Made by a program: the position numbers and the translations under genes. A stretch of DNA of 64,000 bases, from positions 5,811,501 to 5,875,500 of the forward strand of contig NC_070559.1 of assembly GCF_026914185.1 (NCBI RefSeq). Reading direction: 5' to 3'. This DNA is from Puccinia triticina (Eukaryota > Basidiomycota > Pucciniomycetes > Pucciniales > Pucciniaceae). The notes beneath the pieces are model-generated. The model was given only the letters and a program-made list of their open reading frames with translations, did not search any database and was not told the DNA's origin. Of the stretch, positions 1 to 64,000 are shown piece by piece (position 1 is the first letter of the stretch; the number at the start of each line of letters is the position of its first letter).

Positions 1-198
1 CTCTCTGCTTATATTGTCCGGCTGTTCCAACCAGCTTTTCAGTTACCAAACAAGATCTCAACACTCCACAAACCACCCACTCGGACCGAACTTGCCGAAG
101 CCATTACCACTGATTTCCTCAAACACTGGCAACATAAGCAACCCACCAGCCCATTCCTCATCCCCCACTCCTCCTCTCAGATTACTGAAAAATAATCT
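1..198 (+). CDS. C-terminal end of an unidentified protein (partial, runs off left edge)
   Basis: Frame 1 is open from the first base to a TAA at 196-198, giving 65 residues that look like ordinary folded protein (for example AYIVRLFQPAFQLPNK, then TELAEAITTDFLKHWQHK). The composition, with amphipathic helix-like stretches and a short Ser/Pro tail, is unlike the transposon remnants further right. The start and any upstream exons lie outside the window. I do not recognise the family. It could be the last exon of a host gene; the chance that it is random is modest because the frame begins at the edge and its full length cannot be judged. Confidence 0.5.
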
Positions 199-1320
199 CT
201 AATATATATACCCGCTTGTTTTCCTATTTATCACATGTTTCTTGTTGGCTTGTTTGGTTTTTCAATCCCATGAGTAACACACTCCGCCTCATGAATTGAT
301 TCTTCTCCTACCTACCACATGTTGAAATGCTATTTTGATGATAGATTTCTCGAAGTTGGAATTCTTGGAGCAAAGATTACAACCTGATTTGGGTGAGATG
401 AGGTGACCAGAACTGGCCTGACGTTGTGAGTCATTTGCTGCAATCTATGTAAGCCATCTGCGGCAAGTGGTAAGCCTAGCAAACTCCTGGGCAGCCCTGC
501 ACAAAATCTGAAGAGACTTATAACACCTAAGTGAATGCAGATAGAGACTTGGTAGCATAACGACACAAGACAATCAGCTCATTGCAAGGTCACTGAAAAA
601 AGAAGCTATCACTTGAAACCAAAGGTAAGAGCCAATTCAAGCAAAGATCTGTTGGCGTGACAATCACCCACCTTGCTGCATTTCCGCCAGTCATCCATAC
701 ATATGCTGAATAAAACCAACCAAGACTAAAGGTTCAACTGGGGGAGCTGAAGAAAACACCTGTCAGCACCTAAGTCCTCAGCAAGGCTAAAAAAACTCCA
801 AGGTGATGTCGGATACAACTAGAGGTATAGACAGAGTATGTTGCTGGACTACTTGTAGTTTTTGCCAACACCTAGCTACCCGGTCAAAGGAGCCACAAGC
901 CTCCACAAAGCTGAGACTAAAATGTCTTAGAGATGGAAAAATTGCAGAAAAAACCAATGTTGAATGCTTCTCACCAGACCCTCGATTCAACCAGCCAAAA
1001 AAGGTAGTCACAGCGCATCAAAATTTCTTGCTAGATTGCAATTGTTACACATTCAAAGAACTGAATTGTTACCATTACCTCAATCACTTGTTCCACCTCA
1101 AACCATACAATTTATTTATGTAGATTGTGTATTTTTGATGCGGCAGGAGGATTACATCAGTAAAGCTTTTGATTCCCTTGGACCTACCTGTTGAGAAAGG
1201 TTTTTGTCACAAGAAAAAAATTTCTGTCTTGAAAGGGGTCCTCTTGTAGAGAGTTAGTCAACCAATATTAACACAAGTAGACATCGACAAAGCATATCAT
1301 AATTAAAAAAGAATCTAAGA
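199..1320. other. Intergenic stretch, no gene recognised
   Basis: The stretch between the end of the left-edge gene and the last exon of the minus-strand gene holds only short overlapping frames on both strands and no domain, repeat or tRNA that I can recognise. The AT-rich run just after 198 could hold a polyadenylation signal. Confidence 0.4.
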
Positions 1321-2560
1321 CTATCTTATGAATTTGACCTGCACTGGACTGGGGTTTTTTGGGAAGGTGAGAAAACTTCTAGCAAGAGGTTACAATGACA
1401 AGTAACAAATTTAAGTGAATTTCCTATTGGCTACTTCAAACCCAATGTGTCTGGTCAAAGTGGACTTTGCACCGGATCAGATTTCATTTTTTGTTGAAAA
1501 TCTTGAATATCTGAAAAAACACCTGGGTGGTAGCTTCTTTCCTCCTCTTTTCTTTCCCTTCTTCTCTGGCTTCCAATCGTCCACCTTCAAGTCGAACCTC
1601 TTCCTTGGATCCTTCCTGAGAGCATAGGGAGTTGATTTGGAGCGCCCCAAAACTACAAAGACATCAATCTTTCCCCGAAACCATTTATCACTTAGTTAGC
1701 TCGTGCTTTTTCGGGTATGAAAGGATGATTTTTTGTGTATAACAAACTGACCTTCACCTTGAACACCCCATTTTCTTGGGCAATCCCTTGCGCACTGCAC
1801 CCCTGAACCTGTATCCAGTCACCACGCTCCAGCTTCTGAATTCCTCGCAATGTGGTCCCATTCCGGGCGGATAGTTGAACATTCAGCTTCTAATGAAATT
1901 CAAGGAAAGGAATAGGTATTCCCCAAAACAAACAACAATCACAATAAGCAGAATCAGTTGTGATACAGGACACACCTTTCCAAGGGAGGAGTCCAAAACT
2001 CTGACATAGCTGTTCCACTGGTTCCCGCGGTTCCAAAAGACCTTCAATACATAAACGCTTCCGGAAACAAGGGCTTTCTGGACTTGGCTTCCAACCGACA
2101 CCTCAAGATCCCCCTTATGTGCAATATTCCAGGAACCAAGTGGCACATCAATTCTTGGATGAGAATTTGCAGATGAGGCTGCAACGTGTCCGGAGATGAA
2201 AACTTGAGTATCTCTATCAAGCAGAAGAGGTGGGAATATGGAGCTTTATGTCTTGAGTACTATATGGAATTGGGCTGTCTCAGAATCTGATATATATTTA
2301 ACTACTTTGGGACTGGCAACACAGTTGACCATGTGTATCTCCTTATCAACAATGGTGATTGAGCAGAGTTGGGTCAAAGACATGTGGATATTACCAACAA
2401 AATCAAGCATTGTGAGTGGATATCCGAATACTACTTTTGATTGTGGATTGGTGGATTTACGAGTTGAAGGATGATGGCATGAGGGGAATGATTTGTGGGC
2501 AAAGCTCCCATCTCTTATAATTTTTCTGAACCACTCTCTTCGTGCACAGAATTCTGTCAA
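1321..2560 (-). pseudogene. Spliced gene of unknown function, one in-frame stop
   Basis: Minus strand. Clear coding exons are 2245-1976, 1889-1752 and 1668-1523, with GT-AG introns of 86 and 83 bp and matching phase 0; a probable last exon is 1378-1321 ending in TAG (144-bp intron, phase 2). The reading frame also runs upstream to 2560 without a shift, but a TAA at 2246-2248 separates that part. The product contains a stretch reading RNGTTLRGIQKLERGDWIQV, which resembles a strand-rich OB-type nucleic-acid binding segment, followed by a Lys/Arg-rich tail. The OB similarity is by eye and weak. The stop may mark a pseudogene, or an undetected intron may remove it. The true start codon is not resolved. 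Confidence 0.55.
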
Positions 2561-2949
2561 GAAGCTATTTCACCACCAATCCCCTTCATCATTATCTTAT
2601 GAAAGGCTATCCACCCCCACACCCAGGCAAGAACAAAGGAATTCTATTATGTAAATTATCACAATTGAGTTCTGCATCATCCCTTTCAGCTACCTACGTA
2701 GCAGCTTGGGCACAAACATGAACCAAACACCAATAAAGTTACTTGTCCCATCACACGCCACATGCATTTGTATGATGTGGGGATGAGTGTTGATTTTGTA
2801 GTTTGCAGGACAAGGGGGTAATTGACCAAACTTGGCCAACTATGGCCTTTGTCGGATCTACCACCAGGATGATCTCTTTGGTTCATGCATGTATTTGGCT
2901 GTAGAAGAAGAAAATATCTTCCCTGCAAGCGGAGTGGTGCACCCATTTT

Positions 2950-2983
2950 GTCACACAAACGTACGGCCGTACGTTTGTGTGAC
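2950..2983. repeat. 34-bp perfect palindrome
   Basis: The left arm 2950-2966 (GTCACACAAACGTACGG) is the exact reverse complement of 2967-2983, with no loop. The centre is CGTACGGCCGTACG. No transposon ends or target duplications were found around it. Confidence 0.9.
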
Positions 2984-3120
2984 ACAACCAATTCCACTCC
3001 CCTGGACCGAATAGATTTCCACATCAGGGCAAATGCGTACACACCTTCCCTTTCCCACAATCCAATGCTGTGTCTCACTCACATCTATCCTGTTTCTGCA
3101 GGAATAACATGAACACCCAA

Positions 3121-3148
3121 GGTGAGAAGATGCTTCCATCTTCTCACC
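3121..3148. repeat. Perfect 12-bp stem hairpin
   Basis: GGTGAGAAGATG at 3121-3132 pairs exactly with 3137-3148 around the 4-base loop CTTC. It is about 140 bp from the larger palindrome. Confidence 0.85.
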
Positions 3149-3789
3149 ATCTCCAATCTCCTTGAGGTGTAATTATGTGAACCTTGCTGTGTCATCATTT
3201 TTTCCCCACCGGTGCTTATGATCTACAATCTTATGCTTTTGTATCCCATTAAACCCATTCTATGTATCTAGGCAAGCTATCAAGATTTTCAAACTTGGTC
3301 CTGATAACCACCCCTTACAACTCAAATCACTACAAAACAATCAAAACAATCCTGGAAGCTTGTCTGCTTACCTATTCTATTCAGCCTTTCAACAAACTCT
3401 TCTCACAACCTAGACATATTTCAGTGAATTATATGAGAATTCACACAGCTTGCTCCCAGGAGTATCCATGGTCAACTTACAAATGGCCTTTCCAAACAGC
3501 ACTTATCTATTTGCAGTGACCTTGGCGGCAAGCAAAAATTTATCAGAATGTAGTCTAGCCAAGTGGTACCTAAATTAATGTGAGGTTGAGGATTGGAACA
3601 TTTGATGTGAAACCCTTGATATTCATTTCACAAAAAAATGAAGCTGACAGGCAATTTGTTTTCAGTGCAATTAAAACTATAAAGAATCAGAATGATCAAA
3701 CAAAATATCAATAGCACACTGGGGATTCCGTCCAAGAGAGAGATGGAAAGCACGAAAAAGATAGAAGAAACAAGACATGTAGTTTATTT

Positions 3790-6664
3790 TCAAGATTTTT
3801 TTGAATTCTGTTTGGCAATGTGATTTTGAGCATCTTGGATCTGCTGCTTCTGTCCAGCTATCTTTGTATTGGATTGAATGTAAGCCACCACTGCATTTGA
3901 CATCTTTTCAGACATCTGGCAGGAGAAACCAATCCTGGTATACTTATCAGAAGGAGAGCAACCATCCAAAGTCTGGTGTGTATCAGTGCCTGACCTGAAG
4001 ACACACATAGTGACACCAACCACCTTATTCAGGTCAATATAGACCTGAAAGTCACGGAAAGTGAATTGACCACCAATCATGTTGAAACCGTCGTCAGCCA
4101 AAATTGGATCATCCGAATTTGATTTGCTGGGGTTGAAGATCGGAATCCAGCAAACTAGAGTCCAGGTGTTCACGTTGGTGTCTGTGTGTGGACCGTTGAA
4201 GAAATTGTGCATCATGAAAGTGAAAAAAGATGCAAAGTCAAACATGTTGTAAGGTGTCGGGTACTCCATATGCGCCATTGAAGGGAGGTTGCCGCTGATC
4301 AATGCTTCTCGATACTCCTTGAATGCACGGGGAGCAAGTTCTTGAAGATGTGTCGCAATCCATTTGTTGGCCTCTCGATACGCCACAGCCTCGTCTTGAT
4401 CGTTGTATCTACATTTCCTGATCATCGCAGCAAGTCGACCAACAGAGCAATAGCGTCCAAATCCTTCCTTTTTCATGCCCTTCGTCCATCCACATGCCCA
4501 CATCCAACCACCCATAAGAGGCCCATTATTCTGCACCGGACCCACAAAGTTGGTTTGATCGAGGAAAAAGCATACGAGCTTTTCCCAGCCTTGAAGTTCC
4601 TCGGGCGACATTGAGGAGAATGGAATGGTCTGAAACTTGCAGAAACCTAGGCCATTTTGTGGAGCAATGACGCAAGTTCCAAAGGAGAGGCCGTAATAGG
4701 AGGCTTTCAAGGTTGCTTGTGAGGTCAGAAGTTCACTGGGGTTTGGATTGTGTTGACGTTTGGGGGGAACAAAGTAGTAGAACGTGGGTTTGGAACCCGA
4801 GGAGGCCGTGATTGTCTGATTTAAATTTTCTATTTTGTTGGGGCTTTCATCATCTTCAGTAGGAAGAACAAAAGAGATCTCCGCTTTAGCTTGGTATCTG
4901 GCCCATCGGGCGGCGGCTCTATTTGGACGAATTCGCTTCCTAATCCTATTCAAAAGAACAATGGACCGACGTCAGTTGTTGATTGATCAAAAGCAGAAAA
5001 CAGAGTAATTGGTGGAATTTTAAGGGGTTGTAGCCGAGTGCGGGTGCAAATTATGCTTGCCCCCAGCACACATGCTACTAATCAAACAATTGATTGATAA
5101 AAAAAGAAAAGAAGGGGGGGATGGCCGGGTGCAAAGTATGCTTGCCCCCTGAACCAATGGAAAACCAGAGCGAGAGGGAATAATAGAATGACAAGATAGA
5201 GATGATATAAAAAGCAGGAAATAAATATTCAGTTCGTACTTTCGACCGGCATCCTGAAGATCATCAGCGTTTTCTGTGTCGGTTGTTTGCTTATGAGCTG
5301 GATTCCGCGGGTGATGTGCACCACATCCAGACGGTATAGTACCAGGAAGTGATAGGTCTAGCAAACTATTTGGTAAATGCAGCGGGGTTGAATTCGTGTA
5401 GGGCTGCTTGCGGCCGGGTGGAGCTGATGGTTGACCACAAACGTTGGATGATCTGTTGCTGAAGAACAAAGAACTGTAAGCAAAAAACCAAGTACCTGGA
5501 CCTCATTGATGGCCTTGAAATCTCAGGAAGGCTTACTTGTGGGGGATTCCACTTATTGATTGGCTGCTCGATCGATTTTGTGGATGCAAAGAGTTTGGTG
5601 ATTGAAACTGGCGCATTGCATTCGACATAGCTGCCAATGGTCGATTCGGAAGGGGATGCAGAGGCCTAGCTACAGAGCTCTGCCCAACAGGCCAGTGTGG
5701 CAGAGCGATGTTTGCCCCCCCCGAGATGGGGTCATGAAAAGGAGGCTGTTGTTGTTGATTGTTTGCTAGAACAAAGCCTGAGTGCTTTTGATTGATCAGT
5801 TCAATATCCAACAGCATGGCTGGTGGCAAGCGGTTGGTTGGGAGGGGAACAGGGTGACCGATGTCTTGAGGATGTCGAAAGAAACAATTGGTATCAAGAT
5901 TAGTGCGTGAAAGGACCCCCTCTCCCAAAGAAGGAAAAGGGCATGCTTAGATGAGCACAAGAGGAGTTACATACTGTTGGCTTGAGGTTGAAGATGAGCA
6001 TACGGCCCGGTTGCCGCGAGCAGATGATTGTTCGATCGGAAGACAAATCGAGTGCTGGGCTGTTGCTGACGATGATCAAGATGATGAGCTTGTTGGTGTG
6101 CGTGTTGATTTGGATTTGGAGTCAATATCGTTCTTGCTTGACCTTTGTTGAGGTTCAACCCATCCCGCAGGGGTCTGTTTTCAAACTGGAGGGAGGTTGT
6201 TGGTCAGTTCACTATGTATGTACATCCTGTTGTTGGATGATTCCTTGGTTCGTTATCTAGGACAGTTGATGGGCAAGGGGGAAGCACCCATAAACGATCC
6301 AAGGAACTCACGTTGTTGTGATTCATGTTCGCAAATGAGCCTGTGGTTTGAGGATTGACTGGGCCGATTAATGGACGTCGATCGTTTTGATTTGACGTTA
6401 CGTTGGCCTCCAATCCTGTTTCTGTCAACCTGGCCGTTTGCTTTATCATCAAGCATACAGTGAAGCAACCAGTGAAAAGAGTACATGTGGGGCATCAGGG
6501 CGATGAGAACGATCGATTTGATGATATTTGAATCAATCGATCGATCAGAAACAAACAAAACAAACGAAAAGGAACTTACTTGCTGATCTGGACTGGACAA
6601 TTGCAGCAGAAAGACCGGCACGAGCTGCCGCGCGATATCGGTCCTGCTCCATGCGATTGCTCAT
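3790..6664 (-). CDS. TET/JBP-like 2OG-Fe(II) oxygenase, six exons, 726 aa
   Basis: Exons on the minus strand: 6664-6580, 6421-6312, 6185-5975, 5921-5537, 5473-5240 and 4945-3790. All five introns are GT-AG (158, 126, 53, 63 and 294 bp) and every phase matches, giving 726 codons from ATG at 6662-6664 to the stop at 3790-3792. Residues 1 to about 340 are Gln/Asn/Pro/His-rich and probably disordered. The C-terminal 385 residues form the catalytic domain: HTD (His595, Asp597) for iron, a second His at 665 (TDTHQTLDG) and Arg679 (YTRIGFSCQM) for 2-oxoglutarate. This pattern fits the Tet-like 2OG-Fe(II) oxygenase family, whose better-known members oxidise 5-methylcytosine; fungal TET/JBP genes are often linked to KDZ transposons, but none is visible here. 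Substrate is inferred. The start could lie further upstream, since an AG precedes the chosen ATG closely. The gene appears intact. Confidence 0.85.
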
Positions 6665-9600
6665 CCCGCCTGGGGGGATATCACCGATTAAAACATGTAT
6701 GTACAGAGATTGTGAATCAATCAGCATGGCAAACCCGAGGAGGGTTATCATTTGTTAGGTATGTACTGACCTCGATTGATCGAGCCACCTCTGATAGGGT
6801 AGGCCATCGTTTCGGAAGCCTAGGCGCTCGCGAATTGATCGATCCGGATCGGCTCGAATCCTGCAACTGAGCCCGGAGCAGAGGGGAGAAGAGCCGGGCC
6901 AGGCCGGGCCGCTTGAGTTTGCACTTCGAAGCGAAACCTAAGCGGTTTGTTTGCACCATGCGACTCTCGCAATTGTGACAGCTTGTGAAACCCCCAAGCC
7001 TGTCACAGATCGCAAGCACCTCTGGACTCTGCAGCCGCGGCAGAGCTTTGTAGTGCTCACGAGTCACAGGCCATTACCTCGCGCAACCAGTCGAGTCCGC
7101 CACACTTCCGATGAATCTCACCTCAACAAGCCCCGACTCCGAGCGCCTGTCAACGATGGCATCAAGAGAGCATCTGTCAACGATGACACCAAGACTTCCT
7201 CCAAACCTCCTCGATTCCCGTCTGAGCTGTTTTTGCCTCAAATGGCCCCGGGTCCGTTTCGTTCCATCAGTTCTAACAGCACGGCTTGGCCTCCGAAGTT
7301 AGGAATCAAGCGTAGATCCTTCGATCCTTCCTTCTTCCCAAACCACGCCCACTTCCATGAAGCCGAGAATGTCCGAGTCAATTAGATGCGGGTCGACTCG
7401 TTCAACATTGTAGTTGGGTAAGTTGATTTCTTGTGTGCTTGCCTGGTTTACTTGCAACCTGATGCTCATCATTTTCCACTTCCCTATTACACTTATTTCC
7501 TTTCCGGAAACCTTTTTCTAACATCTTAACTGGCCGCTGAGTCTACATGCCAGAGTACAATCTGTGTGAAGACAAATTTGCGGTATCCTTCAATACATTC
7601 AAGTTTTTATGTCTTGAAGGCTCACACTTTTTCAACTTCATCTCCTCTCGTCTTAGTCGCTCGTATTCGGTCCAATATCTTGTATTAGTAATTTGCTATG
7701 TGCCCACGTCTCATTCTTTTGTAACCCTAGTTCCCACTCAAAAGTAGTAATCTTTGGAAGATATCCTATATTCTTTTCTGAGAACGTCCTACAGAGAGAA
7801 TCATTGCACTCCCTTTTGTTGATCACAGACACTCTTGTCGGCATCTTTTTTGACTCCATTCCCTTGCACTGATTATTTTTCAATACATTCAAACATTAAG
7901 AGCCGCTTCGCACTATATGGACCCTGCATGCTCTTGCAGCTGCAACTGAGCCTTGAAATCAAAAGTGACCTCGCGAGCTGAATTACAAGGTCTGATAAGT
8001 TTGCTGGACAGTAGAGAATGTATATCCCTACTCCAGAGATCATGCACTGTAGTAGACTCATAGCAGAAATTGTGGCAACATCTTGTGCAAGCTGCCTTGC
8101 GGCATTTGAGGACCCACAACCACTCTTTCAAATATCCAGCACTTCCATGGTTACTACTTAAACCACCTAGTGTACAATCCACTATGAACTCAAAACCCAC
8201 GCATTTGGCAATAGCAGAAAATACCAGAAAAGAACCCAGCTTGCATGACTCAACTCTGATTTTGGGAATGGCCTCATCTCTCTCTCCGCTATTGCTGTTG
8301 AAGTATCAACCTAACAACTCACAGCCTAAAGGATGACCCGGTGAATAAAGTTTTGACACCCTGGCTCAGGTTGATTCAGAGATCTTTGAAACTGATCTAA
8401 AACTTTTGAGTCTTGTCTCAATCTTGTGTTTGAATCCCAGTTTTATCAAAACGAATTTCCAACAGTACAGGCTACATCATCTCAGCATGTGGCATCCTCC
8501 AAAGAGTATTAATTTCATCTGAAAACAAGAGGCTGTTTGCAAAGAATTCAGCCATACCAGGAAGGAAGCTCAAGGGAGATGCAAGTGATGGCAAGAAAAT
8601 CATCATGATCTTCATGCAGTTTGCCACACGGAAAGGTGACTGTTCTCCTTTCAATCAGCAAAGGGAGAAAAAATCTCCATTGAGTTCATGTAAATTTATA
8701 AAACCAATCTTTCTCTTCAATTGATGTGATTTAGTTTGAATTCATTGCAGCATAGTCTCAGGCATATGGCAAGTATGAGAACCACATGATTAATTGTAAT
8801 TTATTCTGACATTGGCAAAGACCCTGGTTTCTGCCGAGAAGTTGACATTGCTTTGCAATGCAGTTGGACATGGGTTGTGGGAAAGTTAAAATAGGGCACA
8901 TGGTCAAGTTGGGTTGGGTTTCAAGTTGATATCAAGACATTTCCAACACGACTTCAGAAAGATTCAGTATCAATTCAGCACAACTTCAGCAAAAATTCAG
9001 CACAAAATTACACATCACTTGGAGCCAAGTCCTTAAAGAGATCTTAAAGGGTTCCTAAAGAGAGGGGTGAAGGCACTTGCACGCAAGTGCTGAGCAAACA
9101 TCCGTGGTGTATTGTATAAATAAGAATTGGCCCCAGAAAGCGCCCAAAAAATAGTATTACATACAAAAATTTAGTAAAACAAACAATGTACATAAAATTA
9201 AACTGTTGTACATTAATGAGTAATATTACTCGTGTAAAAATACCCTGTGAAAGTATTATGTAGACTTCTACTGAAGCTCTTTCACATGACAATTGGTTAT
9301 AAACATGTCATGTGACAGAGTCAGGGAAATTAGTCTATTACAATACAATTAAATTACCCACAGCCAAGCCCTTTTCACGGCTACACCCCTGGATACTCCC
9401 ATAGGGAGAAAAGGACTCAGTCTTTACGCCCACTGAAGTCCCCTCTATAAATAGAGGCCTATTTTGGCCCTCAGGAAAAGATCCCCCAGACCATTCACCG
9501 CCCATAAACTGTAAGTTTGCCGTGAATATTCTCCTCTGCTACATGTGTAGCCACCTTTCCTCATAAACCATCCCCAGCACGTAAAATCCACTGGATTAAA

Positions 9601-9985
9601 CCCTTTAAATCATCAAAAATCCCTTATTAGCATATTTAAAGCTTTATCCTTATAAGTAGTTGCCGTAAGACCACCGCCTCTGTCAAGCAGCCAATCAGTT
9701 GAAGCGCTTACCACCTACTTTTACGCCAAATTAACTCCCTGTAATTAATAATTACATATTATTAATTACATAATTAATTCCTCCTCTGTTACAGAGTGTT
9801 AAAACCCTTGTAGTGGCCATATTAGCCACGTAACAAGTTTGGTAAATTAAATTACCAGTGTTCATATCAGTACAGTTATAGTACTAGGGCCCAAAACCCT
9901 TATTTTGACGGGTTTTTTGCCCTAAGTTTCATAAACAGAGCTGTCATAGTTGTAGAAAAACAACAAAACCAACCAGTCAGGCAAT
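6665..9985. other. Region without a recognised gene; possible small frame at 6951-7385 and a TATA box near 9446
   Basis: Just upstream of the TET-like gene, on the plus strand, 6951-7385 is an open frame of 144 codons (Pro/Ser/Lys-rich, no ATG at its start, no recognised domain); it may be a divergent small gene or chance. The rest, 7386-9985, has only short frames. At 9446-9454 TATAAATAG lies inside a short palindrome upstream of a C-rich leader-like stretch, which resembles an LTR promoter, but I could not find paired LTR ends or target duplications, so no element is called. Confidence 0.35.
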
Positions 9986-10715
9986 ATTTCACACTGATCA
10001 GACTGTAACTGCAACATTTGGGGACTTTCATAGACCAAAAATTTCTCAAATTATTGTTCAGATATTGCTGATCTTCAAGGACCTCATGGTACCAATATCA
10101 TGAAATAAATCTTAGCCCTGGTTGAGACACAATGGCAGAAGCACAAGAAACACTGCCTGCTAATTTTAGGGGATAGTTTCAAGCCAACCAGACTCAATCA
10201 ATCTCTTTACATTCAAAAAATGTTGAACCTCAGATTCTGAGATAAAATCAATTGACCCATTGAATATATTGGGGAAACATTGATGTAGCATGATAAATTG
10301 AGACTGATTGGTTTTTTTTTTTTTTTTTTTTTTGGAAAGTAGATTTCAACACTTGTGCAAGTTTCAAGAGACAATAATTCATGCCTCCCCATTCCTCTTC
10401 ACCCCTTCCCCTCCCTGCCTGAATTAACAGACTATTTTTCCTCAGGAATAATTCATATAAGTATGTAAAAATGACCTCTTTGATCTGGCAACAAAATGAA
10501 GCTTTTACTATGGTCAAAAACTAAGACAGGGGGAAATCAAGAGGAAGAGGGATGATATAAGGGTTATGATGTTGCAGGAAGGAAAAAAATTAAAGAGAAA
10601 TTTCAAAAAGAAAAAAATAATGATCAATATAATTTGATCAATATATGCCATATTGATCAATATATGCCATATTGATCAATATATGCCTTCCCAAATTCAT
10701 CCATGTTTGTAGTGT
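9986..10715. repeat. Dispersed repeat R1, copy a
   Basis: This starts ATTTCACACTGATCAG and ends at CATGTTTGTAGTGT. The same sequence, with a hAT element and a roughly 160-bp indel inside, recurs at 18565-22572. Near the 3' end it contains tandem ~20-bp units built on the palindrome ATATTGATCAATAT (about 10620-10686). Both ends show a short ACACT inverted terminus, so it could be a non-autonomous DNA transposon, but no target duplication is evident. It abuts the truncated gypsy copy. Confidence 0.7.
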
Positions 10716-10716
10716 G

Positions 10717-11140
10717 TGGAGGACGTTGCTGATTTGGTCATTGCCTTCTGCGAAGACTCGTCGGATCCAGAGGTCTCAGGAACTCTATAAGTGCCCGTAG
10801 GGGCCTCGGTACCCAACATCTCACAGTCCAAGGTCGGTGACGTGAGGTTACTGGGGCATGGAGCCGGAGGGAGAACCCAGCTCTCATCTAAGAAGACCCG
10901 GTTAGAGGACAAAAACTACCAAGAATGAATCAGTCTTGGGTTTGTTAAACACAAGAGGACAAAAAGAGAGTACTTACGTCACGATCCGAGTCGGTCGCCG
11001 GTGGGAAAACAGGCGACCCAGGCAAAGGACCCGGGTTGGGGGTCTGGTGCCGAAATACTGGTGAAGTCAGGGGATCGCCGGCGGCTTCAGGACTCGGGGC
11101 GGTCTGAAAGCGAGGGCACCGGCGGTTTGACCTTGGCAAC
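10717..11140 (-). pseudogene. Truncated second copy of the gypsy antisense gene
   Basis: Minus strand, opposite to the element's own sense. Two exons correspond to exons 4 and 5 of the antisense gene at 42488-44083: about 11140-10978 and 10915-10717, separated by a 62-bp intron (10977-10916) that begins GTAAGT and ends TAG at the same position as in the other copy. Over 67 residues of the exon-5 block there are 18 differences, no gaps and no stops. Exon 4 here reads SPVFRHQTPNPGPLPGSP, with Arg where the complete element has a stop. The 3' end is lost at the junction with repeat R1; the 5' exons are missing. Confidence 0.75.
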
Positions 11141-11812
11141 AGTGACGTGTCGGAAGGGTTGGAAGATCCGCGAAGTCGGGTGTGCAGGCTTGAAGTCTAA
11201 CCCCATACATCCTCGCCCCTGAATAGCCATACCCTGCGAAGAAGGTACAGCCTATACACATACCCCCCCCCCCCCCGTACCGGGGTAGGGGCATACACAC
11301 TACTCGGACCCCGGACGAGCTTCATAGACATGAACGGGCGGGTGTGATCAGTACAGCACACCCGGGCCCACAAGCCCGTCTAGATATCGGTCAGGGACGG
11401 TCCACGGGTCCCCGATCACTACTCGATAAGCGGGACTCGCGGCTCCAAGCGCGCGCACTCTAGAGCTCCTGCGCAAACACTGCGGCCGCCACCATAGCAC
11501 AAGCAGCACCACTGCGCAACTGCGCACCTGCGCACCTGCGGACTGCGGACTGCGCGCAGCACTTCGACTCCCAGAACTGACAAAAAGTTCTCGTCAAGAA
11601 AAATCCCAAAATTGACAAAAATCAAATTTTTGGCCAATTTTCACCCTGCGGACCCTCTCATGCCACATTGCCCAAGAGAAGTCAAAATGACCCAGCCTCC
11701 AAGGATTCAGCTACTCCTCATGTAAAGTTCCCACGTCACAGGTTCAACAGTTGGAGAAATAGCACTTTTCACGTCAAAATTGTCTGGGGACAGACAATAA
11801 GTTGGGGGAGGA

Positions 11813-12714
11813 TGTGGTAGACGGAAAAGTGGAAAAATAAAACGTTTTTTCTATGCCACATAATTACTCATAATAGGCCTCAAGATACCATCAAATGGAC
11901 CCCAGAAATGGATTCTACGGCCAATTTTACCCCTAGTCACAACTGGAAGCGTCACTGGAGCCCCTCTGGATTGGAACCTACACGCCCTTGGACAATGGAC
12001 ACCCATCACACGTTCAGCATACCCAGTCACCAGCCTGTCACAAGCCTCAAGTCAAGGATCACAGTATTATGCTTATACACATCACAGGATACAAGCATAC
12101 ATCTCCCCATCAGACTATAGTCATCACATAGTATCAAGTACTCTTCTATTTCCATATTATGATGTCATCCCGCACTGATCCTGCAGTTCAGACGTCATTT
12201 ATGCACCCCCTGCATCCACCTGTCAACTAATGCAGCCTAGTGTCACTTTACGCAGCCTTTATGCAGCCCTACTGCATGCTTATGACATCATTTATGTACC
12301 CCTGACACATTATGACATCATTTGTATCTACTCTCACCAGCTAAAATCCCTCACACTGTTGTCCAGATCAGCTGAAACCCTAACCCGCAAGCCCTCTGGG
12401 GCTCCACTTCTGTCTATATAAGGAGCTCTCTCCTCCCCAGTTGTCAGGTCCTCAGTTCATCACTCACCAATCACAGTCACCCCCAATATTCACCCTTACC
12501 AATTATAACCAACCCTTATATAAAATCATCAGCTCTATACCTTGTCAATCAAACAACTCATTTTGAGCCAACCTACCCTATCACTTGAATAAAACTTGCC
12601 AAGCATAGCTTGGTGGGTCTTGTTGACTGATAGCATAGAAGGGCAGAGTTTGCACCTCCATCATCCCCTTCTCCATTCAGCAAAAGGTTCTCAGGAACAC
12701 TTTTGAGTCTTACA
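11813..12714 (+). repeat. Gypsy LTR (copy B), 902 bp
   Basis: Begins TGTGGTAGACGG and ends GAGTCTTACA (TG..CA). It matches the LTRs at 40169-41068 and 52319-53218 (900 bp each) nearly base for base, in reverse orientation. A purine tract directly precedes it, marking it as a 3' LTR. Confidence 0.95.
12159..12423 (+). promoter_or_regulatory. LTR promoter: four CRE/ATF-like sites and a TATA box
   Basis: Within the LTR, four near-matches to the bZIP site TGACGTCA occur: ATGATGTCAT (12159), GACGTCAT (12191), ATGACATCAT (12282) and ATGACATCAT (12312). TATATAAGG follows at 12415-12423. The same block is present in both LTRs of the complete element (TATA on the minus strand at 52608-52616). Binding by a bZIP factor is inferred from the motif only. 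Confidence 0.55.
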
Positions 12715-13001
12715 CCAGCAATCCAGATCACTGGTCACCATTCACTAGCCTAGCTTATGCCATTAAATCAGAGTGGACAAGCTTGATAATTCTATGCCAA
12801 ATATATCAGGTTGGACAGACTTTACATTACCTTTACCTTGCTATTAGATTAGTAGAAAGTAAACCCTTAGACATACCTCAAGAATCTCCATAGCCACACC
12901 TTTCCTTAAGAGTCCATACTCTTATATTCTTTTTCTTGTTCCCCTGAGAGGCAGCCCTTCAAGCACCAAATCCCTCTCAAGCTCTATTCTTCCCTCAGAG
13001 T

Positions 13002-14242
13002 AGTTCCACACCGGAAGCAAAGCTAGCTAAGAGAATCAACCAGATCTGTGAATTTCTCAAGATCGGCGCAACGTTCACGTACAACAACGTAGAGGTCATC
13101 GCAGGCAGGTTGAACCACGTAGCGTACATCTTACCACAACTAAGATGCTACTTATGCGGTCTGTATAGATGGCTCAAGGACTGGGTGCACCGCGAAACGG
13201 CCCGCCCGCTACCCCCAGACGCCAAAGAAGACCTGCATACATGGCTTACAACAACACTGGGTCGCTATGCGTTAGCGTAGCGGCAAAAAGCGCCCATCTA
13301 TTTTGCATAGCGTTAGCGCGCTGTTAGCGCCGCTACGCTGCGCTAATTTTCAGCGGCGCTAACAGAGCGCCAATTCTTTGTTAGAGTTAGCGCGCCGGTA
13401 CAGTCGCTACACGCTGCGCTGCGCTACAGCGCTTTTAGCGGAAAAAAAGCCCTTTTTTCCCGCTAAAGGCGCTGTAGCGCAGCGTAGCGCGCGCTCTTTT
13501 GCGCCCTACATGTTTAGCGTTAGCGCAATTGCGCGCATCTGCTCTAACGCTACGCTATCAGCTAAAATAGCTGCGCACCGCGTGCGCGTAGCGTTAGCGC
13601 ATATGCGTGCAATTGCGCTAACGCTACGCTAAAAAATAGCGCATTTGCGCTGCGCTACGCTACGCTAACCGCTATGGTTAGCGTAGCGACCCAGTGTTGC
13701 TTACAACACTATCTAATTTTAAGCCGACAAGGCTGATTGCAAGACAAGAACCGACGGAGGTAGGATGGGTTGGCGATGCGTCAACTGGTTTCGGGGTGGG
13801 TGTACTCATCGGCAAGAGGTGGGCACAGTTCCGCCTGCAATCGATGGCGGAGCTGGATAAGAATATCGACGAGGAGAAGAAGGAAGAGGAAAGGATATCA
13901 AGGTTAGAAACCATAGCGGTACGGCTAGGACTTCTGATGTTAATCAAGCTCGGGGCAAGGGAAGGAAAGACTTTCATCGTCTGGACCGACAACACTACGA
14001 CTGAGAGCGTCGTGACCAAACGGAAATCCAAGGATCGGTTTGTCAACGCCAAATGGAAAAAGATCCAGGTGACGCTGATTGAGAACCAGATCAATCTCGT
14101 CGCAAAACGCGTAACCTCGGCAGAGAACCGGGCCGATGAGCTATCCAGAGGGATCAGGCGGAACCACCGGACACGTTATCAACTACGGGTCGAGGTCCCC
14201 CGGGATCTAGAAGAGCTAATGGAGCAGGTAACGGAGATCTGA
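13002..14242 (+). pseudogene. DIRS-type reverse transcriptase/RNase H remnant
   Basis: The frame at 13002-13252 reads through the RT thumb region (HVAYILPQLRCYLCGLYRWL), is interrupted by a MITE (13253-13698), and resumes in the same frame after one copy of the target duplication (WLTT then LSNFKP). The RNase H part shows the acidic residues in order: VGDAST, RLETIA, WTDNTTTE and NRADELSRG. This arrangement is that of DIRS-family RNase H, not of LTR elements. The N-terminal RT is missing: the fragment starts soon after the gypsy LTR flank. A tyrosine-recombinase piece at 24109-24783 on the same strand might come from the same kind of element. Confidence 0.8.
13253..13698. mobile_element. MITE rich in TAGCG, inserted in the DIRS frame
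   Basis: Terminal inverted repeats are perfect over 15 bp (AACACTGGGTCGCTA). A 9-bp direct repeat GCTTACAAC flanks it (13244-13252 and 13699-13707); because the base next to each repeat is also complementary, an 8-bp duplication is equally possible, so hAT or MULE origin cannot be separated. The inside consists of many TAGCG/GCGCTA words in both orientations and no coding sequence. Removing it restores the DIRS reading frame. Confidence 0.85.
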
Positions 14243-16644
14243 GGAATGTGGACAGCACTGTGTAGAGGCAAGAAGGGCGGTACCATTTGCAATGAATCCA
14301 GTCCTGTCGCACATGGGGGAAAGGGAAGGCACCTAGCCTTCACCAGGACCAGGCTTCCTGGAGTGTTGGGTCTGAGCAGGCTCCAGGCCACCTGGAGTAG
14401 CGGGTCGGGCTCAGACCCCCACATCTTAGTGCTCACACTGGAGGAGGGGCCACACTCCGCAAGGAGAAGTGGCCACTCCCCCAGCTCATCTGTCCGTCGC
14501 GGCGCGCCCTCCAGCATGGAGAGGAGAAACGCGGAGAAACCGCCGGAGAGAAAAGAAGAGGACCTTTTCCCACACTCAGGCGGCTTGGGGAGTTGGAGAG
14601 ACAACTCCCGGGTCGCCTAGGCGACCCTGAGCTACAGAGGGTTGCAAAGAGAGACCCACACAAGCTGAGTACCATACAGGTACTCAGCCCAAACCTATGC
14701 GGAACGGTAGCAATAGGATTGGATGTGGAAAAATTAGTGAAAGGCACAGCGAGCTGCCTCCTGCTAAAAGTGCTAGCAAAACAGGCCCAAACCCGCTGCA
14801 CTTTCCCTACACTGCCACTGCACACATCGCAGTGGTTGCGGTGATGCTGACAGGCCTTAGGCCCAACCAATACCAAATTTTCACCAAATCTGTGAATATG
14901 CCAAGCCCTAAAAGCTGTACATCGTTCAGAGGGTGTCAGTGAGGGGGGTTTCCCCTTGTTGTGCAACCTCTTAGGGAAGTCCAGGCCTTTCACTGTGGTA
15001 GTTGGCCCTAGGCCTCCCAATGTGTGGACTGTGTGAGGAGACCGCTCCATATTCGGGTGAAAGGCTTAGGCTGCGTTTGTTAGCGTCATAAATATAGTGT
15101 AATATTAAAAACCTGCTACATTTACCATACCCAAAACACTGTTTGTTCAGCCAATCTGGTGTAAATAAACTGTCACAAACTCCTCAATCACTTACCTCTC
15201 TCAACAAGATCAAGACCTTGTTCCTCTCAAACAGTTATAAGGGTTTGTCTATCTCTTATCTATATTTGCTCCAACCAATCTTCAACTAACCAGACTCAAC
15301 ATTCATAGTTTCATCCTTGTCCTCAAGTTCCATTCTCTCCAGTTGTCCACTTTTCATATTATATTATTATTCCACTAGGGTTTGTTCCATTGTACTCTTT
15401 CTTTCTTGTTATCTTGCTCATTTTTCTTACTTGTTTTTGTTCTCAGTTCTGGTTTTGGTTTACAAGTAATTCATTCAACAGGTCAACACAAAGAAGTCAG
15501 CCATGCGAGATTGAAGTCAATTAGTCCGTTGATGAAAAGAACTGAATTCTGCGCGATGCACTATATTTTTTTTGGTAAAGTTACAGGAGTTGATTGGGTT
15601 TGAAGCAATCCAGGCCATTTTATTGCTAGCGGGGCGGGTCCATCGCAGGAGGGCAAGGAAAAGAAGTCGGACGCAACAGAGTGATCCCTGCTGCCGTCCA
15701 CATTGGCTGAGCGAAGCGCAAGCTTTGTGCCATGTTCATATTTTCCTCTCCTCGCGGAAGAGAAGGCGAGATGCCGGACTTCTTGTTATCCGGACTGAGG
15801 TAACCAACACACTCACCATCACACCACCTGTCGCATCTGCCAAAGAACGACTGCCGGCGGGGACGGTGTCTCCCTTGGTTGCTGTCTCGGGATCTGTCGT
15901 CGCGGAACCCAAGGCCAACACAACCGTTCTACTTCCTCCCAGGATTTGGCTCTGAAGAGTCGCTGGAGGTGAAAAATCAGGTTTTGACCAAGCCATGCCA
16001 GGTCTCTCTCACCAAGCGTCTCGCTGCGCTTGCTTCGAATCACAAAGGAGGAGATCTGGTCCCTTTATGTTCTGAGGCCGCCAATACATCTGCCACATTG
16101 CCTCATGTTGTGAGGCAGAATACCGCCCGCCAACAAGCGCGGTGTCTCCGCTGGACGCAGTGGTAGAAGCAGCATGTGAGGCCAAGCCAAACTTCATTGC
16201 GTCACTCAGGCGCCCCATGGCGGTGTCGTGGACTCCGAGGCTGATCCAAATGCGCCTAGGAGACGACTGCCCGGCGATATGAAGGCGCCCTCAAGCTGCC
16301 TTCGAAACGTCTCCTGAGCCAAGTCGTCTCCGAAGCAGATTGAAATCCGCCTCGCGGGCGACTGCCCACCAAAATGAAGGCGCCCTCAAGCCGTCTTCGA
16401 AATGTCTCCTGACTCTGAGTCAAGGCACCTCCCAGGCGGCTGTCAGGCAAGTGATCAGCAGGATGAGTGAGTTAATTCTTGCTTTTGTTCAACAAGAAAA
16501 ATGTTACAAGCCAAAAAAGCAAGAAGAACAAGTGTTTATTGGATGGAGGTCGGGTCACATTAAGTAAAGGAGTGCTGATTTGTCCTAAGGGTTGCTGCTC
16601 TCAGGAATTCTCATATTGAGCTGATAAGATGCATACAGTCAAAC
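14243..16644. other. No gene recognised; short tandem duplication at 16229-16425
   Basis: The sequence following the DIRS remnant has long but unsupported frames on both strands and no recognisable domain. Near its right end two adjacent units of about 98 bp repeat (shared core ATGAAGGCGCCCTCAAGC at about 16280 and 16376). Confidence 0.4.
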
Positions 16645-17064
16645 TTAACACAAGTCCCTCCCTGTGCTCGGGGCGCGAGCACCCGCCCACTTGCGGGAGG
16701 GACTTATGCCTAATGTCCAACATTTGGCCTGAGGCTGCCCAGCCAAATGGCCAAAAAATTCTTCTAATCCACATATCACCGCACACCCCTCGGATTTCTT
16801 CACAGCCTCCAGTACCATTAGAATCAGCTCCTTGTTGTACATGTTACCGTGTATCCCATCAAAGTTGTATCCTCATCCCTTGGAGGTAATTGTGATGTAA
16901 AAAAACTGCCTTGGGAAGTCTGGTGAGTCAAAATTGTGAGAACCTGTCCAATCTTGACCAGCAAGTGGCCCAATGGGTCCATCACATTTCTCAGAAACAG
17001 CCCTGGCAAGAATGGCTTTTGTTGAGAATACTTGAAAAAATATGTACAAGATAGCTGAGATCAA
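16645..17064 (-). pseudogene. Fragment of an unknown protein, one in-frame TGA
   Basis: One minus-strand frame runs from about 17064 to 16645 with a single TGA at 16873-16875. It looks like real protein on both sides of the stop (GPIGPLAGQDWTGSHNFDSP before; GYNFDGIHGNMYNKELI after). The stop context GGA-TGA-GGA would fit a former CGA. The end runs into a foldback hairpin (16652-16706). I do not recognise the family; it may be a transposon or lineage-specific gene remnant. Confidence 0.45.
16652..16706. repeat. Short hairpin element of the AAGTCCCTCC family
   Basis: AAGTCCCTCCC at the left end pairs with GGGAGGGACTT at the right end, with an inner GC-rich stem. Similar units lie at 17204-17249, 33947-33994 and 34969-35014. 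Confidence 0.6.
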
Positions 17065-17203
17065 GGGCTACAACATGGTCAGCTGGGATTTGGAGTTTTG
17101 GAGTAAAACCCTAGAGCTAATCATAAAATAAATGTAAATACAAAATTGCTCATTTTCTTCAAAAAACCTTGTCAGCCTCAGGCCAAGAATCCGACATTAG
17201 TCC

Positions 17204-17249
17204 TAAGCCTCTCCTTTGGAGATGCTTCGCGCCTCCTCGGAGAGGCTTA
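17204..17249. repeat. Short hairpin element, variant
   Basis: TAAGCCTCTCC at the left pairs with GGAGAGGCTTA at the right, around GCTTCGCGC. The right flank TTAAG is shared with the unit at 34969-35014. Confidence 0.55.
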
Positions 17250-17532
17250 GTTAAGCTTGGCATACAGTGCAGTCCACTTCACTGGTGTTCCTGCTCTCAT
17301 AACTGCATCCTCTAGTTTGAGTGCACACAATCAAGCTTGATTGACTTGTAGAGTTCAAACATTTTGCTTGGTGATCATATCCAGGGAAATCAACAAAATG
17401 CTTGGGGCTGGCTTCCAAAGAGAGGGTGATGGGGTAGTGATTTGAGAGCCAAATGGGCAGGCAAGCGTTTGACCCGGTGAATAAGTTGTTGTGGAGCAGC
17501 TTGGGTGAGAGCGACAGATGATTAGCAATTGG

Positions 17533-17961
17533 CTACACTTCCCCAGTTGCAGCTTGTCTGTCGACAATGGTTGAGAGCCATTTGGTGATGAAAATGTTGG
17601 CGGCACCATGAGCAGGGTGAGTAGCACCCTTGACAGAAATACTAATGTTACCACGGGAAAGGGCAGGAGCGTCATTGGCACTGTCACCAGCTGATAGAAG
17701 GAAAAAGGATGGTTAGCAGTTGCAAGTGGGTCTGGATGTGTAGTCAGAGGACAACAGTTACCATCTTGACTTTAAAACTGACGGCCTGATCATCTTTGAT
17801 AGTTTTCTTGGTGTCATTGCGGGGAGGGTCCAGATCCGCTTCCAGAACCATCATCTTGGGCATTTGGAAGCCACAGCCAAGGCACGGGGATCACGACGGG
17901 CAAACTCATCAACATCATTTTCCAGAGGGGTCTCGAGGGCTTTCCAGTCGTTTTGGGCCAT
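17533..17961 (-). pseudogene. Plasma-membrane H+-ATPase (P-type) pseudogene fragment
   Basis: Minus strand. From ATG at 17961 the frame reads DVDEFARRDPRALAVAS, then needs a one-base shift to continue ADLDPPRNDTKKTI and VSFKVKM, where an intron-like GT...AG stretch (about 17760-17692) follows, and then GDSANDAPALSRG, GAANIFITKWLSTIV and a stop. These match, in order, the RALxVA, DPPRxDTKxTI...KVKM and GDGxNDAPALSR segments of fungal PMA1-type proton pumps. The TGDQ region and everything between KVKM and the hinge is absent, the hinge Gly is Ser, and there is no membrane region. It is a decayed, internally deleted fragment and cannot be a working pump. Confidence 0.8.
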
Positions 17962-18189
17962 AAACCAGGAGCTTCAGGAAGTTAGACAACAGAAAGGGTT
18001 GTACTTCTGAAGGAGGCTTGGATGCTATGGGGAACAACTTGAGTTTATTTCGCCACAGTAGGGGCGCAGAGAATACCTAGATAACGGTTGAGCTGACAAT
18101 GTTGTGTTGGAAACTGTTCAGATAAGCTGAAGGTGTGGTTGTGGCAGAAAGCAGCTGAGGGCAAGTGTTGTCAAGTGTTGTCTATAAAA

Positions 18190-18560
18190 GGGGGGTGGGT
18201 TTGTATTTTGTCCCTCAGCCAATTCCAGCGGGTGGTTTGGTTCGAGCCCCTCTGCTGTTGCACTTGCACAGTCTGAGGGGCAAATACTTGTTGGCCCCCC
18301 TTTTGCATAATGCCTTCAATGCGGCGCGCTGGGGGCCATCCTCTCACTGTTTTTTGACCCTGCTAGACAGGGATGGACAGTGGGCCACGGTGCATCAGTT
18401 TGCTGATGTTGGGTGGCTGGGTGCTGGTTCATTTTATGCTTTCCATTGGGTTTTGTTGGTTTTCACAAGGGGTAACCCTTGGTTTTTTTGTGATTTTTGT
18501 AGATTTGTAGCTGGGGAAACCCTTGAAGTTTTGATCCATGATTCACAGGCTTTAATATAC
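18190..18560 (-). repeat. Dispersed repeat R2, copy a
   Basis: Shares blocks with 36213-36545 and 55485-55895 (both opposite orientation): a core with GGGATGG next to TCTAGCAGGG, a stretch around CTGTTGCACTTGCACAGTCTG, and an end near TATTAAAG. Class unknown. A weak tRNA box-B-like GGTTCGAGCCCC is present here but not kept in the other copies. Confidence 0.6.
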
Positions 18561-18847
18561 TTGGATTTCACACTGATCAGACTGTAACTGCAACATTTTG
18601 GGATTTTCACAGACCAAAGCTTTCTCAAATTATTGTTCAGAACTTGCTGATCCTCATGGTACCAATATCATGAAATAAATATTAGCCCTGGTCAAGACAT
18701 AGTGGCATAAGCACAAAAAACACTGCCTGATAATTTTAGAGGATAGTTTCAGACTGACCAGACTCAATCAATCTCTTGAGATTCAAAAAAGTTGAACCTT
18801 ATATTCTGAGATAACATCAGTTGACCCATTGAATATATTGGGGAAAC

Positions 18848-21800
18848 CAGACCATAGCACGGTGGTATTCGAGGCCTTTTTTAGGCCCCTTGAATACCTA
18901 TTCGTCAAATAGTCAAGTATTCACAAATATTTGGCTGAAAAAAACTCAAAAACCGCCAAAAACATGAGAAAAAGACATTTGAGGTCTTTACACTTGTTCT
19001 GTAATTCCAGAATTATCAATTTCATTTCAGACAGTCATTTGTTTAAATTAAGAACTATTTTCATTCATCTTGGCGTGTATTTGGCGTGTATTATATGTAT
19101 AATTTTTGATTTTGAGAGGAAAACTTGAAATAAACACAGAAAAAAACCCTAAGAGACTATGTTAATTGAATTATATGCCTTATCAACTAAATTGCCTTGT
19201 AACCAAGATCGCATACACATGTTAGATTCAACTGAATCACCTGAGAGAGAAAGCCTTTTTACAGCAACTAGATTACCTGACTGAGAGAAAACCCGCTCGC
19301 TTGCTGCTGAACTAGCCGGAATTGCAAGGAAGTCCTTGGCTATCATCAAGAGCGTTGGAAGTACGTATTGATTCTCTTTCCACCAATTGATGATGTCTTT
19401 CTCGAAAGGTGGTTTGGGCATCTGCAGATAGGAAGAAATTTCATCGGTTGGAGACGCGTTTGATGTCTTCTTGTATTTTTGTAAAGGGTGGAACTGAAGT
19501 TTTTCTTTGGTCTTTGTGGAAACCAATTCGGAAACGGATTCATCGGTTTTTGTTTTCTTCTTGACGGCAATCTTTGAATGTTTCTTGTAAAACCTTTATT
19601 GCTTCGTCTTTGAACTCGATCTGAGTGTCTTCATTTGTATTGATAGTGTTGCTGTCAGCATCAACAAGTTGTTTATCGAATAGAGTGAGCTTGAAACGTG
19701 GATCCAAGATAACAGCGAGTATAGAGTGTTTCAAGTGGACTGAATAGTAGCCTTCGAGCTTTTCAACAGCTGCCGTAGCAGCTACAATCATTACCGATCT
19801 TGAGGGGCGGCGGGACTTTGTAAACTTTTTGATCGTTTCGTTGCAGTGGTCCATCAGTGCCTTGTACCACGGGATCACAATTGTGAGAGTCGCATATAAT
19901 TCGCCTTGGGTGTCAATCGATGCCTGTTGGAACTTCTCCAAGAAAGAATGAATCCACTCGAAAAGGTTCCAATCATCATCATTGATGACTTCCTGTTACA
20001 TAGATGAAATCTTATATTAGAAACCAAGCTGGTGAAACCAAACAAATCTAAAATGTGAAGGGATTACTGACCAGTTCTCGACCTTTCTTATCATTAGAAT
20101 CGCGCACCGCATCGACAATCTGAGATTTGCCAGAGTTACTTTTACCCTTCTTCTTTGGTTTAGTTTTCTTTTTTTTTCCCTTTTGACTGGATCGGTTAGA
20201 TTTCTTGTAAGAGGAGATAAGGTCGTCGAGAGCTGGTCTTTGAATAAGAGCTAAATCAAGCATATTGAAGGTGGAATTCCAGCATGTGGCGTTGTTGATG
20301 ATCGGCCTTGAATCTTTGACATTGTTATCCTTGCAGAGAGCCTGAAATGAGCTATAAACTTGATTGGACAGTCGGATAAGTAAAATAACGGCTCGAAGTT
20401 TTTTTAAAGAAGGCTCAACAACACGGAGAACATCATTCGCCGCAAGGCTGAGTATGTGGGCGAAACATCTAATGTGAGCTTCAGGAGAGCTCAGCAGTTT
20501 GGAGTCTAGGGCAGTCTGGATGAATTTATCGTTGTTCGAAGCATTATCCAAAGTGATTGATAAGATGCGCTTTCCGAGATAAGAGAGATTCAGTTTGTCA
20601 GTAGATAGATCTTTGTTCTTCTCAGATTCGCTAGTTTGGTGCGCATTGGTATCGGATTCAGAAGTGCTAGATTTTTCATCCGAGGTATCATCAATTTCAA
20701 TTGCTTTTCTTTTTTTTGAAGTCATGTCACCAAGTTCGTGATGACAAAAGAACTCCTCAAGGATCTGGAGGATTTTTTCGTGGATGTTGGTACCGGTGTG
20801 CGTTTCTCGGAAGGGTTTGAAGGCAATAGTGGCCAAGATAGCATTCCAATCTTTCGAGATAAAATGAAAAGTAAGCAAGATATAAGGGGTTCTGCCAGCT
20901 GAGGACCAGATATCGGTCGTGAAAGAGAAGCGCTCGGATTCTTTCTTCAAGAAGTGAAACACTACAGGTTTACTATCCGCAAAAAGGGCCTTGATTCGCC
21001 GAGCAACGGTATGTTCGCCGGTGATGGTGATCCCTGGGTCAATTACTTGGATCATCTTGACGAATTTAGATGCTTTCACTTTTGCATAAGGTATCTGGTC
21101 TTCGATGACCCAGTCGATAAGATTTGAGTCGAAATTGGACTGTCAAGACTTGAGCATGATCTGCTGGAGGGGTCCTTCGACTTTAGAAGCTGGCAATGGC
21201 TGAGAAGTGGCGGGGCTACCAGAAGTTAAAGGAGTTTCAATACCGTCTTCGGCATTTTTGGATGCTTCCAGGGCAAGTTTCCATTCGCCGGGGTGCTTGC
21301 AAGCTATGTGGTTGACAAAATTCGCCTTAGTTGTTTTTTTTGCGACTAGCGAATCACCACAATTTTCGATCAAGCAGGTACGTCTTCCTTTTGAATCGGG
21401 TGGACTAAAGAACGAAACAGCTGCCTCTGATTGGTTAACTACTCCAAAGGATTTGCGTCTCTTGAGTGGTAATTCTTGTGAAGATGACTGGTTCGATTGT
21501 GGAGCGGCGGCGGGAGCTGGGTTATCTTTTGGTGTATTTGGCGTAGGATCGTTTTCTTTTGCCGTCATTCTGAGACTGCAGCTGCTAGTGTGCTTCCAAA
21601 CAAAACAATTTCATTATCAGTCATTGGTACACAGGTATTAGAAAAAAAACTCTTACCTTTCAAAGCACCTAGTGGGCAGGCAGTAACCAATTTCGGGCAA
21701 CAGTCAAAGGTTGTAGGTGATGGGTGGTCTGATGCCGGATATGTGATATCAGCTGCCCCGGTTTGGCGGTTCCAGTTTATGTATATAGTATGTATTTTGG

Positions 21801-21997
21801 TGCTGCAAAGGGGTCCAGGGGGCCCATTGAGGGCCTAAGAAAGCTCCTCCGGGGCCCAAAAGGCCCCGCATGGTAATATGAGAAATTATTCGATGTCATT
21901 TGAATATTCGAGACAAAATCTGCCCCCCCATTATTCAAGTCGAATTGAATACGAATATGAATACTCAAATCGATTCGATTCAAACTGCTATGGTCTG
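18848..21997 (-). mobile_element. hAT transposon, 3150 bp, with TIRs and 8-bp TSD
   Basis: Termini are CAGACCATAGCA at 18848 and its reverse complement TGCTATGGTCTG ending at 21997. The 8-bp target duplication GGGGAAAC is exact at 18840-18847 and 21998-22005. The related repeat copy a carries GGGGAAAC once at 10271-10278, showing the pre-insertion target on its left side. Both subterminal zones are rich in GAATAYT-type words, as expected for transposase binding sites. It encodes one transposase gene on the minus strand. Confidence 0.93.
19149..21568 (-). pseudogene. hAT transposase, disabled by one stop and one frameshift
   Basis: Minus strand from ATG at 21568. Residues about 60-110 form a BED-type zinc finger (C-x4-C...H-x4-H, around CLIENCGDSLVAKK and NHIACKH). 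The same frame continues after a single TGA at 21143-21145 into the RNase H-like catalytic core (FSFTTDIWSS, LDNASNNDKF, CFAHILSLAAND). A 79-bp GT-AG intron (20071-19993) joins in phase to the next exon (EVINDDDWNLFEWIH). A one-base shift near 19560 is needed to reach the C-terminal dimerisation region (DFLAIPASSAASERVFSQSG). Apart from these two lesions all hAT landmarks are present, so loss of function looks recent. Element ends could still be mobilised in trans. Confidence 0.88.
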
Positions 21998-22692
21998 GGG
22001 GAAACACCTCCAATTAGTCTTTGATTGATAACAACAGAAGACAAACAAAAGACACCTTACTCAAATCTTGTACAAATGTTAAATCAATCTCAGGCCTAGT
22101 AGACATTTAGGATATTGGATATGATGAGTCATATATACAAGCCATTAAATTTGAACAAAATTGGTGTAGCATGATATATTGACACTGATTGCTTTTTTTT
22201 CTTTTTTGGAAAGTAGATTGCAACACTTCTGCAAGGTTAAAGTGAAAATAATTCATGACTCTCCCTTTTCCCCCTCTCCCCTCCCCCTCCCTGGCTGACT
22301 AAACAGACTATTTTTGCCTGGGAAGAATTCATATGAGTATGTAAAAATGACTGATTTGATCTGGTAACAAAATGAAGCTTTTACTGTGGTTGAAAACTAA
22401 GACAGGGTGAAATCAAGAGAAAGAGAGATTATAGAAGGGTTATGATGTTGCAGGAAGGAAAAAAATTAAAGAGAAATTTTACAAAAAAAAAAAAAAAAAT
22501 CAATATAATTTGATCAATATATGCCATATTGATCAATATATGCCTTCCCAAATTCATCCATGTTTGTAGTGTAAGGAGAACGCAACAATCCCAGATAAAC
22601 CACCAAAGGGTGCAGTACACGTCCAACACCTCCTCTTCCTAGTGGATCATCTGGAGGGAAAGACCCCAAGTCACAAGCAATTGCAGACCTTG

Positions 22693-22906
22693 CACTACCA
22701 GCAAAATTGGCTGGGTTGAGGTTATCCCAGTTAAACTGGGATGCAATCAACCAAGTAAAACTTGGTTGATCTCAACTGATGAAAACTAAATCCAAGGTAC
22801 CCCCCTTGCTTATATTTCATTGGTTGAGATCAACCCATTTTAAATTGGTTGAGTGCATCCCAGTCAAACTAGGTTGACTTGAACCCAGCCAAATATGCTG
22901 GCAGTG
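22693..22906. mobile_element. CACTA-type MITE, copy 1
   Basis: Starts CACTACCAGCAAAATTGGCT, ends AAATATGCTGGCAGTG, 3-bp target duplication TTG on both sides. It matches the MITEs at 26425-26640 and 60008-60223. CACT termini with a 3-bp duplication are the signature of the CACTA (CMC) superfamily. Non-coding. Confidence 0.85.
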
Positions 22907-22936
22907 TTGCGATCATGGCGCGTTTGGCATAACTAA

Positions 22937-23322
22937 GGCCCTGTTTGGCACCGATATAAATATAGGTGATATAATCACCGGTTAATTCAATAAAAAATAC
23001 AAAATTCAACATAAAGCCTCCAAATTTTTTTTGTGGGCAACCTAAAGTGCTGGTCTCTTCAACTTTGAAATCAGATTCAACTGATTCAGCCATCTTCAGC
23101 ACCATAATACCATTATATCACTTTTGACCAATATGAAGTGATATAATGGTATTATGGTGCTGAAGATGGCTAGATAAGTTGATTCTGGGTTCACAGTTGA
23201 AGAGACCAGCACTGTAGGTTGCCTACAAGAAAAATTTGGAGTCTTTATGTTGAATTTTGTATTTTTTATTGAATTAACCAGTGATTATATCACCTATATT
23301 TATATCAGTGCCAAACGGGGCC
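22937..23322. mobile_element. Foldback MITE, Tourist/PIF-Harbinger type
   Basis: The two halves are near-perfect reverse complements of about 190 bp each, centred near 23125. Termini are GGCCCTGTTTGGCAC and GTGCCAAACGGGGCC; the flanking 3-bp duplication is TAA (22934-22936 and 23323-23325). A GGCC..GTTTGGC terminus with a TAA target is typical of Tourist-like elements. Non-coding. Confidence 0.88.
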
Positions 23323-23325
23323 TAA

Positions 23326-24108
23326 CTTACAACTCTCAAAGTGGCCTGCTGGATCAGTCAACTTCACTGCTCACAACCAATGTCCAAGCTTCATTGACAA
23401 ACTTGGTGTCGTTGGTGTTACGAGACACCAAGACCGGTGTGGTGGCCCCTCTTGTGGCCAGCTAGTCAGGAATATCACCGCTGCCAGCAAGATCATCAAG
23501 AATCAACTTCCCTCTCACTCTTCAAGACTCAAGAATCCCCCCCTCAAGATCCTCAAGATTCATAGTCAGAGTCTCTTTTCCATCCCTGCTCAGTCCTGTA
23601 ACTTCACCCCTCTTCTTAATATTCCTTTCCCCCTTCCCTCTTTCCACTACTCTTTCCAACCACCTTTCCCATTTCCCTTCTTTCTCAGTTCCCCATCCCT
23701 CTTCACTTTCTTGGTCCAAACACAGCACCTGCTGTGGGTTTATCTCCCTGTTTTCTGGTTTCTTCCCTTCCCGTGTGGCATGGCTGTTTTTGATTTTTTT
23801 TCTGTCTTCTCTTTACTTGCTTCCTTCCATTCTTCTCACTGCCTTTTGTTTCTTTTGTGTCTCATTTCACTCTGCTTCCTTTATTTCTTTGTGCTGTGTT
23901 TCTCTTTTTCCTGCTTCTATTGCTTGTGTGTGTGTGTGCGCGCGTGTAGCGCGCGGGAGGATGTGATGAAATGTATGTGACATGTGGCTCTCCTGGAGTC
24001 CAAGTTCGCCGAACTTGGATGATGGGAGAGGCATGGTGTTCTGATCCCCAGAATACGGACCATCATCGAGTCTATTGATCTTATCGTCTGAGTTCAAACT
24101 TTGGAGCT
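23326..24108. other. Pyrimidine-rich stretch, no gene
   Basis: From about 23500 to 23920 the plus strand is strongly biased to C and T, ending in a GT/GC dinucleotide run near 23925-23945. Frames here are low-complexity artefacts of that bias. Confidence 0.5.
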
Positions 24109-24783
24109 TTGCTCCCCGATCCCTTCCATCCAGATCCGCATCCATCTCCTCTGTTCCTTCTTAAGATCACCTTCCTCTTCTTTCCAAACACCAACAACCG
24201 CCGCCGAGGATCCAACACCCCGGCGAACATCTCAAAACCACCCCAAAACCCACAAGCTATCCCAGATCCCCCCCCCCCCCCCCCCCCTTTCCAGCACTCA
24301 TCCTCACAGACCATTCAACCACGAGATCAGCCTAAACAGCAACCATCCCCTCACACGACTGCCGCCGCTTAGCACGGACAGGAGTCCCTCACCGGCGCGC
24401 CGGGGGAAACCCAATCTATCAGGCTGAACAGACAACCGAATAAGCTTTTCCCGGTTCAGGCGGTGCTCAGACGGCTAAAAGAGGCAGGCGGAGCGGTCAC
24501 CTCCTTATTTGGCTACCACATGGACGGGTTGAGACAACACCTGACTAGAGGAAAGGTTACCCAAGTTGCTCACGGGGTCTGGGAACTTGGCGGCTTCCAT
24601 GGAATCACGGGACACTCCTTCCGAGTGGGAGGAGCGTCCCTACGCTTCACCCTTGGAATTTCTGTCATGGAGATATGCGCCATAGGAAGATGTAAGTCGA
24701 ACACCTACCTACTGTACATCCGAGAGTACTCAAAACAAGAGCTACTCGAGATGGTGGAGATCTTAAACCAACTCAACGAGTAA
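24109..24783 (+). pseudogene. Tyrosine recombinase C-terminal remnant (DIRS-like)
   Basis: The frame runs from 24109 through a Pro-rich stretch encoded by a run of C at about 24267-24287, is stopped by TAG at 24370-24372, and continues to 24783. The C-terminal part carries the conserved HxxR box (ITGHSFRVGGASLRF), and the nucleophile region (TYLLYIREYSKQEL) with the expected Tyr. The N-terminal catalytic Arg region is missing. The HSFRVGGAS and LYIREYS pattern is that of recombinases carried by DIRS-type and related elements in fungi. Together with the RT/RNase H remnant at 13002-14242 on the same strand, it may represent the other end of such an element. Confidence 0.75.
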
Positions 24784-25057
24784 AATCTAGCGTCATAAAT
24801 AGCTTGGAATGACAAACGCGGCCAAGACCCGCTTACAAAAAAAAAGAGCCTTATTGAAGAAGCATGGTGTGGAATAACTAACGGAGGATGCACCAATGGG
24901 AGATATGGGTGTACGCTGGGCTCAGGCTTCCTAGTCTGAGCATCTGGGTCTGTACGGACCCCCATTCTTCCCTGTGCATTTCTCTGCTCTGTTTCTGCTT
25001 GGGGCTCTCTCTGATCCCCACTTGGTCTGATGGGGTCTTTGGGAACCATCTTGGGAT

Positions 25058-26393
25058 CAATGGTGAAAGGCTGCGCTGCGCTACAAAAAGCACCCGTTTT
25101 AGCGCAGCGCAGCGGGTTCCCGCTACGTGCGCGCCCCAAAAAGCTGTAGCGCAGCCATAAGCCACTGCGCTACGGCTAAATGAAGCTCACTTGCGCTATC
25201 TCCCCAGGTGAAAAAGCGCAAGCGCAGCGGGAAAAGCTGCGCTTTTGAGCTAGAATAGCGCAGCGCAGCTGAAAAAAGCTTTTTGGCGCTAAAGTTGTGC
25301 TACATGCGCTTTTCTGCTATGGAAGCGTAATAGCGCAGCAGCTCTGATTTGTTTTGAGGCGGCAGCGTAGCCCACAGTCGAGGTCTTGGATATGATGGAT
25401 CCCAAGACCTCTGCTGTGCGCTGCGAGAGACTCCGGAGAGGATGGCCGCTGGCTTTGCAAATACACCTTGGCTCCTCCAATTCATACATCCCGCTGTGGT
25501 TTGGTCCCTCAAGTTCTACTTCCCTCCCCTTCCTCAGTCTGTCACCCCCATCATCTGTTCTTTCAGAGTTTTTTCTTTGCAATTTTTTTAGTTATGGCTG
25601 CCGAAGACAAAGACCCCAGACAATCAACCCCTCCAAAAAATCCTGACCTCGCCAGTGATCAACATCAATCAAACCGCAGAGAATCTTCCCATATGCAAAC
25701 CCCAATTACTTGCGACTATCTTGCTTGTCCTGCGAGCTCTGCTTCGGTTGAACAAACATTCTCTGGCGCAGCAAAGGTGTGCTCATCAGGTTGGTCTAGT
25801 CTTTTGTTCCAAACAATCAAGCACTGCATTAGCAGCCACATGTGGCTTTGAAACAATGTTAGGATGGAAGGCAAGTTTAAGGATTGTCAGAAACTTATTG
25901 ATGTGGTGCTTAAGAACCCCAAATTTTGTGAGGCCGCAAACATGGCAAATTGAGGAACATCAAAATAGATTATTGGGACGACTAGCTTTTTTAATATCTC
26001 CCCCATTATATGTCCCCCCTCTGCAAACTTCTTCCTTTTTCTCCATACTACCAAATCAACCATTAAAATAAAATATAAAAGCTACTTGCTCCCTCCGCCC
26101 CAAAAAAGGCGCAAAAAAACGCTATAAATTAGAGTAGCGTGCTGTTTGAAAGCTACTTCCTCCCCTCCCCCAAAAAAAGCGCAAAAAAGCGCTATAAAGT
26201 AGCGTAGCGCGCTATTTATAGTGGCAGCATAGCGCTTTTGCGCTATTTTATGGCTACAAACAGCGGCTAAAAAACAGAAAAGCTACAAGCTTGCGCCAAA
26301 AAGAACAAGCGTAGCCCAAAAACGCAGGAAAAAGTGCAGCGCATCCGGGCCAAAAATCACTGCGCTATCTGCAGCGCAGCACTTTCACCATTG
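25058..26393. mobile_element. Degenerate hAT element with GCGCTA-rich ends, 1336 bp
   Basis: Termini CAATGGTGAAAGGCTGCGCT at the left and the reverse complement of CAATGGTGAAAGTGCTGCGC at the right. TTGGGAT is repeated directly outside (25051-25057 and 26394-26400). Both subterminal zones (about 25070-25390 and 26095-26380) are packed with GCGCTA, AGCGCA and related words. The centre holds a hAT transposase C-terminal fragment, which supports the superfamily assignment. The terminal word composition resembles the MITE at 13253-13698. Confidence 0.75.
25714..25953 (+). pseudogene. hAT transposase dimerisation-domain fragment
   Basis: Reads DYLACPASSASVEQTFSGAA, then ISSHMWL, a TGA at 25849-25851, and on in frame to a TGA at 25951-25953. 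This is the conserved C-terminal hAT dimerisation segment (CPASSASVER..FS). Context CTT-TGA-AAC suggests a former CGA Arg codon. No upstream catalytic core remains. Confidence 0.8.
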
Positions 26394-26424
26394 TTGGGAT
26401 GGTGCCACACCCAAAGACACCCCC

Positions 26425-26640
26425 CACTGCCAGCATATTTGGCTGGGATGAAGTCATCCCAGTTTAACTGGGATGCACTCAACCAATTTAAAATGGATTG
26501 ATTCTGATCAATGAAATATAAATCCAAGGGGGGTACCTTGGATTTATATTTCATCAGTTGAGATCAACCAAGTTTAAATTGATTGATTTCATCCCAGTTT
26601 AACTGGGATAACCTCAACCCAGCCAATTATGCTGGCAGTG
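26425..26640. mobile_element. CACTA-type MITE, copy 2
   Basis: Starts CACTGCCAGCATATTTGGCT and ends AATTATGCTGGCAGTG. The inner part is palindromic around GGGGGGTACC. Flanks are CCC and CCT, so the 3-bp duplication is imperfect. Same family as 22693-22906 and 60008-60223. Confidence 0.85.
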
Positions 26641-27093
26641 CCTGGCCCCGGGTGGTAGCCCCCCCCCCCCGGCCCACACAGCACCTAGGCCAAACCCCCC
26701 GCCAAAAGTGGGGCGCGCGGTCTAGGCTAGGGGACGCAACGCTGTTTAGCCCTTGGCTAAACAGTGGTGTGCTCCCTGAATCTGTTCAAATTTAGAGCTG
26801 CGTGAGAATGGACTACATAGATATTCTTTCATTCATTATAAATACAGAGACAAATCAACATTGTTTTCTTTTCCAATATTCTCTTAGTTACAAGTTTCTA
26901 GTTGTAACGGATATTATGATGTGTCATTATAATGAGGAGTGGCAGCGGCAAGACTGAGGAGTGACGGATGAGAAATGTCAGCAAAAAAGCACATCTTGCG
27001 GTGGCTGCCAGCATTGGCAGCGAGGCACTAGCATTCCCTTTAAGGGCTCCAAGACTTACTACCAGATACTTCCATTTACTAATCTAGCACCAC
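26641..27093. other. Short intergenic stretch
   Basis: A C-run and a 10-bp-stem hairpin (CTGTTTAGCC / GGCTAAACAG near 26741-26763). No gene seen. It is the 3' flank of the split nuclease gene. Confidence 0.4.
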
Positions 27094-28137
27094 TCATAGG
27101 TCACCATGGCGGAGCAGCTTTGCCTCAAGCTCCTCGATTTCAGCATCCTGTTCCTCTTGGTCAGCCTTTAGTTCGTCCTCAGCTCGCTTGCATGCGTCCT
27201 CCATTGCGGCCTCAGTTTCCGCTTGTTCGGCCTTTACTTTGGCCTCAAATTCTTCGTCAGCCAATTTGTTCGCCACCTCAAGCTGATCTGCTGCCCGCTG
27301 ACGTTCCGTTTTTTCCCACTCGTCGTAGGCAGATTTCTCAATAGCAGGAAGATCATCATACACGAGCTGACTAATGAATAGGCTGGCATGTTCGTCGGTC
27401 GAAACCCATTTGGGAAGCTTTCGTAATTCCGAGTCAAGTCAAACGTTGGCAAAAATCCAAACTAACTTGTCCAAGGTGTTGTCAACGCTGTCACCCAGGA
27501 CCTTATGGGCCGTTGGGAGGGATATGAATACGAATTGAACAACCGGTTCCTTTTGCGGTATAGCCGGGACGTTGTCTGCGCGTTTGGGGCGGTTTGATCC
27601 CACTTTCCAATGTGGTGCCAGCCACAGAAGCCAATCTTCGTGCAACTCGACGGGTATCGACGGCAGTCTTTTCCATGGAAAGTCGCATATCGATATGACG
27701 TAGAGTGGGTCGCATTCGTAATCCCACTCTTTTGCTTGCGCTGGCTTTGCAGGGGGGGCGTCTGGATTAAGCTTATTGATATTATCTCTCGGGGGCTTAG
27801 TACCCTTCCAGCCACTGTAGTCCCAAACTAGACGAGATCTGTTGTATACCATTCTATCGAGGTGGAAGATCTGAGCAGCTCGCTGCATTTCTATGTTGAT
27901 AATGGTGTTTTCCTTGGTTATCACGACAACGTCGTAGCATGTGATTGTGTCCGACTCGTAAGAGCCCGGGTGCTTATCAGGATACTTCACGCCACTGATT
28001 GTCGAAGCTCGCCGTGGTTGTTCAGAGCTTTGCTGGACTGGACTGAGAGCGGAACTCAAGACTGGGTTACTACTTTGAATCTTGACGATCACGACGTTTT
28101 CCTGCTCCAAGATACTATTCAGAAACGATATGAGAAT

Positions 28138-28636
28138 TAAAAGATTTCACAATACTAAGAGCGGATTGCTGGCCGACTCTGGTAGAGTAATAAGAATAAT
28201 AAGGAAATGACAGGTTTGACTGCTAAGCAGCTAGAGTCGCTCAGAGGCGACGAGGACGATAACGTTTGGACTTGGTAGGTGGAGCGCTTAACACTTGCCT
28301 ATCCGAGCTGCGAGGCTTTGGGCGCTGCTGGTGTCTTCTCTCGATGGGTCGGTGATCCTTCTGCTGAGGCTGGAACCTTGTAGGTCTTGGTGGGCGTCGG
28401 ATGGTAGCGTGCTTGAAGGTGTTCGAGTCGGCTTGGGTCGCTTCGGCACTTCGTCTGATGTCAACGTGGCTAATAACAGAGGAACAGGGTTTCAGCTCTC
28501 GCTTACTCCTCCTGTCTGGGAGTCGCATGCATATGCATGGACCTAGAGAATGCGCGGACTCACCGCTCCCCCTTGCGGGGTTAGGGTTTCTATCCTTGCG
28601 CTTCCTTTGACCCGGGACAAGCCCTGAGTCTTGACA
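28138..28636 (-). repeat. Copia 3' LTR, 499 bp
   Basis: Direct repeat of 32929-33427. Visible differences: GGCCGACT vs GGCCAACT, AGTCGCTC vs AGTTGCTC, GGACTTGG vs GGACTCGG, CTGCGAGG vs CTGCAAGG. All four are C/T or G/A changes at CpG. Confidence 0.95.
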
Positions 28637-30583
28637 TCCCGCCATGCTTCGAGCCGGTAGGATTGAAGCAACCAAAGACAAGGGTTTGATACCAATGACT
28701 TCAAGCGCTCTCCGGATGATGGCCCTGCCGACCGGTTTGGTTAGGAAGTCGGCGGCGTTTGCCTCAGAGCGAATGTAATTGAGCTGGATCAGTTTTTGAA
28801 GGACTAGCTCCCTGACGAAGTGCAAGCGTATTGACATATGCTTGGTACGGAAACTGTTTTGCGAAGTTTCGGATTTCGCTAGATCAATCGCCCCACGGTT
28901 GTCGACTAAGACCTGGACGTTCATTAGATTCTGTCGCACTTTGACTTCTGAGATGAGATTGGAGAGCCAGGCGAGCTCTCTACCCAGGTCTGATAGAGCC
29001 TTGTATTTGGCTTCTGTAGTTGACAAGGACACTGTTGCTTGCTTCGATGACTTCCAAGCGAGCAAGTGAGTCCCGGCCATGATAGCGAAACCTGTAGAGG
29101 ATCGTCTGGTGTCGGGACAGTTCCCCCAGTCTGCGTCAACGTAGGCTTTGATAGAGTTGTCCTGGTTCTTGCAGTACGTGAGGCCGAATGACTTGGTTCC
29201 GGCCAAGTATCTGTACACTTGAATTGCCGCATGGTAGTGTAGCATGCCGGGGTTTTCAAGATATTGGGATAACGAACTGACTGCATAGGATATGTCTGGT
29301 CGTGTCAAGACGCTCAGGTAGTTGAGAGAGCCGATTAGCGCGCGGAAGTTGACGCCGGTTTTTCTGAACTCTGCAATCTCTTGTTGCGTTGCTTTCTTCA
29401 AGTATGCTTTCGGGTTTAGAGGACATGATGCCGGGTGTAACTTCTCTAGACCAAACTCCTCCAGCTTTCTTTCTATGAACTGTGATTGGTTGATGTGAAC
29501 TCCCTTCTCGGATCGCTCGATATTCATTCCCAAAAGAAATTTAGCCTCGCCCAGATACTTTATTTTGAATTCCGCTTCCATTTCGCTTTTGAAGACAGCA
29601 GGCTTCTTGCTTATAAATACCAAGTCATCCACATGTGCATAGACGAAGGTGTCCTCCCTTCCTGGGACGTTAACTCGGTAGAATACGCACGGATCTGCAA
29701 TTGATATCGCAAAGCCAAGTTTCTTGAGGTAAATCGACAGCCGATTGTACCATACTAGAGGTGACTGGCGAAGGCCATAGATCGCCTTTTTAAGTTCTAA
29801 CACTGTGTTAGGCGGCATATCTAAACCAGGCGGTGGGAGAAGCGTGACCTTGTCTTCGAGAGGACAGGTCAGGAACGCACTGCGAACGTCCAGTTGATGA
29901 ATCTCCATGTCGTTATTGACCGCGAAAGAAATGAAGAGCCTCAATGAGCAGGGACGTCCTGTTGGTGCATACCGTGCTTCATAATTTAGGCCGTAGACCT
30001 GCCGAAACCCTTGCGCACATATGCGCGCTTTAAATTCCGTCACCTGATTTTCCGGGCCGAGCTTCTTGCGGAAAGCCCAAGTTGCCGGTATCGGCGAGTC
30101 CGACGGAACCCGTAGCCGCTGTAACCACACATCATGCTGTATCATGTTTGCGACTTCCTTGAGCTTGGCTTCCTTCCAATGAAGCGACTCCTTGGAGTTC
30201 ATAGCCTGCTTGTGAGTTTTCGGATCGAGTTCAACGGTTGTGTGATACATCTGCCGTCGACTATACGTTCGGATGTTGGCTGGGTCAATATCACTGGTGA
30301 TGCGCGTCGGGTGCCGGGGACCAATGACTTTTATGCAAGGTCTAGAGTTCGGCTCAAGAGGGTGATTGTGTTCGTCTTCCAAGTTGTCTCGCTGCTCTTC
30401 TTCTTGTTCTTCGCCTTCCTCATCTTCAAGGCGCGGACCCGGAGCGAGCTCATCTAAGATTCTGTTGATATCAGATTCTTCCTCCTCGCCCTCTTCTTCC
30501 TCCTGTCTCTGCATGTCTAGCACTTCCTCCTCGTTGAAGGGTAATGGATCTTCTTCGGTAAAGGACGGTAACTTGTTGATACC
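28637..30583 (-). pseudogene. Copia reverse transcriptase and RNase H
   Basis: The frame continues from the integrase part after a single TAA at 30584-30586 and runs on through the LTR to 28241. RT landmarks: QLDVRSAFLTCPLEDKV and the catalytic YAHVDDLVFISK. RNase H landmarks: AYVDADWGN, STTEAKYKALSD, VDNRGAIDLAKSE, TKHMSIRLHFVREL and NAADFLTKPV. An acidic linker (EEEEGEEEESDIN) near the beginning joins integrase to RT. All catalytic positions look intact; only the stop upstream breaks the polyprotein. The residues after about 28640 are LTR read-through and not functional. Confidence 0.9.
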
Positions 30584-31162
30584 TTAGGCGTTGTGACTCC
30601 TGTGTAGCGCTGGACACTCGGGAAACGTATGCTCATCAAAGTGAACATGTTTCGAGGTTACAAAAGATTTGTCTTCAGGTTGGAAAATGCAATACGAGGT
30701 AAAGTCGTTGTCGTAGCCGAGCATGATCCCATCCCATGCTATGGAGCCAAACTTCGTTCCTCTGTTCTGTTTTGGTTTCACGATCCAGGCGCGGCATCCA
30801 AAGGGCCTAAAGAAGTGCATGTTTGGCTTAAGACAAAACATTAATTCCATTGGAGAAGCTCGTGACTTGCTTAGAGATGGTAAGCAATTTGTGGTTGCCG
30901 TCGCAGACTTCACTGCCTCACCCCACCATTCAGGTGCCATATTGGCCTGCATCAAGAGGGTGCGTGTCATTTCGATTACCGTTCGATTAGCGCGTTCCGC
31001 AAAACAGTTGTGTTGAGGCGTGTAGGGAGGCGAGACGTTGTGTTGTACACCAGCTTCTTTGAGTATCCCGCTAAGTGCTTTGCTCACGAATTCACCTCCC
31101 CCATCTGATATGAGTTTCTTGATGCTCTTTCCAGTTTGATTCTCGAAAAAGGTCTTGTACAA
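30584..31162 (-). pseudogene. Copia integrase, C-terminal part
   Basis: Starts in a different frame from the upstream ORF, overlapping it by about 70 bp, so a one-base shift lies between 31092 and 31162. Contains the second Asp of the DDE triad (ISDGGGEFVSK) and the Glu (PQHNCFAERANRTV). The HHCC finger and first Asp are in the upstream part. Confidence 0.9.
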
Positions 31163-32861
31163 TGTACTCCAGGATTGCCGCCGGTGCGTCGCTCTTCAAC
31201 TTGAGTATCTCGGTATGAATATATCCAGAGTATTGATCTACTAGAGTCAGAAAGTAGCGAGCGCCACTATTTGTCGACGGAGTTATAGGACCAACTAGAT
31301 CCGCATGAACCACTTCGAGCGGACTGGATACGGCTTTAAAGTGACTGTTAAAGGGCAATCGGGTGAACTTGCCTTTCATGCAAGCTTCACATGCGCGAGT
31401 CGCATCGTTGGGTAACTGCTTTTCAAGCATGACTTCAATTCGCTTCTTGCTCGCGTGACCCAAGCGACGGTGCCAAAGTTCGAAGTCGTTGAGCTTAGCG
31501 GCAGGGGCTGCTTCGGAGAGATGTGCCACTGGTGCCTCCTGCGGCTCCCTGAGTCCTATGATTTCGAAGATTGAATTGGACGTGTTGATGCTTAAGGATG
31601 TTACATTGTCGATCCTGACTTCAAAGCCATTCTGCGACGGAGAAATCACTGCTTTGTTCACCATCAGCTGCGCGAACGATATTAGGCTTCTAGTCAGGTT
31701 CGGTATGTATAACGCATCTTTCAGGACAACCGTGGAGCCGTTGTCGAGCTGGAGCGTAGCGTTCCCTTTTGCTACTGCAAATAATTCATTCTGGTCCCAT
31801 TTATTGCCCGTGGCAATACTGATTTGGACTGGTGACGTCGTGTTGAATAATTCCAGGGCGTTAAGCATATGATGACTCGCCCCTGAGTCTAGGACCATCC
31901 TGAGTTTCTCGTTGCTGGAATTGGGTCCGGTTAGATAGCCAAAAGTCGGTCTTACTATGTTTGCGGCATTAGTCGGTTCCGGAGCAGCAGTAGTTACCAG
32001 ACCAGTAGGAGGGTTCTGTCGCGACTTCTTGTATAATCCCGGGTGGAGCGTCCAGCAATTTTCCTCGGTATGGGACGTGGCCAGGGGATTGTGCTTTTTA
32101 TTGGCGCATGGATGCGGATTGAAACGCCTTTTCTTCTGATTATTGTTTCGATTAGAGGAAGATTGAGCTTGCGCGTTGAGAGCCGTAGATGCGATATCCG
32201 AACCAGATAAGGATTCTTCACGATTCATCGTAGCCGTTACGGCATTGTGGTGCGCGATATCGCGCAGTTTTGCAATGATCTGCTTTGGATGAGAGAGCAT
32301 TTCAGAGTTGCTAATCAACGTCTCCATGAGAGACGGCCGCTTTCTGGAGATTCTTGCAATGATCGTGCAACTAAGTATGGTGCCCGGAACGTCTAGCCCC
32401 ATGGCAGCGAATTCAGCCAGCATTGATTCGAGTTGGGTAATGTATTTGTTTATGTCGTTGTTGTACTGAATGTCTTCCCATTTTCTCCAGGCGTGGTAGA
32501 TAGCAAGAACGGATGCTGAAGCATACTCTCCTTTGATTTCTTTCCAGAGAGTAAAGGCGTTGTTGACGTTTTCATTGGTAATGACGTGATTGTAGATATC
32601 GTCTTTGATATGTCCGCTGATGACCGCCGCGGCTCGTACATACTCCAATCTGGCTTCTTCCGAGGCGTTGGGAGGCAGGGGTTGCTCGATGCACTTTAGA
32701 AGGCTTTTGACAGCCAGGTAAGTCTTGACCTTTCTTTGACATATCGGGAAGTTTTTACCGTCAAACGTCGGGCATTTAAACAAGTCCCGATCATCGCTGG
32801 TGGTGGCTGTGGCAGTTGCATTTGATGAAGAAGCGGCAGGAGTCTGTCGAGTTCCGGCCAT
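31092..32861 (-). pseudogene. Copia Gag, protease and integrase N-terminus
   Basis: ATG at 32861. Gag (about residues 1-230) ends in a Cys/His cluster of the type CANKKHNPLATSHTEENC. The aspartic protease active site is MVLDSGASHHML. The integrase zinc finger is LWHRRLGHASKK...CEACMKGK, followed by the first catalytic Asp in VVHADLVGPI. The frame shifts just before the second Asp. Length and order are normal for a fungal copia element. Confidence 0.92.
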
Positions 32862-32928
32862 GGCGATCCGCTCTTAGTTATGTTGTGCTAAGGTCGGGAG
32901 GTTCCGAGATTCCTCGAGACTGTAAATC

Positions 32929-33427
32929 TAAAAGATTTCACAATACTAAGAGCGGATTGCTGGCCAACTCTGGTAGAGTAATAAGAATAATAAGGAAATG
33001 ACAGGTTTGACTGCTAAGCAGCTAGAGTTGCTCAGAGGCGACGAGGACGATAACGTTTGGACTCGGTAGGTGGAGCGCTTAACACTTGCCTATCCGAGCT
33101 GCAAGGCTTTGGGCGCTGCTGGTGTCTTCTCTCGATGGGTCGGTGATCCTTCTGCTGAGGCTGGAACCTTGTAGGTCTTGGTGGGCGTCGGATGGTAGCG
33201 TGCTTGAAGGTGTTCGAGTCGGCTTGGGTCGCTTCGGCACTTCGTCTGATGTCAACGTGGCTAATAACAGAGGAACAGGGTTTCAGCTCTCGCTTACTCC
33301 TCCTGTCTGGGAGTCGCATGCATATGCATGGACCTAGAGAATGCGCGGACTCACCGCTCCCCCTTGCGGGGTTAGGGTTTCTATCCTTGCGCTTCCTTTG
33401 ACCCGGGACAAGCCCTGAGTCTTGACA
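32929..33427 (-). repeat. Copia 5' LTR, 499 bp
   Basis: Same length as the 3' LTR, about 99 percent identical by eye. Right border CTTGACA is followed by the AGAAT duplication. Confidence 0.95.
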
Positions 33428-33495
33428 AGAATCGTGGGATTTTTCATAATTCTATTGAATGCCACGTCTGATGTTGGTGCAATCAGCTCTGGCAT

Positions 33496-34330
33496 GTTGG
33501 CGACTGGGATGACGCTGGTGGTAAATTTCAAACGCGAGTGGTGAAAAAATATCCGGTTGACGAAGGAATGAGTACAGAGCTTGATGGTAGATGTAAGACG
33601 ACACCCGGTTGAACCCACACACCTGAAAATGGTCCTCTTGCAGTAGATTCGCGGCAACTAGCTTGCGAGACGCACAGCTGTGGAATGGAACGAGGAGGCC
33701 GGGCGATGTGAACAAAGGTGATTGGATTTTGATTAGTCAGCTCGTTTTTGTTTTATCCCAAAAAAGCTGGTGGGTTATACGGCTGTTGAGTTGTGGGAAG
33801 TGGGATCTAGTGGGATTGAAGGGGGCCGGGGCCGTCATTTTTGTGTGGAAGAAGGGAAAAGGGCAACTATGTAGGGGTGAGTGAAAGAGCTCACGACGCT
33901 GCCGTCGGTTTTTCTCCGTCGATTTTGTGGTTGGTCCTAACTTAACTAAGTCCCTCCCGAGGGAGGCCGAAGACCTCCCTCTGGGAGGGACTTATGCCTT
34001 ATCGGTGAAATTTGCCTGAGAGAAATGTTGATAATCCTTCCTTTTTTATGCTAAGGCCCCTGCGCGGTGCCATCTTTGTTTAATCACCCTCTACATTTAC
34101 ACTTAGAATCATTAGAAGCCTGGCTATCCCCTGCCACCTTCATCTTTATTTTTCTCCCTCCCAAACTCAAGATACGAGGCATGTAGTAAAAAAAACCTCA
34201 TGCTTGCTAAAACAGCCAAGGCATCATTGTTTTTTGATTTGGCTCCCTCGGGATTTGGATTGAACTGGGGCAAATGCATGTTCCCACAAGCATCCTGCAC
34301 CTTTCCAAAGGTCTCAGATCTGTCAAACCA
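33496..34330. other. 5' flank of the split nuclease gene; no other gene seen
   Basis: Frames upstream of the nuclease ATG are open on the minus strand to about 33715 but do not look like a known domain. A hairpin element lies at 33947-33994. Confidence 0.4.
33947..33994. repeat. Short hairpin element of the AAGTCCCTCC family
   Basis: TAAGTCCCTCCC at the left pairs with GGGAGGGACTTA at the right; an inner GAGGGAGG/CCTCCCTC stem surrounds CCGAAGA. Left flank CTTAAC and right flank TGCC are shared with other units. Confidence 0.7.
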
Positions 34331-34621
34331 GTGCCAAAAGCGAGCAAAAACTTGATGAGGATGTTGGCGAGTTGGTCTGCGGGAGGGATCCAGGCGAGGA
34401 CGGCGAGTCCGGCGCGAATAGTGGGATGGTTGGCTATTCTCAACAGGATAGTCACGCCGGCATGGACGTGTGTGCCGACGGGGTTGCTGTCGCAGTTGAG
34501 CCGGATGGTGAGGCTGGCGCCGAGCAGGGATTTGAGCAGGTCGCGGATTCAGAGGGCCTGTTTGATCGTCTCGTCCACCGCCATCATCTCTGCATCAAAC
34601 ACCAACAGTGGATGGCCACAA
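34331..34621 (-). pseudogene. Copia RNase H C-terminal remnant
   Basis: Minus-strand frame with AEMMAVDETIKQAL, a TGA at 34549-34551, then IRDLLKSLLGAS, LNCDSNPV and WIPPADQLANILIKFL. This is the D..LxCDSxPV..WIPTxxQLADILTK end of a copia RNase H, from a different family than the element at 28138. The rest of that element is gone. Stop context CTC-TGA-ATC fits a former CGA. Confidence 0.7.
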
Positions 34622-34968
34622 TTGGGTATGTACATAAATGGGAATGTGAAATAGCATTTGACATTGTTTGATGTTAGTCCTGGATAGTTGACATTTTTTT
34701 TTTCTCGAGGCAACTTATGGATTTGCATAGAGATGCTGTTTTAAGGAGCTCAGGTTGGCTTTTGCAGTCCACCATCTTCAACAAGGTATTCTGAGCAAAG
34801 CAGGAGGAGCTATGTTGATTTTAGTGCATCAAAAATTAGGAAAGATCCACAGCTTTCAGATTATCAAAAAATATTGATGGGTTCAGGGCAGGTTGCAGAG
34901 CTATAGCAACATGTGTGGGGCATGGTGGTTTTGGGCATTGCTCTCAGTCCTAAATCACCGATACCGCA

Positions 34969-35014
34969 TAAGTCCCTCCGGTGGAGGCGCTTCGCGCCTC
35001 CACCTTTGGACTTA
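34969..35014. repeat. Short hairpin element of the AAGTCCCTCC family
   Basis: TAAGTCCCTCCGGTGGAGGC pairs imperfectly with the right arm ending TTTGGACTTA around a TTCG loop. Right flank GTTAAG as at 17204-17249. A more degenerate relative may lie at about 35093-35152. Confidence 0.65.
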
Positions 35015-35639
35015 GTTAAGTTTGTGGGCGGTCGCTGGCTTGTGTAGCAGGGCTAGTGTTCAAAATTGATTTTCAAACCATGTACACCCTAGCTTAACAA
35101 AGCCACTCGAACAGAGGTCCGGGGGACCCGCGCGGAGCGCTCTCCTTAGGAGAGGCTTACTCGCTATCCCTCAATTTTGGCAGGAGCAGAAGGGATATTC
35201 AGTGCAAAAAATAAAAAATACAGACCTATAAATTGTAATAAAAACAATAAAAGAAAACTGAATAGACAGTCTTGTAGCCTTGATAAATGCGCAAATTTTG
35301 ACACCCGTTCCAGCCTCTCAATCCAAAGACTGCACTCCCTAGTGGCAAAAGTGTCCAGGAATCTGGTCAAGGCAGCAAAACAAAATTCCAAACCATGTCT
35401 TAAGTTTGGAAGATCCATGTGTGGATCCGCATTTGGCCAGAGGGAAGCACAGTGTTGATCTTAGGGACCAATTATAAACAATTATTGAGATTTTATTCAA
35501 AAAAAATTCAAACTCATTCGGAACTTTTTCTAACTAACTTTTTCTTATGTACATTTTCAAAAATAGCCCAAATGACCTGAGGTCATTTGGGGCCGAAAAT
35601 TTTCAAAATTTTGTTATCCAAACAGATTACAGGTGTACA

Positions 35640-35797
35640 GCGCATGTAGCGGACACTGTACAGTGCCCAGAAGAAAGTTTTCATGAAATTTCTTTTGACA
35701 AGAACACACACAAACCATGCCTGCTAATTTCTGATTTATTAGGAGGATGGACAGAAAGGTTCCAAAAGAATGAATATAAGTAATGTTTTTCAAAAAA
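35640..35797 (+). repeat. Dispersed repeat R3, copy a
   Basis: The stretch with CAGTGCCCAGAAGAAAG to GAATATAAGTAATGTTTTT recurs in reverse at about 54700-54850 with few changes. It can be read as protein (CPEESFHEISFDKN...CLLISDLLGG) in both copies, but the changes are too few to judge coding constraint. Confidence 0.65.
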
Positions 35798-36212
35798 ATA
35801 AGTGCATACTAGCTGAATTTTTTTTTCATTAAATGATAATTTTGGAAAATCTTTTTATAATACTATTCCAAAAAAATCATGAATAATCAGAATCAATAGA
35901 CTGACATGTGACTTGAATGATAATAAATGAAAAAAATGAATCCCAAAATCCATCCTAAATTTTAGTTGGCAGTGAAAACACCCCAGACACTGTTTTTTTG
36001 TTACCTGCAGGGCAAATTTGCAATTTTTGAGGTACTTTCCCTGCCCACAAAAATTTAGGATGGATTTTGGGATTCATTTTTTTCATTTATTATCATTCAA
36101 GTCACATGTCAGTCTATTGATTCTGATTATTGATGATTTTTTTGGAATAGTATTAAAGATTTTCCAAAATTATCATTTAATGAAAAAATATTTTCAGCTA
36201 GTATGCACTTAT
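35798..36212. repeat. Long foldback repeat, arms about 167 bp
   Basis: The left arm 35798-35963 starts ATAAGTGCATACTAGCTGAA and is the near-exact reverse complement of 36050-36212. A spacer of about 85 bp lies between. No coding sequence, no clear target duplication. It sits directly between repeat R3a and repeat R2b. Confidence 0.85.
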
Positions 36213-36545
36213 CCAAGTTTATTAAAGACAGAGAAACACAGAAACAAAGATCAAAGGTTCCCCCTACAAATTAACCAAATTACAAAAAAAAAAATGCAAG
36301 GGTTCCCCCTTTCAAAAAAAAAACAAATCACAAAAACAAGCCTTCTTAAAACAAATCCAAACACCACAAACTGGACCCACTATCCATCCCTGTCTATCAG
36401 GGTTTAAAATAGTGGGTGGATGGCCCCCAGCGCGCCGCATTGAAGGCATTATGCAAAGGGGGGCCACCGAGTAGAGCCCCTCAGACTGTGCAAGTGCAAC
36501 AGCGGAGGGGGTTGAGGATGAACCGCACGCTGGAATTACAGCGGC
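36213..36545 (+). repeat. Dispersed repeat R2, copy b
   Basis: Same family as 18190-18560 (reverse) and 55485-55895: TATTAAAG end, AAGGTTCCCCCTAC-type stretch, CCATCCCTGTCTATCAGGG core, AACAGCGGA and GGAATTACAG end. It forms part of the upstream region of the coiled-coil gene. Confidence 0.65.
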
Positions 36546-36771
36546 AGAGGACACCCTGGGGGACACAAAGATGCAATCGAACTCCCTCTTTTATAGAAAA
36601 TTCAGCACCACCTGGCACAGCCCTCAATATCCACCAGACTCGACTGGCACATACATCCTGGACAACCACACCACCGCCACGCCCCTTCCGTACCTCTGAC
36701 CTGTGTGGCGAGCGCTTATTTCTCGGCCAACCACCCCCTTGCCAAGACAACCGCCAGGACCTACGAAGTAA

Positions 36772-38911
36772 CGGTTGCCAACCTCCGCCCCAGGAATCCC
36801 CTCGCTTGTCGTGCTCCCTGTCAACCATCGACAGGCCCCGCTCCTCCTTGCATCCACATTTGTCTCCGCCTCCGCAAAACCCGCCACCATCTACCTCAAC
36901 CTCGCTCCATGGAAACGACAAGAGCCGGCGTCAATCATCCAGGACGAGATCGACAAAGAGACCCACAGCCGAGAATCCAACGCGACCAGTCCGACTTCTA
37001 ACCTCCAGTTCATGGAACACAGAATTGAAGAGTTGGAAGAGCTCGTCAAGATACTGGAGGACGAACGAGACATGTCAGAGTTGGTACGAAAGTGTTTGTT
37101 GGGTTGGGTTGATGACGAAGGGGTGAAGAGAGCAACCAACGAATGCTATTACAAGATCTCCTGGCAGCACGGTCGACGTTGGCCGAGAAAGAGCAGGAAA
37201 TCATCACCTTGAATGCCCATCTCAGCGCTGTTTCCCAGCCATCGCGGCCCGTGACAAAACGTGGACGGGAGAAAGCGGGTGAGAAGAATCCGCCAGAGGA
37301 GCAGGAGGAGTGGGGGGAAGAGCGGGATGGGGATGAGGATGTGGACAATCCTGCCAGGCTGATTACTTCCGATTCCTGGGTCTCCATCGGCGCGGTCGCC
37401 AAAAAGCTCAGCCGGGGCCGCCAAGCAAAGGGCGCCAAGACCGCCTCGACTACGCGTGATACTGGGGTTGGACCATCTTCCAAGAGTGCGACCCCAGTCA
37501 TCCAACCACCGGAGGAAGAGGTCGTCGGACAGCCAGAAGTAGAAGCTTCCGAACAACCTGCTCACACGTCGCCGAAGAAAAGGGCTGGAAAGGAGAAAGC
37601 CAAACAACCGAGTTCAGAGGACGAGGATGTCGGCTCTCCTGTAGCCACTGATCGTCGGGAGCCGAGTGTCGAGAAGAACGTCGACGAGCAGCCGGCGAAG
37701 AAGTCTAGACCGGCGAGAGGCAAGGCCGCCAAAAAGACCGCCAAAGCCGCTGTGCGCAAGAACAATGACGAGGATACCCATCAAGAAGTGGAGGAGGAGG
37801 AGAGTAATGAGCACGCGGCTGTGGTGGCCAAACCCCGTGGAGCAAAGAAGCCCGTCGTCGCCGTTCCTCGTGCACGTCGGAAACCGACCACAAAGGCCCG
37901 GGTGGCGGAACCACCAGGTGAGAAAGATCCGGCCGACGAGTCGGATCTGATCGTTACTACCAATGAGGAGGAGGAGGATGGGGATCACGGCGACTCTGCG
38001 ATTCTGGCTATTGCGGACCAGGAGGAGAACGACGATGAGGAGGAGGAGGATGCGTCTCGAGCAGGCGAGGAAGAAGAGGAGGTCGAGTCGGCCGCGCCCG
38101 GGGCTAAGAAAGGCAGACGCCCAGCAGCCCCCGCTCCGCCGCCCCGCTCGCCGTCCCCATCCGGCTCCATCCTCACCCCGCCCTCGCCCTCGCCCGCGCC
38201 GGGAAAAAAGAAGACCGCCAAGCCGGCCGCCCCGGACAGCCCTCAGCCGGCCGCCAAGAAGAAGACGAAGGGCGCAGAGAAGAAGAAGACCAAGGCCAAG
38301 GCCAAGGGCGCAAAGAGTGCGCCGCCTCCCCATATCGCCCCCGATCACGACGCGCGGGAGGGAGAAGATAAGGGCCGCGAGGTCGATGCGGGTCGGGTTG
38401 TCGGTGGGAAGGGCACGAAACGCAAGAGCGGCGCCGCTGCTGACGACCACGACGAAGAGGCCGACGAGGGCCCCGGCGCGCGTGTGGCTGACGGTCCTGG
38501 GGACGACGACGACGACGAGCAGCGCGCGTTGCAAGAAACTCTCAACAAGAAAAAGTAGGCCTAGGTTCCCCCTTTCGTTGTTGTGTGGGTGATCGTGGGC
38601 TGATTGTCTTGCAGGCGGAAGATCTTCCATTCCAAGAAGCCGGCGTTGGCCTGGGCCAGTCATCGGGGCGAAGAGGTACGTCGTCTTCTGCGGGCCGATC
38701 AGAGCCGGATCCACCCACTCACCCTGCTTCTCTCACTCTGTGTTTTTTTTCTTTGTCTTTTTCTTGCGGGGGGGATGGTGCAAAGAATAACATGCTCGGG
38801 CTCCCCCCGGAACTCAGCCCGATCAAGAAACCTGCGCCCCGGGCCGGCGCGGGCAAGAAACGCGGGCCCGGTAAGGCCGGCAATATCCTCCCGCTCTCGC
38901 TCTTGAAATGA
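36772..38911 (+). CDS. Coiled-coil, Lys/Glu-rich protein, probably nuclear; four or more exons
   Basis: Exons: ...-37083, 37131-38554, 38615-38675 and 38786-38911 (TGA at 38909-38911). Introns of 47, 60 and 110 bp are GT-AG and phases agree. From the first in-frame ATG at 37012 the protein would be 560 aa; the frame is open back to 36772, so the true start may be earlier or in another exon. Order: a short coiled coil across the first intron (MEHRIEELEELVKILEDERD, then LAEKEQEIITLNAHL), a long disordered tract with alternating acidic and Lys/Ala/Pro blocks and NLS-like KKRKIF, and a conserved-looking end (NNMLGLPPELSPIKK). GC content is higher than in the neighbours. I do not recognise the family; a chromatin or spindle-associated role is only a guess. 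It looks intact. Confidence 0.7.
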
Positions 38912-40168
38912 CCCTCCCCATCCCTTCTTCTCAATTTGTGTTTGTTTATGTGTCGAGGGTTTCTGAAATCGTCGTCGTCGCACACTCGATATTTGCGTTT
39001 AATGCCGCTTTGTATATGCTTGACTTCTTTATCAAACATGCCCGATGATCTTCCTCCTTTATGTTCCTCTGTCCCGCATCTTTCCAATTGATACAGAGCC
39101 CATCCATCTCTTTCTCTCTCTTTCTTTCTTGTGTGAGCTCTTCTTCTTTGGGCCGTCATTGCTGGCCCTGTTTCCGTGCCAAGCGATCGTGACCTTGGTG
39201 AGGGACCCCTCTGTGTATCCCGGATGTGTGCTTTCTTTTGTTGTTTTACACTCTTTTTTTTCCGAGGGCGGTTTGATGCTAGACATACATGCAGTACTAT
39301 TACTCTTTGTGTAAGCATGACCCGATGCCCGACTGAACGGTAGTAGTGCCCCCAATTACTTCTTTGGTCCCTTGGCCATCGAGGTTCAAGGTTCTCTCAC
39401 TATTAGGGCCACGACTTGCCTGTTTTCAACGGGTTTTTTACGTTTGTCAAATCATTACACATTGCAGTGAAAGGTTTTGTTTGCGGTGAAAAGCTTTAGG
39501 TGGTGTTTGGCATTGTCATGGGGGGGTTCACAATTTGAGGCATTTAAATTGTAAAATTTTGGTAAAATGCACAGCAGCAAATGGTACTGAGCAATCAGTC
39601 TGGATGATCAAATCTTTAAAAAAATGTTCATAAACACCTTAAAATCAGTCCTAAATAGGATAAAATTTTGTAAGTAAGCTGTCATAAAGCTTGACAGTTT
39701 ACTTCCAAATCATCAGGCCAAAAAAACTATTTTGCATGATGTAAAGGGACATGCCGCGATTACTTATTTGCGTAATAATGACACTGCCAAACCTTGCCAA
39801 ACACAGCCTTTTATCTTGGATAGTTCAGAAACAAACACAACAGTCTAGAAAAGGAGCCGATTTTACATGCTCATCATCAACAGAAAGACCAAGTACACAG
39901 TGCACGTTCGACTTGAGAGTCTAGAATTTGATGATTCAAAGACCAGAGAAGAAGAGCCCAAAGAAGATGAGCAGATCTTGGTTGGACTGATTATGGTGTT
40001 CAAAATTGCATAAGATTTTTTTACATAAAATCATAAACTGCAATTTTGGCTGGGAGATGTCACTTTAAGTTTTATGCACGCTGACATCTCCCAGCTAAAA
40101 ATTGGCTTTATGATTTTATGTAAACCGTGACATATGCAATTTTGAACACTGTAGATGACCGGCCCCGT
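38912..40168. other. Intergenic stretch with two candidate MITEs
   Basis: No gene. Contains an element-like unit at about 39499-39808 (GTGTTTGGCA near the left end, TGCCAAAC and GCCAAACACAGCC near the right; weak 3-bp duplication) and the foldback at 39997-40149. Confidence 0.5.
39997..40149. repeat. Foldback repeat, 153 bp
   Basis: GTGTTCAAAATTGCATA at the left end is matched by TATGCAATTTTGAACAC at the right end. Inner arms (TACATAAAATCATAAA and GGGAGATGTCA) also pair. Non-coding. Confidence 0.75.
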
Positions 40169-41068
40169 TGTAAGACTCAAAAGTGTTCCTGAGAACCTTT
40201 TGCTGAATGGAGAAGGGGATGATGGAGGTGCAAACTCTGCCCTTCTATGCTATCAGTCAACAAGACCCACCAAGCTATGCTTGGCAAGTTTTATTCAAGT
40301 GATAGGGTAGGTTGGCTCAAGATGAGTTGTTTGATTGACAAGGTATAGAGCTGATGATTTATATAAGGGTTGGTTATGATTGGTAAAGGTGAATATTGTG
40401 GTGGCTGTGATTGGTGAGTGATGAACTGAGGAGCTGACAACTGGGGAGGAGAGAGCTCCTTATATAGACAGAAGTGGAGCCCCAGAGGGCTTGTGGGTTA
40501 GGGTTTCAGCTGATCTGGACAACAGTGTGAGGGATTTTAGCTGGTGAGAGTAGATACAAATGATGTCATAATGTGTCAGGGGTACATAAATGATGTCATA
40601 AGCATGCAGTAGGGCTGCATGAAGGCTGCGTAAAGTGACAGTAGGCTGCATTAGTTGACAGGTGGATGCAGGGGGTGCATAAATGACGTCTGAACTGCAG
40701 GATCAGTGCGGGATGACATCATAATATGGAAATAGAAGAGTACTTGATACTATGTGATGACTATAGTCTGATGGGGAGATGTATGCTTGTATCCTGTGAT
40801 GTGTATAAGCATAATACTGTGATCCTTGACTTGAGGCTTGTGACAGGCTGGTGACTGGGTATGCTGAACGTGTGATGGGTGTCCATTGTCCAAGGGCGTG
40901 TAGGTTCCAATCCAGAGGGGCTCCAGTGACGCTTCCAGTTGTGACTAGGGGTAAAATTGGCCGTAGAATCCATTTCTGGGGTCCATTTGATGGTATCTTG
41001 AGGCCTAGTATGAGTAATTATGTGGCATAGAAAAAACTTTTTATTTTTCCACTTTTCCGTCTACCACA
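40169..41068 (-). repeat. Gypsy 3' LTR, 900 bp
   Basis: Coding-strand ends TGTGGTAG...GTCTTACA. Near-identical to 52319-53218 and to 11813-12714. Contains the CRE-like cluster and TATA box described for copy B. Confidence 0.95.
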
Positions 41069-42385
41069 TCCTCCCCCAACTTATTGTCTGTCCCCAGACA
41101 ATTTTGACGTGAAAAGTTCTATTTCTCCAACTTTTGAACCTGTGACGTGGGAACTTTACATGAGGAGTAGCTGAATCCTTGGAGGCTGGGTCATTTTGAC
41201 TTCTCTTGGGCAATGTGGCATGAGAGGGTCCGCAGGGTGAAAATTGGCCAAAAATTTGATTTTTGTCAATTTTGGGATTTTTCTTGACGAGAACTTCTTG
41301 TCAGTTCTGGGAGTCAAAGTGCTGCGCGCAGTCTGCAGTCCGCAGTTGCGCAGTTGCGCAGTGGTGCTGCCTGTGCTGTGGTGGCGGCCGCAGCTGTTGC
41401 TCTAGCGCTTTAGGGTGCGTGCTGTCGAAGCCGCGGGCCTCGGGTGTCAAGTAGTGATTGGGGACTCGCACCCGCTTTTGATGGTTGACTGATCGGGCTT
41501 TGGGCCCGGGTACTTAGTGTTGGTCGTACCCGCCCAGCAGCTATCCCAATCCCGCGGGGTCGTCCAATGCGCCGTAGTCCTCTTGTCGGATTACGCGTAA
41601 TCCGACAAGAGGACTGCGGTGCTGCGAGTGTACAGGGCGGTTCGGGTCTTGAGTGTTCCCACCCCGCCACGGGGTATGTATATGTATATCGGCCCTACCC
41701 CTTGGGGGGGGTATTGATATATCGACTCGACCTCTGCCAGCAGCTGCTTCTCAATCCAACTTCGCCGATCTTCCGGCTCCTTTGACTACGTCACCAGTGC
41801 CGCTGTCAACCTCAGGCGAACGCAAGGCCTCGACCGTGTTATTCCCAAGCCAGACAGACTGAACTCTGCTGGCGGGCAGAGTCCATTGTTTGTGGTGAGT
41901 TTTCTTTCCTCCTTTCTTAATAGCTAAGTAGCTATTACGTTGGCCAATGTCGTTATGCAGCTGTCAGATTGATTGCAGCTAACACTCGCGCCACCGTCTT
42001 TTTTGACAGGTCTCCGCGATTTTTTCTTTTTTTTTTTTTGGTTGGAGGTCTGTAGCCGACCAGGTATGTACATTCAATCCAAAATGTGTGTAGTAATTGG
42101 CCGTAAGGCGGCGAGCACTGAGATGTCACTTGTTGCCGGTTGTTTAGGTGGCCGGCCAGCCGATGATGCTCAGCCGTGGGTCCGTACACCTAAAGTCCCG
42201 GGGAGAGAGATGGCCCCGCACTCCGTTCTACTCGACTTTATGTGGGATCGGTAATCGGTCAAGCCAAACAATACCTCCTCTAGTCGTGTACGGGTCCCAG
42301 TTTCCGTTCAGAGGCCGCTTGTGGGGCAAAAGTTCCATTGCCGTTCCCTCAAGTGCCAGAGGCCCCCCACAGGATTTGAGGTGAG
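41069..42385. other. Upstream region of the antisense gene, with a 40-bp palindrome
   Basis: Non-coding by inspection. The part next to the LTR (to about 41310) is nearly identical in copy B; beyond that it diverges. Several possible splice sites occur (for example GTGAGT at about 41893), so untranslated exons upstream of 42386 are possible. Confidence 0.45.
41576..41615. repeat. 40-bp perfect palindrome, no loop
   Basis: AGTCCTCTTGTCGGATTACG at 41576-41595 is the exact reverse complement of 41596-41615; the centre is ACGCGT. The matching region of copy B (about 11300-11430) lacks it. Confidence 0.92.
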
Positions 42386-42393
42386 TATAAAAA
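42386..42393 (+). promoter_or_regulatory. TATA box of the antisense gene
   Basis: TATAAAAA, 95 bases before the ATG at 42488, followed by a pyrimidine-rich leader (CCTCTTTCCCCTTCTC) such as often holds fungal transcription starts. Confidence 0.6.
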
Positions 42394-42487
42394 CCGAGTC
42401 CCTCTTTCCCCTTCTCTGTTTGTCATCCACCTCATCGCTTCCTCATCCATTTTACTGTAGAGCAGTGTGTTGACTTCTTTTACCGTT

Positions 42488-44083
42488 ATGTCCCACCGAC
42501 CTTACTATAGAACCTACTTTCCTCCTACCCCTTACCCTTTAAGAAACCACGGGGCCTCCGCTGGAGCTTCTGAGTGTGTGAGTAGATAATTTTATGTAGG
42601 GGCGCCGTTATTTTCCCCGTTGACGGGCTCTGCTTGTATTTAGCCAGGGTTGTCCATCCATAACCCCATCCTGATTGTGGATGGGCCGCTTTATCACGCC
42701 GAGTCCATCACACCGACCTGGATCCAGTGGACCCAGGCCCGTCTGGACGCTTTTAACAGGCCCAACAATGCTAGAAACCGGGCCGCTCGAGGTCCTGAAG
42801 CCCGCCCGTTTGTGGTTGATCCGGCCGCAGCGGCTAGAGTGGCTTCGGTAAGTATCCGACCGGGTTTTTATCTTTTTTTTTTTTAGGCCGCTGATCCTCT
42901 CCGATTATAGTTCACAGAGCCGGCTCGCCCGGATTCAGCGGTGAGAGCTCCTTCTCCGCCCCGAACCCCCCCAGGATTGGAGGGCTTGCACCCCCGATCC
43001 GAGGATCCTTTCGTGAGTTTCTGATTTGTCTCCCTCCTATTCTCACCTCGGGAATCTGATTAAGCGTTCTGTCCTCAAGCTTGTTTCGCCAGCTCGTCCA
43101 GGGTCAGCTTTTAGGACCCCGTCTCCGTCTCGGGTTCCCCCTGGATTTGTGGGGTTACATCCTCGCCTTCAGGCTGTTCCGACTCCTGAAGCCGTCGGGA
43201 ATCCACTGGCTTCACCGGTATTTTGACACCAGACCCCCAACTCGGGGCCTTTGCCGGGTTCTCCTGCATTCCCACCAGCGACCAACGCGGATAGCAACGT
43301 AAGTCTCTCTTCTCTCGCCGAATTTTTGTGATGCCCTGGCTGATCCGGTTTTGGATAGTTTTTGTCCTCCAACCGAGTCGTCCTGGATGACAGCTGGGTC
43401 CTCCCACCTGCTCTGTGTCCCAGCAACCTTACGTCGCCAGCTTCAGACTGCGAAATGTTGGGGCCCAATGCCGTAGTTGGCGCTTACAGGGACCCGGAAT
43501 CTACGGGTTCGGACGGCTCTTCGCGGGAAGCGCCTACTGAATCTGCGACCTCCTCAACGGGAGCCACTAGTTGCTTCAACGACTGGGGTTCCGGGGTAAT
43601 TTATTTTTTGATTCGTCCTTGAGTGTTTGATCAGGTTCTAATTGGTGGTCATTTCTCTTCTTTTAGGTTCCTGCCAACGTTGTCCAAAACCCGACCTGGA
43701 CTCCAATGCCTGAGGCCAACCGGCCTACTTCCTCCGACGCGGACGAGGTCACTGACTCTGATGGGGACGTCAGCATGACCAATTCTTATCGAGTTCCATC
43801 ACCTGACGTCCCTGGTGAGTATTGTCTTGCCGACTACCCCTTTTTAAAAGAGTCGCAAATCGCTCTTCTCCTTGATCAAGATGCTCCGGAGGACCCGGAC
43901 GCTGATCCGATTGATTCGGCGGCCTATCATCGACTCTACCAAACCTTTGCCTCCCTCTTTGTGAGATTCTGCCGCCGCTGTCAACCTTCCAGCAACGACA
44001 AGCGGATCCAACGCCTCTTCCTTTTCAGAGCCATGGCAGATGAATATCAATCCGCAATTCGACCGGACCTTCAAGATGACTGA
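42488..44083 (+). CDS. Six-exon gene antisense to the gypsy element (cargo protein, 422 codons)
   Basis: Exons 42488-42577, 42644-42847, 42911-43012, 43080-43298, 43359-43595 and 43667-44083. All five introns are GT-AG (66, 63, 67, 60, 71 bp) and all exons are whole codons (30, 68, 34, 73, 79, 139 with stop). The protein is Pro/Ser/Asp-rich. Exons 3 and 4 repeat one motif (PARPDSAVRAPSPPRTPPG and PARPGSAFRTPSPSRVPPG). The last exon is acidic (DSDGDVSM, PEDPDADP), then a helical, Arg-rich end (LYQTFASLFVRFCRRC). An in-frame TGA at 43224-43226 breaks exon 4; copy B has CGG there. No known family recognised. The gene lies between integrase and the 3' LTR and is transcribed against the element. 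Antisense extra ORFs at this place are known in some plant gypsy elements; a spliced one in a fungus is, as far as I know, unusual. Confidence 0.75.
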
Positions 44084-44763
44084 TTCTGTAAGTTGATCTT
44101 TTCTTTTTCCTTCTGGTCTAGTTCGTGATCCTAACGTGTTTTCTCCTTCTTTTTCCAGCCTGTCCTTTTTTCTTTTTTTCTTTTTTTTTTTTTTTTTCGT
44201 GACTCCTGGGGCAAAATTTCCACAAGAAAGCCAAAAAAATCGACATATACTTTAGAAAACCCCCCAAAAAAATGTAACCCCTGAAATGATTAGTTATTCT
44301 ATTCTATTTTATTTTATTATGATGTTATCTTTTGTTTATCCTTTAACAGAGAATTAATCCATCAGTCCCCCCTCCCCCAACTTCACAGGTTGTCCCCAAC
44401 CTTCCCTTTTGAGAGAGAGAGAACAAAAAAGAAAAGAGGTGAGAAAGAAAAGAGTGTTTGTTTGAAGTGAGTGAGGTCAACTGAATGAGTAAGTTGTTCT
44501 GTTTGTCTGTTTGATCAGTTGATGTGGTTTTTTTTTTTTTTTTTTTAAGGAAAGTTTTTGAGAAAAAGAATGTGAGTTCCTCCCCCAACTTAAAAAAAAT
44601 GACCAGTGTTTATCATTGAACAGTTTAGTCTCTTGTCCAGGAGAAAGACTTAGTTCGAAATAATGGATGCATTATCATCAGAGTTTGTGTTGGAGTTTGC
44701 CTCTTCATCATCAGACAATTCAGGTTGAGTGGGATCCTTGTCATGCTGAATATTGGCCAAGCT
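44084..44763. other. Spacer between the antisense gene and integrase
   Basis: The two genes converge here. The stretch has T-runs (about 44161-44198 and 44527-44546) and no coding sequence; it probably holds the 3' end of the antisense transcript. Confidence 0.45.
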
Positions 44764-45502
44764 TCATCCTCGTGGGTAAAACCGTTTAATATGTGAAGCT
44801 GCGTAAGCCCTCTTCAGTTCTACCCCGTCCAATTCCTCCAGAATGTAAGAACCCTTTGGTAACTGTTGCTTGATTCGAAAAGGCCCATTCCAGCGATTGG
44901 CAGAAAGCTTGCCCCATTGGTCTTCCAAACTCTTATTATAAATAAGCACTAATTTGCCTGGGTTTAAAGGTTTACGGAGCCTAGCCGCCATCCTTCGATC
45001 CCAGTATCTGACCGAAGAATTCCTAGTTTTCATTAACTTCTCGTGAGCTATTCCCAGGATCTCTTCTCGGCGTTCCAGCTGCATAGTTCTGGCTTCCAGA
45101 AGTTCCTCCGTTGTGCTGATTTCAGTCCAATCAATTCCCAGATAGGTGTCCATTTCTAAATCGACTGGAAGAACCGCCTTTTGGCCAAAGACTAATTTGT
45201 AGGGTGAGTACCCAGTCGTTCGCTTGGTTGAAATTCTATCAGCAAAGAGTACTAATGGAAGATACTCTTTCCATTTTCCTCCAGATTCACCACACATCTT
45301 GATTAAGGTGTCCTTGATTGGTCGGTGTCCTCTTTCAATCATTCCATTAGCTTCCGGATAATACGGAGTGGGTGGTTTGAAAGCCGCTCCAATCTTTTCC
45401 ACAGCTTTTAACTCATTCTTAAACTCAGGCCCATTATCTGCCGAGACTGTCTTGATTACGCCATAACGGTAGACCCATTCTTCCAAGAGAAATTTTCCAA
45501 TA
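44764..45502 (-). pseudogene. Gypsy integrase, catalytic core end and C-terminus
   Basis: The frame enters from the CACTA insertion at 45502 (IGKFLLEEWVYRYGVIKTV) and contains the second Asp (VSADNGPEFKNEL) and the Glu (PYYPEANGMIERGHRP) of the DDE triad, then a basic C-terminal region (LRKPLNPGKLVLIYNKS) like the GPY/F module. Ends at 44764. Intact apart from separation from its N-terminal half. Confidence 0.9.
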
Positions 45503-46498
45503 CACTACAAACATTTATTATTTTGCCCAAAAAAGAAATAAAAGTCAACATGAAAAAAATGAAACCAAAATTTCACTCAGGGGAACAAACTGAGCATGCT
45601 GAGCCAAAAAAATAAAATGTCCCAAACTGAGCAAAAATCATTGGAAAATGTTTTGGGATGGTTTTTTTTCACAGGCCTGGTGGGCCTGGAGCGGGCTTGA
45701 GCGGGCCTGAGACGGGTCTGCCCCAAAAGCACTTTGGGTCTGTATTAAAGGAGTTTTGTATTGCCCTGGGAGCTGCTGGGGCTTTTGATGGGCCCAAAAT
45801 CTCAACATGGGCTTTTGGTGGTCTAGAAGTATTAACCTGGGCCACTGAATAGCCCATGGGCCTTTGAATTCCCAGAAAGCCCACCATGGGCCCCCACATA
45901 GCTAATGGGCTCTTGGTAGCCCATAAAGATCCCCACAGGCCAACAGATACATCCATCATGTGATCCCATGGGCTGTTTGCTTCCTTTCTGGGCCACAAAA
46001 AACCCATGGGGAACGTTTTGGACCACCAAAAGCCCATGAGGATATCTGTTGGCCCATGGAGATCTTCATGGGCCACAAAAAGCCCATGGGGGTCTCTGTT
46101 GGCCCATGTGGGCTTTCTGGGAATTCAAAGGCCCATGGGCTATTCAGTGACCCAGGTTGATACTTCTAGACCACAAAAAGCCCAAGTTGAGATTTTGGGC
46201 CCATCAAAAGCCCCAGAAGCGCACAGGGTAAGGCAAAACTCCTTTAATACTGACCCAATGTGCATTTGGGGCAGGCCAGTCATAGGCCCGCCCCAGGCCC
46301 GCTCAAGCCCGCTCCAGGCCCGCCAGGCCCCTGAAAAAACCATCCCAAAACATTGTCCAATGATTTTTTCTCAGTTTGGGACATTTCATTTTTTTGGCTC
46401 AGCATGCTCAGTTTGTTCCCCTGATTGAAATTTTGGTTTTATTTTTTTCATGTTGGCTTTTATTTCTTTTTTGGGAAAAATAATAAATGTTTGTAGTG
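45503..46498. mobile_element. CACTA-type foldback element, 996 bp, inser­ted in integrase
   Basis: Termini CACTACAAACATTTATTA and the reverse complement, with inverted arms of nearly 500 bp. The 3-bp duplication ATA lies at 45500-45502 and 46499-46501. The centre is built of GCCCATGGGC-like palindromic words. No transposase. Removing it with one ATA rejoins the integrase in frame between the first and second catalytic Asp. Confidence 0.9.
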
Positions 46499-47658
46499 AT
46501 AGTGGCCGCTGTTAATTTGACCAAAGGGGCTGCTTCTACCCATCCAGATAAGTCGTCTCTGGCCACCAGTAAGTATTTGTATCGTCCGGCTTTGATGTGG
46601 CAGATGTCCAAGGCTACTCGTCCAAATAAGCTGCTTTCTCCTGTTGGATGTCGTATCTCCCGAGGTACTAAGGGGTCCCGCTTCTGGCATGGTGCACAGC
46701 TCTGAACCCATAACTTCACTTTTTTCTTCAGGCTTGGCCACCAAAATCTGCAAACTAGTCGCTGGTATGTTTCCTCAAGTCCCCGATGCCCAAGATCCTC
46801 GTGAGTCATTCTCAAAAGTTTACTTTGGTAGGCAATTTTGGAGATAACTAGTTGGGCCATGGGTGAGTGCCTTCGCATAAGTCTCCCATCCTGAATGAAA
46901 TAATTTGCTGATTTTCGTTTGAGTTTCTGAAACTGGTCCACATCCATAGCGTGGGGTTTGCGTAATGTCCTTAAATATTCCTTAAGATCTGTCCAAAATC
47001 CCGGCGCTTCCCATTCCAAGAGCTCGGTGGATGCAGCCGAAAAAAATTGGAGCTGAGAGCAAGCTTTAATTACTGGTTTGTCTTCATCAAAATCCTCTGC
47101 GTCATTATAGAACTCGTCTTCCTCATTGCTTATTGGTCTCCTTGAGAGCGCGTCCGGCATTGTGAATGTTTTCCTGGGTTTATGGACCATGTCGAAGGAG
47201 AAGAGATGGATGAATGATACCCATCTGGTCATAGGGGCATTTGGAAGCAAGGGGGCGTTAATCATTTGGATCAAAGATTGAGCATCAACTTGCAGTTCGA
47301 AGTGCTGTCCCCAGAGAAGTGTTTGTAGTTTCTTGAGGATTCTTGCCACGCCACAGAGTTCAAGTTTTGGCTGAGAATATTTTGATTCCACTGGTGAAAA
47401 TACCACTGATTCGTATAACACTGGCCGGTTTAACCCTGTCTCAAGCTCCTGTTGAGAGAGCACTGCTCCTGCTGCGATGAAGCTGGAGTCCACCGCCAAA
47501 ACGATAAGTCCTCCGTGTTCCAAGTAGTCCAACTTCTTCAGTGTAATGTCTTCTCCAATTATTTGCTTGAGCCGCTCAATAGCGTGGTTACAGTCATCGT
47601 CCCAGCACCACTCGGTATCCTTTCTTGTGAGCTTCCTGAGAGGTGCTGCAATCTCCAA
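46499..47658 (-). pseudogene. Gypsy RNase H and integrase N-terminus
   Basis: RNase H: LIVLAVDSSFIAAGAVLSQ, ESKYSQPKLELCGV, FELQVDAQSLIQM and MPDALSRRP. Integrase HHCC finger: HEDLGHRGLEETYQRL...CAPCQKRDP. First catalytic Asp: VALDICHIKAG. The frame is joined to RT only after a one-base change in a run of seven A (plus-strand T, 47663-47669). It is cut by the CACTA element at 46499. Confidence 0.9.
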
Positions 47659-49066
47659 TAAGTTTTTTTACAAAGATTCTAACATAAGTTACTATTCCCA
47701 TGAATCCTTGTAGTTCGGTAAGATTGTTTGGGGTGGGCCATGTCGTAATTTTGTTCTTCTTCTGAACTGAGACCCTTCTTCCTTCCTTACAGACCACGTG
47801 ACCAACAATATCCAAGGCAGGCACACAGCAGGCAAATTTCTTCCCGGAAATGGTTAGTCCAGCCTCTTCGATTCAAAACAAAACCCTTTCAAGTGTTTGC
47901 ACATATTCCCAAATGAAACGCCGTATTCCTGGATTTTCCTCTAGTACTTCGTCATCGTATGTTGAACATGGTCCCTTGATGCCGCCGTCGTCAATAAATA
48001 CGCCTACGTGTTCTGGTATCTCATCCTGAAGAATCCACATCATTTGTGCTTGATACACGGCTACCGAATTAGTTGCACCTTGGGGAAATCTTGTGAGCTG
48101 GAATCTACCCAAAGGTGTGTCAAAGGTGGTTAAAGGCCTTGATTCCGGAGCCAATTCTCTCTCATCATAGCCTCCCATGATATCGACTAATCCGTTGCAT
48201 GCGCGTCCTGCAAATGATTCTACAAATTCTTCTGTTGCCGGTGGCAGCCCTGCGTCTTTAATTGTGACTTTGTTCATTTCTTGTAGATCATGGACTATTA
48301 TTAATTTTCCGTCGTGCTTAAGTACGCAAAAGACCGGGCTCGAGGAACTGGAGGTAGACTGTTCGTAAAGTTTTGTACAAATTCGTTCTCTGACCAATTC
48401 TACGTATTTGTCTTTTACAGCAGCCGGTATAGGAATTGGTTTCTTCTGCCAAGGCACGTGATCCACCACGGGAATAATATACGGTAACCCATAGGTATGC
48501 TTCAAGAGTCCTTGTTCTTCCGGGCTGAATGCCAAGGCTTTTTCCCGAATAAGGATTAGATTCTTGAAGAGCTTCAACTCTTCTTCCCATAGCCATCCTT
48601 CCGGTCCAAAATTAACTACCTTCAGGTGTTCTTCCGTAATCCTCGCGGTAGGCTTGAAGTCCGGAGGGTTTGGCGTAAGTGGTGTGTTGTAAGGATCTTG
48701 TGAAAGTGGTGGTCGTTGAAGCGGAGGATTTAATGCTTGAGGAATTGGTTGATTGATTGGTCTGATCTTCTTTGCTACAGGTTTATACTTAGTCATACAC
48801 CATAGTTGTCCCTCCCTCCAGCTCTGACATAATTGATCCTGAAACGTTATGCCTAGCCCTTTTGTGAGTAGTGCCTCCGTTTCCTTGTATGTGGGACTGG
48901 GTTTAGAAACTGTTGACGATATGGTGGTGGTTTTGACAAGAACCATTGTGTGGTGATTTAGTTTTTCTGATGCAGGCTTATTCACCCGAGTTTCCCGTAG
49001 TTTTGTCTTGAACATTTTGAGTAATGCGAGAAAGCTTTTCAGAATATTCTTGTTTGTTAGCATCAA
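47594..49066 (-). pseudogene. Gypsy reverse transcriptase
   Basis: Starts about 49066 (first residue from TTG, so the real start is uncertain). RT landmarks: LIIVHDLQEMNKVTI, FDTPLGRFQLTRFPQGATNS and the catalytic FIDDGGIKGP (Phe in place of the usual Tyr). A TGA at 47873-47875 (TTT-TGA-ATC) interrupts before EEAGLTISGKKFACCVPALD; the same frame then runs to the A-run frameshift at about 47665. The upstream protease is separated by about 145 bp with stops, so RT was expressed as a separate ORF or by a mechanism I cannot see. Confidence 0.88.
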
Positions 49067-49212
49067 TTTAAAGAAATATTTTTTTATTTTAATTGATAGA
49101 GTTTTGATTGATTTGAGGATTATTTTTTTAAGCCAGTCAAAGAAACCCGGTGCTCGAGATATAACCCGCTTGACTAGCTGGAGTGAGTTTTTCCCTAGAT
49201 GAACGCCGGTAT

Positions 49213-49995
49213 TTATAAAAAATGATCATTTGTCTTCTTTTTGAACATTCGCTCCTCATCGTTGATAGTAGAAGTGGGGTTCTGGCCCATGTCTGGCTTC
49301 ACGACGTTGGTACTGAGATCCTTTCGATTATCCCAACCTTGCCCTTGACCAATACGTGCTAGAGGTACTGACACCCGCCTTCCTTTGGTTCCTTGGAAAG
49401 AGAGTGTCTCCCCGGTATCATGGTACTCCAATGTGCAGCCGTAGTCAAAAAGAAAGGGACGTCCCAGGATGCAGTCTTGTGCTTTTGGTGATATGAAGAG
49501 ATGAGCAGGTCCAGCAAATTGACCAATTCTTACTGGGCAGTTTTCTGCTACTCCCGTGATGTCGCACCTGGCTCCGCCAACTCCTTTCATGGGTATTTCG
49601 ACTTGTATCCTCTCTAGATCCAGATTGTCCGCTACTGATTGGGGCATGACATTTACCATAGACCCAGAATCAACCATAAAATCGACTTTAGCTCCCCCAA
49701 CTTTGGCTGTTACATATCCCAAAGCGCAACTGTAGTAGCATGGATCCGATTGATCTTCTACTGGTGGAGTGGCCATCGCTGCTGCTACCTTTGTGGCTTC
49801 TGTTGCCTGTAAGTGGTGGTATTCTTCCCTGGCAGTCGTCCTTGTAGCTTTGCAATGACTCGCTCCGTATATGAAGGTGAGATTGCTGTGAGCTGCGCAA
49901 AAGTCGTTGGAATTTTGACGTGATCCAAGTCCTGTAGGAGGGTTTCTTCCGGTGAATCTTTTTTCAGGATAGTTGGTACTTTTTCTCGACTCCAA
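49213..49995 (-). pseudogene. Gypsy aspartic protease
   Basis: Active site FMVDSGSMVNVMP, followed by the flap/late motif DCILGRPFLFDYG. The useful frame begins near 49830 (EEYHHLQATEATKV) and needs a one-base shift from the zinc-knuckle ORF. A gag-pol type frameshift here could be programmed, but no slippery heptamer was recognised. Ends at 49213. Confidence 0.8.
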
Positions 49996-50459
49996 ACCTT
50001 CCCAGGTGCTTTCCTTGGCGTTTCTTTAGGCAAGTTATCTTCTTCCTCTTCTTCATCAATATCCATGGTTTCTCTTTCCGGTTCTTGAATCCTAACTCCG
50101 TGTCTTCCTTTCTGAGCTTCTGCTCTAGTGACTGCATGTGTTTTCATAAAATTTTCCGATCCTAAGGACGGGGGATTCCAATCCACGGTTTGTACTGAAG
50201 CCTTCATTACTGGAGTGGTACCGTTCCCGGTTTGACAGGATTTTGCCAGATTCCTGATTGATTCTTGCATCTCTGGTCTTGCAGATTCTGTGGCTACCAC
50301 TGTTCGTATTGGTCTAGAAGGTACCCAGGGTATGTGCTGCCCATTGGGTAGTAACCAGTCCTTTTCTGCTTGTCTAACCAGTCCTTGCTCTTCATCCTTC
50401 AAGTATTCTGGACATTTTGATGTGGAGTGGCCTTCCCGCTTGCAATAGTAGCAAACCAT
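49785..50459 (-). pseudogene. Gypsy nucleocapsid zinc knuckle and linker
   Basis: CCHC knuckle CYYCKREGHSTSKC near the start, followed by a charged linker (EEEEEDNLPKETPRKAPG). In frame with Gag upstream, separated by TGA at 50484-50486 and eight codons. Ends about 45 bases past the point where the protease frame begins. Confidence 0.85.
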
Positions 50460-50483
50460 CGTCTCGTACAGTGGAGTGGAGGG

Positions 50484-51725
50484 TCAGGAGTTTCCTCTGG
50501 CAAATTCCTGTTTGTCAGACGGGCCTTGTCTATTATAACTTGATGGTGGGTCATTCTTCATCTGTTGCTTGAGAGCTGCCAATTCTTGATGCAAATCGTT
50601 AAGTTTTTGTTCCACAGCTTTGTCGTTTGGGGTTTCTTTCAGCATTTGTTCTCGTTGTCTTCCGTTGCCTTTCTTGGTATCCAGATCTTTCTGCATTAGT
50701 TGGTTTGATTTGGAGAAATGCGAGAAGCTATTATAGCCTTCATCTACCCTAACTTTGGTTTCTGCAGCCTTAGTTAAGTGTTCCCATTTTGGTGCCTTGT
50801 TACTTCCATCCTTAGCCCTTGGTAGTTGATTCTTGTTGACTAGGGTGCGCTTGATACTTCGTTGACTTTCCGCTGAGAATGCACTTAAAAATAGGATTCC
50901 GGCATCGCTTTCTTTACTGATGTGTTCATTTTTTACTAGATATTTGAGGATTGGGGTAAACTTCGCCAGGTACGCTTTGTATTCCCAGTGACTTGAAATT
51001 CCTTCTTTTGCTTGAATTTTTGCCACCTTGATTAGATCATCCACAGTATACATGACGGTTTTATCCAAATCTCCCCAAGCTGTGACCATTTCCGCTCGAA
51101 GTTTTGCCCAGTCGTAATCATCGTATCCGTCCATTTCTTCGAGTTGGCATTTTAATTCCTCCGTCCGTATGAATCGTAAGATCTGGACTACTTTGTCATG
51201 ATCTGAAGCTCCGTGTGCGTATGCTGTTCTTTTGAACCGGGTCAGAAATTTCATAAACTGGCTTCCTTCGTAGTAGAGCCCTGGATCTTTTATGATGATT
51301 GGTTTGGAGGGGTGCGCCGGTTGGAATGGTGGAGTCGGGACCCGTGGTTGTGGCCTCATAGGTTCTTGCCGAGATTGAGACTGATATTGTCTTTGTTGAA
51401 ATTGAGGCTGATACATTGGTTCTCTGACATTTTCAGTGTTATGAATTCCATACCCTGACGGCTGTTGTCGTGGTGTCGTTTGTCTGGGAGGGATATTCTG
51501 GTGTTGTGGAGTTTCATCGGAGTCGGACAGCCCTTCTTCAGCTTGATCTCTGAATTTGTTTTCTGGTTCTTTCCCTTTTTCTTTTCGTGGAGGCGGCGGA
51601 GGGTTCTGGGATTCCAAAGTCCAAAACGATCCAGAGGGTCCTGCCAATGGTCTGTTCCTAAACGGGGTAGAGGGAGCGAATCCATCTTCCAAATCTGGTG
51701 TGCTGAATGGTAAATTCATGTTCAT
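50484..51725 (-). pseudogene. Gypsy Gag (capsid)
   Basis: ATG at 51725, 413 codons. Pro/Gln-rich N-terminal third, then a helical capsid-like region (FLTRFKRTAYAHGASDHDKV, WDLDKTV-type segment, LAKFTPILKYLVK) as in retrotransposon gag families. TGA at 50484-50486 (TCC-TGA-CCC) cuts off the zinc knuckle that follows in the same frame, so the stop is probably a mutation of CGA. Confidence 0.85.
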
Positions 51726-52318
51726 CTTGTTGATTCTTAGTTTTCTATTATGTTGATCCTTGGCTTCCTGTTACTGTGCTCTGAAAAAGAAACAATAATA
51801 TCTGGTCTCTGGTCTCTTTACCAGGGCAAATTGGGGGTATTCTTTCAATATTTGATATAAATAACTTCACCGTGCTGGGAGTGTTCTTCAAACAGTATCC
51901 AATTATCTGAATCCTTAGGTACTACACACCGTCGTTCAGTATATAATTGGCCGCCTCCTTCGAGTGGGCTCCAGAGTTTTCTTCTAACAGTATCTAATTA
52001 TCCGGATCCTTAGGTACGACACACCGTCTTCCAGTATATAATCAGCTGCTTCCTTCAAAATACTCCTTCCAGGTCCGGTGGTTATACGTTCTCTTCAGAG
52101 GTTTGTAATTGGTCCCTTAGATGGTTCGTAATAGTTGACTAGTCTTTCAACAGAATAACTGAATATGCCGTTGAGCGCTCTTGATTTGTTGATGAATTTG
52201 ATTCCTTTCGTCGTTAGAAGCTAAGATCCCTTGACGAGTTCTTCTGGATATGTGGAATTCGGTTAAACCTATACTTTGTCGATTGAACAAGATTATCCTA
52301 TCACGTTGGGGACTCCCT

Positions 52319-53218
52319 TGTAAGACTCAAAAGTGTTCCTGAGAACCTTTTGCTGAATGGAGAAGGGGATGATGGAGGTGCAAACTCTGCCCTTCTATGC
52401 TATCAGTCAACAAGACCCACCAAGCTATGCTTGGCAAGTTTTATTCAAGTGATAGGGTAGGTTGGCTCAAGATGAGTTGTTTGATTGACAAGGTATAGAG
52501 CTGATGATTTATATAAGGGTTGGTTATGATTGGTAAAGGTGAATATTGTGGTGGCTGTGATTGGTGAGTGATGAACTGAGGAGCTGACAACTGGGGAGGA
52601 GAGAGCTCCTTATATAGACAGAAGTGGAGCCCCAGAGGGCTTGTGGGTTAGGGTTTCAGCTGATCTGGACAACAGTGTGAGGGATTTTAGCTGGTGAGAG
52701 TAGATACAAATGATGTCATAATGTGTCAGGGGTACATAAATGATGTCATAAGCATGCAGTAGGGCTGCATGAAGGCTGCGTAAAGTGACAGTAGGCTGCA
52801 TTAGTTGACAGGTGGATGCAGGGGGTGCATAAATGACGTCTGAACTGCAGGATCAGTGCGGGATGACATCATAATATGGAAATAGAAGAGTACTTGATAC
52901 TATGTGATGACTATAGTCTGATGGGGAGATGTATGCTTGTATCCTGTGATGTGTATAAGCATAATACTGTGATCCTTGACTTGAGGCTTGTGACAGGCTG
53001 GTGACTGGGTATGCTGAACGTGTGATGGGTGTCCATTGTCCAAGGGCGTGTAGGTTCCAATCCAGAGGGGCTCCAGTGACGCTTCCAGTTGTGACTAGGG
53101 GTAAAATTGGCCATAGAATCCATTTCTGGGGTCCATTTGATGGTATCTTGAGGCCTAGTATTAGTAATTATGTGGCATAGAAAAAACTTTTTATTTTTCC
53201 ACTTTTCCGTCTACCACA
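52319..53218 (-). repeat. Gypsy 5' LTR, 900 bp
   Basis: Same length as the 3' LTR. Differences seen: GGCCATAG vs GGCCGTAG and TAGTATTAG vs TAGTATGAG. TATA box on the minus strand at 52608-52616. I could not assign the primer binding site just inside it. Confidence 0.95.
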
Positions 53219-53340
53219 CCGTTGCCCCCGCCAGCAACATACCTCGACCTTCCTATAATCCATCATCATGTGCGACTTTGGATGCACCTTACCAGAAGCA
53301 TACTGCACCTCGAGAACAACCAGAATCGTTTGTTCTTTGA

Positions 53341-53514
53341 TGGAGAGTCCCGCGGCCTCCAGTGGAGCGAATGGGCAAGAAGGCAGCAATCATTGGATAC
53401 GGCCCGGCGGGACTAGCGTGTGCAGACCAGTTCCACCGGGCTGGCCACACGGTGACCGTCTACAACCATAAAAATTGTCATCAACTGCTCGCCCAATTTT
53501 CTGCTTGTCTTTGA
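53341..53514 (+). pseudogene. Glutamate synthase (GOGAT) fragment, FAD/NAD-binding start
   Basis: The frame reads [14 protein letters not shown] and [16 protein letters not shown], then RAGHTVTVY, before losing similarity and stopping at 53512-53514. This matches the linker and first dinucleotide-binding GxGxxG fold of the glutamate synthase small-subunit domain (GW..PRPP..RTGK+[25 protein letters not shown]). Only about 45 residues remain. It begins 122 bp from the gypsy 5' LTR end. Confidence 0.72.
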
Positions 53515-54703
53515 ACCCCCCGCTGACTCCAGCGTCCTTTTCATTAGATCGTCTCGCCCAAGCCTCCGCCTCTCGCGCCCGGCGAGCGCTCCTTATATAG
53601 CCCCACACCCCCTCGGTCGCAATCTCCTCCGCTTCAGTCTCATCTCCGGGGTTATTGAGCTGACACTCCTGTTGTCTGTCTGGATAGGTCTCGTTGGACC
53701 TACACCTCTGAGAGTGAGCTACACGGTCCTCTCTTCCTCAGCGGGGTCAATGGGGTCCCCTCAGGAGAGGGCACTCGCCACTTCTCTTTGCCCTTGCCCT
53801 TGCTCTCCCCCTACTTGCCCTCTCCAGAAAATCAATGCTGACCTCCCTGGCGTCCCTTGCCTTGTCTGTTTCACACACCTCACCAGCTTTAGGTTCCAAA
53901 CTCTTGCAAGATGAGTAATACAGAATTATGGCAATGTACATATGAAGTTATTTTGGTGGAGATACCAAGTAGAAGTCCAACCTGCTCCTACAGCTATGCA
54001 AGAAGCAAAGTTGATTGAAGTTGTCATTTGAACCAAGGCCCTTACTGGTTGCTGGACACAGGTTAATCAGATGTATCAAAACAAAGTATTTCTGGGAGAG
54101 GTCCCTCAAGCTCCTTGTAACAGTTTGCCAATGATATGCAGTAATACTGATATGCTCTTTTTTGTTGGCAATCTGATTGTCAAGTTACCAACAAAGGGTG
54201 AACCAAAACTGGAGTTCCTATGAGTGGTCTGGTAGAATGTCCTTCTGGCGTTGGGTCTAGCCACAGTAAATGAGAGGAAAATTTGCAGAATGAAAATGGG
54301 AGGTGTCCTGGGGGTTAATGCTATTGATAGTATTTATAGAAGGGCTAAATAAAAGTTCTGGTAGAATAAAGGATGAATTCAGCATGTAGTATATTACTGG
54401 CGGGCAAACATCTCTCACAGTAAATTTAGGCTGATGCGTCAGATTTTCTGGGTTGGTTGTTGCTGAATTGTTTTAGGTGCAGGATAATTTTTCTTGTTTG
54501 CATCAAATTTTATGTCAATAGTTTTAATAGGGGCTCAAGATTCTCCCAGAAGATGGGTATAACCAGCAACCAATGTTATGCTCTATCAGGATTTCATGAA
54601 GTTTGCAAGTGTGTGTGACTTTGCCATGAATTTTGGGAGAGGGTGAGGGCCAAGGAGGTGAAGTTTGCAGCGGCAAAGCCGCCTTGGCCTCTAGTTTTTT
54701 CCA
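53515..54703. other. No gene recognised
   Basis: Only short frames and no repeat recognised, apart from the approach to repeat R3b. Confidence 0.4.
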
Positions 54704-54850
54704 AAAACATTACTTATATTCATTCTTTTGGAACCTTTTTGTCTATCCTCCCAGTAAATCAGAAACTAGCAGGCATGGTTTGTATGTGTTCTTGTCAAAA
54801 GAAATTTCATGAAAACTTTCTTCTGGGCACTGTACTGCACTAGTCCAACG
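54704..54850 (-). repeat. Dispersed repeat R3, copy b
   Basis: Reverse-orientation match to 35640-35797 (from AAAACATTACTTATATTC to TTCTTCTGGGCACTGTA). Confidence 0.65.
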
Positions 54851-54984
54851 GTACAACACAGTTTGTGCTTCATGAAGAGATACACAGCCGCATGCAGATG
54901 TTTTGGGGACAGTCCAGCCCCCAGAACCATTACCAACCGGCAACCATCCCCCCATATCCCCCCATACAACAAGCCCCAATCCAA

Positions 54985-55304
54985 TCAGCTCACCAGAAAC
55001 CCCATCTGACGGCCGCAAAGAGGACTTGCCGCTATGTTGCCGGTGAGGTTGTTCTGTACAACAGCGAAAGCCTTACTTTCAAACAGATCTGTGTAGGAGA
55101 GAGAGACAACATTAGAAGTTGTTGGTCATCTCGCAACCACCATGCAATGCTGCAATTGGAATGGATGTACCACTCACCAAACAACTTGACCAAGTCTTCA
55201 CATGCTTCCAAGAACGCTAGTGTGTCCACGCCTTCGTCAGTAACTGGTACATCCGCGAAAGAGCACTTGATCTGATCAAAATAGCACGTGTTGGAGTCAG
55301 ACAT
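54985..55304 (-). pseudogene. Glycolipid transfer protein (GLTP) gene, first two exons only
   Basis: Minus strand. Exon 1 is 55304-55178 (ATG at 55304; YFDQIKCSFADVPVTDEGVD, FLEACEDLVKLF). An 89-bp intron (55177-55089, GTGAGT...ACAG) joins in phase to exon 2 from 55088 (DLFESKAFAVVQNNLTGNI). These match the conserved N-terminus of fungal GLTP/HET-C2-type proteins that move glycosphingolipids between membranes. Similarity ends at about 55033, and the frame then runs through unrelated sequence to a stop at 54985. The lipid-binding His and Trp residues of the rest of the fold are absent, so it is a truncated copy. The splice sites are still good, which suggests a recent break or recent duplication. 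Confidence 0.82.
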
Positions 55305-55484
55305 TGGTATGGTGATTGGTGTGTCAAGGGAAACGTTAAGCGGAGTTGTCTCGGTATTTGAATTTCTGTCTGTGTGGGCTCCAGGTCTTATGATTGTACA
55401 ATTTTATCCAGAAATTTTTGAAACTTAATTGGGCCTGTATTGGCAGCATAAATTTAACAGATTTTGGTTTCGAAACAGTTTGGA
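55305..55484. other. Upstream flank of the GLTP fragment
   Basis: Probably the original promoter side of the GLTP copy; no TATA-like motif stands out. Confidence 0.3.
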
Positions 55485-55895
55485 AAATCCAAGTATATTA
55501 AAGTCTCAGGTTTGTAGAAAAAAAATTCAAGGGTTTCCCCTACAACCTGCCAAAATACAAAAAAAAAGTCAGAGGTTTTCCCTCCTACAAAAAATGGAAC
55601 ACCAAGGCCGCACAGGCCACCTGAACAAACAAAGTACAAAAAAAACCCGCAAACAATTAAACAATTACATACAAAATGCGCACACAGGCCCCAAAAAACC
55701 CCGCACCCTGCCACCCAGCGCAGCAAGCTGACGCACCGTGGCCCAACGCCCATCCCTGTCTAGCAGGGTTAAAAAGCGTTGGGGGAGGACCCCCAGCCCA
55801 AAGGCACAGGGGGGTCCCCGAATATCCCCAGCCAGACTGCGCAATTGCAACAGCGGACAGGGGTGAGGCGACTCTCGAGCTGGAATTACAGCCTT
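55485..55895 (+). repeat. Dispersed repeat R2, copy c
   Basis: TATATTAAAG start, AAGGGTTTCCCCTACAA stretch, CCATCCCTGTCTAGCAGGGT core, TTGCAACAGCGGA and GGAATTACAG end, as in 36213-36545. Confidence 0.65.
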
Positions 55896-55914
55896 TGAGT
55901 CACCTGAGGAAATA

Positions 55915-56330
55915 CAGCAAGGCCAGGAAAGCTTGCGGTTCGCTTCCCTGATATTCCACCAAACACCAACCAAAAACTCTCGCCGACCGGACCTCCAATG
56001 CACCTAACCTTCCCCCTCCTTCCTCCCTCCCACTCACCCCCAACGAAAATGCCCCCCGACCCAGCCCCCCCCTCCCCGCCCGACCGGTCGCACCCACAAT
56101 CCAGCCCCCCAGCCAGTAACCCAGCAGCCACCCGCCACATTTTTTTTCCGCAACCGCTACCGGTGAGATTACCCCCGTCCACCATTTTTTTTTTGCCAAA
56201 CCTGCTGACCATTCTTTATTTGATTCCCATTCCCCCTCAGCCGCCATCCAACTGCCTGCCCATTCGACCAACCGTTTGCGCTGCCAAAAAGCGCACAGCC
56301 TATAAAAAAGATTCTGGTCAGTCGTCCCCC
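55915..56330 (+). repeat. Left arm of a broken long inverted repeat
   Basis: The reverse complement of this stretch is found in two pieces: 57805-58054 (matching about 56330-56080) and 59302-59465 (matching about 56070-55915). A second, partial tandem copy follows at about 56330-56480 (both contain CACAGCCTATAAAAAAGATT). Confidence 0.75.
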
Positions 56331-56480
56331 TAGAATCTTGTTTTTTGCCGCACCTTCTGACCAATCGTTATTTGACTCCTATTCCCCCTCAGTCGCCATC
56401 CAGCTCCCCTTTGATCGACCGTTTCCACCGCCAGAAAGCGCACAGCCTATAAAAAAGATTCTGGTCAGTTGTGTCCCTTG

Positions 56481-57804
56481 TCTTTTTGATTCCCCCATCC
56501 ACAATCTTGTTATTTGACTCTCATTCCCCTTTGGCAGCCATTCAATTATGGGAGCCCCTCTGAGCGGACCGGGTCTTGGTCATGCCGGAGGGCTCGTTGG
56601 AGAGTTTGCTGGAATACATAGCGCAGTTTGGTACTGGGCATCTAGTTGACATGGAGCACTTCATCAAGGAAGTACTTGTGAGGTTGCATGCACAAATTTA
56701 TTTGGTTTCCTTTTTTATTAAGATTATTTATCACTTGTTCCCCCTCAGGGGCGTCCCAGATGTGTTCTCTCCAATAAACCCAAGAATTTTATCTCCTTGT
56801 TGTTCACTCCAAGTATCTGATCTCCTTCATGTTCACTTCTCGCCCCTCAGGGGCGCCCTAGATGTTTCCACCAAAACAGATGCATAAGTAATTTATCCCC
56901 TTTTTGATCACTTGTGGCTCGTCATTCTCCAACTAGGTGCCGCGCGCTCTTGTGCTCAAAGTGAGTGAGTTGCGCCACTGGTTAGGAAACAATGGTCCCT
57001 TTTCCCTTCAGCACCAAGTGAGAGTTGTTTTACATACTTACTGTCACCGGGGCCAAATGGCCAAGCACCAAGTCCAAGGTTGGAACTTGGTACCCAGAGC
57101 CTCGAGGCAAGTCGGACCCAGCCGAACCGGCCAAGTGCTGAGTTGTTCCTCAGGGGCTCTTCACGACTCACAAAATCCTGGGTAGGTCTCCAGGGCTGAG
57201 GAGAGCCGGGCTGTCTACCCAAGTCCTGGGTTGCTTCCCAGGTAAACCAAGGCGCTGGGTCAACTTGCAGTCACTGTCTCTGAAAAATTATTCTGCATTT
57301 GGTATTGCCGAGCTCATTAACTGTGTGAAATATGTTTGGATCACACAGATATCTATTCCTCATTGAATTGATGTATTTGGATTTTCATGTTTTGTTGGGG
57401 GGGCAAGCGACTTGAAAATGTGTATACATGGTGGTATGTAGATGGGGTTTGGCTAATTTTTGGGGACAGGACACTTAGAGATACACACACGACTAGATCT
57501 GTTATCGCCGACGAGTCCGCGGAACCTGCATCATGAAGGTGGGAGCGCTGCCCTGGTAAGAAGCAAGGAAGGCAGAAAGTGATGCGCTGTCAAACGGCAA
57601 ACAAATATCAGTTTGACCCAAAAAAAAGATGAGGGGGCCGACTGACCAGAATAAAAATTATAGGCTGGGTGCTTTTTGGCGGCGCAAGCGGTCGGTCGAA
57701 GGGCGACTGGATGGTGTCCGAGGGGGATTGGGAATGAGAAAGAATGTTAAGCAGGTTTAGCAAAAAAGAAATGGTGGACGGGGGAAATCAAAAAGACGAG
57801 AGGG
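56481..57804. other. Spacer between inverted-repeat arms, no gene recognised
   Basis: Contains CCCCTCAGGGGCG twice (about 56743 and 56842) and unremarkable short frames. Confidence 0.4.
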
Positions 57805-58054
57805 ACGACTGACCAGAATCTTTTTTATAGGCTGTGCGCTTTTTGGCAGCGCAAACGGTTGGTCGAATGGGCAGGCAGTTGGATGGCGGCTGAGGGGGAA
57901 TGGGAATCAAATAAAGAATGGTCAGCAGGTTTGGCAAAAACAAAATGGTGGACGGGGGTAATCTCACCGGTAGCGGTTGCGGAAGAAAAATGTGGCGGGT
58001 GGCTGCTGGGTTACTGGCTGGGGGGCTGGATTGTGGGTGCGACCGGTCGGGCGG
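57805..58054 (-). repeat. Right arm of the inverted repeat, first piece
   Basis: Reverse complement of about 56080-56330. It ends at GCGG, the left target duplication of the solo-LTR candidate. Confidence 0.75.
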
Positions 58055-59301
58055 TGTGAGAACTCCTTTGGGACGGGTGGCAGTTCTGCGAGGGGGAAAT
58101 ACCAGTTATAATATTTCAAAGATGTAAGAAGCTATTACAACTGTTACGGGTGTTTTGAAAGACCTGCCCCTCTATGATACTACACAAGAGTTTTCACAAC
58201 AAATTTATTTATTGTTGTGGCAAACTAATGATAGAGAAAACTATGTGCAGCAGTCTCTTATCAGACCTAGATCAAACTTGAATTCAGCAGAAAGTGGATT
58301 TTGTATGGGAAATGGAGTTAGAGTGGTTTACAGCAGCCTTGAGTCAGATAATGGAAATGAGCCTAAATGTAAGATATGTTTTATATGGTTTTATATGTTT
58401 GTGATATGAAAGTGGAGATAAACTGATACAAGACTTCTGAGAGAACTGATGTTATGTGTGAACTATTCAAAGTGTCTTTGCCCTCTTCCTTAACCTTCAG
58501 TTAAGAGCACAATGGGTTAAGATCACTCTGACTTGTTAAGAGCACAAGTGGTGATACTAGCTACCTGACTACTTAGAACTACTCTGAGGCATGAAAGATG
58601 TTGATGGGCAACTTGATTGAGATCACACTGCTGGATTTATGTGGATGAGGCTTGTAACTCTGAGTGAGATGTGTGTTCTGGTTAGGATTGCCTGAGTGGC
58701 ATGCTGGAACTGAGGAGGGGAAACATCCTCCTTTTATAGTAAAATGTGAGGGATTTTTGCTGGTGGGGATCCTTGTGAGGGATTTTTGCTGGTGTGACCA
58801 CCATACAGGTGTCCATGTGGTGATGTTATCCACGTGGTTGTGGTGGTGGTGTCCATATGGTATCCACGGAGTTGTGGTGGTGGTGTCCACGTGGTGGTGT
58901 CCATGGCGCCTACACAATTATGGAGGTGTCCACAGGTGGAGCCATGCTGTGGTACGTGGGTGGAGCCAAACAACAATCATGGAGTTGTCCACAGGTGGAA
59001 CCATGCCATGGGCAGAGCCAAACCATGCCACTACATACACTATAAATATTTACTTGAGTCTAATTCTATACTATGTACTATCAAAATATCTCTACAGTAT
59101 GTAATTATGCTTATGAACACAGTATAATACTAGTAACTCTTGACTGAGTGCAGCTAGCCTAGTGGTTCCAGTGAGTGACTAGGGGTTAAATGACCTGTAG
59201 AATCCAATTATGCAATAATACATCTAGAAATATGTCTCCTTCTCAATAGTAAACTGTGACTTTATGTGATTTGATACTTGAAACACATTTGGCACACCAC
59301 A
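58055..59301 (-). mobile_element. Solo LTR candidate, 1247 bp, gypsy-related
   Basis: Starts TGTGAGAAC and ends CACACCACA (TG..CA). GCGG is repeated on both sides (58051-58054 and 59302-59305), and removing the element rejoins the inverted-repeat arm. A segment at about 59170-59205 (GTGACTAGGGGTTAAAT, then GTAGAATCCA) resembles the LTR of the gypsy element (GTGACTAGGGGTAAAAT, GTAGAATCCA). A TATA-like ACTATAAATATT is at about 59038. An internal GTGGTGTCCA-type minisatellite spans about 58790-58960. Orientation is inferred from the gypsy similarity. Confidence 0.7.
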
Positions 59302-59465
59302 GCGGGGAGGGGGGGGGCTGGGTTGGGGGTGAGTGGGAGGGAGGAAGGAGGAAGAAGGGGGAAGGAGGGGGAAGGTTAGGTGCATTGGAGGTCCGGTTGG
59401 CGAGAGTTTTTGGTTGGTGTTTGGTGGAATATCAGGGAAGCGAACCACAAGCTTTCCTGGCCTTG
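59302..59465 (-). repeat. Right arm of the inverted repeat, second piece
   Basis: Reverse complement of about 55915-56070, containing GGTTAGGTGCATTGGAGGTC. Directly follows the solo-LTR candidate. Confidence 0.75.
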
Positions 59466-59514
59466 CTGTAACACTCACCACCACCCTCTTTTTATAGCCA
59501 ATCCCGCCCCAAAC

Positions 59515-60005
59515 ATTGCCTTTCTCTTGCAGGGTTGACCACATTGAAACCCAAGATGAACCGGGTATGTGAATATTTGATCTGGGTAAAAATCATGCAG
59601 CTCGCTCAAATTTCAATAACTGATGGTCAGGGAGGGGCTTAGCATGATCTGCCCCAGACCAAACAGTGTAATGAATTCAATCTCTTGAGCTTGCTCAAAT
59701 TTCAAGACCTGATGGTCATGGAGGGGCTTAGCATGATATGCCCCAAACCAAACATTGCCTTTCTCTTGCAGGGTTGACCACATTGAAAACCAAGATGAAC
59801 CAAGTATGTGAATATTTGATCTGGGTAAAAATCATGCAGCTCACTCAAATTTCAAGAACTGATGGTCAGGGAGGGGCTTAGCATGATCTGCCCCAGACCA
59901 AACAGTGTCCAGATCTGTTTCAGATTGCCTTTATCTTGCAGGGTTGACCACATTGAAAGCCAAGATAAACAGAGTATGTGAATATTTGATCAAGGAAAAA
60001 ATCAT
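59515..60005. repeat. Three tandem units with exon-like 32-bp cores
   Basis: Unit starts near 59515, 59755 and 59928. Each has a pyrimidine tract and CTTGCAG (an acceptor), 32 bases starting GGTTGACCACATTGAAA, and GTATGTGAATATT (a donor). The sequences between also repeat (GATGGTCAGGGAGGGGCTTA). The third unit is broken by the MITE at 60008. Confidence 0.75.
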
Positions 60006-60007
60006 GC

Positions 60008-60223
60008 CACTGCCAGCATATTTGGCTGGGATGATGTCATCCCAGTTTATCCGGGATGCACTAAACCAATTTAAAATGGGTTGATCTCATCCAATGAAAT
60101 ATAAACCCAAGGGGGGTACCTTGGATTTATATTTCATCAGTTGAGATCAAACAAGTTTAAATTGGTTGAGTTCATCCCAGTTTAACTGGGATAACCTCAA
60201 CCCAGCCAATTATGCTGGCAGTG
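60008..60223. mobile_element. CACTA-type MITE, copy 3
   Basis: Starts CACTGCCAGCATATTTGGCT and ends TTATGCTGGCAGTG; 3-bp duplication TGC (60005-60007 and 60224-60226). Same family as 22693-22906 and 26425-26640. Confidence 0.88.
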
Positions 60224-60714
60224 TGCTGGTTGGGTCCAATCCCAACATATTCTTCACAAAATTTTTAATGGCCAGTCTGTCACTGGGGTAGCACCTGGGT
60301 TACCAATGACAAATCAGGAGAAAGGAGAGAAATGTAATATCCAACATGTCCCCTGATTGAGGGGGATGTTATTGTAGGTGATATTAGCTAGCAGGTGGTC
60401 TGTTGGTGAGCTGCAAAAGTTTCCTTGAAATCTGCAGCGGCGGAGCCGCCTTGTCCTTTAGTATTACAATAAAATTTCAATAATCGTTTATAATTGGTCC
60501 CTTAGCTTATGTACATACAATGTGTCAGTTTACATACAACCTAGAAAGGATGCAGATTTTTTGGTCCACAGGATCTACAAGGAATACAGCCTTGTGAATC
60601 CTTGTGCAGATCCATTTCTTGAGAAGTCACTTTTCAAAAATTTATTAAAAATACATTGATGGTGATACAAAAATTCTGAGGAGACAGAATTGTAGAGGAG
60701 ATGTCAAAGGGTCA
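60224..60714. other. No gene recognised
   Basis: Short unsupported frames only. Confidence 0.4.
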
Positions 60715-61037
60715 GAGCATTTGCATTCGTTGGGTTAAGTTGACGATTTTGGGCAACTTAACCCAAGCGGCAATCGCATTGGTCCAGGCTAACCCCGGGT
60801 CAACAAGCCTCAGGTTTGATTTCAGGCTAAGGTCAGCTAAATTTAGCAAGCCTTAACCTGAAATCTAGCCTCAGGCTAGGGTGGTCTGCGACTCATTTCA
60901 GCTCACTTTAGCCTGAAACTGACCTGAAACTGACCGAACAAATGCGTTTGCCCACTTGAAGGCAACCTCGTCAGCTAACCTGCCTACAAACCCGGGCTTA
61001 TTTAACCCAAAAACTTAGCGAACAAATGTGAATGCTC
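60715..61037. mobile_element. MITE with GAGCATT termini, 323 bp
   Basis: Starts GAGCATTTGCATTCGTT and ends AACAAATGTGAATGCTC. 3-bp duplication TCA (60712-60714 and 61038-61040). Internal repeats of AGCCTGA/TCAGGCT words. Non-coding; Harbinger-like by the termini, but the superfamily is uncertain. Confidence 0.75.
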
Positions 61038-61150
61038 TCAGAAAGCTGTGGCTCAGACCTTTGGAGGTGCTGGGGGCGGAGCAATTAAAAAGTTAAAAAA
61101 CCTTACAGCCATTTGGTACTTTCTGCTGCCCTATGTGGGGATAATATGTC

Positions 61151-62050
61151 ATCAAACTGGCCAAGCAGTTGTCTGAGGAGGTTCCCTCCTCATAAAACTG
61201 GCCAAGCAGTTGTCTGAGGAGGTTCCCTCCTCATCAAACTGGTCAAGCAGCTGTCTGAGGAGGTTCCCTCCTCATCAAACTGGTCAAGCAGTTGTCTGAG
61301 GAGGTTCCCTCCTCATCAAACTGGTCAAGCAGTTGTCTGAGGAGGTTCCCTCCTCATCAAACTGGTCAAGCAGTTGTCTGAGGAGGTTCCCTCCTCATCA
61401 AACTGGTCAAGCAGTTGTCTGAGGAGGTTCCCTCCTCATCAAACTGGTCAAGCAGTTGTCTGAGGAGGTTCCCTCCTCATCAAACTGGTCAAGCAGTTGT
61501 CTGAGGAGGTTCCCTCCTCATCAAACTGGTCAAGCAGTTGTCTGAGGAGGTTCCCTCCTCATCAAACTGGTCAAGCAGTTGTCTGAGGAGGTTCCCTCCT
61601 CATCAAACTGGTCAAGCAGTTGTCTGAGGAGGTTCCCTCCTCATCAAACTGGTCAAGCAGTTGTCTGAGGAGGTTCCCTCCTCATCAAACTGGTCAAGCA
61701 GTTGTCTGAGGAGGTTCCCTCCTCATCAAACTGGTCAAGCAGTTGTCTGAGGAGGTTCCCTCCTCATCAAACTGGTCAAGCAGTTGTCTGAGGAGGTTCC
61801 CTCCTCATCAAACTGGTCAAGCAGTTGTCTGAGGAGGTTCCCTCCTCATCAAACTGGTCAAGCAGTTGTCTGAGGAGGTTCCCTCCTCATCAAACTGGTC
61901 AAGCAGTTGTCTGAGGAGGTTCCCTCCTCATCAAACTGGTCAAGCAGTTGTCTGAGGAGGTTCCCTCCTCATCAAACTGGTCAAGCAGTTGTCTGAGGAG
62001 GTTCCCTCCTCATCAAACTGGTCAAGCAGTTGTCTGAGGAGGTTACCTCC
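61151..62050. repeat. 41-bp minisatellite, about 22 copies
   Basis: The unit contains CAAACTGGTCAAGCAGTTGT and then TGAGGAGGTTCCCTCCTCA, which is an 8-bp stem with a TTC loop. The first two or three units differ slightly (GGCCAAG, CAGCTG, one unit 40 bp); the rest are virtually identical, and the last differs at GTTACC. 41 is not a multiple of three and no long frame crosses the array. Confidence 0.97.
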
Positions 62051-64000
62051 TGTTACGAGTAAATATCACAGCTCTCCACCATAAGGATGAGCTGAGGAGA
62101 GATCCTCACCTCTCCCCATCTAGAAATCTATCAACTGTCTAGCAAACCCGCGCGGAAGAACACGGAGACGTTCCTTCCTTCCCCTTGAACAATTCCTAAC
62201 ATATTGCTAGATCTACCTACCAGGGGCGAGGACCAAGGACCAAAACACGAAATCAGAAAACTGAACAGACTGAACCACCAAAACCCAGAACCCCAAACGT
62301 GATCATCCAGAACCAGAACCAAGACAAGGACAAACAAAACCCTCACCTGAACCAAGCGGGAGATCAAGACCGCCGAACGAAATGGCTGCACTCCAACAAT
62401 GAGTGGTGTTAATCAACAAACTAAATATGTATTTCTGATAAGCAATCTGAATAAATACATGTGATAGAATAAAATAAGAGAAGATAAAATACCTCAAGGC
62501 AAGGAGAACAAAGATAGCAAGCATGCGGAGAACGCAGATAGCAAGCATGCGGAGAACAAGAGACACAGGACACCAGACAACTAGCTCAAAAGGAAAATAA
62601 TGTCAATGTTGATGTTTGATGAGAAGGTTGCAGTTTGAGAATGATCAGCCAGAACCTACAAATTGATTTGAATGGAGTTGCCAAAATAGGAAAGGGTCAG
62701 CGGTTTGTTGGAAGGGAGGGAGAAAATGGAGACAACACAACAAAGGCAAAGACAGAAGAAAAGATGATGATGATGATATTCACAATAAAATATAATGTGA
62801 AAAAGATCAACCAGTGATGATGTCAAGGTGGAGGAACAACAAGATTAGTTTAAGCTATGAGGCAGTGAGATGATGAATACTGCAGGTTCCCTGAGAGAAG
62901 AAGAATTGGTTGATGAAGAAGGGAACTTCATATATTGAGGAATCAAAGATAGGAGGAACCGAGCGGAGTTCTTGCAGGGGAACGTTGAGAGGACCAAGAG
63001 CCAAATGATGTCAGTTGAGACTGGGGCCACTAGAGATCTAGAGGGATTTCACATGAATGGAGGACTTCCCGTTGAGATCTACAGGCCCTGCAGCCCCTGG
63101 GACGGCATTTCCCCGCAAAAATTAAGGTTTTCTGGCTGCAGATCTGGTTCTGCAGGGGGCTGTAGGTTGACGGGAGGTCCTCCAATATCAACATTGCTTT
63201 CTTTGCAACCATGGTACTTTCCTCTATTAAAGATGCTCTTGATGTACCAACCTGTTTCTTAGTTTTTCTTTTCCCTCAAGAAATCCAAAAGTTGAAATCA
63301 AGTTTGTTTCTTCATTATGCAGTTCTCAGCATCTACCCATGCTTTGGCCCTAAAAAGGAGATCATGTATACCAGTGATTGCTTTGTTTGAGTGTAAGAAG
63401 CATGGCGGACTCTGCCCATCAATATACAATTTATGGCCAGATATTTTCTGAAACACTCAAAATGAAGGACCTCACAGCCTCACATGGAAGGCATATTTTC
63501 ATGGCAAGTTTTTGACTGAGAGTTTTCTGGCTTCCCTCCCTTGGAATAATTGGCTTGTAATACATATCAGTATCTTTCTAGCTCACTTCATGAGGACTGC
63601 AGTGAAGAAAAAAAAAATGATCATAAAGAAGCAGAATTTATACTTTGAATTGAGCTCGACAACACATGTCATATTGAGGGGTTCAAACCTGAGTACAATG
63701 CACCAACAAGAGTTGGGGAGCATGTCGTTTGTTCGGTGTGTCTTGGTATGAAGCTAAATATGTAGTTTTTTTGAGGCTTACTGCGTGCCCATTCATTGCA
63801 TGTTTCGACGAAGAACTGCCGAACTGGTGTAGCCTAAACAGCTGCTTAGAGCGCTTCTGCGGAGGTTCATGACCTAAACATGCATATTATCAAGTGAGTT
63901 ATCCTGAGCTCATTCCATTCATTATACACTTTCCTTCTGTTCTTATTCTATCCCACAGATCTCTGTGCATTTATACCATTATCGGCTTGACTAACAGATC
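62051..64000. other. Right end of window: no gene recognised, small repeats
   Basis: Contains a 23-bp direct duplication (AGATAGCAAGCATGCGGAGA at about 62512 and 62535) and the MITE at 63059-63183. Frames are short and unsupported. A gene may begin beyond the edge. Confidence 0.4.
63059..63183. mobile_element. Very short MITE, 125 bp
   Basis: Termini GGAGGACTTCCCGT and ACGGGAGGTCCTCC, arms continuing imperfectly over about 38 bp (CTACAGGCCCTGCAG / CTGCAGGGGGCTGTAG). Flanked by AAT on both sides (63056-63058 and 63184-63186). Confidence 0.7.

What the first reader, a model, noticed from the sequence alone, without database searches (positions are those of the whole stretch)
42488..44083. Six-exon gene carried antisense inside a Ty3/gypsy element
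Seen: between integrase and the 3' LTR, on the strand opposite to gag-pol, six exons join with five GT-AG introns, all in phase 0, behind a TATA box; total 423 codons. A retrotransposon copies itself through spliced-capable RNA, so introns survive only if the gene lies antisense to the genomic transcript, which is exactly the arrangement here. Known: antisense extra ORFs at this position exist in some plant gypsy elements. Inference: the element carries a cargo gene, expressed from its own promoter, that may silence, regulate or help the element.
Basis: partly seen in the sequence, partly recalled or inferred. Interest (0 to 1): 0.88.

Follow-up and report, generated by a model that had tools for sequence, protein, structure and literature searches.

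The report
Spliced antisense gene in retrotransposon lineage
Most members of a lineage of jumping elements in the wheat leaf-rust fungus carry, on the strand opposite to their replication genes, an extra gene of about six predicted exons whose protein has been kept by selection and likely helps the element to regulate itself, although the copy in this window holds a stop codon.

Summary
The gene is real, but this copy is not an open 423-codon frame: exon 4 holds an in-frame TGA (43224-43226). The window is Puccinia triticina Pt15 haplotype A. Six predicted exons lie antisense to gag-pol between integrase and the 3' LTR of a young Ty3/gypsy element (LTRs differ at 2 of 900 sites). In 8 aligned copies, 39 of 40 introns are GT-AG, 47 of 48 exons are multiples of 3 while introns vary freely, and mean dN/dS is 0.26. 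Genome-wide, 70 of 98 matches have integrase within 900 bp downstream on the opposite strand, none on the same strand. Of 112 listed integrases at least 75% identical to the window's, 81-88 have a clearly homologous gene beside them, 92-100 with a more doubtful type; at 60-70% identity, 0 of 21. Families differ to 13-57% identity in the C-terminal domain, yet selection is purifying. PtA15_3A108 maps residue for residue onto a sister copy in six exons. Best reading: an ancient accessory gene of the lineage, likely a regulator, not recent cargo. Transcription and function are untested.

The parts
40169..53218 (-). Ty3/gypsy LTR retrotransposon (whole element, gag-pol on the - strand)
   Evidence: LTR pair 12,150 bp apart; protease, RNase H and integrase domains; flanking CCGT or CCGTT at 40165-40169 and 53219-53223
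40169..41068 (-). 3' LTR
   Evidence: 2 differences in 900 bp to the 5' LTR; TG...CA ends seen in the sequence
52319..53218 (-). 5' LTR
50484..51725 (-). gag-like frame
   Evidence: ORF; no Pfam family above cut-off; named by position
49213..49995 (-). aspartic protease
   Evidence: Asp_protease_2 1e-08
47873..49066 (-). reverse transcriptase
   Evidence: RVT_1 1.2e-06, 28.8 bits, just under the Pfam cut-off of 29.6
46408..47658 (-). RNase H and first part of integrase
   Evidence: RT_RNaseH 4.2e-18, Integrase_H2C2 1.2e-16
44764..45486 (-). second part of integrase
   Evidence: read as the continuation of the integrase frame beyond the insertion; used as the integrase query; no Pfam hit of its own
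45503..46498 (.). foldback insertion that splits the integrase of this copy
   Evidence: 165-bp inverted arms, 96% complementary
42386..42392 (+). TATA box (TATAAAA), 102 bp before the ATG
   Evidence: at -91 to -108 in 9 of 12 aligned close copies, the window included; TATA-like at -83 to -147 in 16 of 18 more distant loci with an identified start, 21 loci examined
42488..42577 (+). antisense gene, exon 1 (start codon)
42644..42847 (+). antisense gene, exon 2 (HNPI / DGP.Y / QW...RL motifs)
42911..43012 (+). antisense gene, exon 3
43080..43298 (+). antisense gene, exon 4
43224..43226 (+). in-frame TGA within exon 4 of this copy
43359..43595 (+). antisense gene, exon 5 (SNRVV..DSW motif)
43667..44083 (+). 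antisense gene, exon 6 with stop: acidic stretch and a C-terminal domain, helical in low-confidence models
   Evidence: 98 matches in the genome, the window included, some being pieces of one copy

Best explanation
The feature is an accessory gene carried by most members of a Ty3/gypsy retrotransposon lineage of Puccinia triticina: it lies antisense between integrase and the 3' LTR, is predicted to be transcribed from its own TATA promoter and spliced from six exons, its protein is under purifying selection, and it likely acts as a nuclear regulator of its own element. Shown by calls: position, strand, conserved exon frames, conserved splice dinucleotides, conserved TATA box, selection on the protein, presence beside most listed integrases of the lineage, the stop in this copy. 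Inferred: in the genomic RNA the introns read as CT-AC, so they would pass through reverse transcription unspliced; only an integrated copy, transcribed from its internal promoter, would give the spliced message. The protein (in the window a basic part before the stop and an acidic part after it, no membrane-like segment) would then act in trans on chromatin or transcription of its own family, as is proposed for other antisense accessory genes.
For: Eight close copies: 39 of 40 introns GT-AG, 47 of 48 exons a multiple of 3 while introns run from 57 to 72 bp, intron distance 0.191 against exon 0.107, third-position excess (with for the one AT donor); mean dN 0.068, dS 0.265, ratio 0.26 over 28 pairs, the frameshifted L011 exon 5 left out; ratio 0.16 over 18 of 21 pairs within and between two sister families, three pairs saturated. 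Own gene finder: in two of five close copies tried (L002, L004) exons 1, 2, 4 and 5 with the same boundaries and exon 3 with an acceptor 6 bp earlier, and multi-exon models with mostly phase-0 introns in sister loci. Public model PtA15_3A108: 476 of 476 residues map onto L036 in six exons with five GT-AG introns; PTTG_05371: 254 of 258 residues agree with the L052 model across four junctions. 70 of 98 matches have integrase within 900 bp downstream on the opposite strand, 0 there on the same strand; random placement mean 0.06. Clearly homologous gene beside 81 (strict) to 88 (loose distance) of 112 listed integrases at >=75% identity, 92 to 100 with L053-type frames counted. TATA box kept. pI 10.4 and 4.2 for the window parts before and after the stop; no 19-residue window above 1.42 Kyte-Doolittle in these and six public proteins. 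Nuclear location of maize Grande GENE23 as reported in PMC7264820 (section 7).
Against: No RNA evidence was examined. The window copy and 6 of the 7 other copies in the selection set hold at least one in-frame stop, so most of these cannot make the full protein. No Pfam hit above cut-off and no PDB relative, no clear nuclear signal (only short basic runs in some public proteins, whose overall pI is 4.7-6.0). Both structure predictions were of low confidence (mean pLDDT 45.7 and 37.7). The nuclear role is analogy. PtA15_3A108 uses an upstream first exon with the TATA box inside its first intron, so the start is not settled. The gene finder gave wrong last exons in several close copies and another frame for exon 5 in the family of L034 than the public models. 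Five of eight inspected loci without a listed integrase showed none in the stretch held.
Confidence: 0.55

Rival explanations
1. The antisense protein is a particle or import factor: it joins Gag or the pre-integration complex and helps packaging or nuclear entry, without regulating transcription.
For: Kept together with integrase across the lineage; nuclear import of the pre-integration complex is one role discussed for plant antisense ORFs (PMC7264820 section 7).
Against: It would be made from a separate antisense, internally promoted, spliced message, an odd route for a structural part (inference); no Pfam hit of a Gag or zinc-knuckle kind.
Confidence: 0.2
2. Only the antisense RNA matters: it pairs with the genomic RNA and feeds small-RNA silencing, and the reading frame is incidental.
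For: Spliced antisense transcripts of Ty3-type elements without meaningful peptides are reported in barley powdery mildew (PMC10648671 passages); small RNAs and CG methylation mark young transposons in stem rust (PMC8444563 passages).
Against: Third-position excess, frame-keeping indels, dN/dS 0.26 and 0.16, and protein motifs shared between families whose integrase synonymous sites are mostly beyond correction point to a protein.
Confidence: 0.07
3. A host gene was captured by one element and carried along as cargo.
For: Introns are unusual in retroelements (general knowledge); one intact copy (L052) lies without gypsy pol in the stretches read.
Against: Beside 81 to 100 of 112 listed integrases of the lineage; family divergence too old for recent capture; only P. 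triticina models in three protein searches; L052 has five sister copies at 90-95% DNA identity, two of them within 700 bp of a listed integrase, one 5.6 kb from one and one with integrase in the stretch read (L076).
Confidence: 0.06
4. An envelope-like gene.
For: Lies between pol and the 3' LTR.
Against: Antisense instead of sense; no transmembrane-like segment in six public proteins or the two window pieces.
Confidence: 0.02

Closest known systems
brtn of Boty-like retrotransposons (Botrytis cinerea; Zhao et al. 2011, seen only as cited in passages of PMC8365987, PMC7264820 and PMC4227169)
   Same: Additional antisense gene in a fungal LTR element, grouped with BcGypsy1 in PMC8365987
   Different: An ascomycete host; I saw neither its sequence nor its intron status, so homology is untested; here five introns and a lineage-wide family
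Antisense ORFs of plant elements Grande (gene23), RIRE2 and Retand (TRP28) (PMC7264820 passages and section 7; PMC11963269 passages)
   Same: Antisense, between pol and the 3' LTR, in most copies of a lineage; own promoter and nuclear product reported for Grande
   Different: No TRP28 (PF04195) hit here; the word intron does not occur in either main text; fungal host
HBZ of HTLV-1
   Same: Antisense coding gene of a retroelement, reported nuclear (PMC11963269 passage)
   Different: HTLV has its antisense promoter in the 3' LTR (PMC7264820 passage); here the TATA box is internal, about 1.3 kb from the LTR. That HBZ is a bZIP protein is recalled; no such Pfam hit here
Spliced antisense lncRNAs of Blumeria hordei transposons (PMC10648671 passages)
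   Same: Spliced transcripts antisense to Ty3-type elements in a biotrophic fungus
   Different: Those were reported to encode no meaningful peptides; this gene shows selection on the protein

Membership tests
Ty3/gypsy LTR retrotransposon | LTR pair, target duplication, protease-RT-RNase H-integrase order | tested here: met
   RT just under the Pfam cut-off; integrase split by an insertion in this copy
Antisense accessory ORF (aORF-3R) of LTR retrotransposons | antisense to gag-pol, between pol and 3' LTR | tested here: met
   70 of 98 matches with integrase within 900 bp downstream on the opposite strand, 0 there on the same strand
Antisense accessory ORF (aORF-3R) of LTR retrotransposons | present in most copies of a lineage | tested here: met
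   81 to 88 of 112 listed integrases at >=75% identity, 92 to 100 with L053-type frames
Antisense accessory ORF (aORF-3R) of LTR retrotransposons | transcribed from its own promoter | tested here: inconclusive
   TATA box conserved; no transcript data
Retand/TRP28 antisense proteins | TRP28 domain PF04195 | tested here: not met
   no such hit at E<=1
Boty brtn | sequence homology to brtn | not tested
   sequence not at hand
Envelope-like genes | sense orientation and transmembrane segment | tested here: not met
   antisense; maximum 19-residue hydropathy 1.42
HBZ-type genes | promoter in the 3' LTR; bZIP domain (recalled) | tested here: not met
   TATA at 42386, LTR ends at 41068; no Pfam hit above cut-off
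Non-coding antisense transposon RNA | no selection on an encoded protein | tested here: not met
   dN/dS 0.26 and 0.16

The most novel reading that the evidence does not exclude
The introns are a licence: because they can be removed only from the antisense message of an integrated copy, and never from the genomic RNA, the element's regulator is made in proportion to integrated DNA copies. The gene would then be a copy-number sensor or a family-specific anti-silencing factor, shuffled between elements by recombination, and at least one orphan copy (L052) may have been taken over by the host.
Probability: 0.15. Interest if true: 0.85.

Novelty: new variant of a known kind. Interest (0 to 1): 0.62.

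Why it matters
Antisense accessory genes of LTR retrotransposons are known from plants and at least one ascomycete, with roles still undetermined. A multi-exon version kept by selection in most members of a fungal lineage, with several families, roughly a hundred copies and a conserved TATA box, gives a comparative set in which the question 'what is the antisense gene for' becomes testable. It also bears on how an element can keep introns through an RNA stage, and warns annotators: such genes stand in public gene sets as hypothetical proteins (PtA15_3A108, PTTG_05371 and others).

Tried and rejected
Pfam with window exons 2, 5 and 6, two family pieces, and four joined models: no hit above cut-off. 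PDB by sequence: nothing. AlphaFold2 with 3 and with 13 sequences: mean pLDDT 45.7 and 37.7; two long C-terminal helices and a short one before them appear in both; no fold search was run because the models are too poor. Integrase piece against phage records: no match. Rapid divergence read as an arms race: rejected, because between families integrase synonymous sites are mostly beyond correction and the antisense gene is under purifying selection; integrase is simply far more constrained. The gene finder gave wrong last exons in several close copies, another exon 5 frame in the family of L034 than the public models, and doubtful or failed models in others (for example L045, L050, L053, L057). 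Anti-silencing of the VANC kind was considered (search listing only: PMC5735166, PMC10398659); no binding motif was sought. Region L072 was cut on the wrong side of its integrase and says nothing on the gene.

Print searches for an antisense gene in rust gypsy elements: none seen in the listings or in the passages read of PMC3579696 and PMC12210899. The library lacks most subscription journals; Repbase reports were not searched.

Full report
WHERE THE WINDOW LIES. The window is G000:C2:5811501-5875500 of an assembly with 122,823,596 bases in 18 contigs. These two numbers, and the length of contig C8 (7,485,535), equal the total length, contig number and N50 given for Puccinia triticina Pt15 haplotype A in PMC9927501 (passages). 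Protein hits to P. triticina agree.

THE ELEMENT. LTRs at 40169-41068 and 52319-53218 differ at 2 of 900 sites and are flanked by CCGT(T). With the formula and rate used in PMC9927501 (T = K/2r, r = 1.05e-9) this is about one million years; the rate is theirs and rough. On the - strand follow a gag-like frame, aspartic protease, reverse transcriptase, RNase H and integrase. The integrase of this copy is interrupted at 45503-46498 by a foldback insertion.

THE GENE IN THE WINDOW. But exon 4 as drawn has an in-frame TGA at 43224-43226. The window copy is therefore broken as a full-length frame. Of the eight copies of the selection set, seven, the window included, hold at least one in-frame stop in exons 1-6; copies without one exist.

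IT IS CODING. DNA search with exon 6 found 13 copies, the window included, one of them interrupted. I aligned 12; the interrupted one was left out. Eight were used for selection tests; four were dropped because upstream parts are missing or not homologous (L005, L008, L012) or exon 5 is truncated (L007). In the eight: 39 of 40 introns are GT-AG (the intron 4 donor of L003 begins AT); 47 of 48 exon lengths are multiples of 3, with in-frame differences of 3, 6 and 9 bp (L011 exon 5 is frameshifted); introns range from 57 to 72 bp; mismatches by codon position are 987, 633 and 1920; mean distance is 0.107 in exons and 0.191 in introns. Mean dN is 0.068 and dS 0.265, ratio 0.26, over 28 pairs (L011 exon 5 left out). 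Single ratios run from 0.16 to 0.88; the closest pairs have the highest, as expected for copies that decay after insertion. The integrase part of seven of these copies gives 0.29 (21 pairs). The figures come from my own Nei-Gojobori script, with stop codons skipped.

IT HAS A PROMOTER-LIKE ELEMENT. TATAAAA lies 102 bp before the ATG, and a TATA box lies at -91 to -108 in 9 of 12 aligned copies, the window included; the other three lack a homologous upstream region. In 21 more distant loci I found the start peptide in 18, with a TATA-like hexamer at -83 to -147 in 16 of 18. Many of these loci are close kin of one another. Transcription itself is untested.

IT BELONGS TO A LINEAGE. The exon 6 protein has 98 matches in the genome, the window included. 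76 have a listed integrase downstream on the opposite strand within 6 kb, 70 of them within 900 bp, none there on the same strand. One match (L046) has a same-strand integrase 4.3 kb upstream. Random placement gives a mean of 0.06 and a maximum of 2 in 2000 trials; four contig lengths were replaced by their mean. Of the 22 without a listed integrase I had stretches around eight: integrase or a remnant of it was there in three (L051, L076, L075) and not in five (L032, L038, L045, L046, L052); the other 14 were not looked at. The integrase list holds the best 150 of 2209 candidates, so counts are lower bounds. With four further queries, a clearly homologous gene is beside 88 of 112 listed integrases at >=75% identity to the window's when 6 to 6.5 kb is allowed, and beside 81 of 112 under limits of 1 kb for the last exon and 2.5 kb for exon 2. 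Counting L053-type frames, whose homology is not proven, the numbers are 100 and 92. At 70-75% identity it is 4 of 17 or 0 of 17, at 60-70% 0 of 21; one locus of the last group was read (L055) and showed no such gene.

IT IS OLD. Between nine family representatives the C-terminal domain is 13-57% identical (median 27%) where the integrase part is 70-95% identical. Of 15 pairs of families, 10 have integrase synonymous sites beyond correction, and the other five have dS 0.91 to 2.74. Over two sister families the antisense domain has mean dN 0.167, dS 1.06, ratio 0.16 (18 of 21 pairs, within and between families), against 0.03 for integrase; within the two families the ratios are 0.34 and 0.23. 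So the gene is less constrained than integrase but constrained. The most divergent relative (L054) is 13-18% identical to the others and rests on a profile E-value of 3.4e-5 in a search of the frames of five loci. L053-type elements have an antisense multi-exon frame in the same place whose homology is only suggested by short motifs.

IT IS SHUFFLED. L002 matches L004 at 179 and the window at 31 informative sites in 42150-43340, but the window at 106 and L004 at 10 in 43341-43790 (Fisher p about 1e-44): a recombinant with a switch near intron 4. L009 and L011 show weaker shifts (p about 2e-5), L003 none (p 0.23). Window and L004 differ at dS 0.49 in the antisense gene and 0.045 in the integrase. 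Template switching during reverse transcription is the likely cause (inference).

INDEPENDENT GENE MODELS. PtA15_3A108 (P0009) maps onto L036 over 476 of 476 residues in six exons with five GT-AG introns. It has an upstream first exon, and a last intron of 46 bp whose acceptor differs from that of the sister model PtB15_10B460. PTTG_05371 (P0003) agrees with my L052 model at 254 of 258 residues across four junctions. The Pt15 annotation combined cDNA, other transcripts and ab initio predictors (PMC9927501 section 15), so these models are support, not proof of splicing. Protein searches against 5.8 billion sequences returned 1, 3 and 10 proteins, all from P. triticina (in the last only the 7994 candidates sharing most words were scored). 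Repeats are often masked in proteomes, so absence elsewhere is weak.

MECHANISM. The shown steps are above. Inferred: introns are invisible on the genomic RNA, so they survive the RNA stage; a nuclear copy makes the spliced message from the internal promoter; the product, without membrane-like segments and, in the window, with a basic part before the stop and an acidic part after it, regulates its family in the nucleus. The last step rests on analogy with Grande GENE23 (PMC7264820 section 7) and is the weakest. The eight copies show excess private C-to-T and G-to-A changes at CpG: 54 at 228 CpG bases against 84 at 948 other C or G bases, consistent with the CG methylation of young transposons reported in stem rust (PMC8444563 passages), so a counter-silencing role is possible but untested.

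AGAINST. No RNA data; most close copies broken; no known domain; poor structure models; start codon not settled between the TATA-proximal ATG and an upstream exon; some matches without integrase nearby.

VERDICT. Real, coding, antisense, intron-bearing and typical of the lineage: about 0.95. Nuclear regulator of its own element: about 0.55. New variant of a known kind.

Noticed in passing
L052 (G000:C17:2672800-2677600), with L073 and L074: An intact six-exon antisense gene without gypsy pol matches in the 8 kb read downstream or the 6 kb read upstream, followed by a tandem array of 80 copies of a 29-bp unit; possibly an orphan or host-adopted copy.
   Followed up: partly
L070 and L071: Deletion derivatives that, by eye, keep a gag-like frame (with a protease-like frame and an RT piece in L070) and an exon 2 piece of the antisense gene.
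   Followed up: no
window 45503-46498: Foldback element with 165-bp outer arms (96%) and 203-bp inner arms (88%) inside the integrase.
   Followed up: no
window 61026-62186: Tandem array with a 41-bp unit.
   Followed up: no
window 37143-38558, + strand: 471-aa frame rich in lysine and acidic runs, upstream of the element; probably a separate host gene.
   Followed up: no
window 51879-52056: Repeat of 95 bp, 1.9 copies, between the 5' LTR and the gag-like frame.
   Followed up: no
integrases C1:9085329, C3:8523271, C13:5184990, C15:2928890: Sister elements with one uninterrupted frame of 1973 aa over the integrase and a strongly diverged antisense frame.
   Followed up: partly
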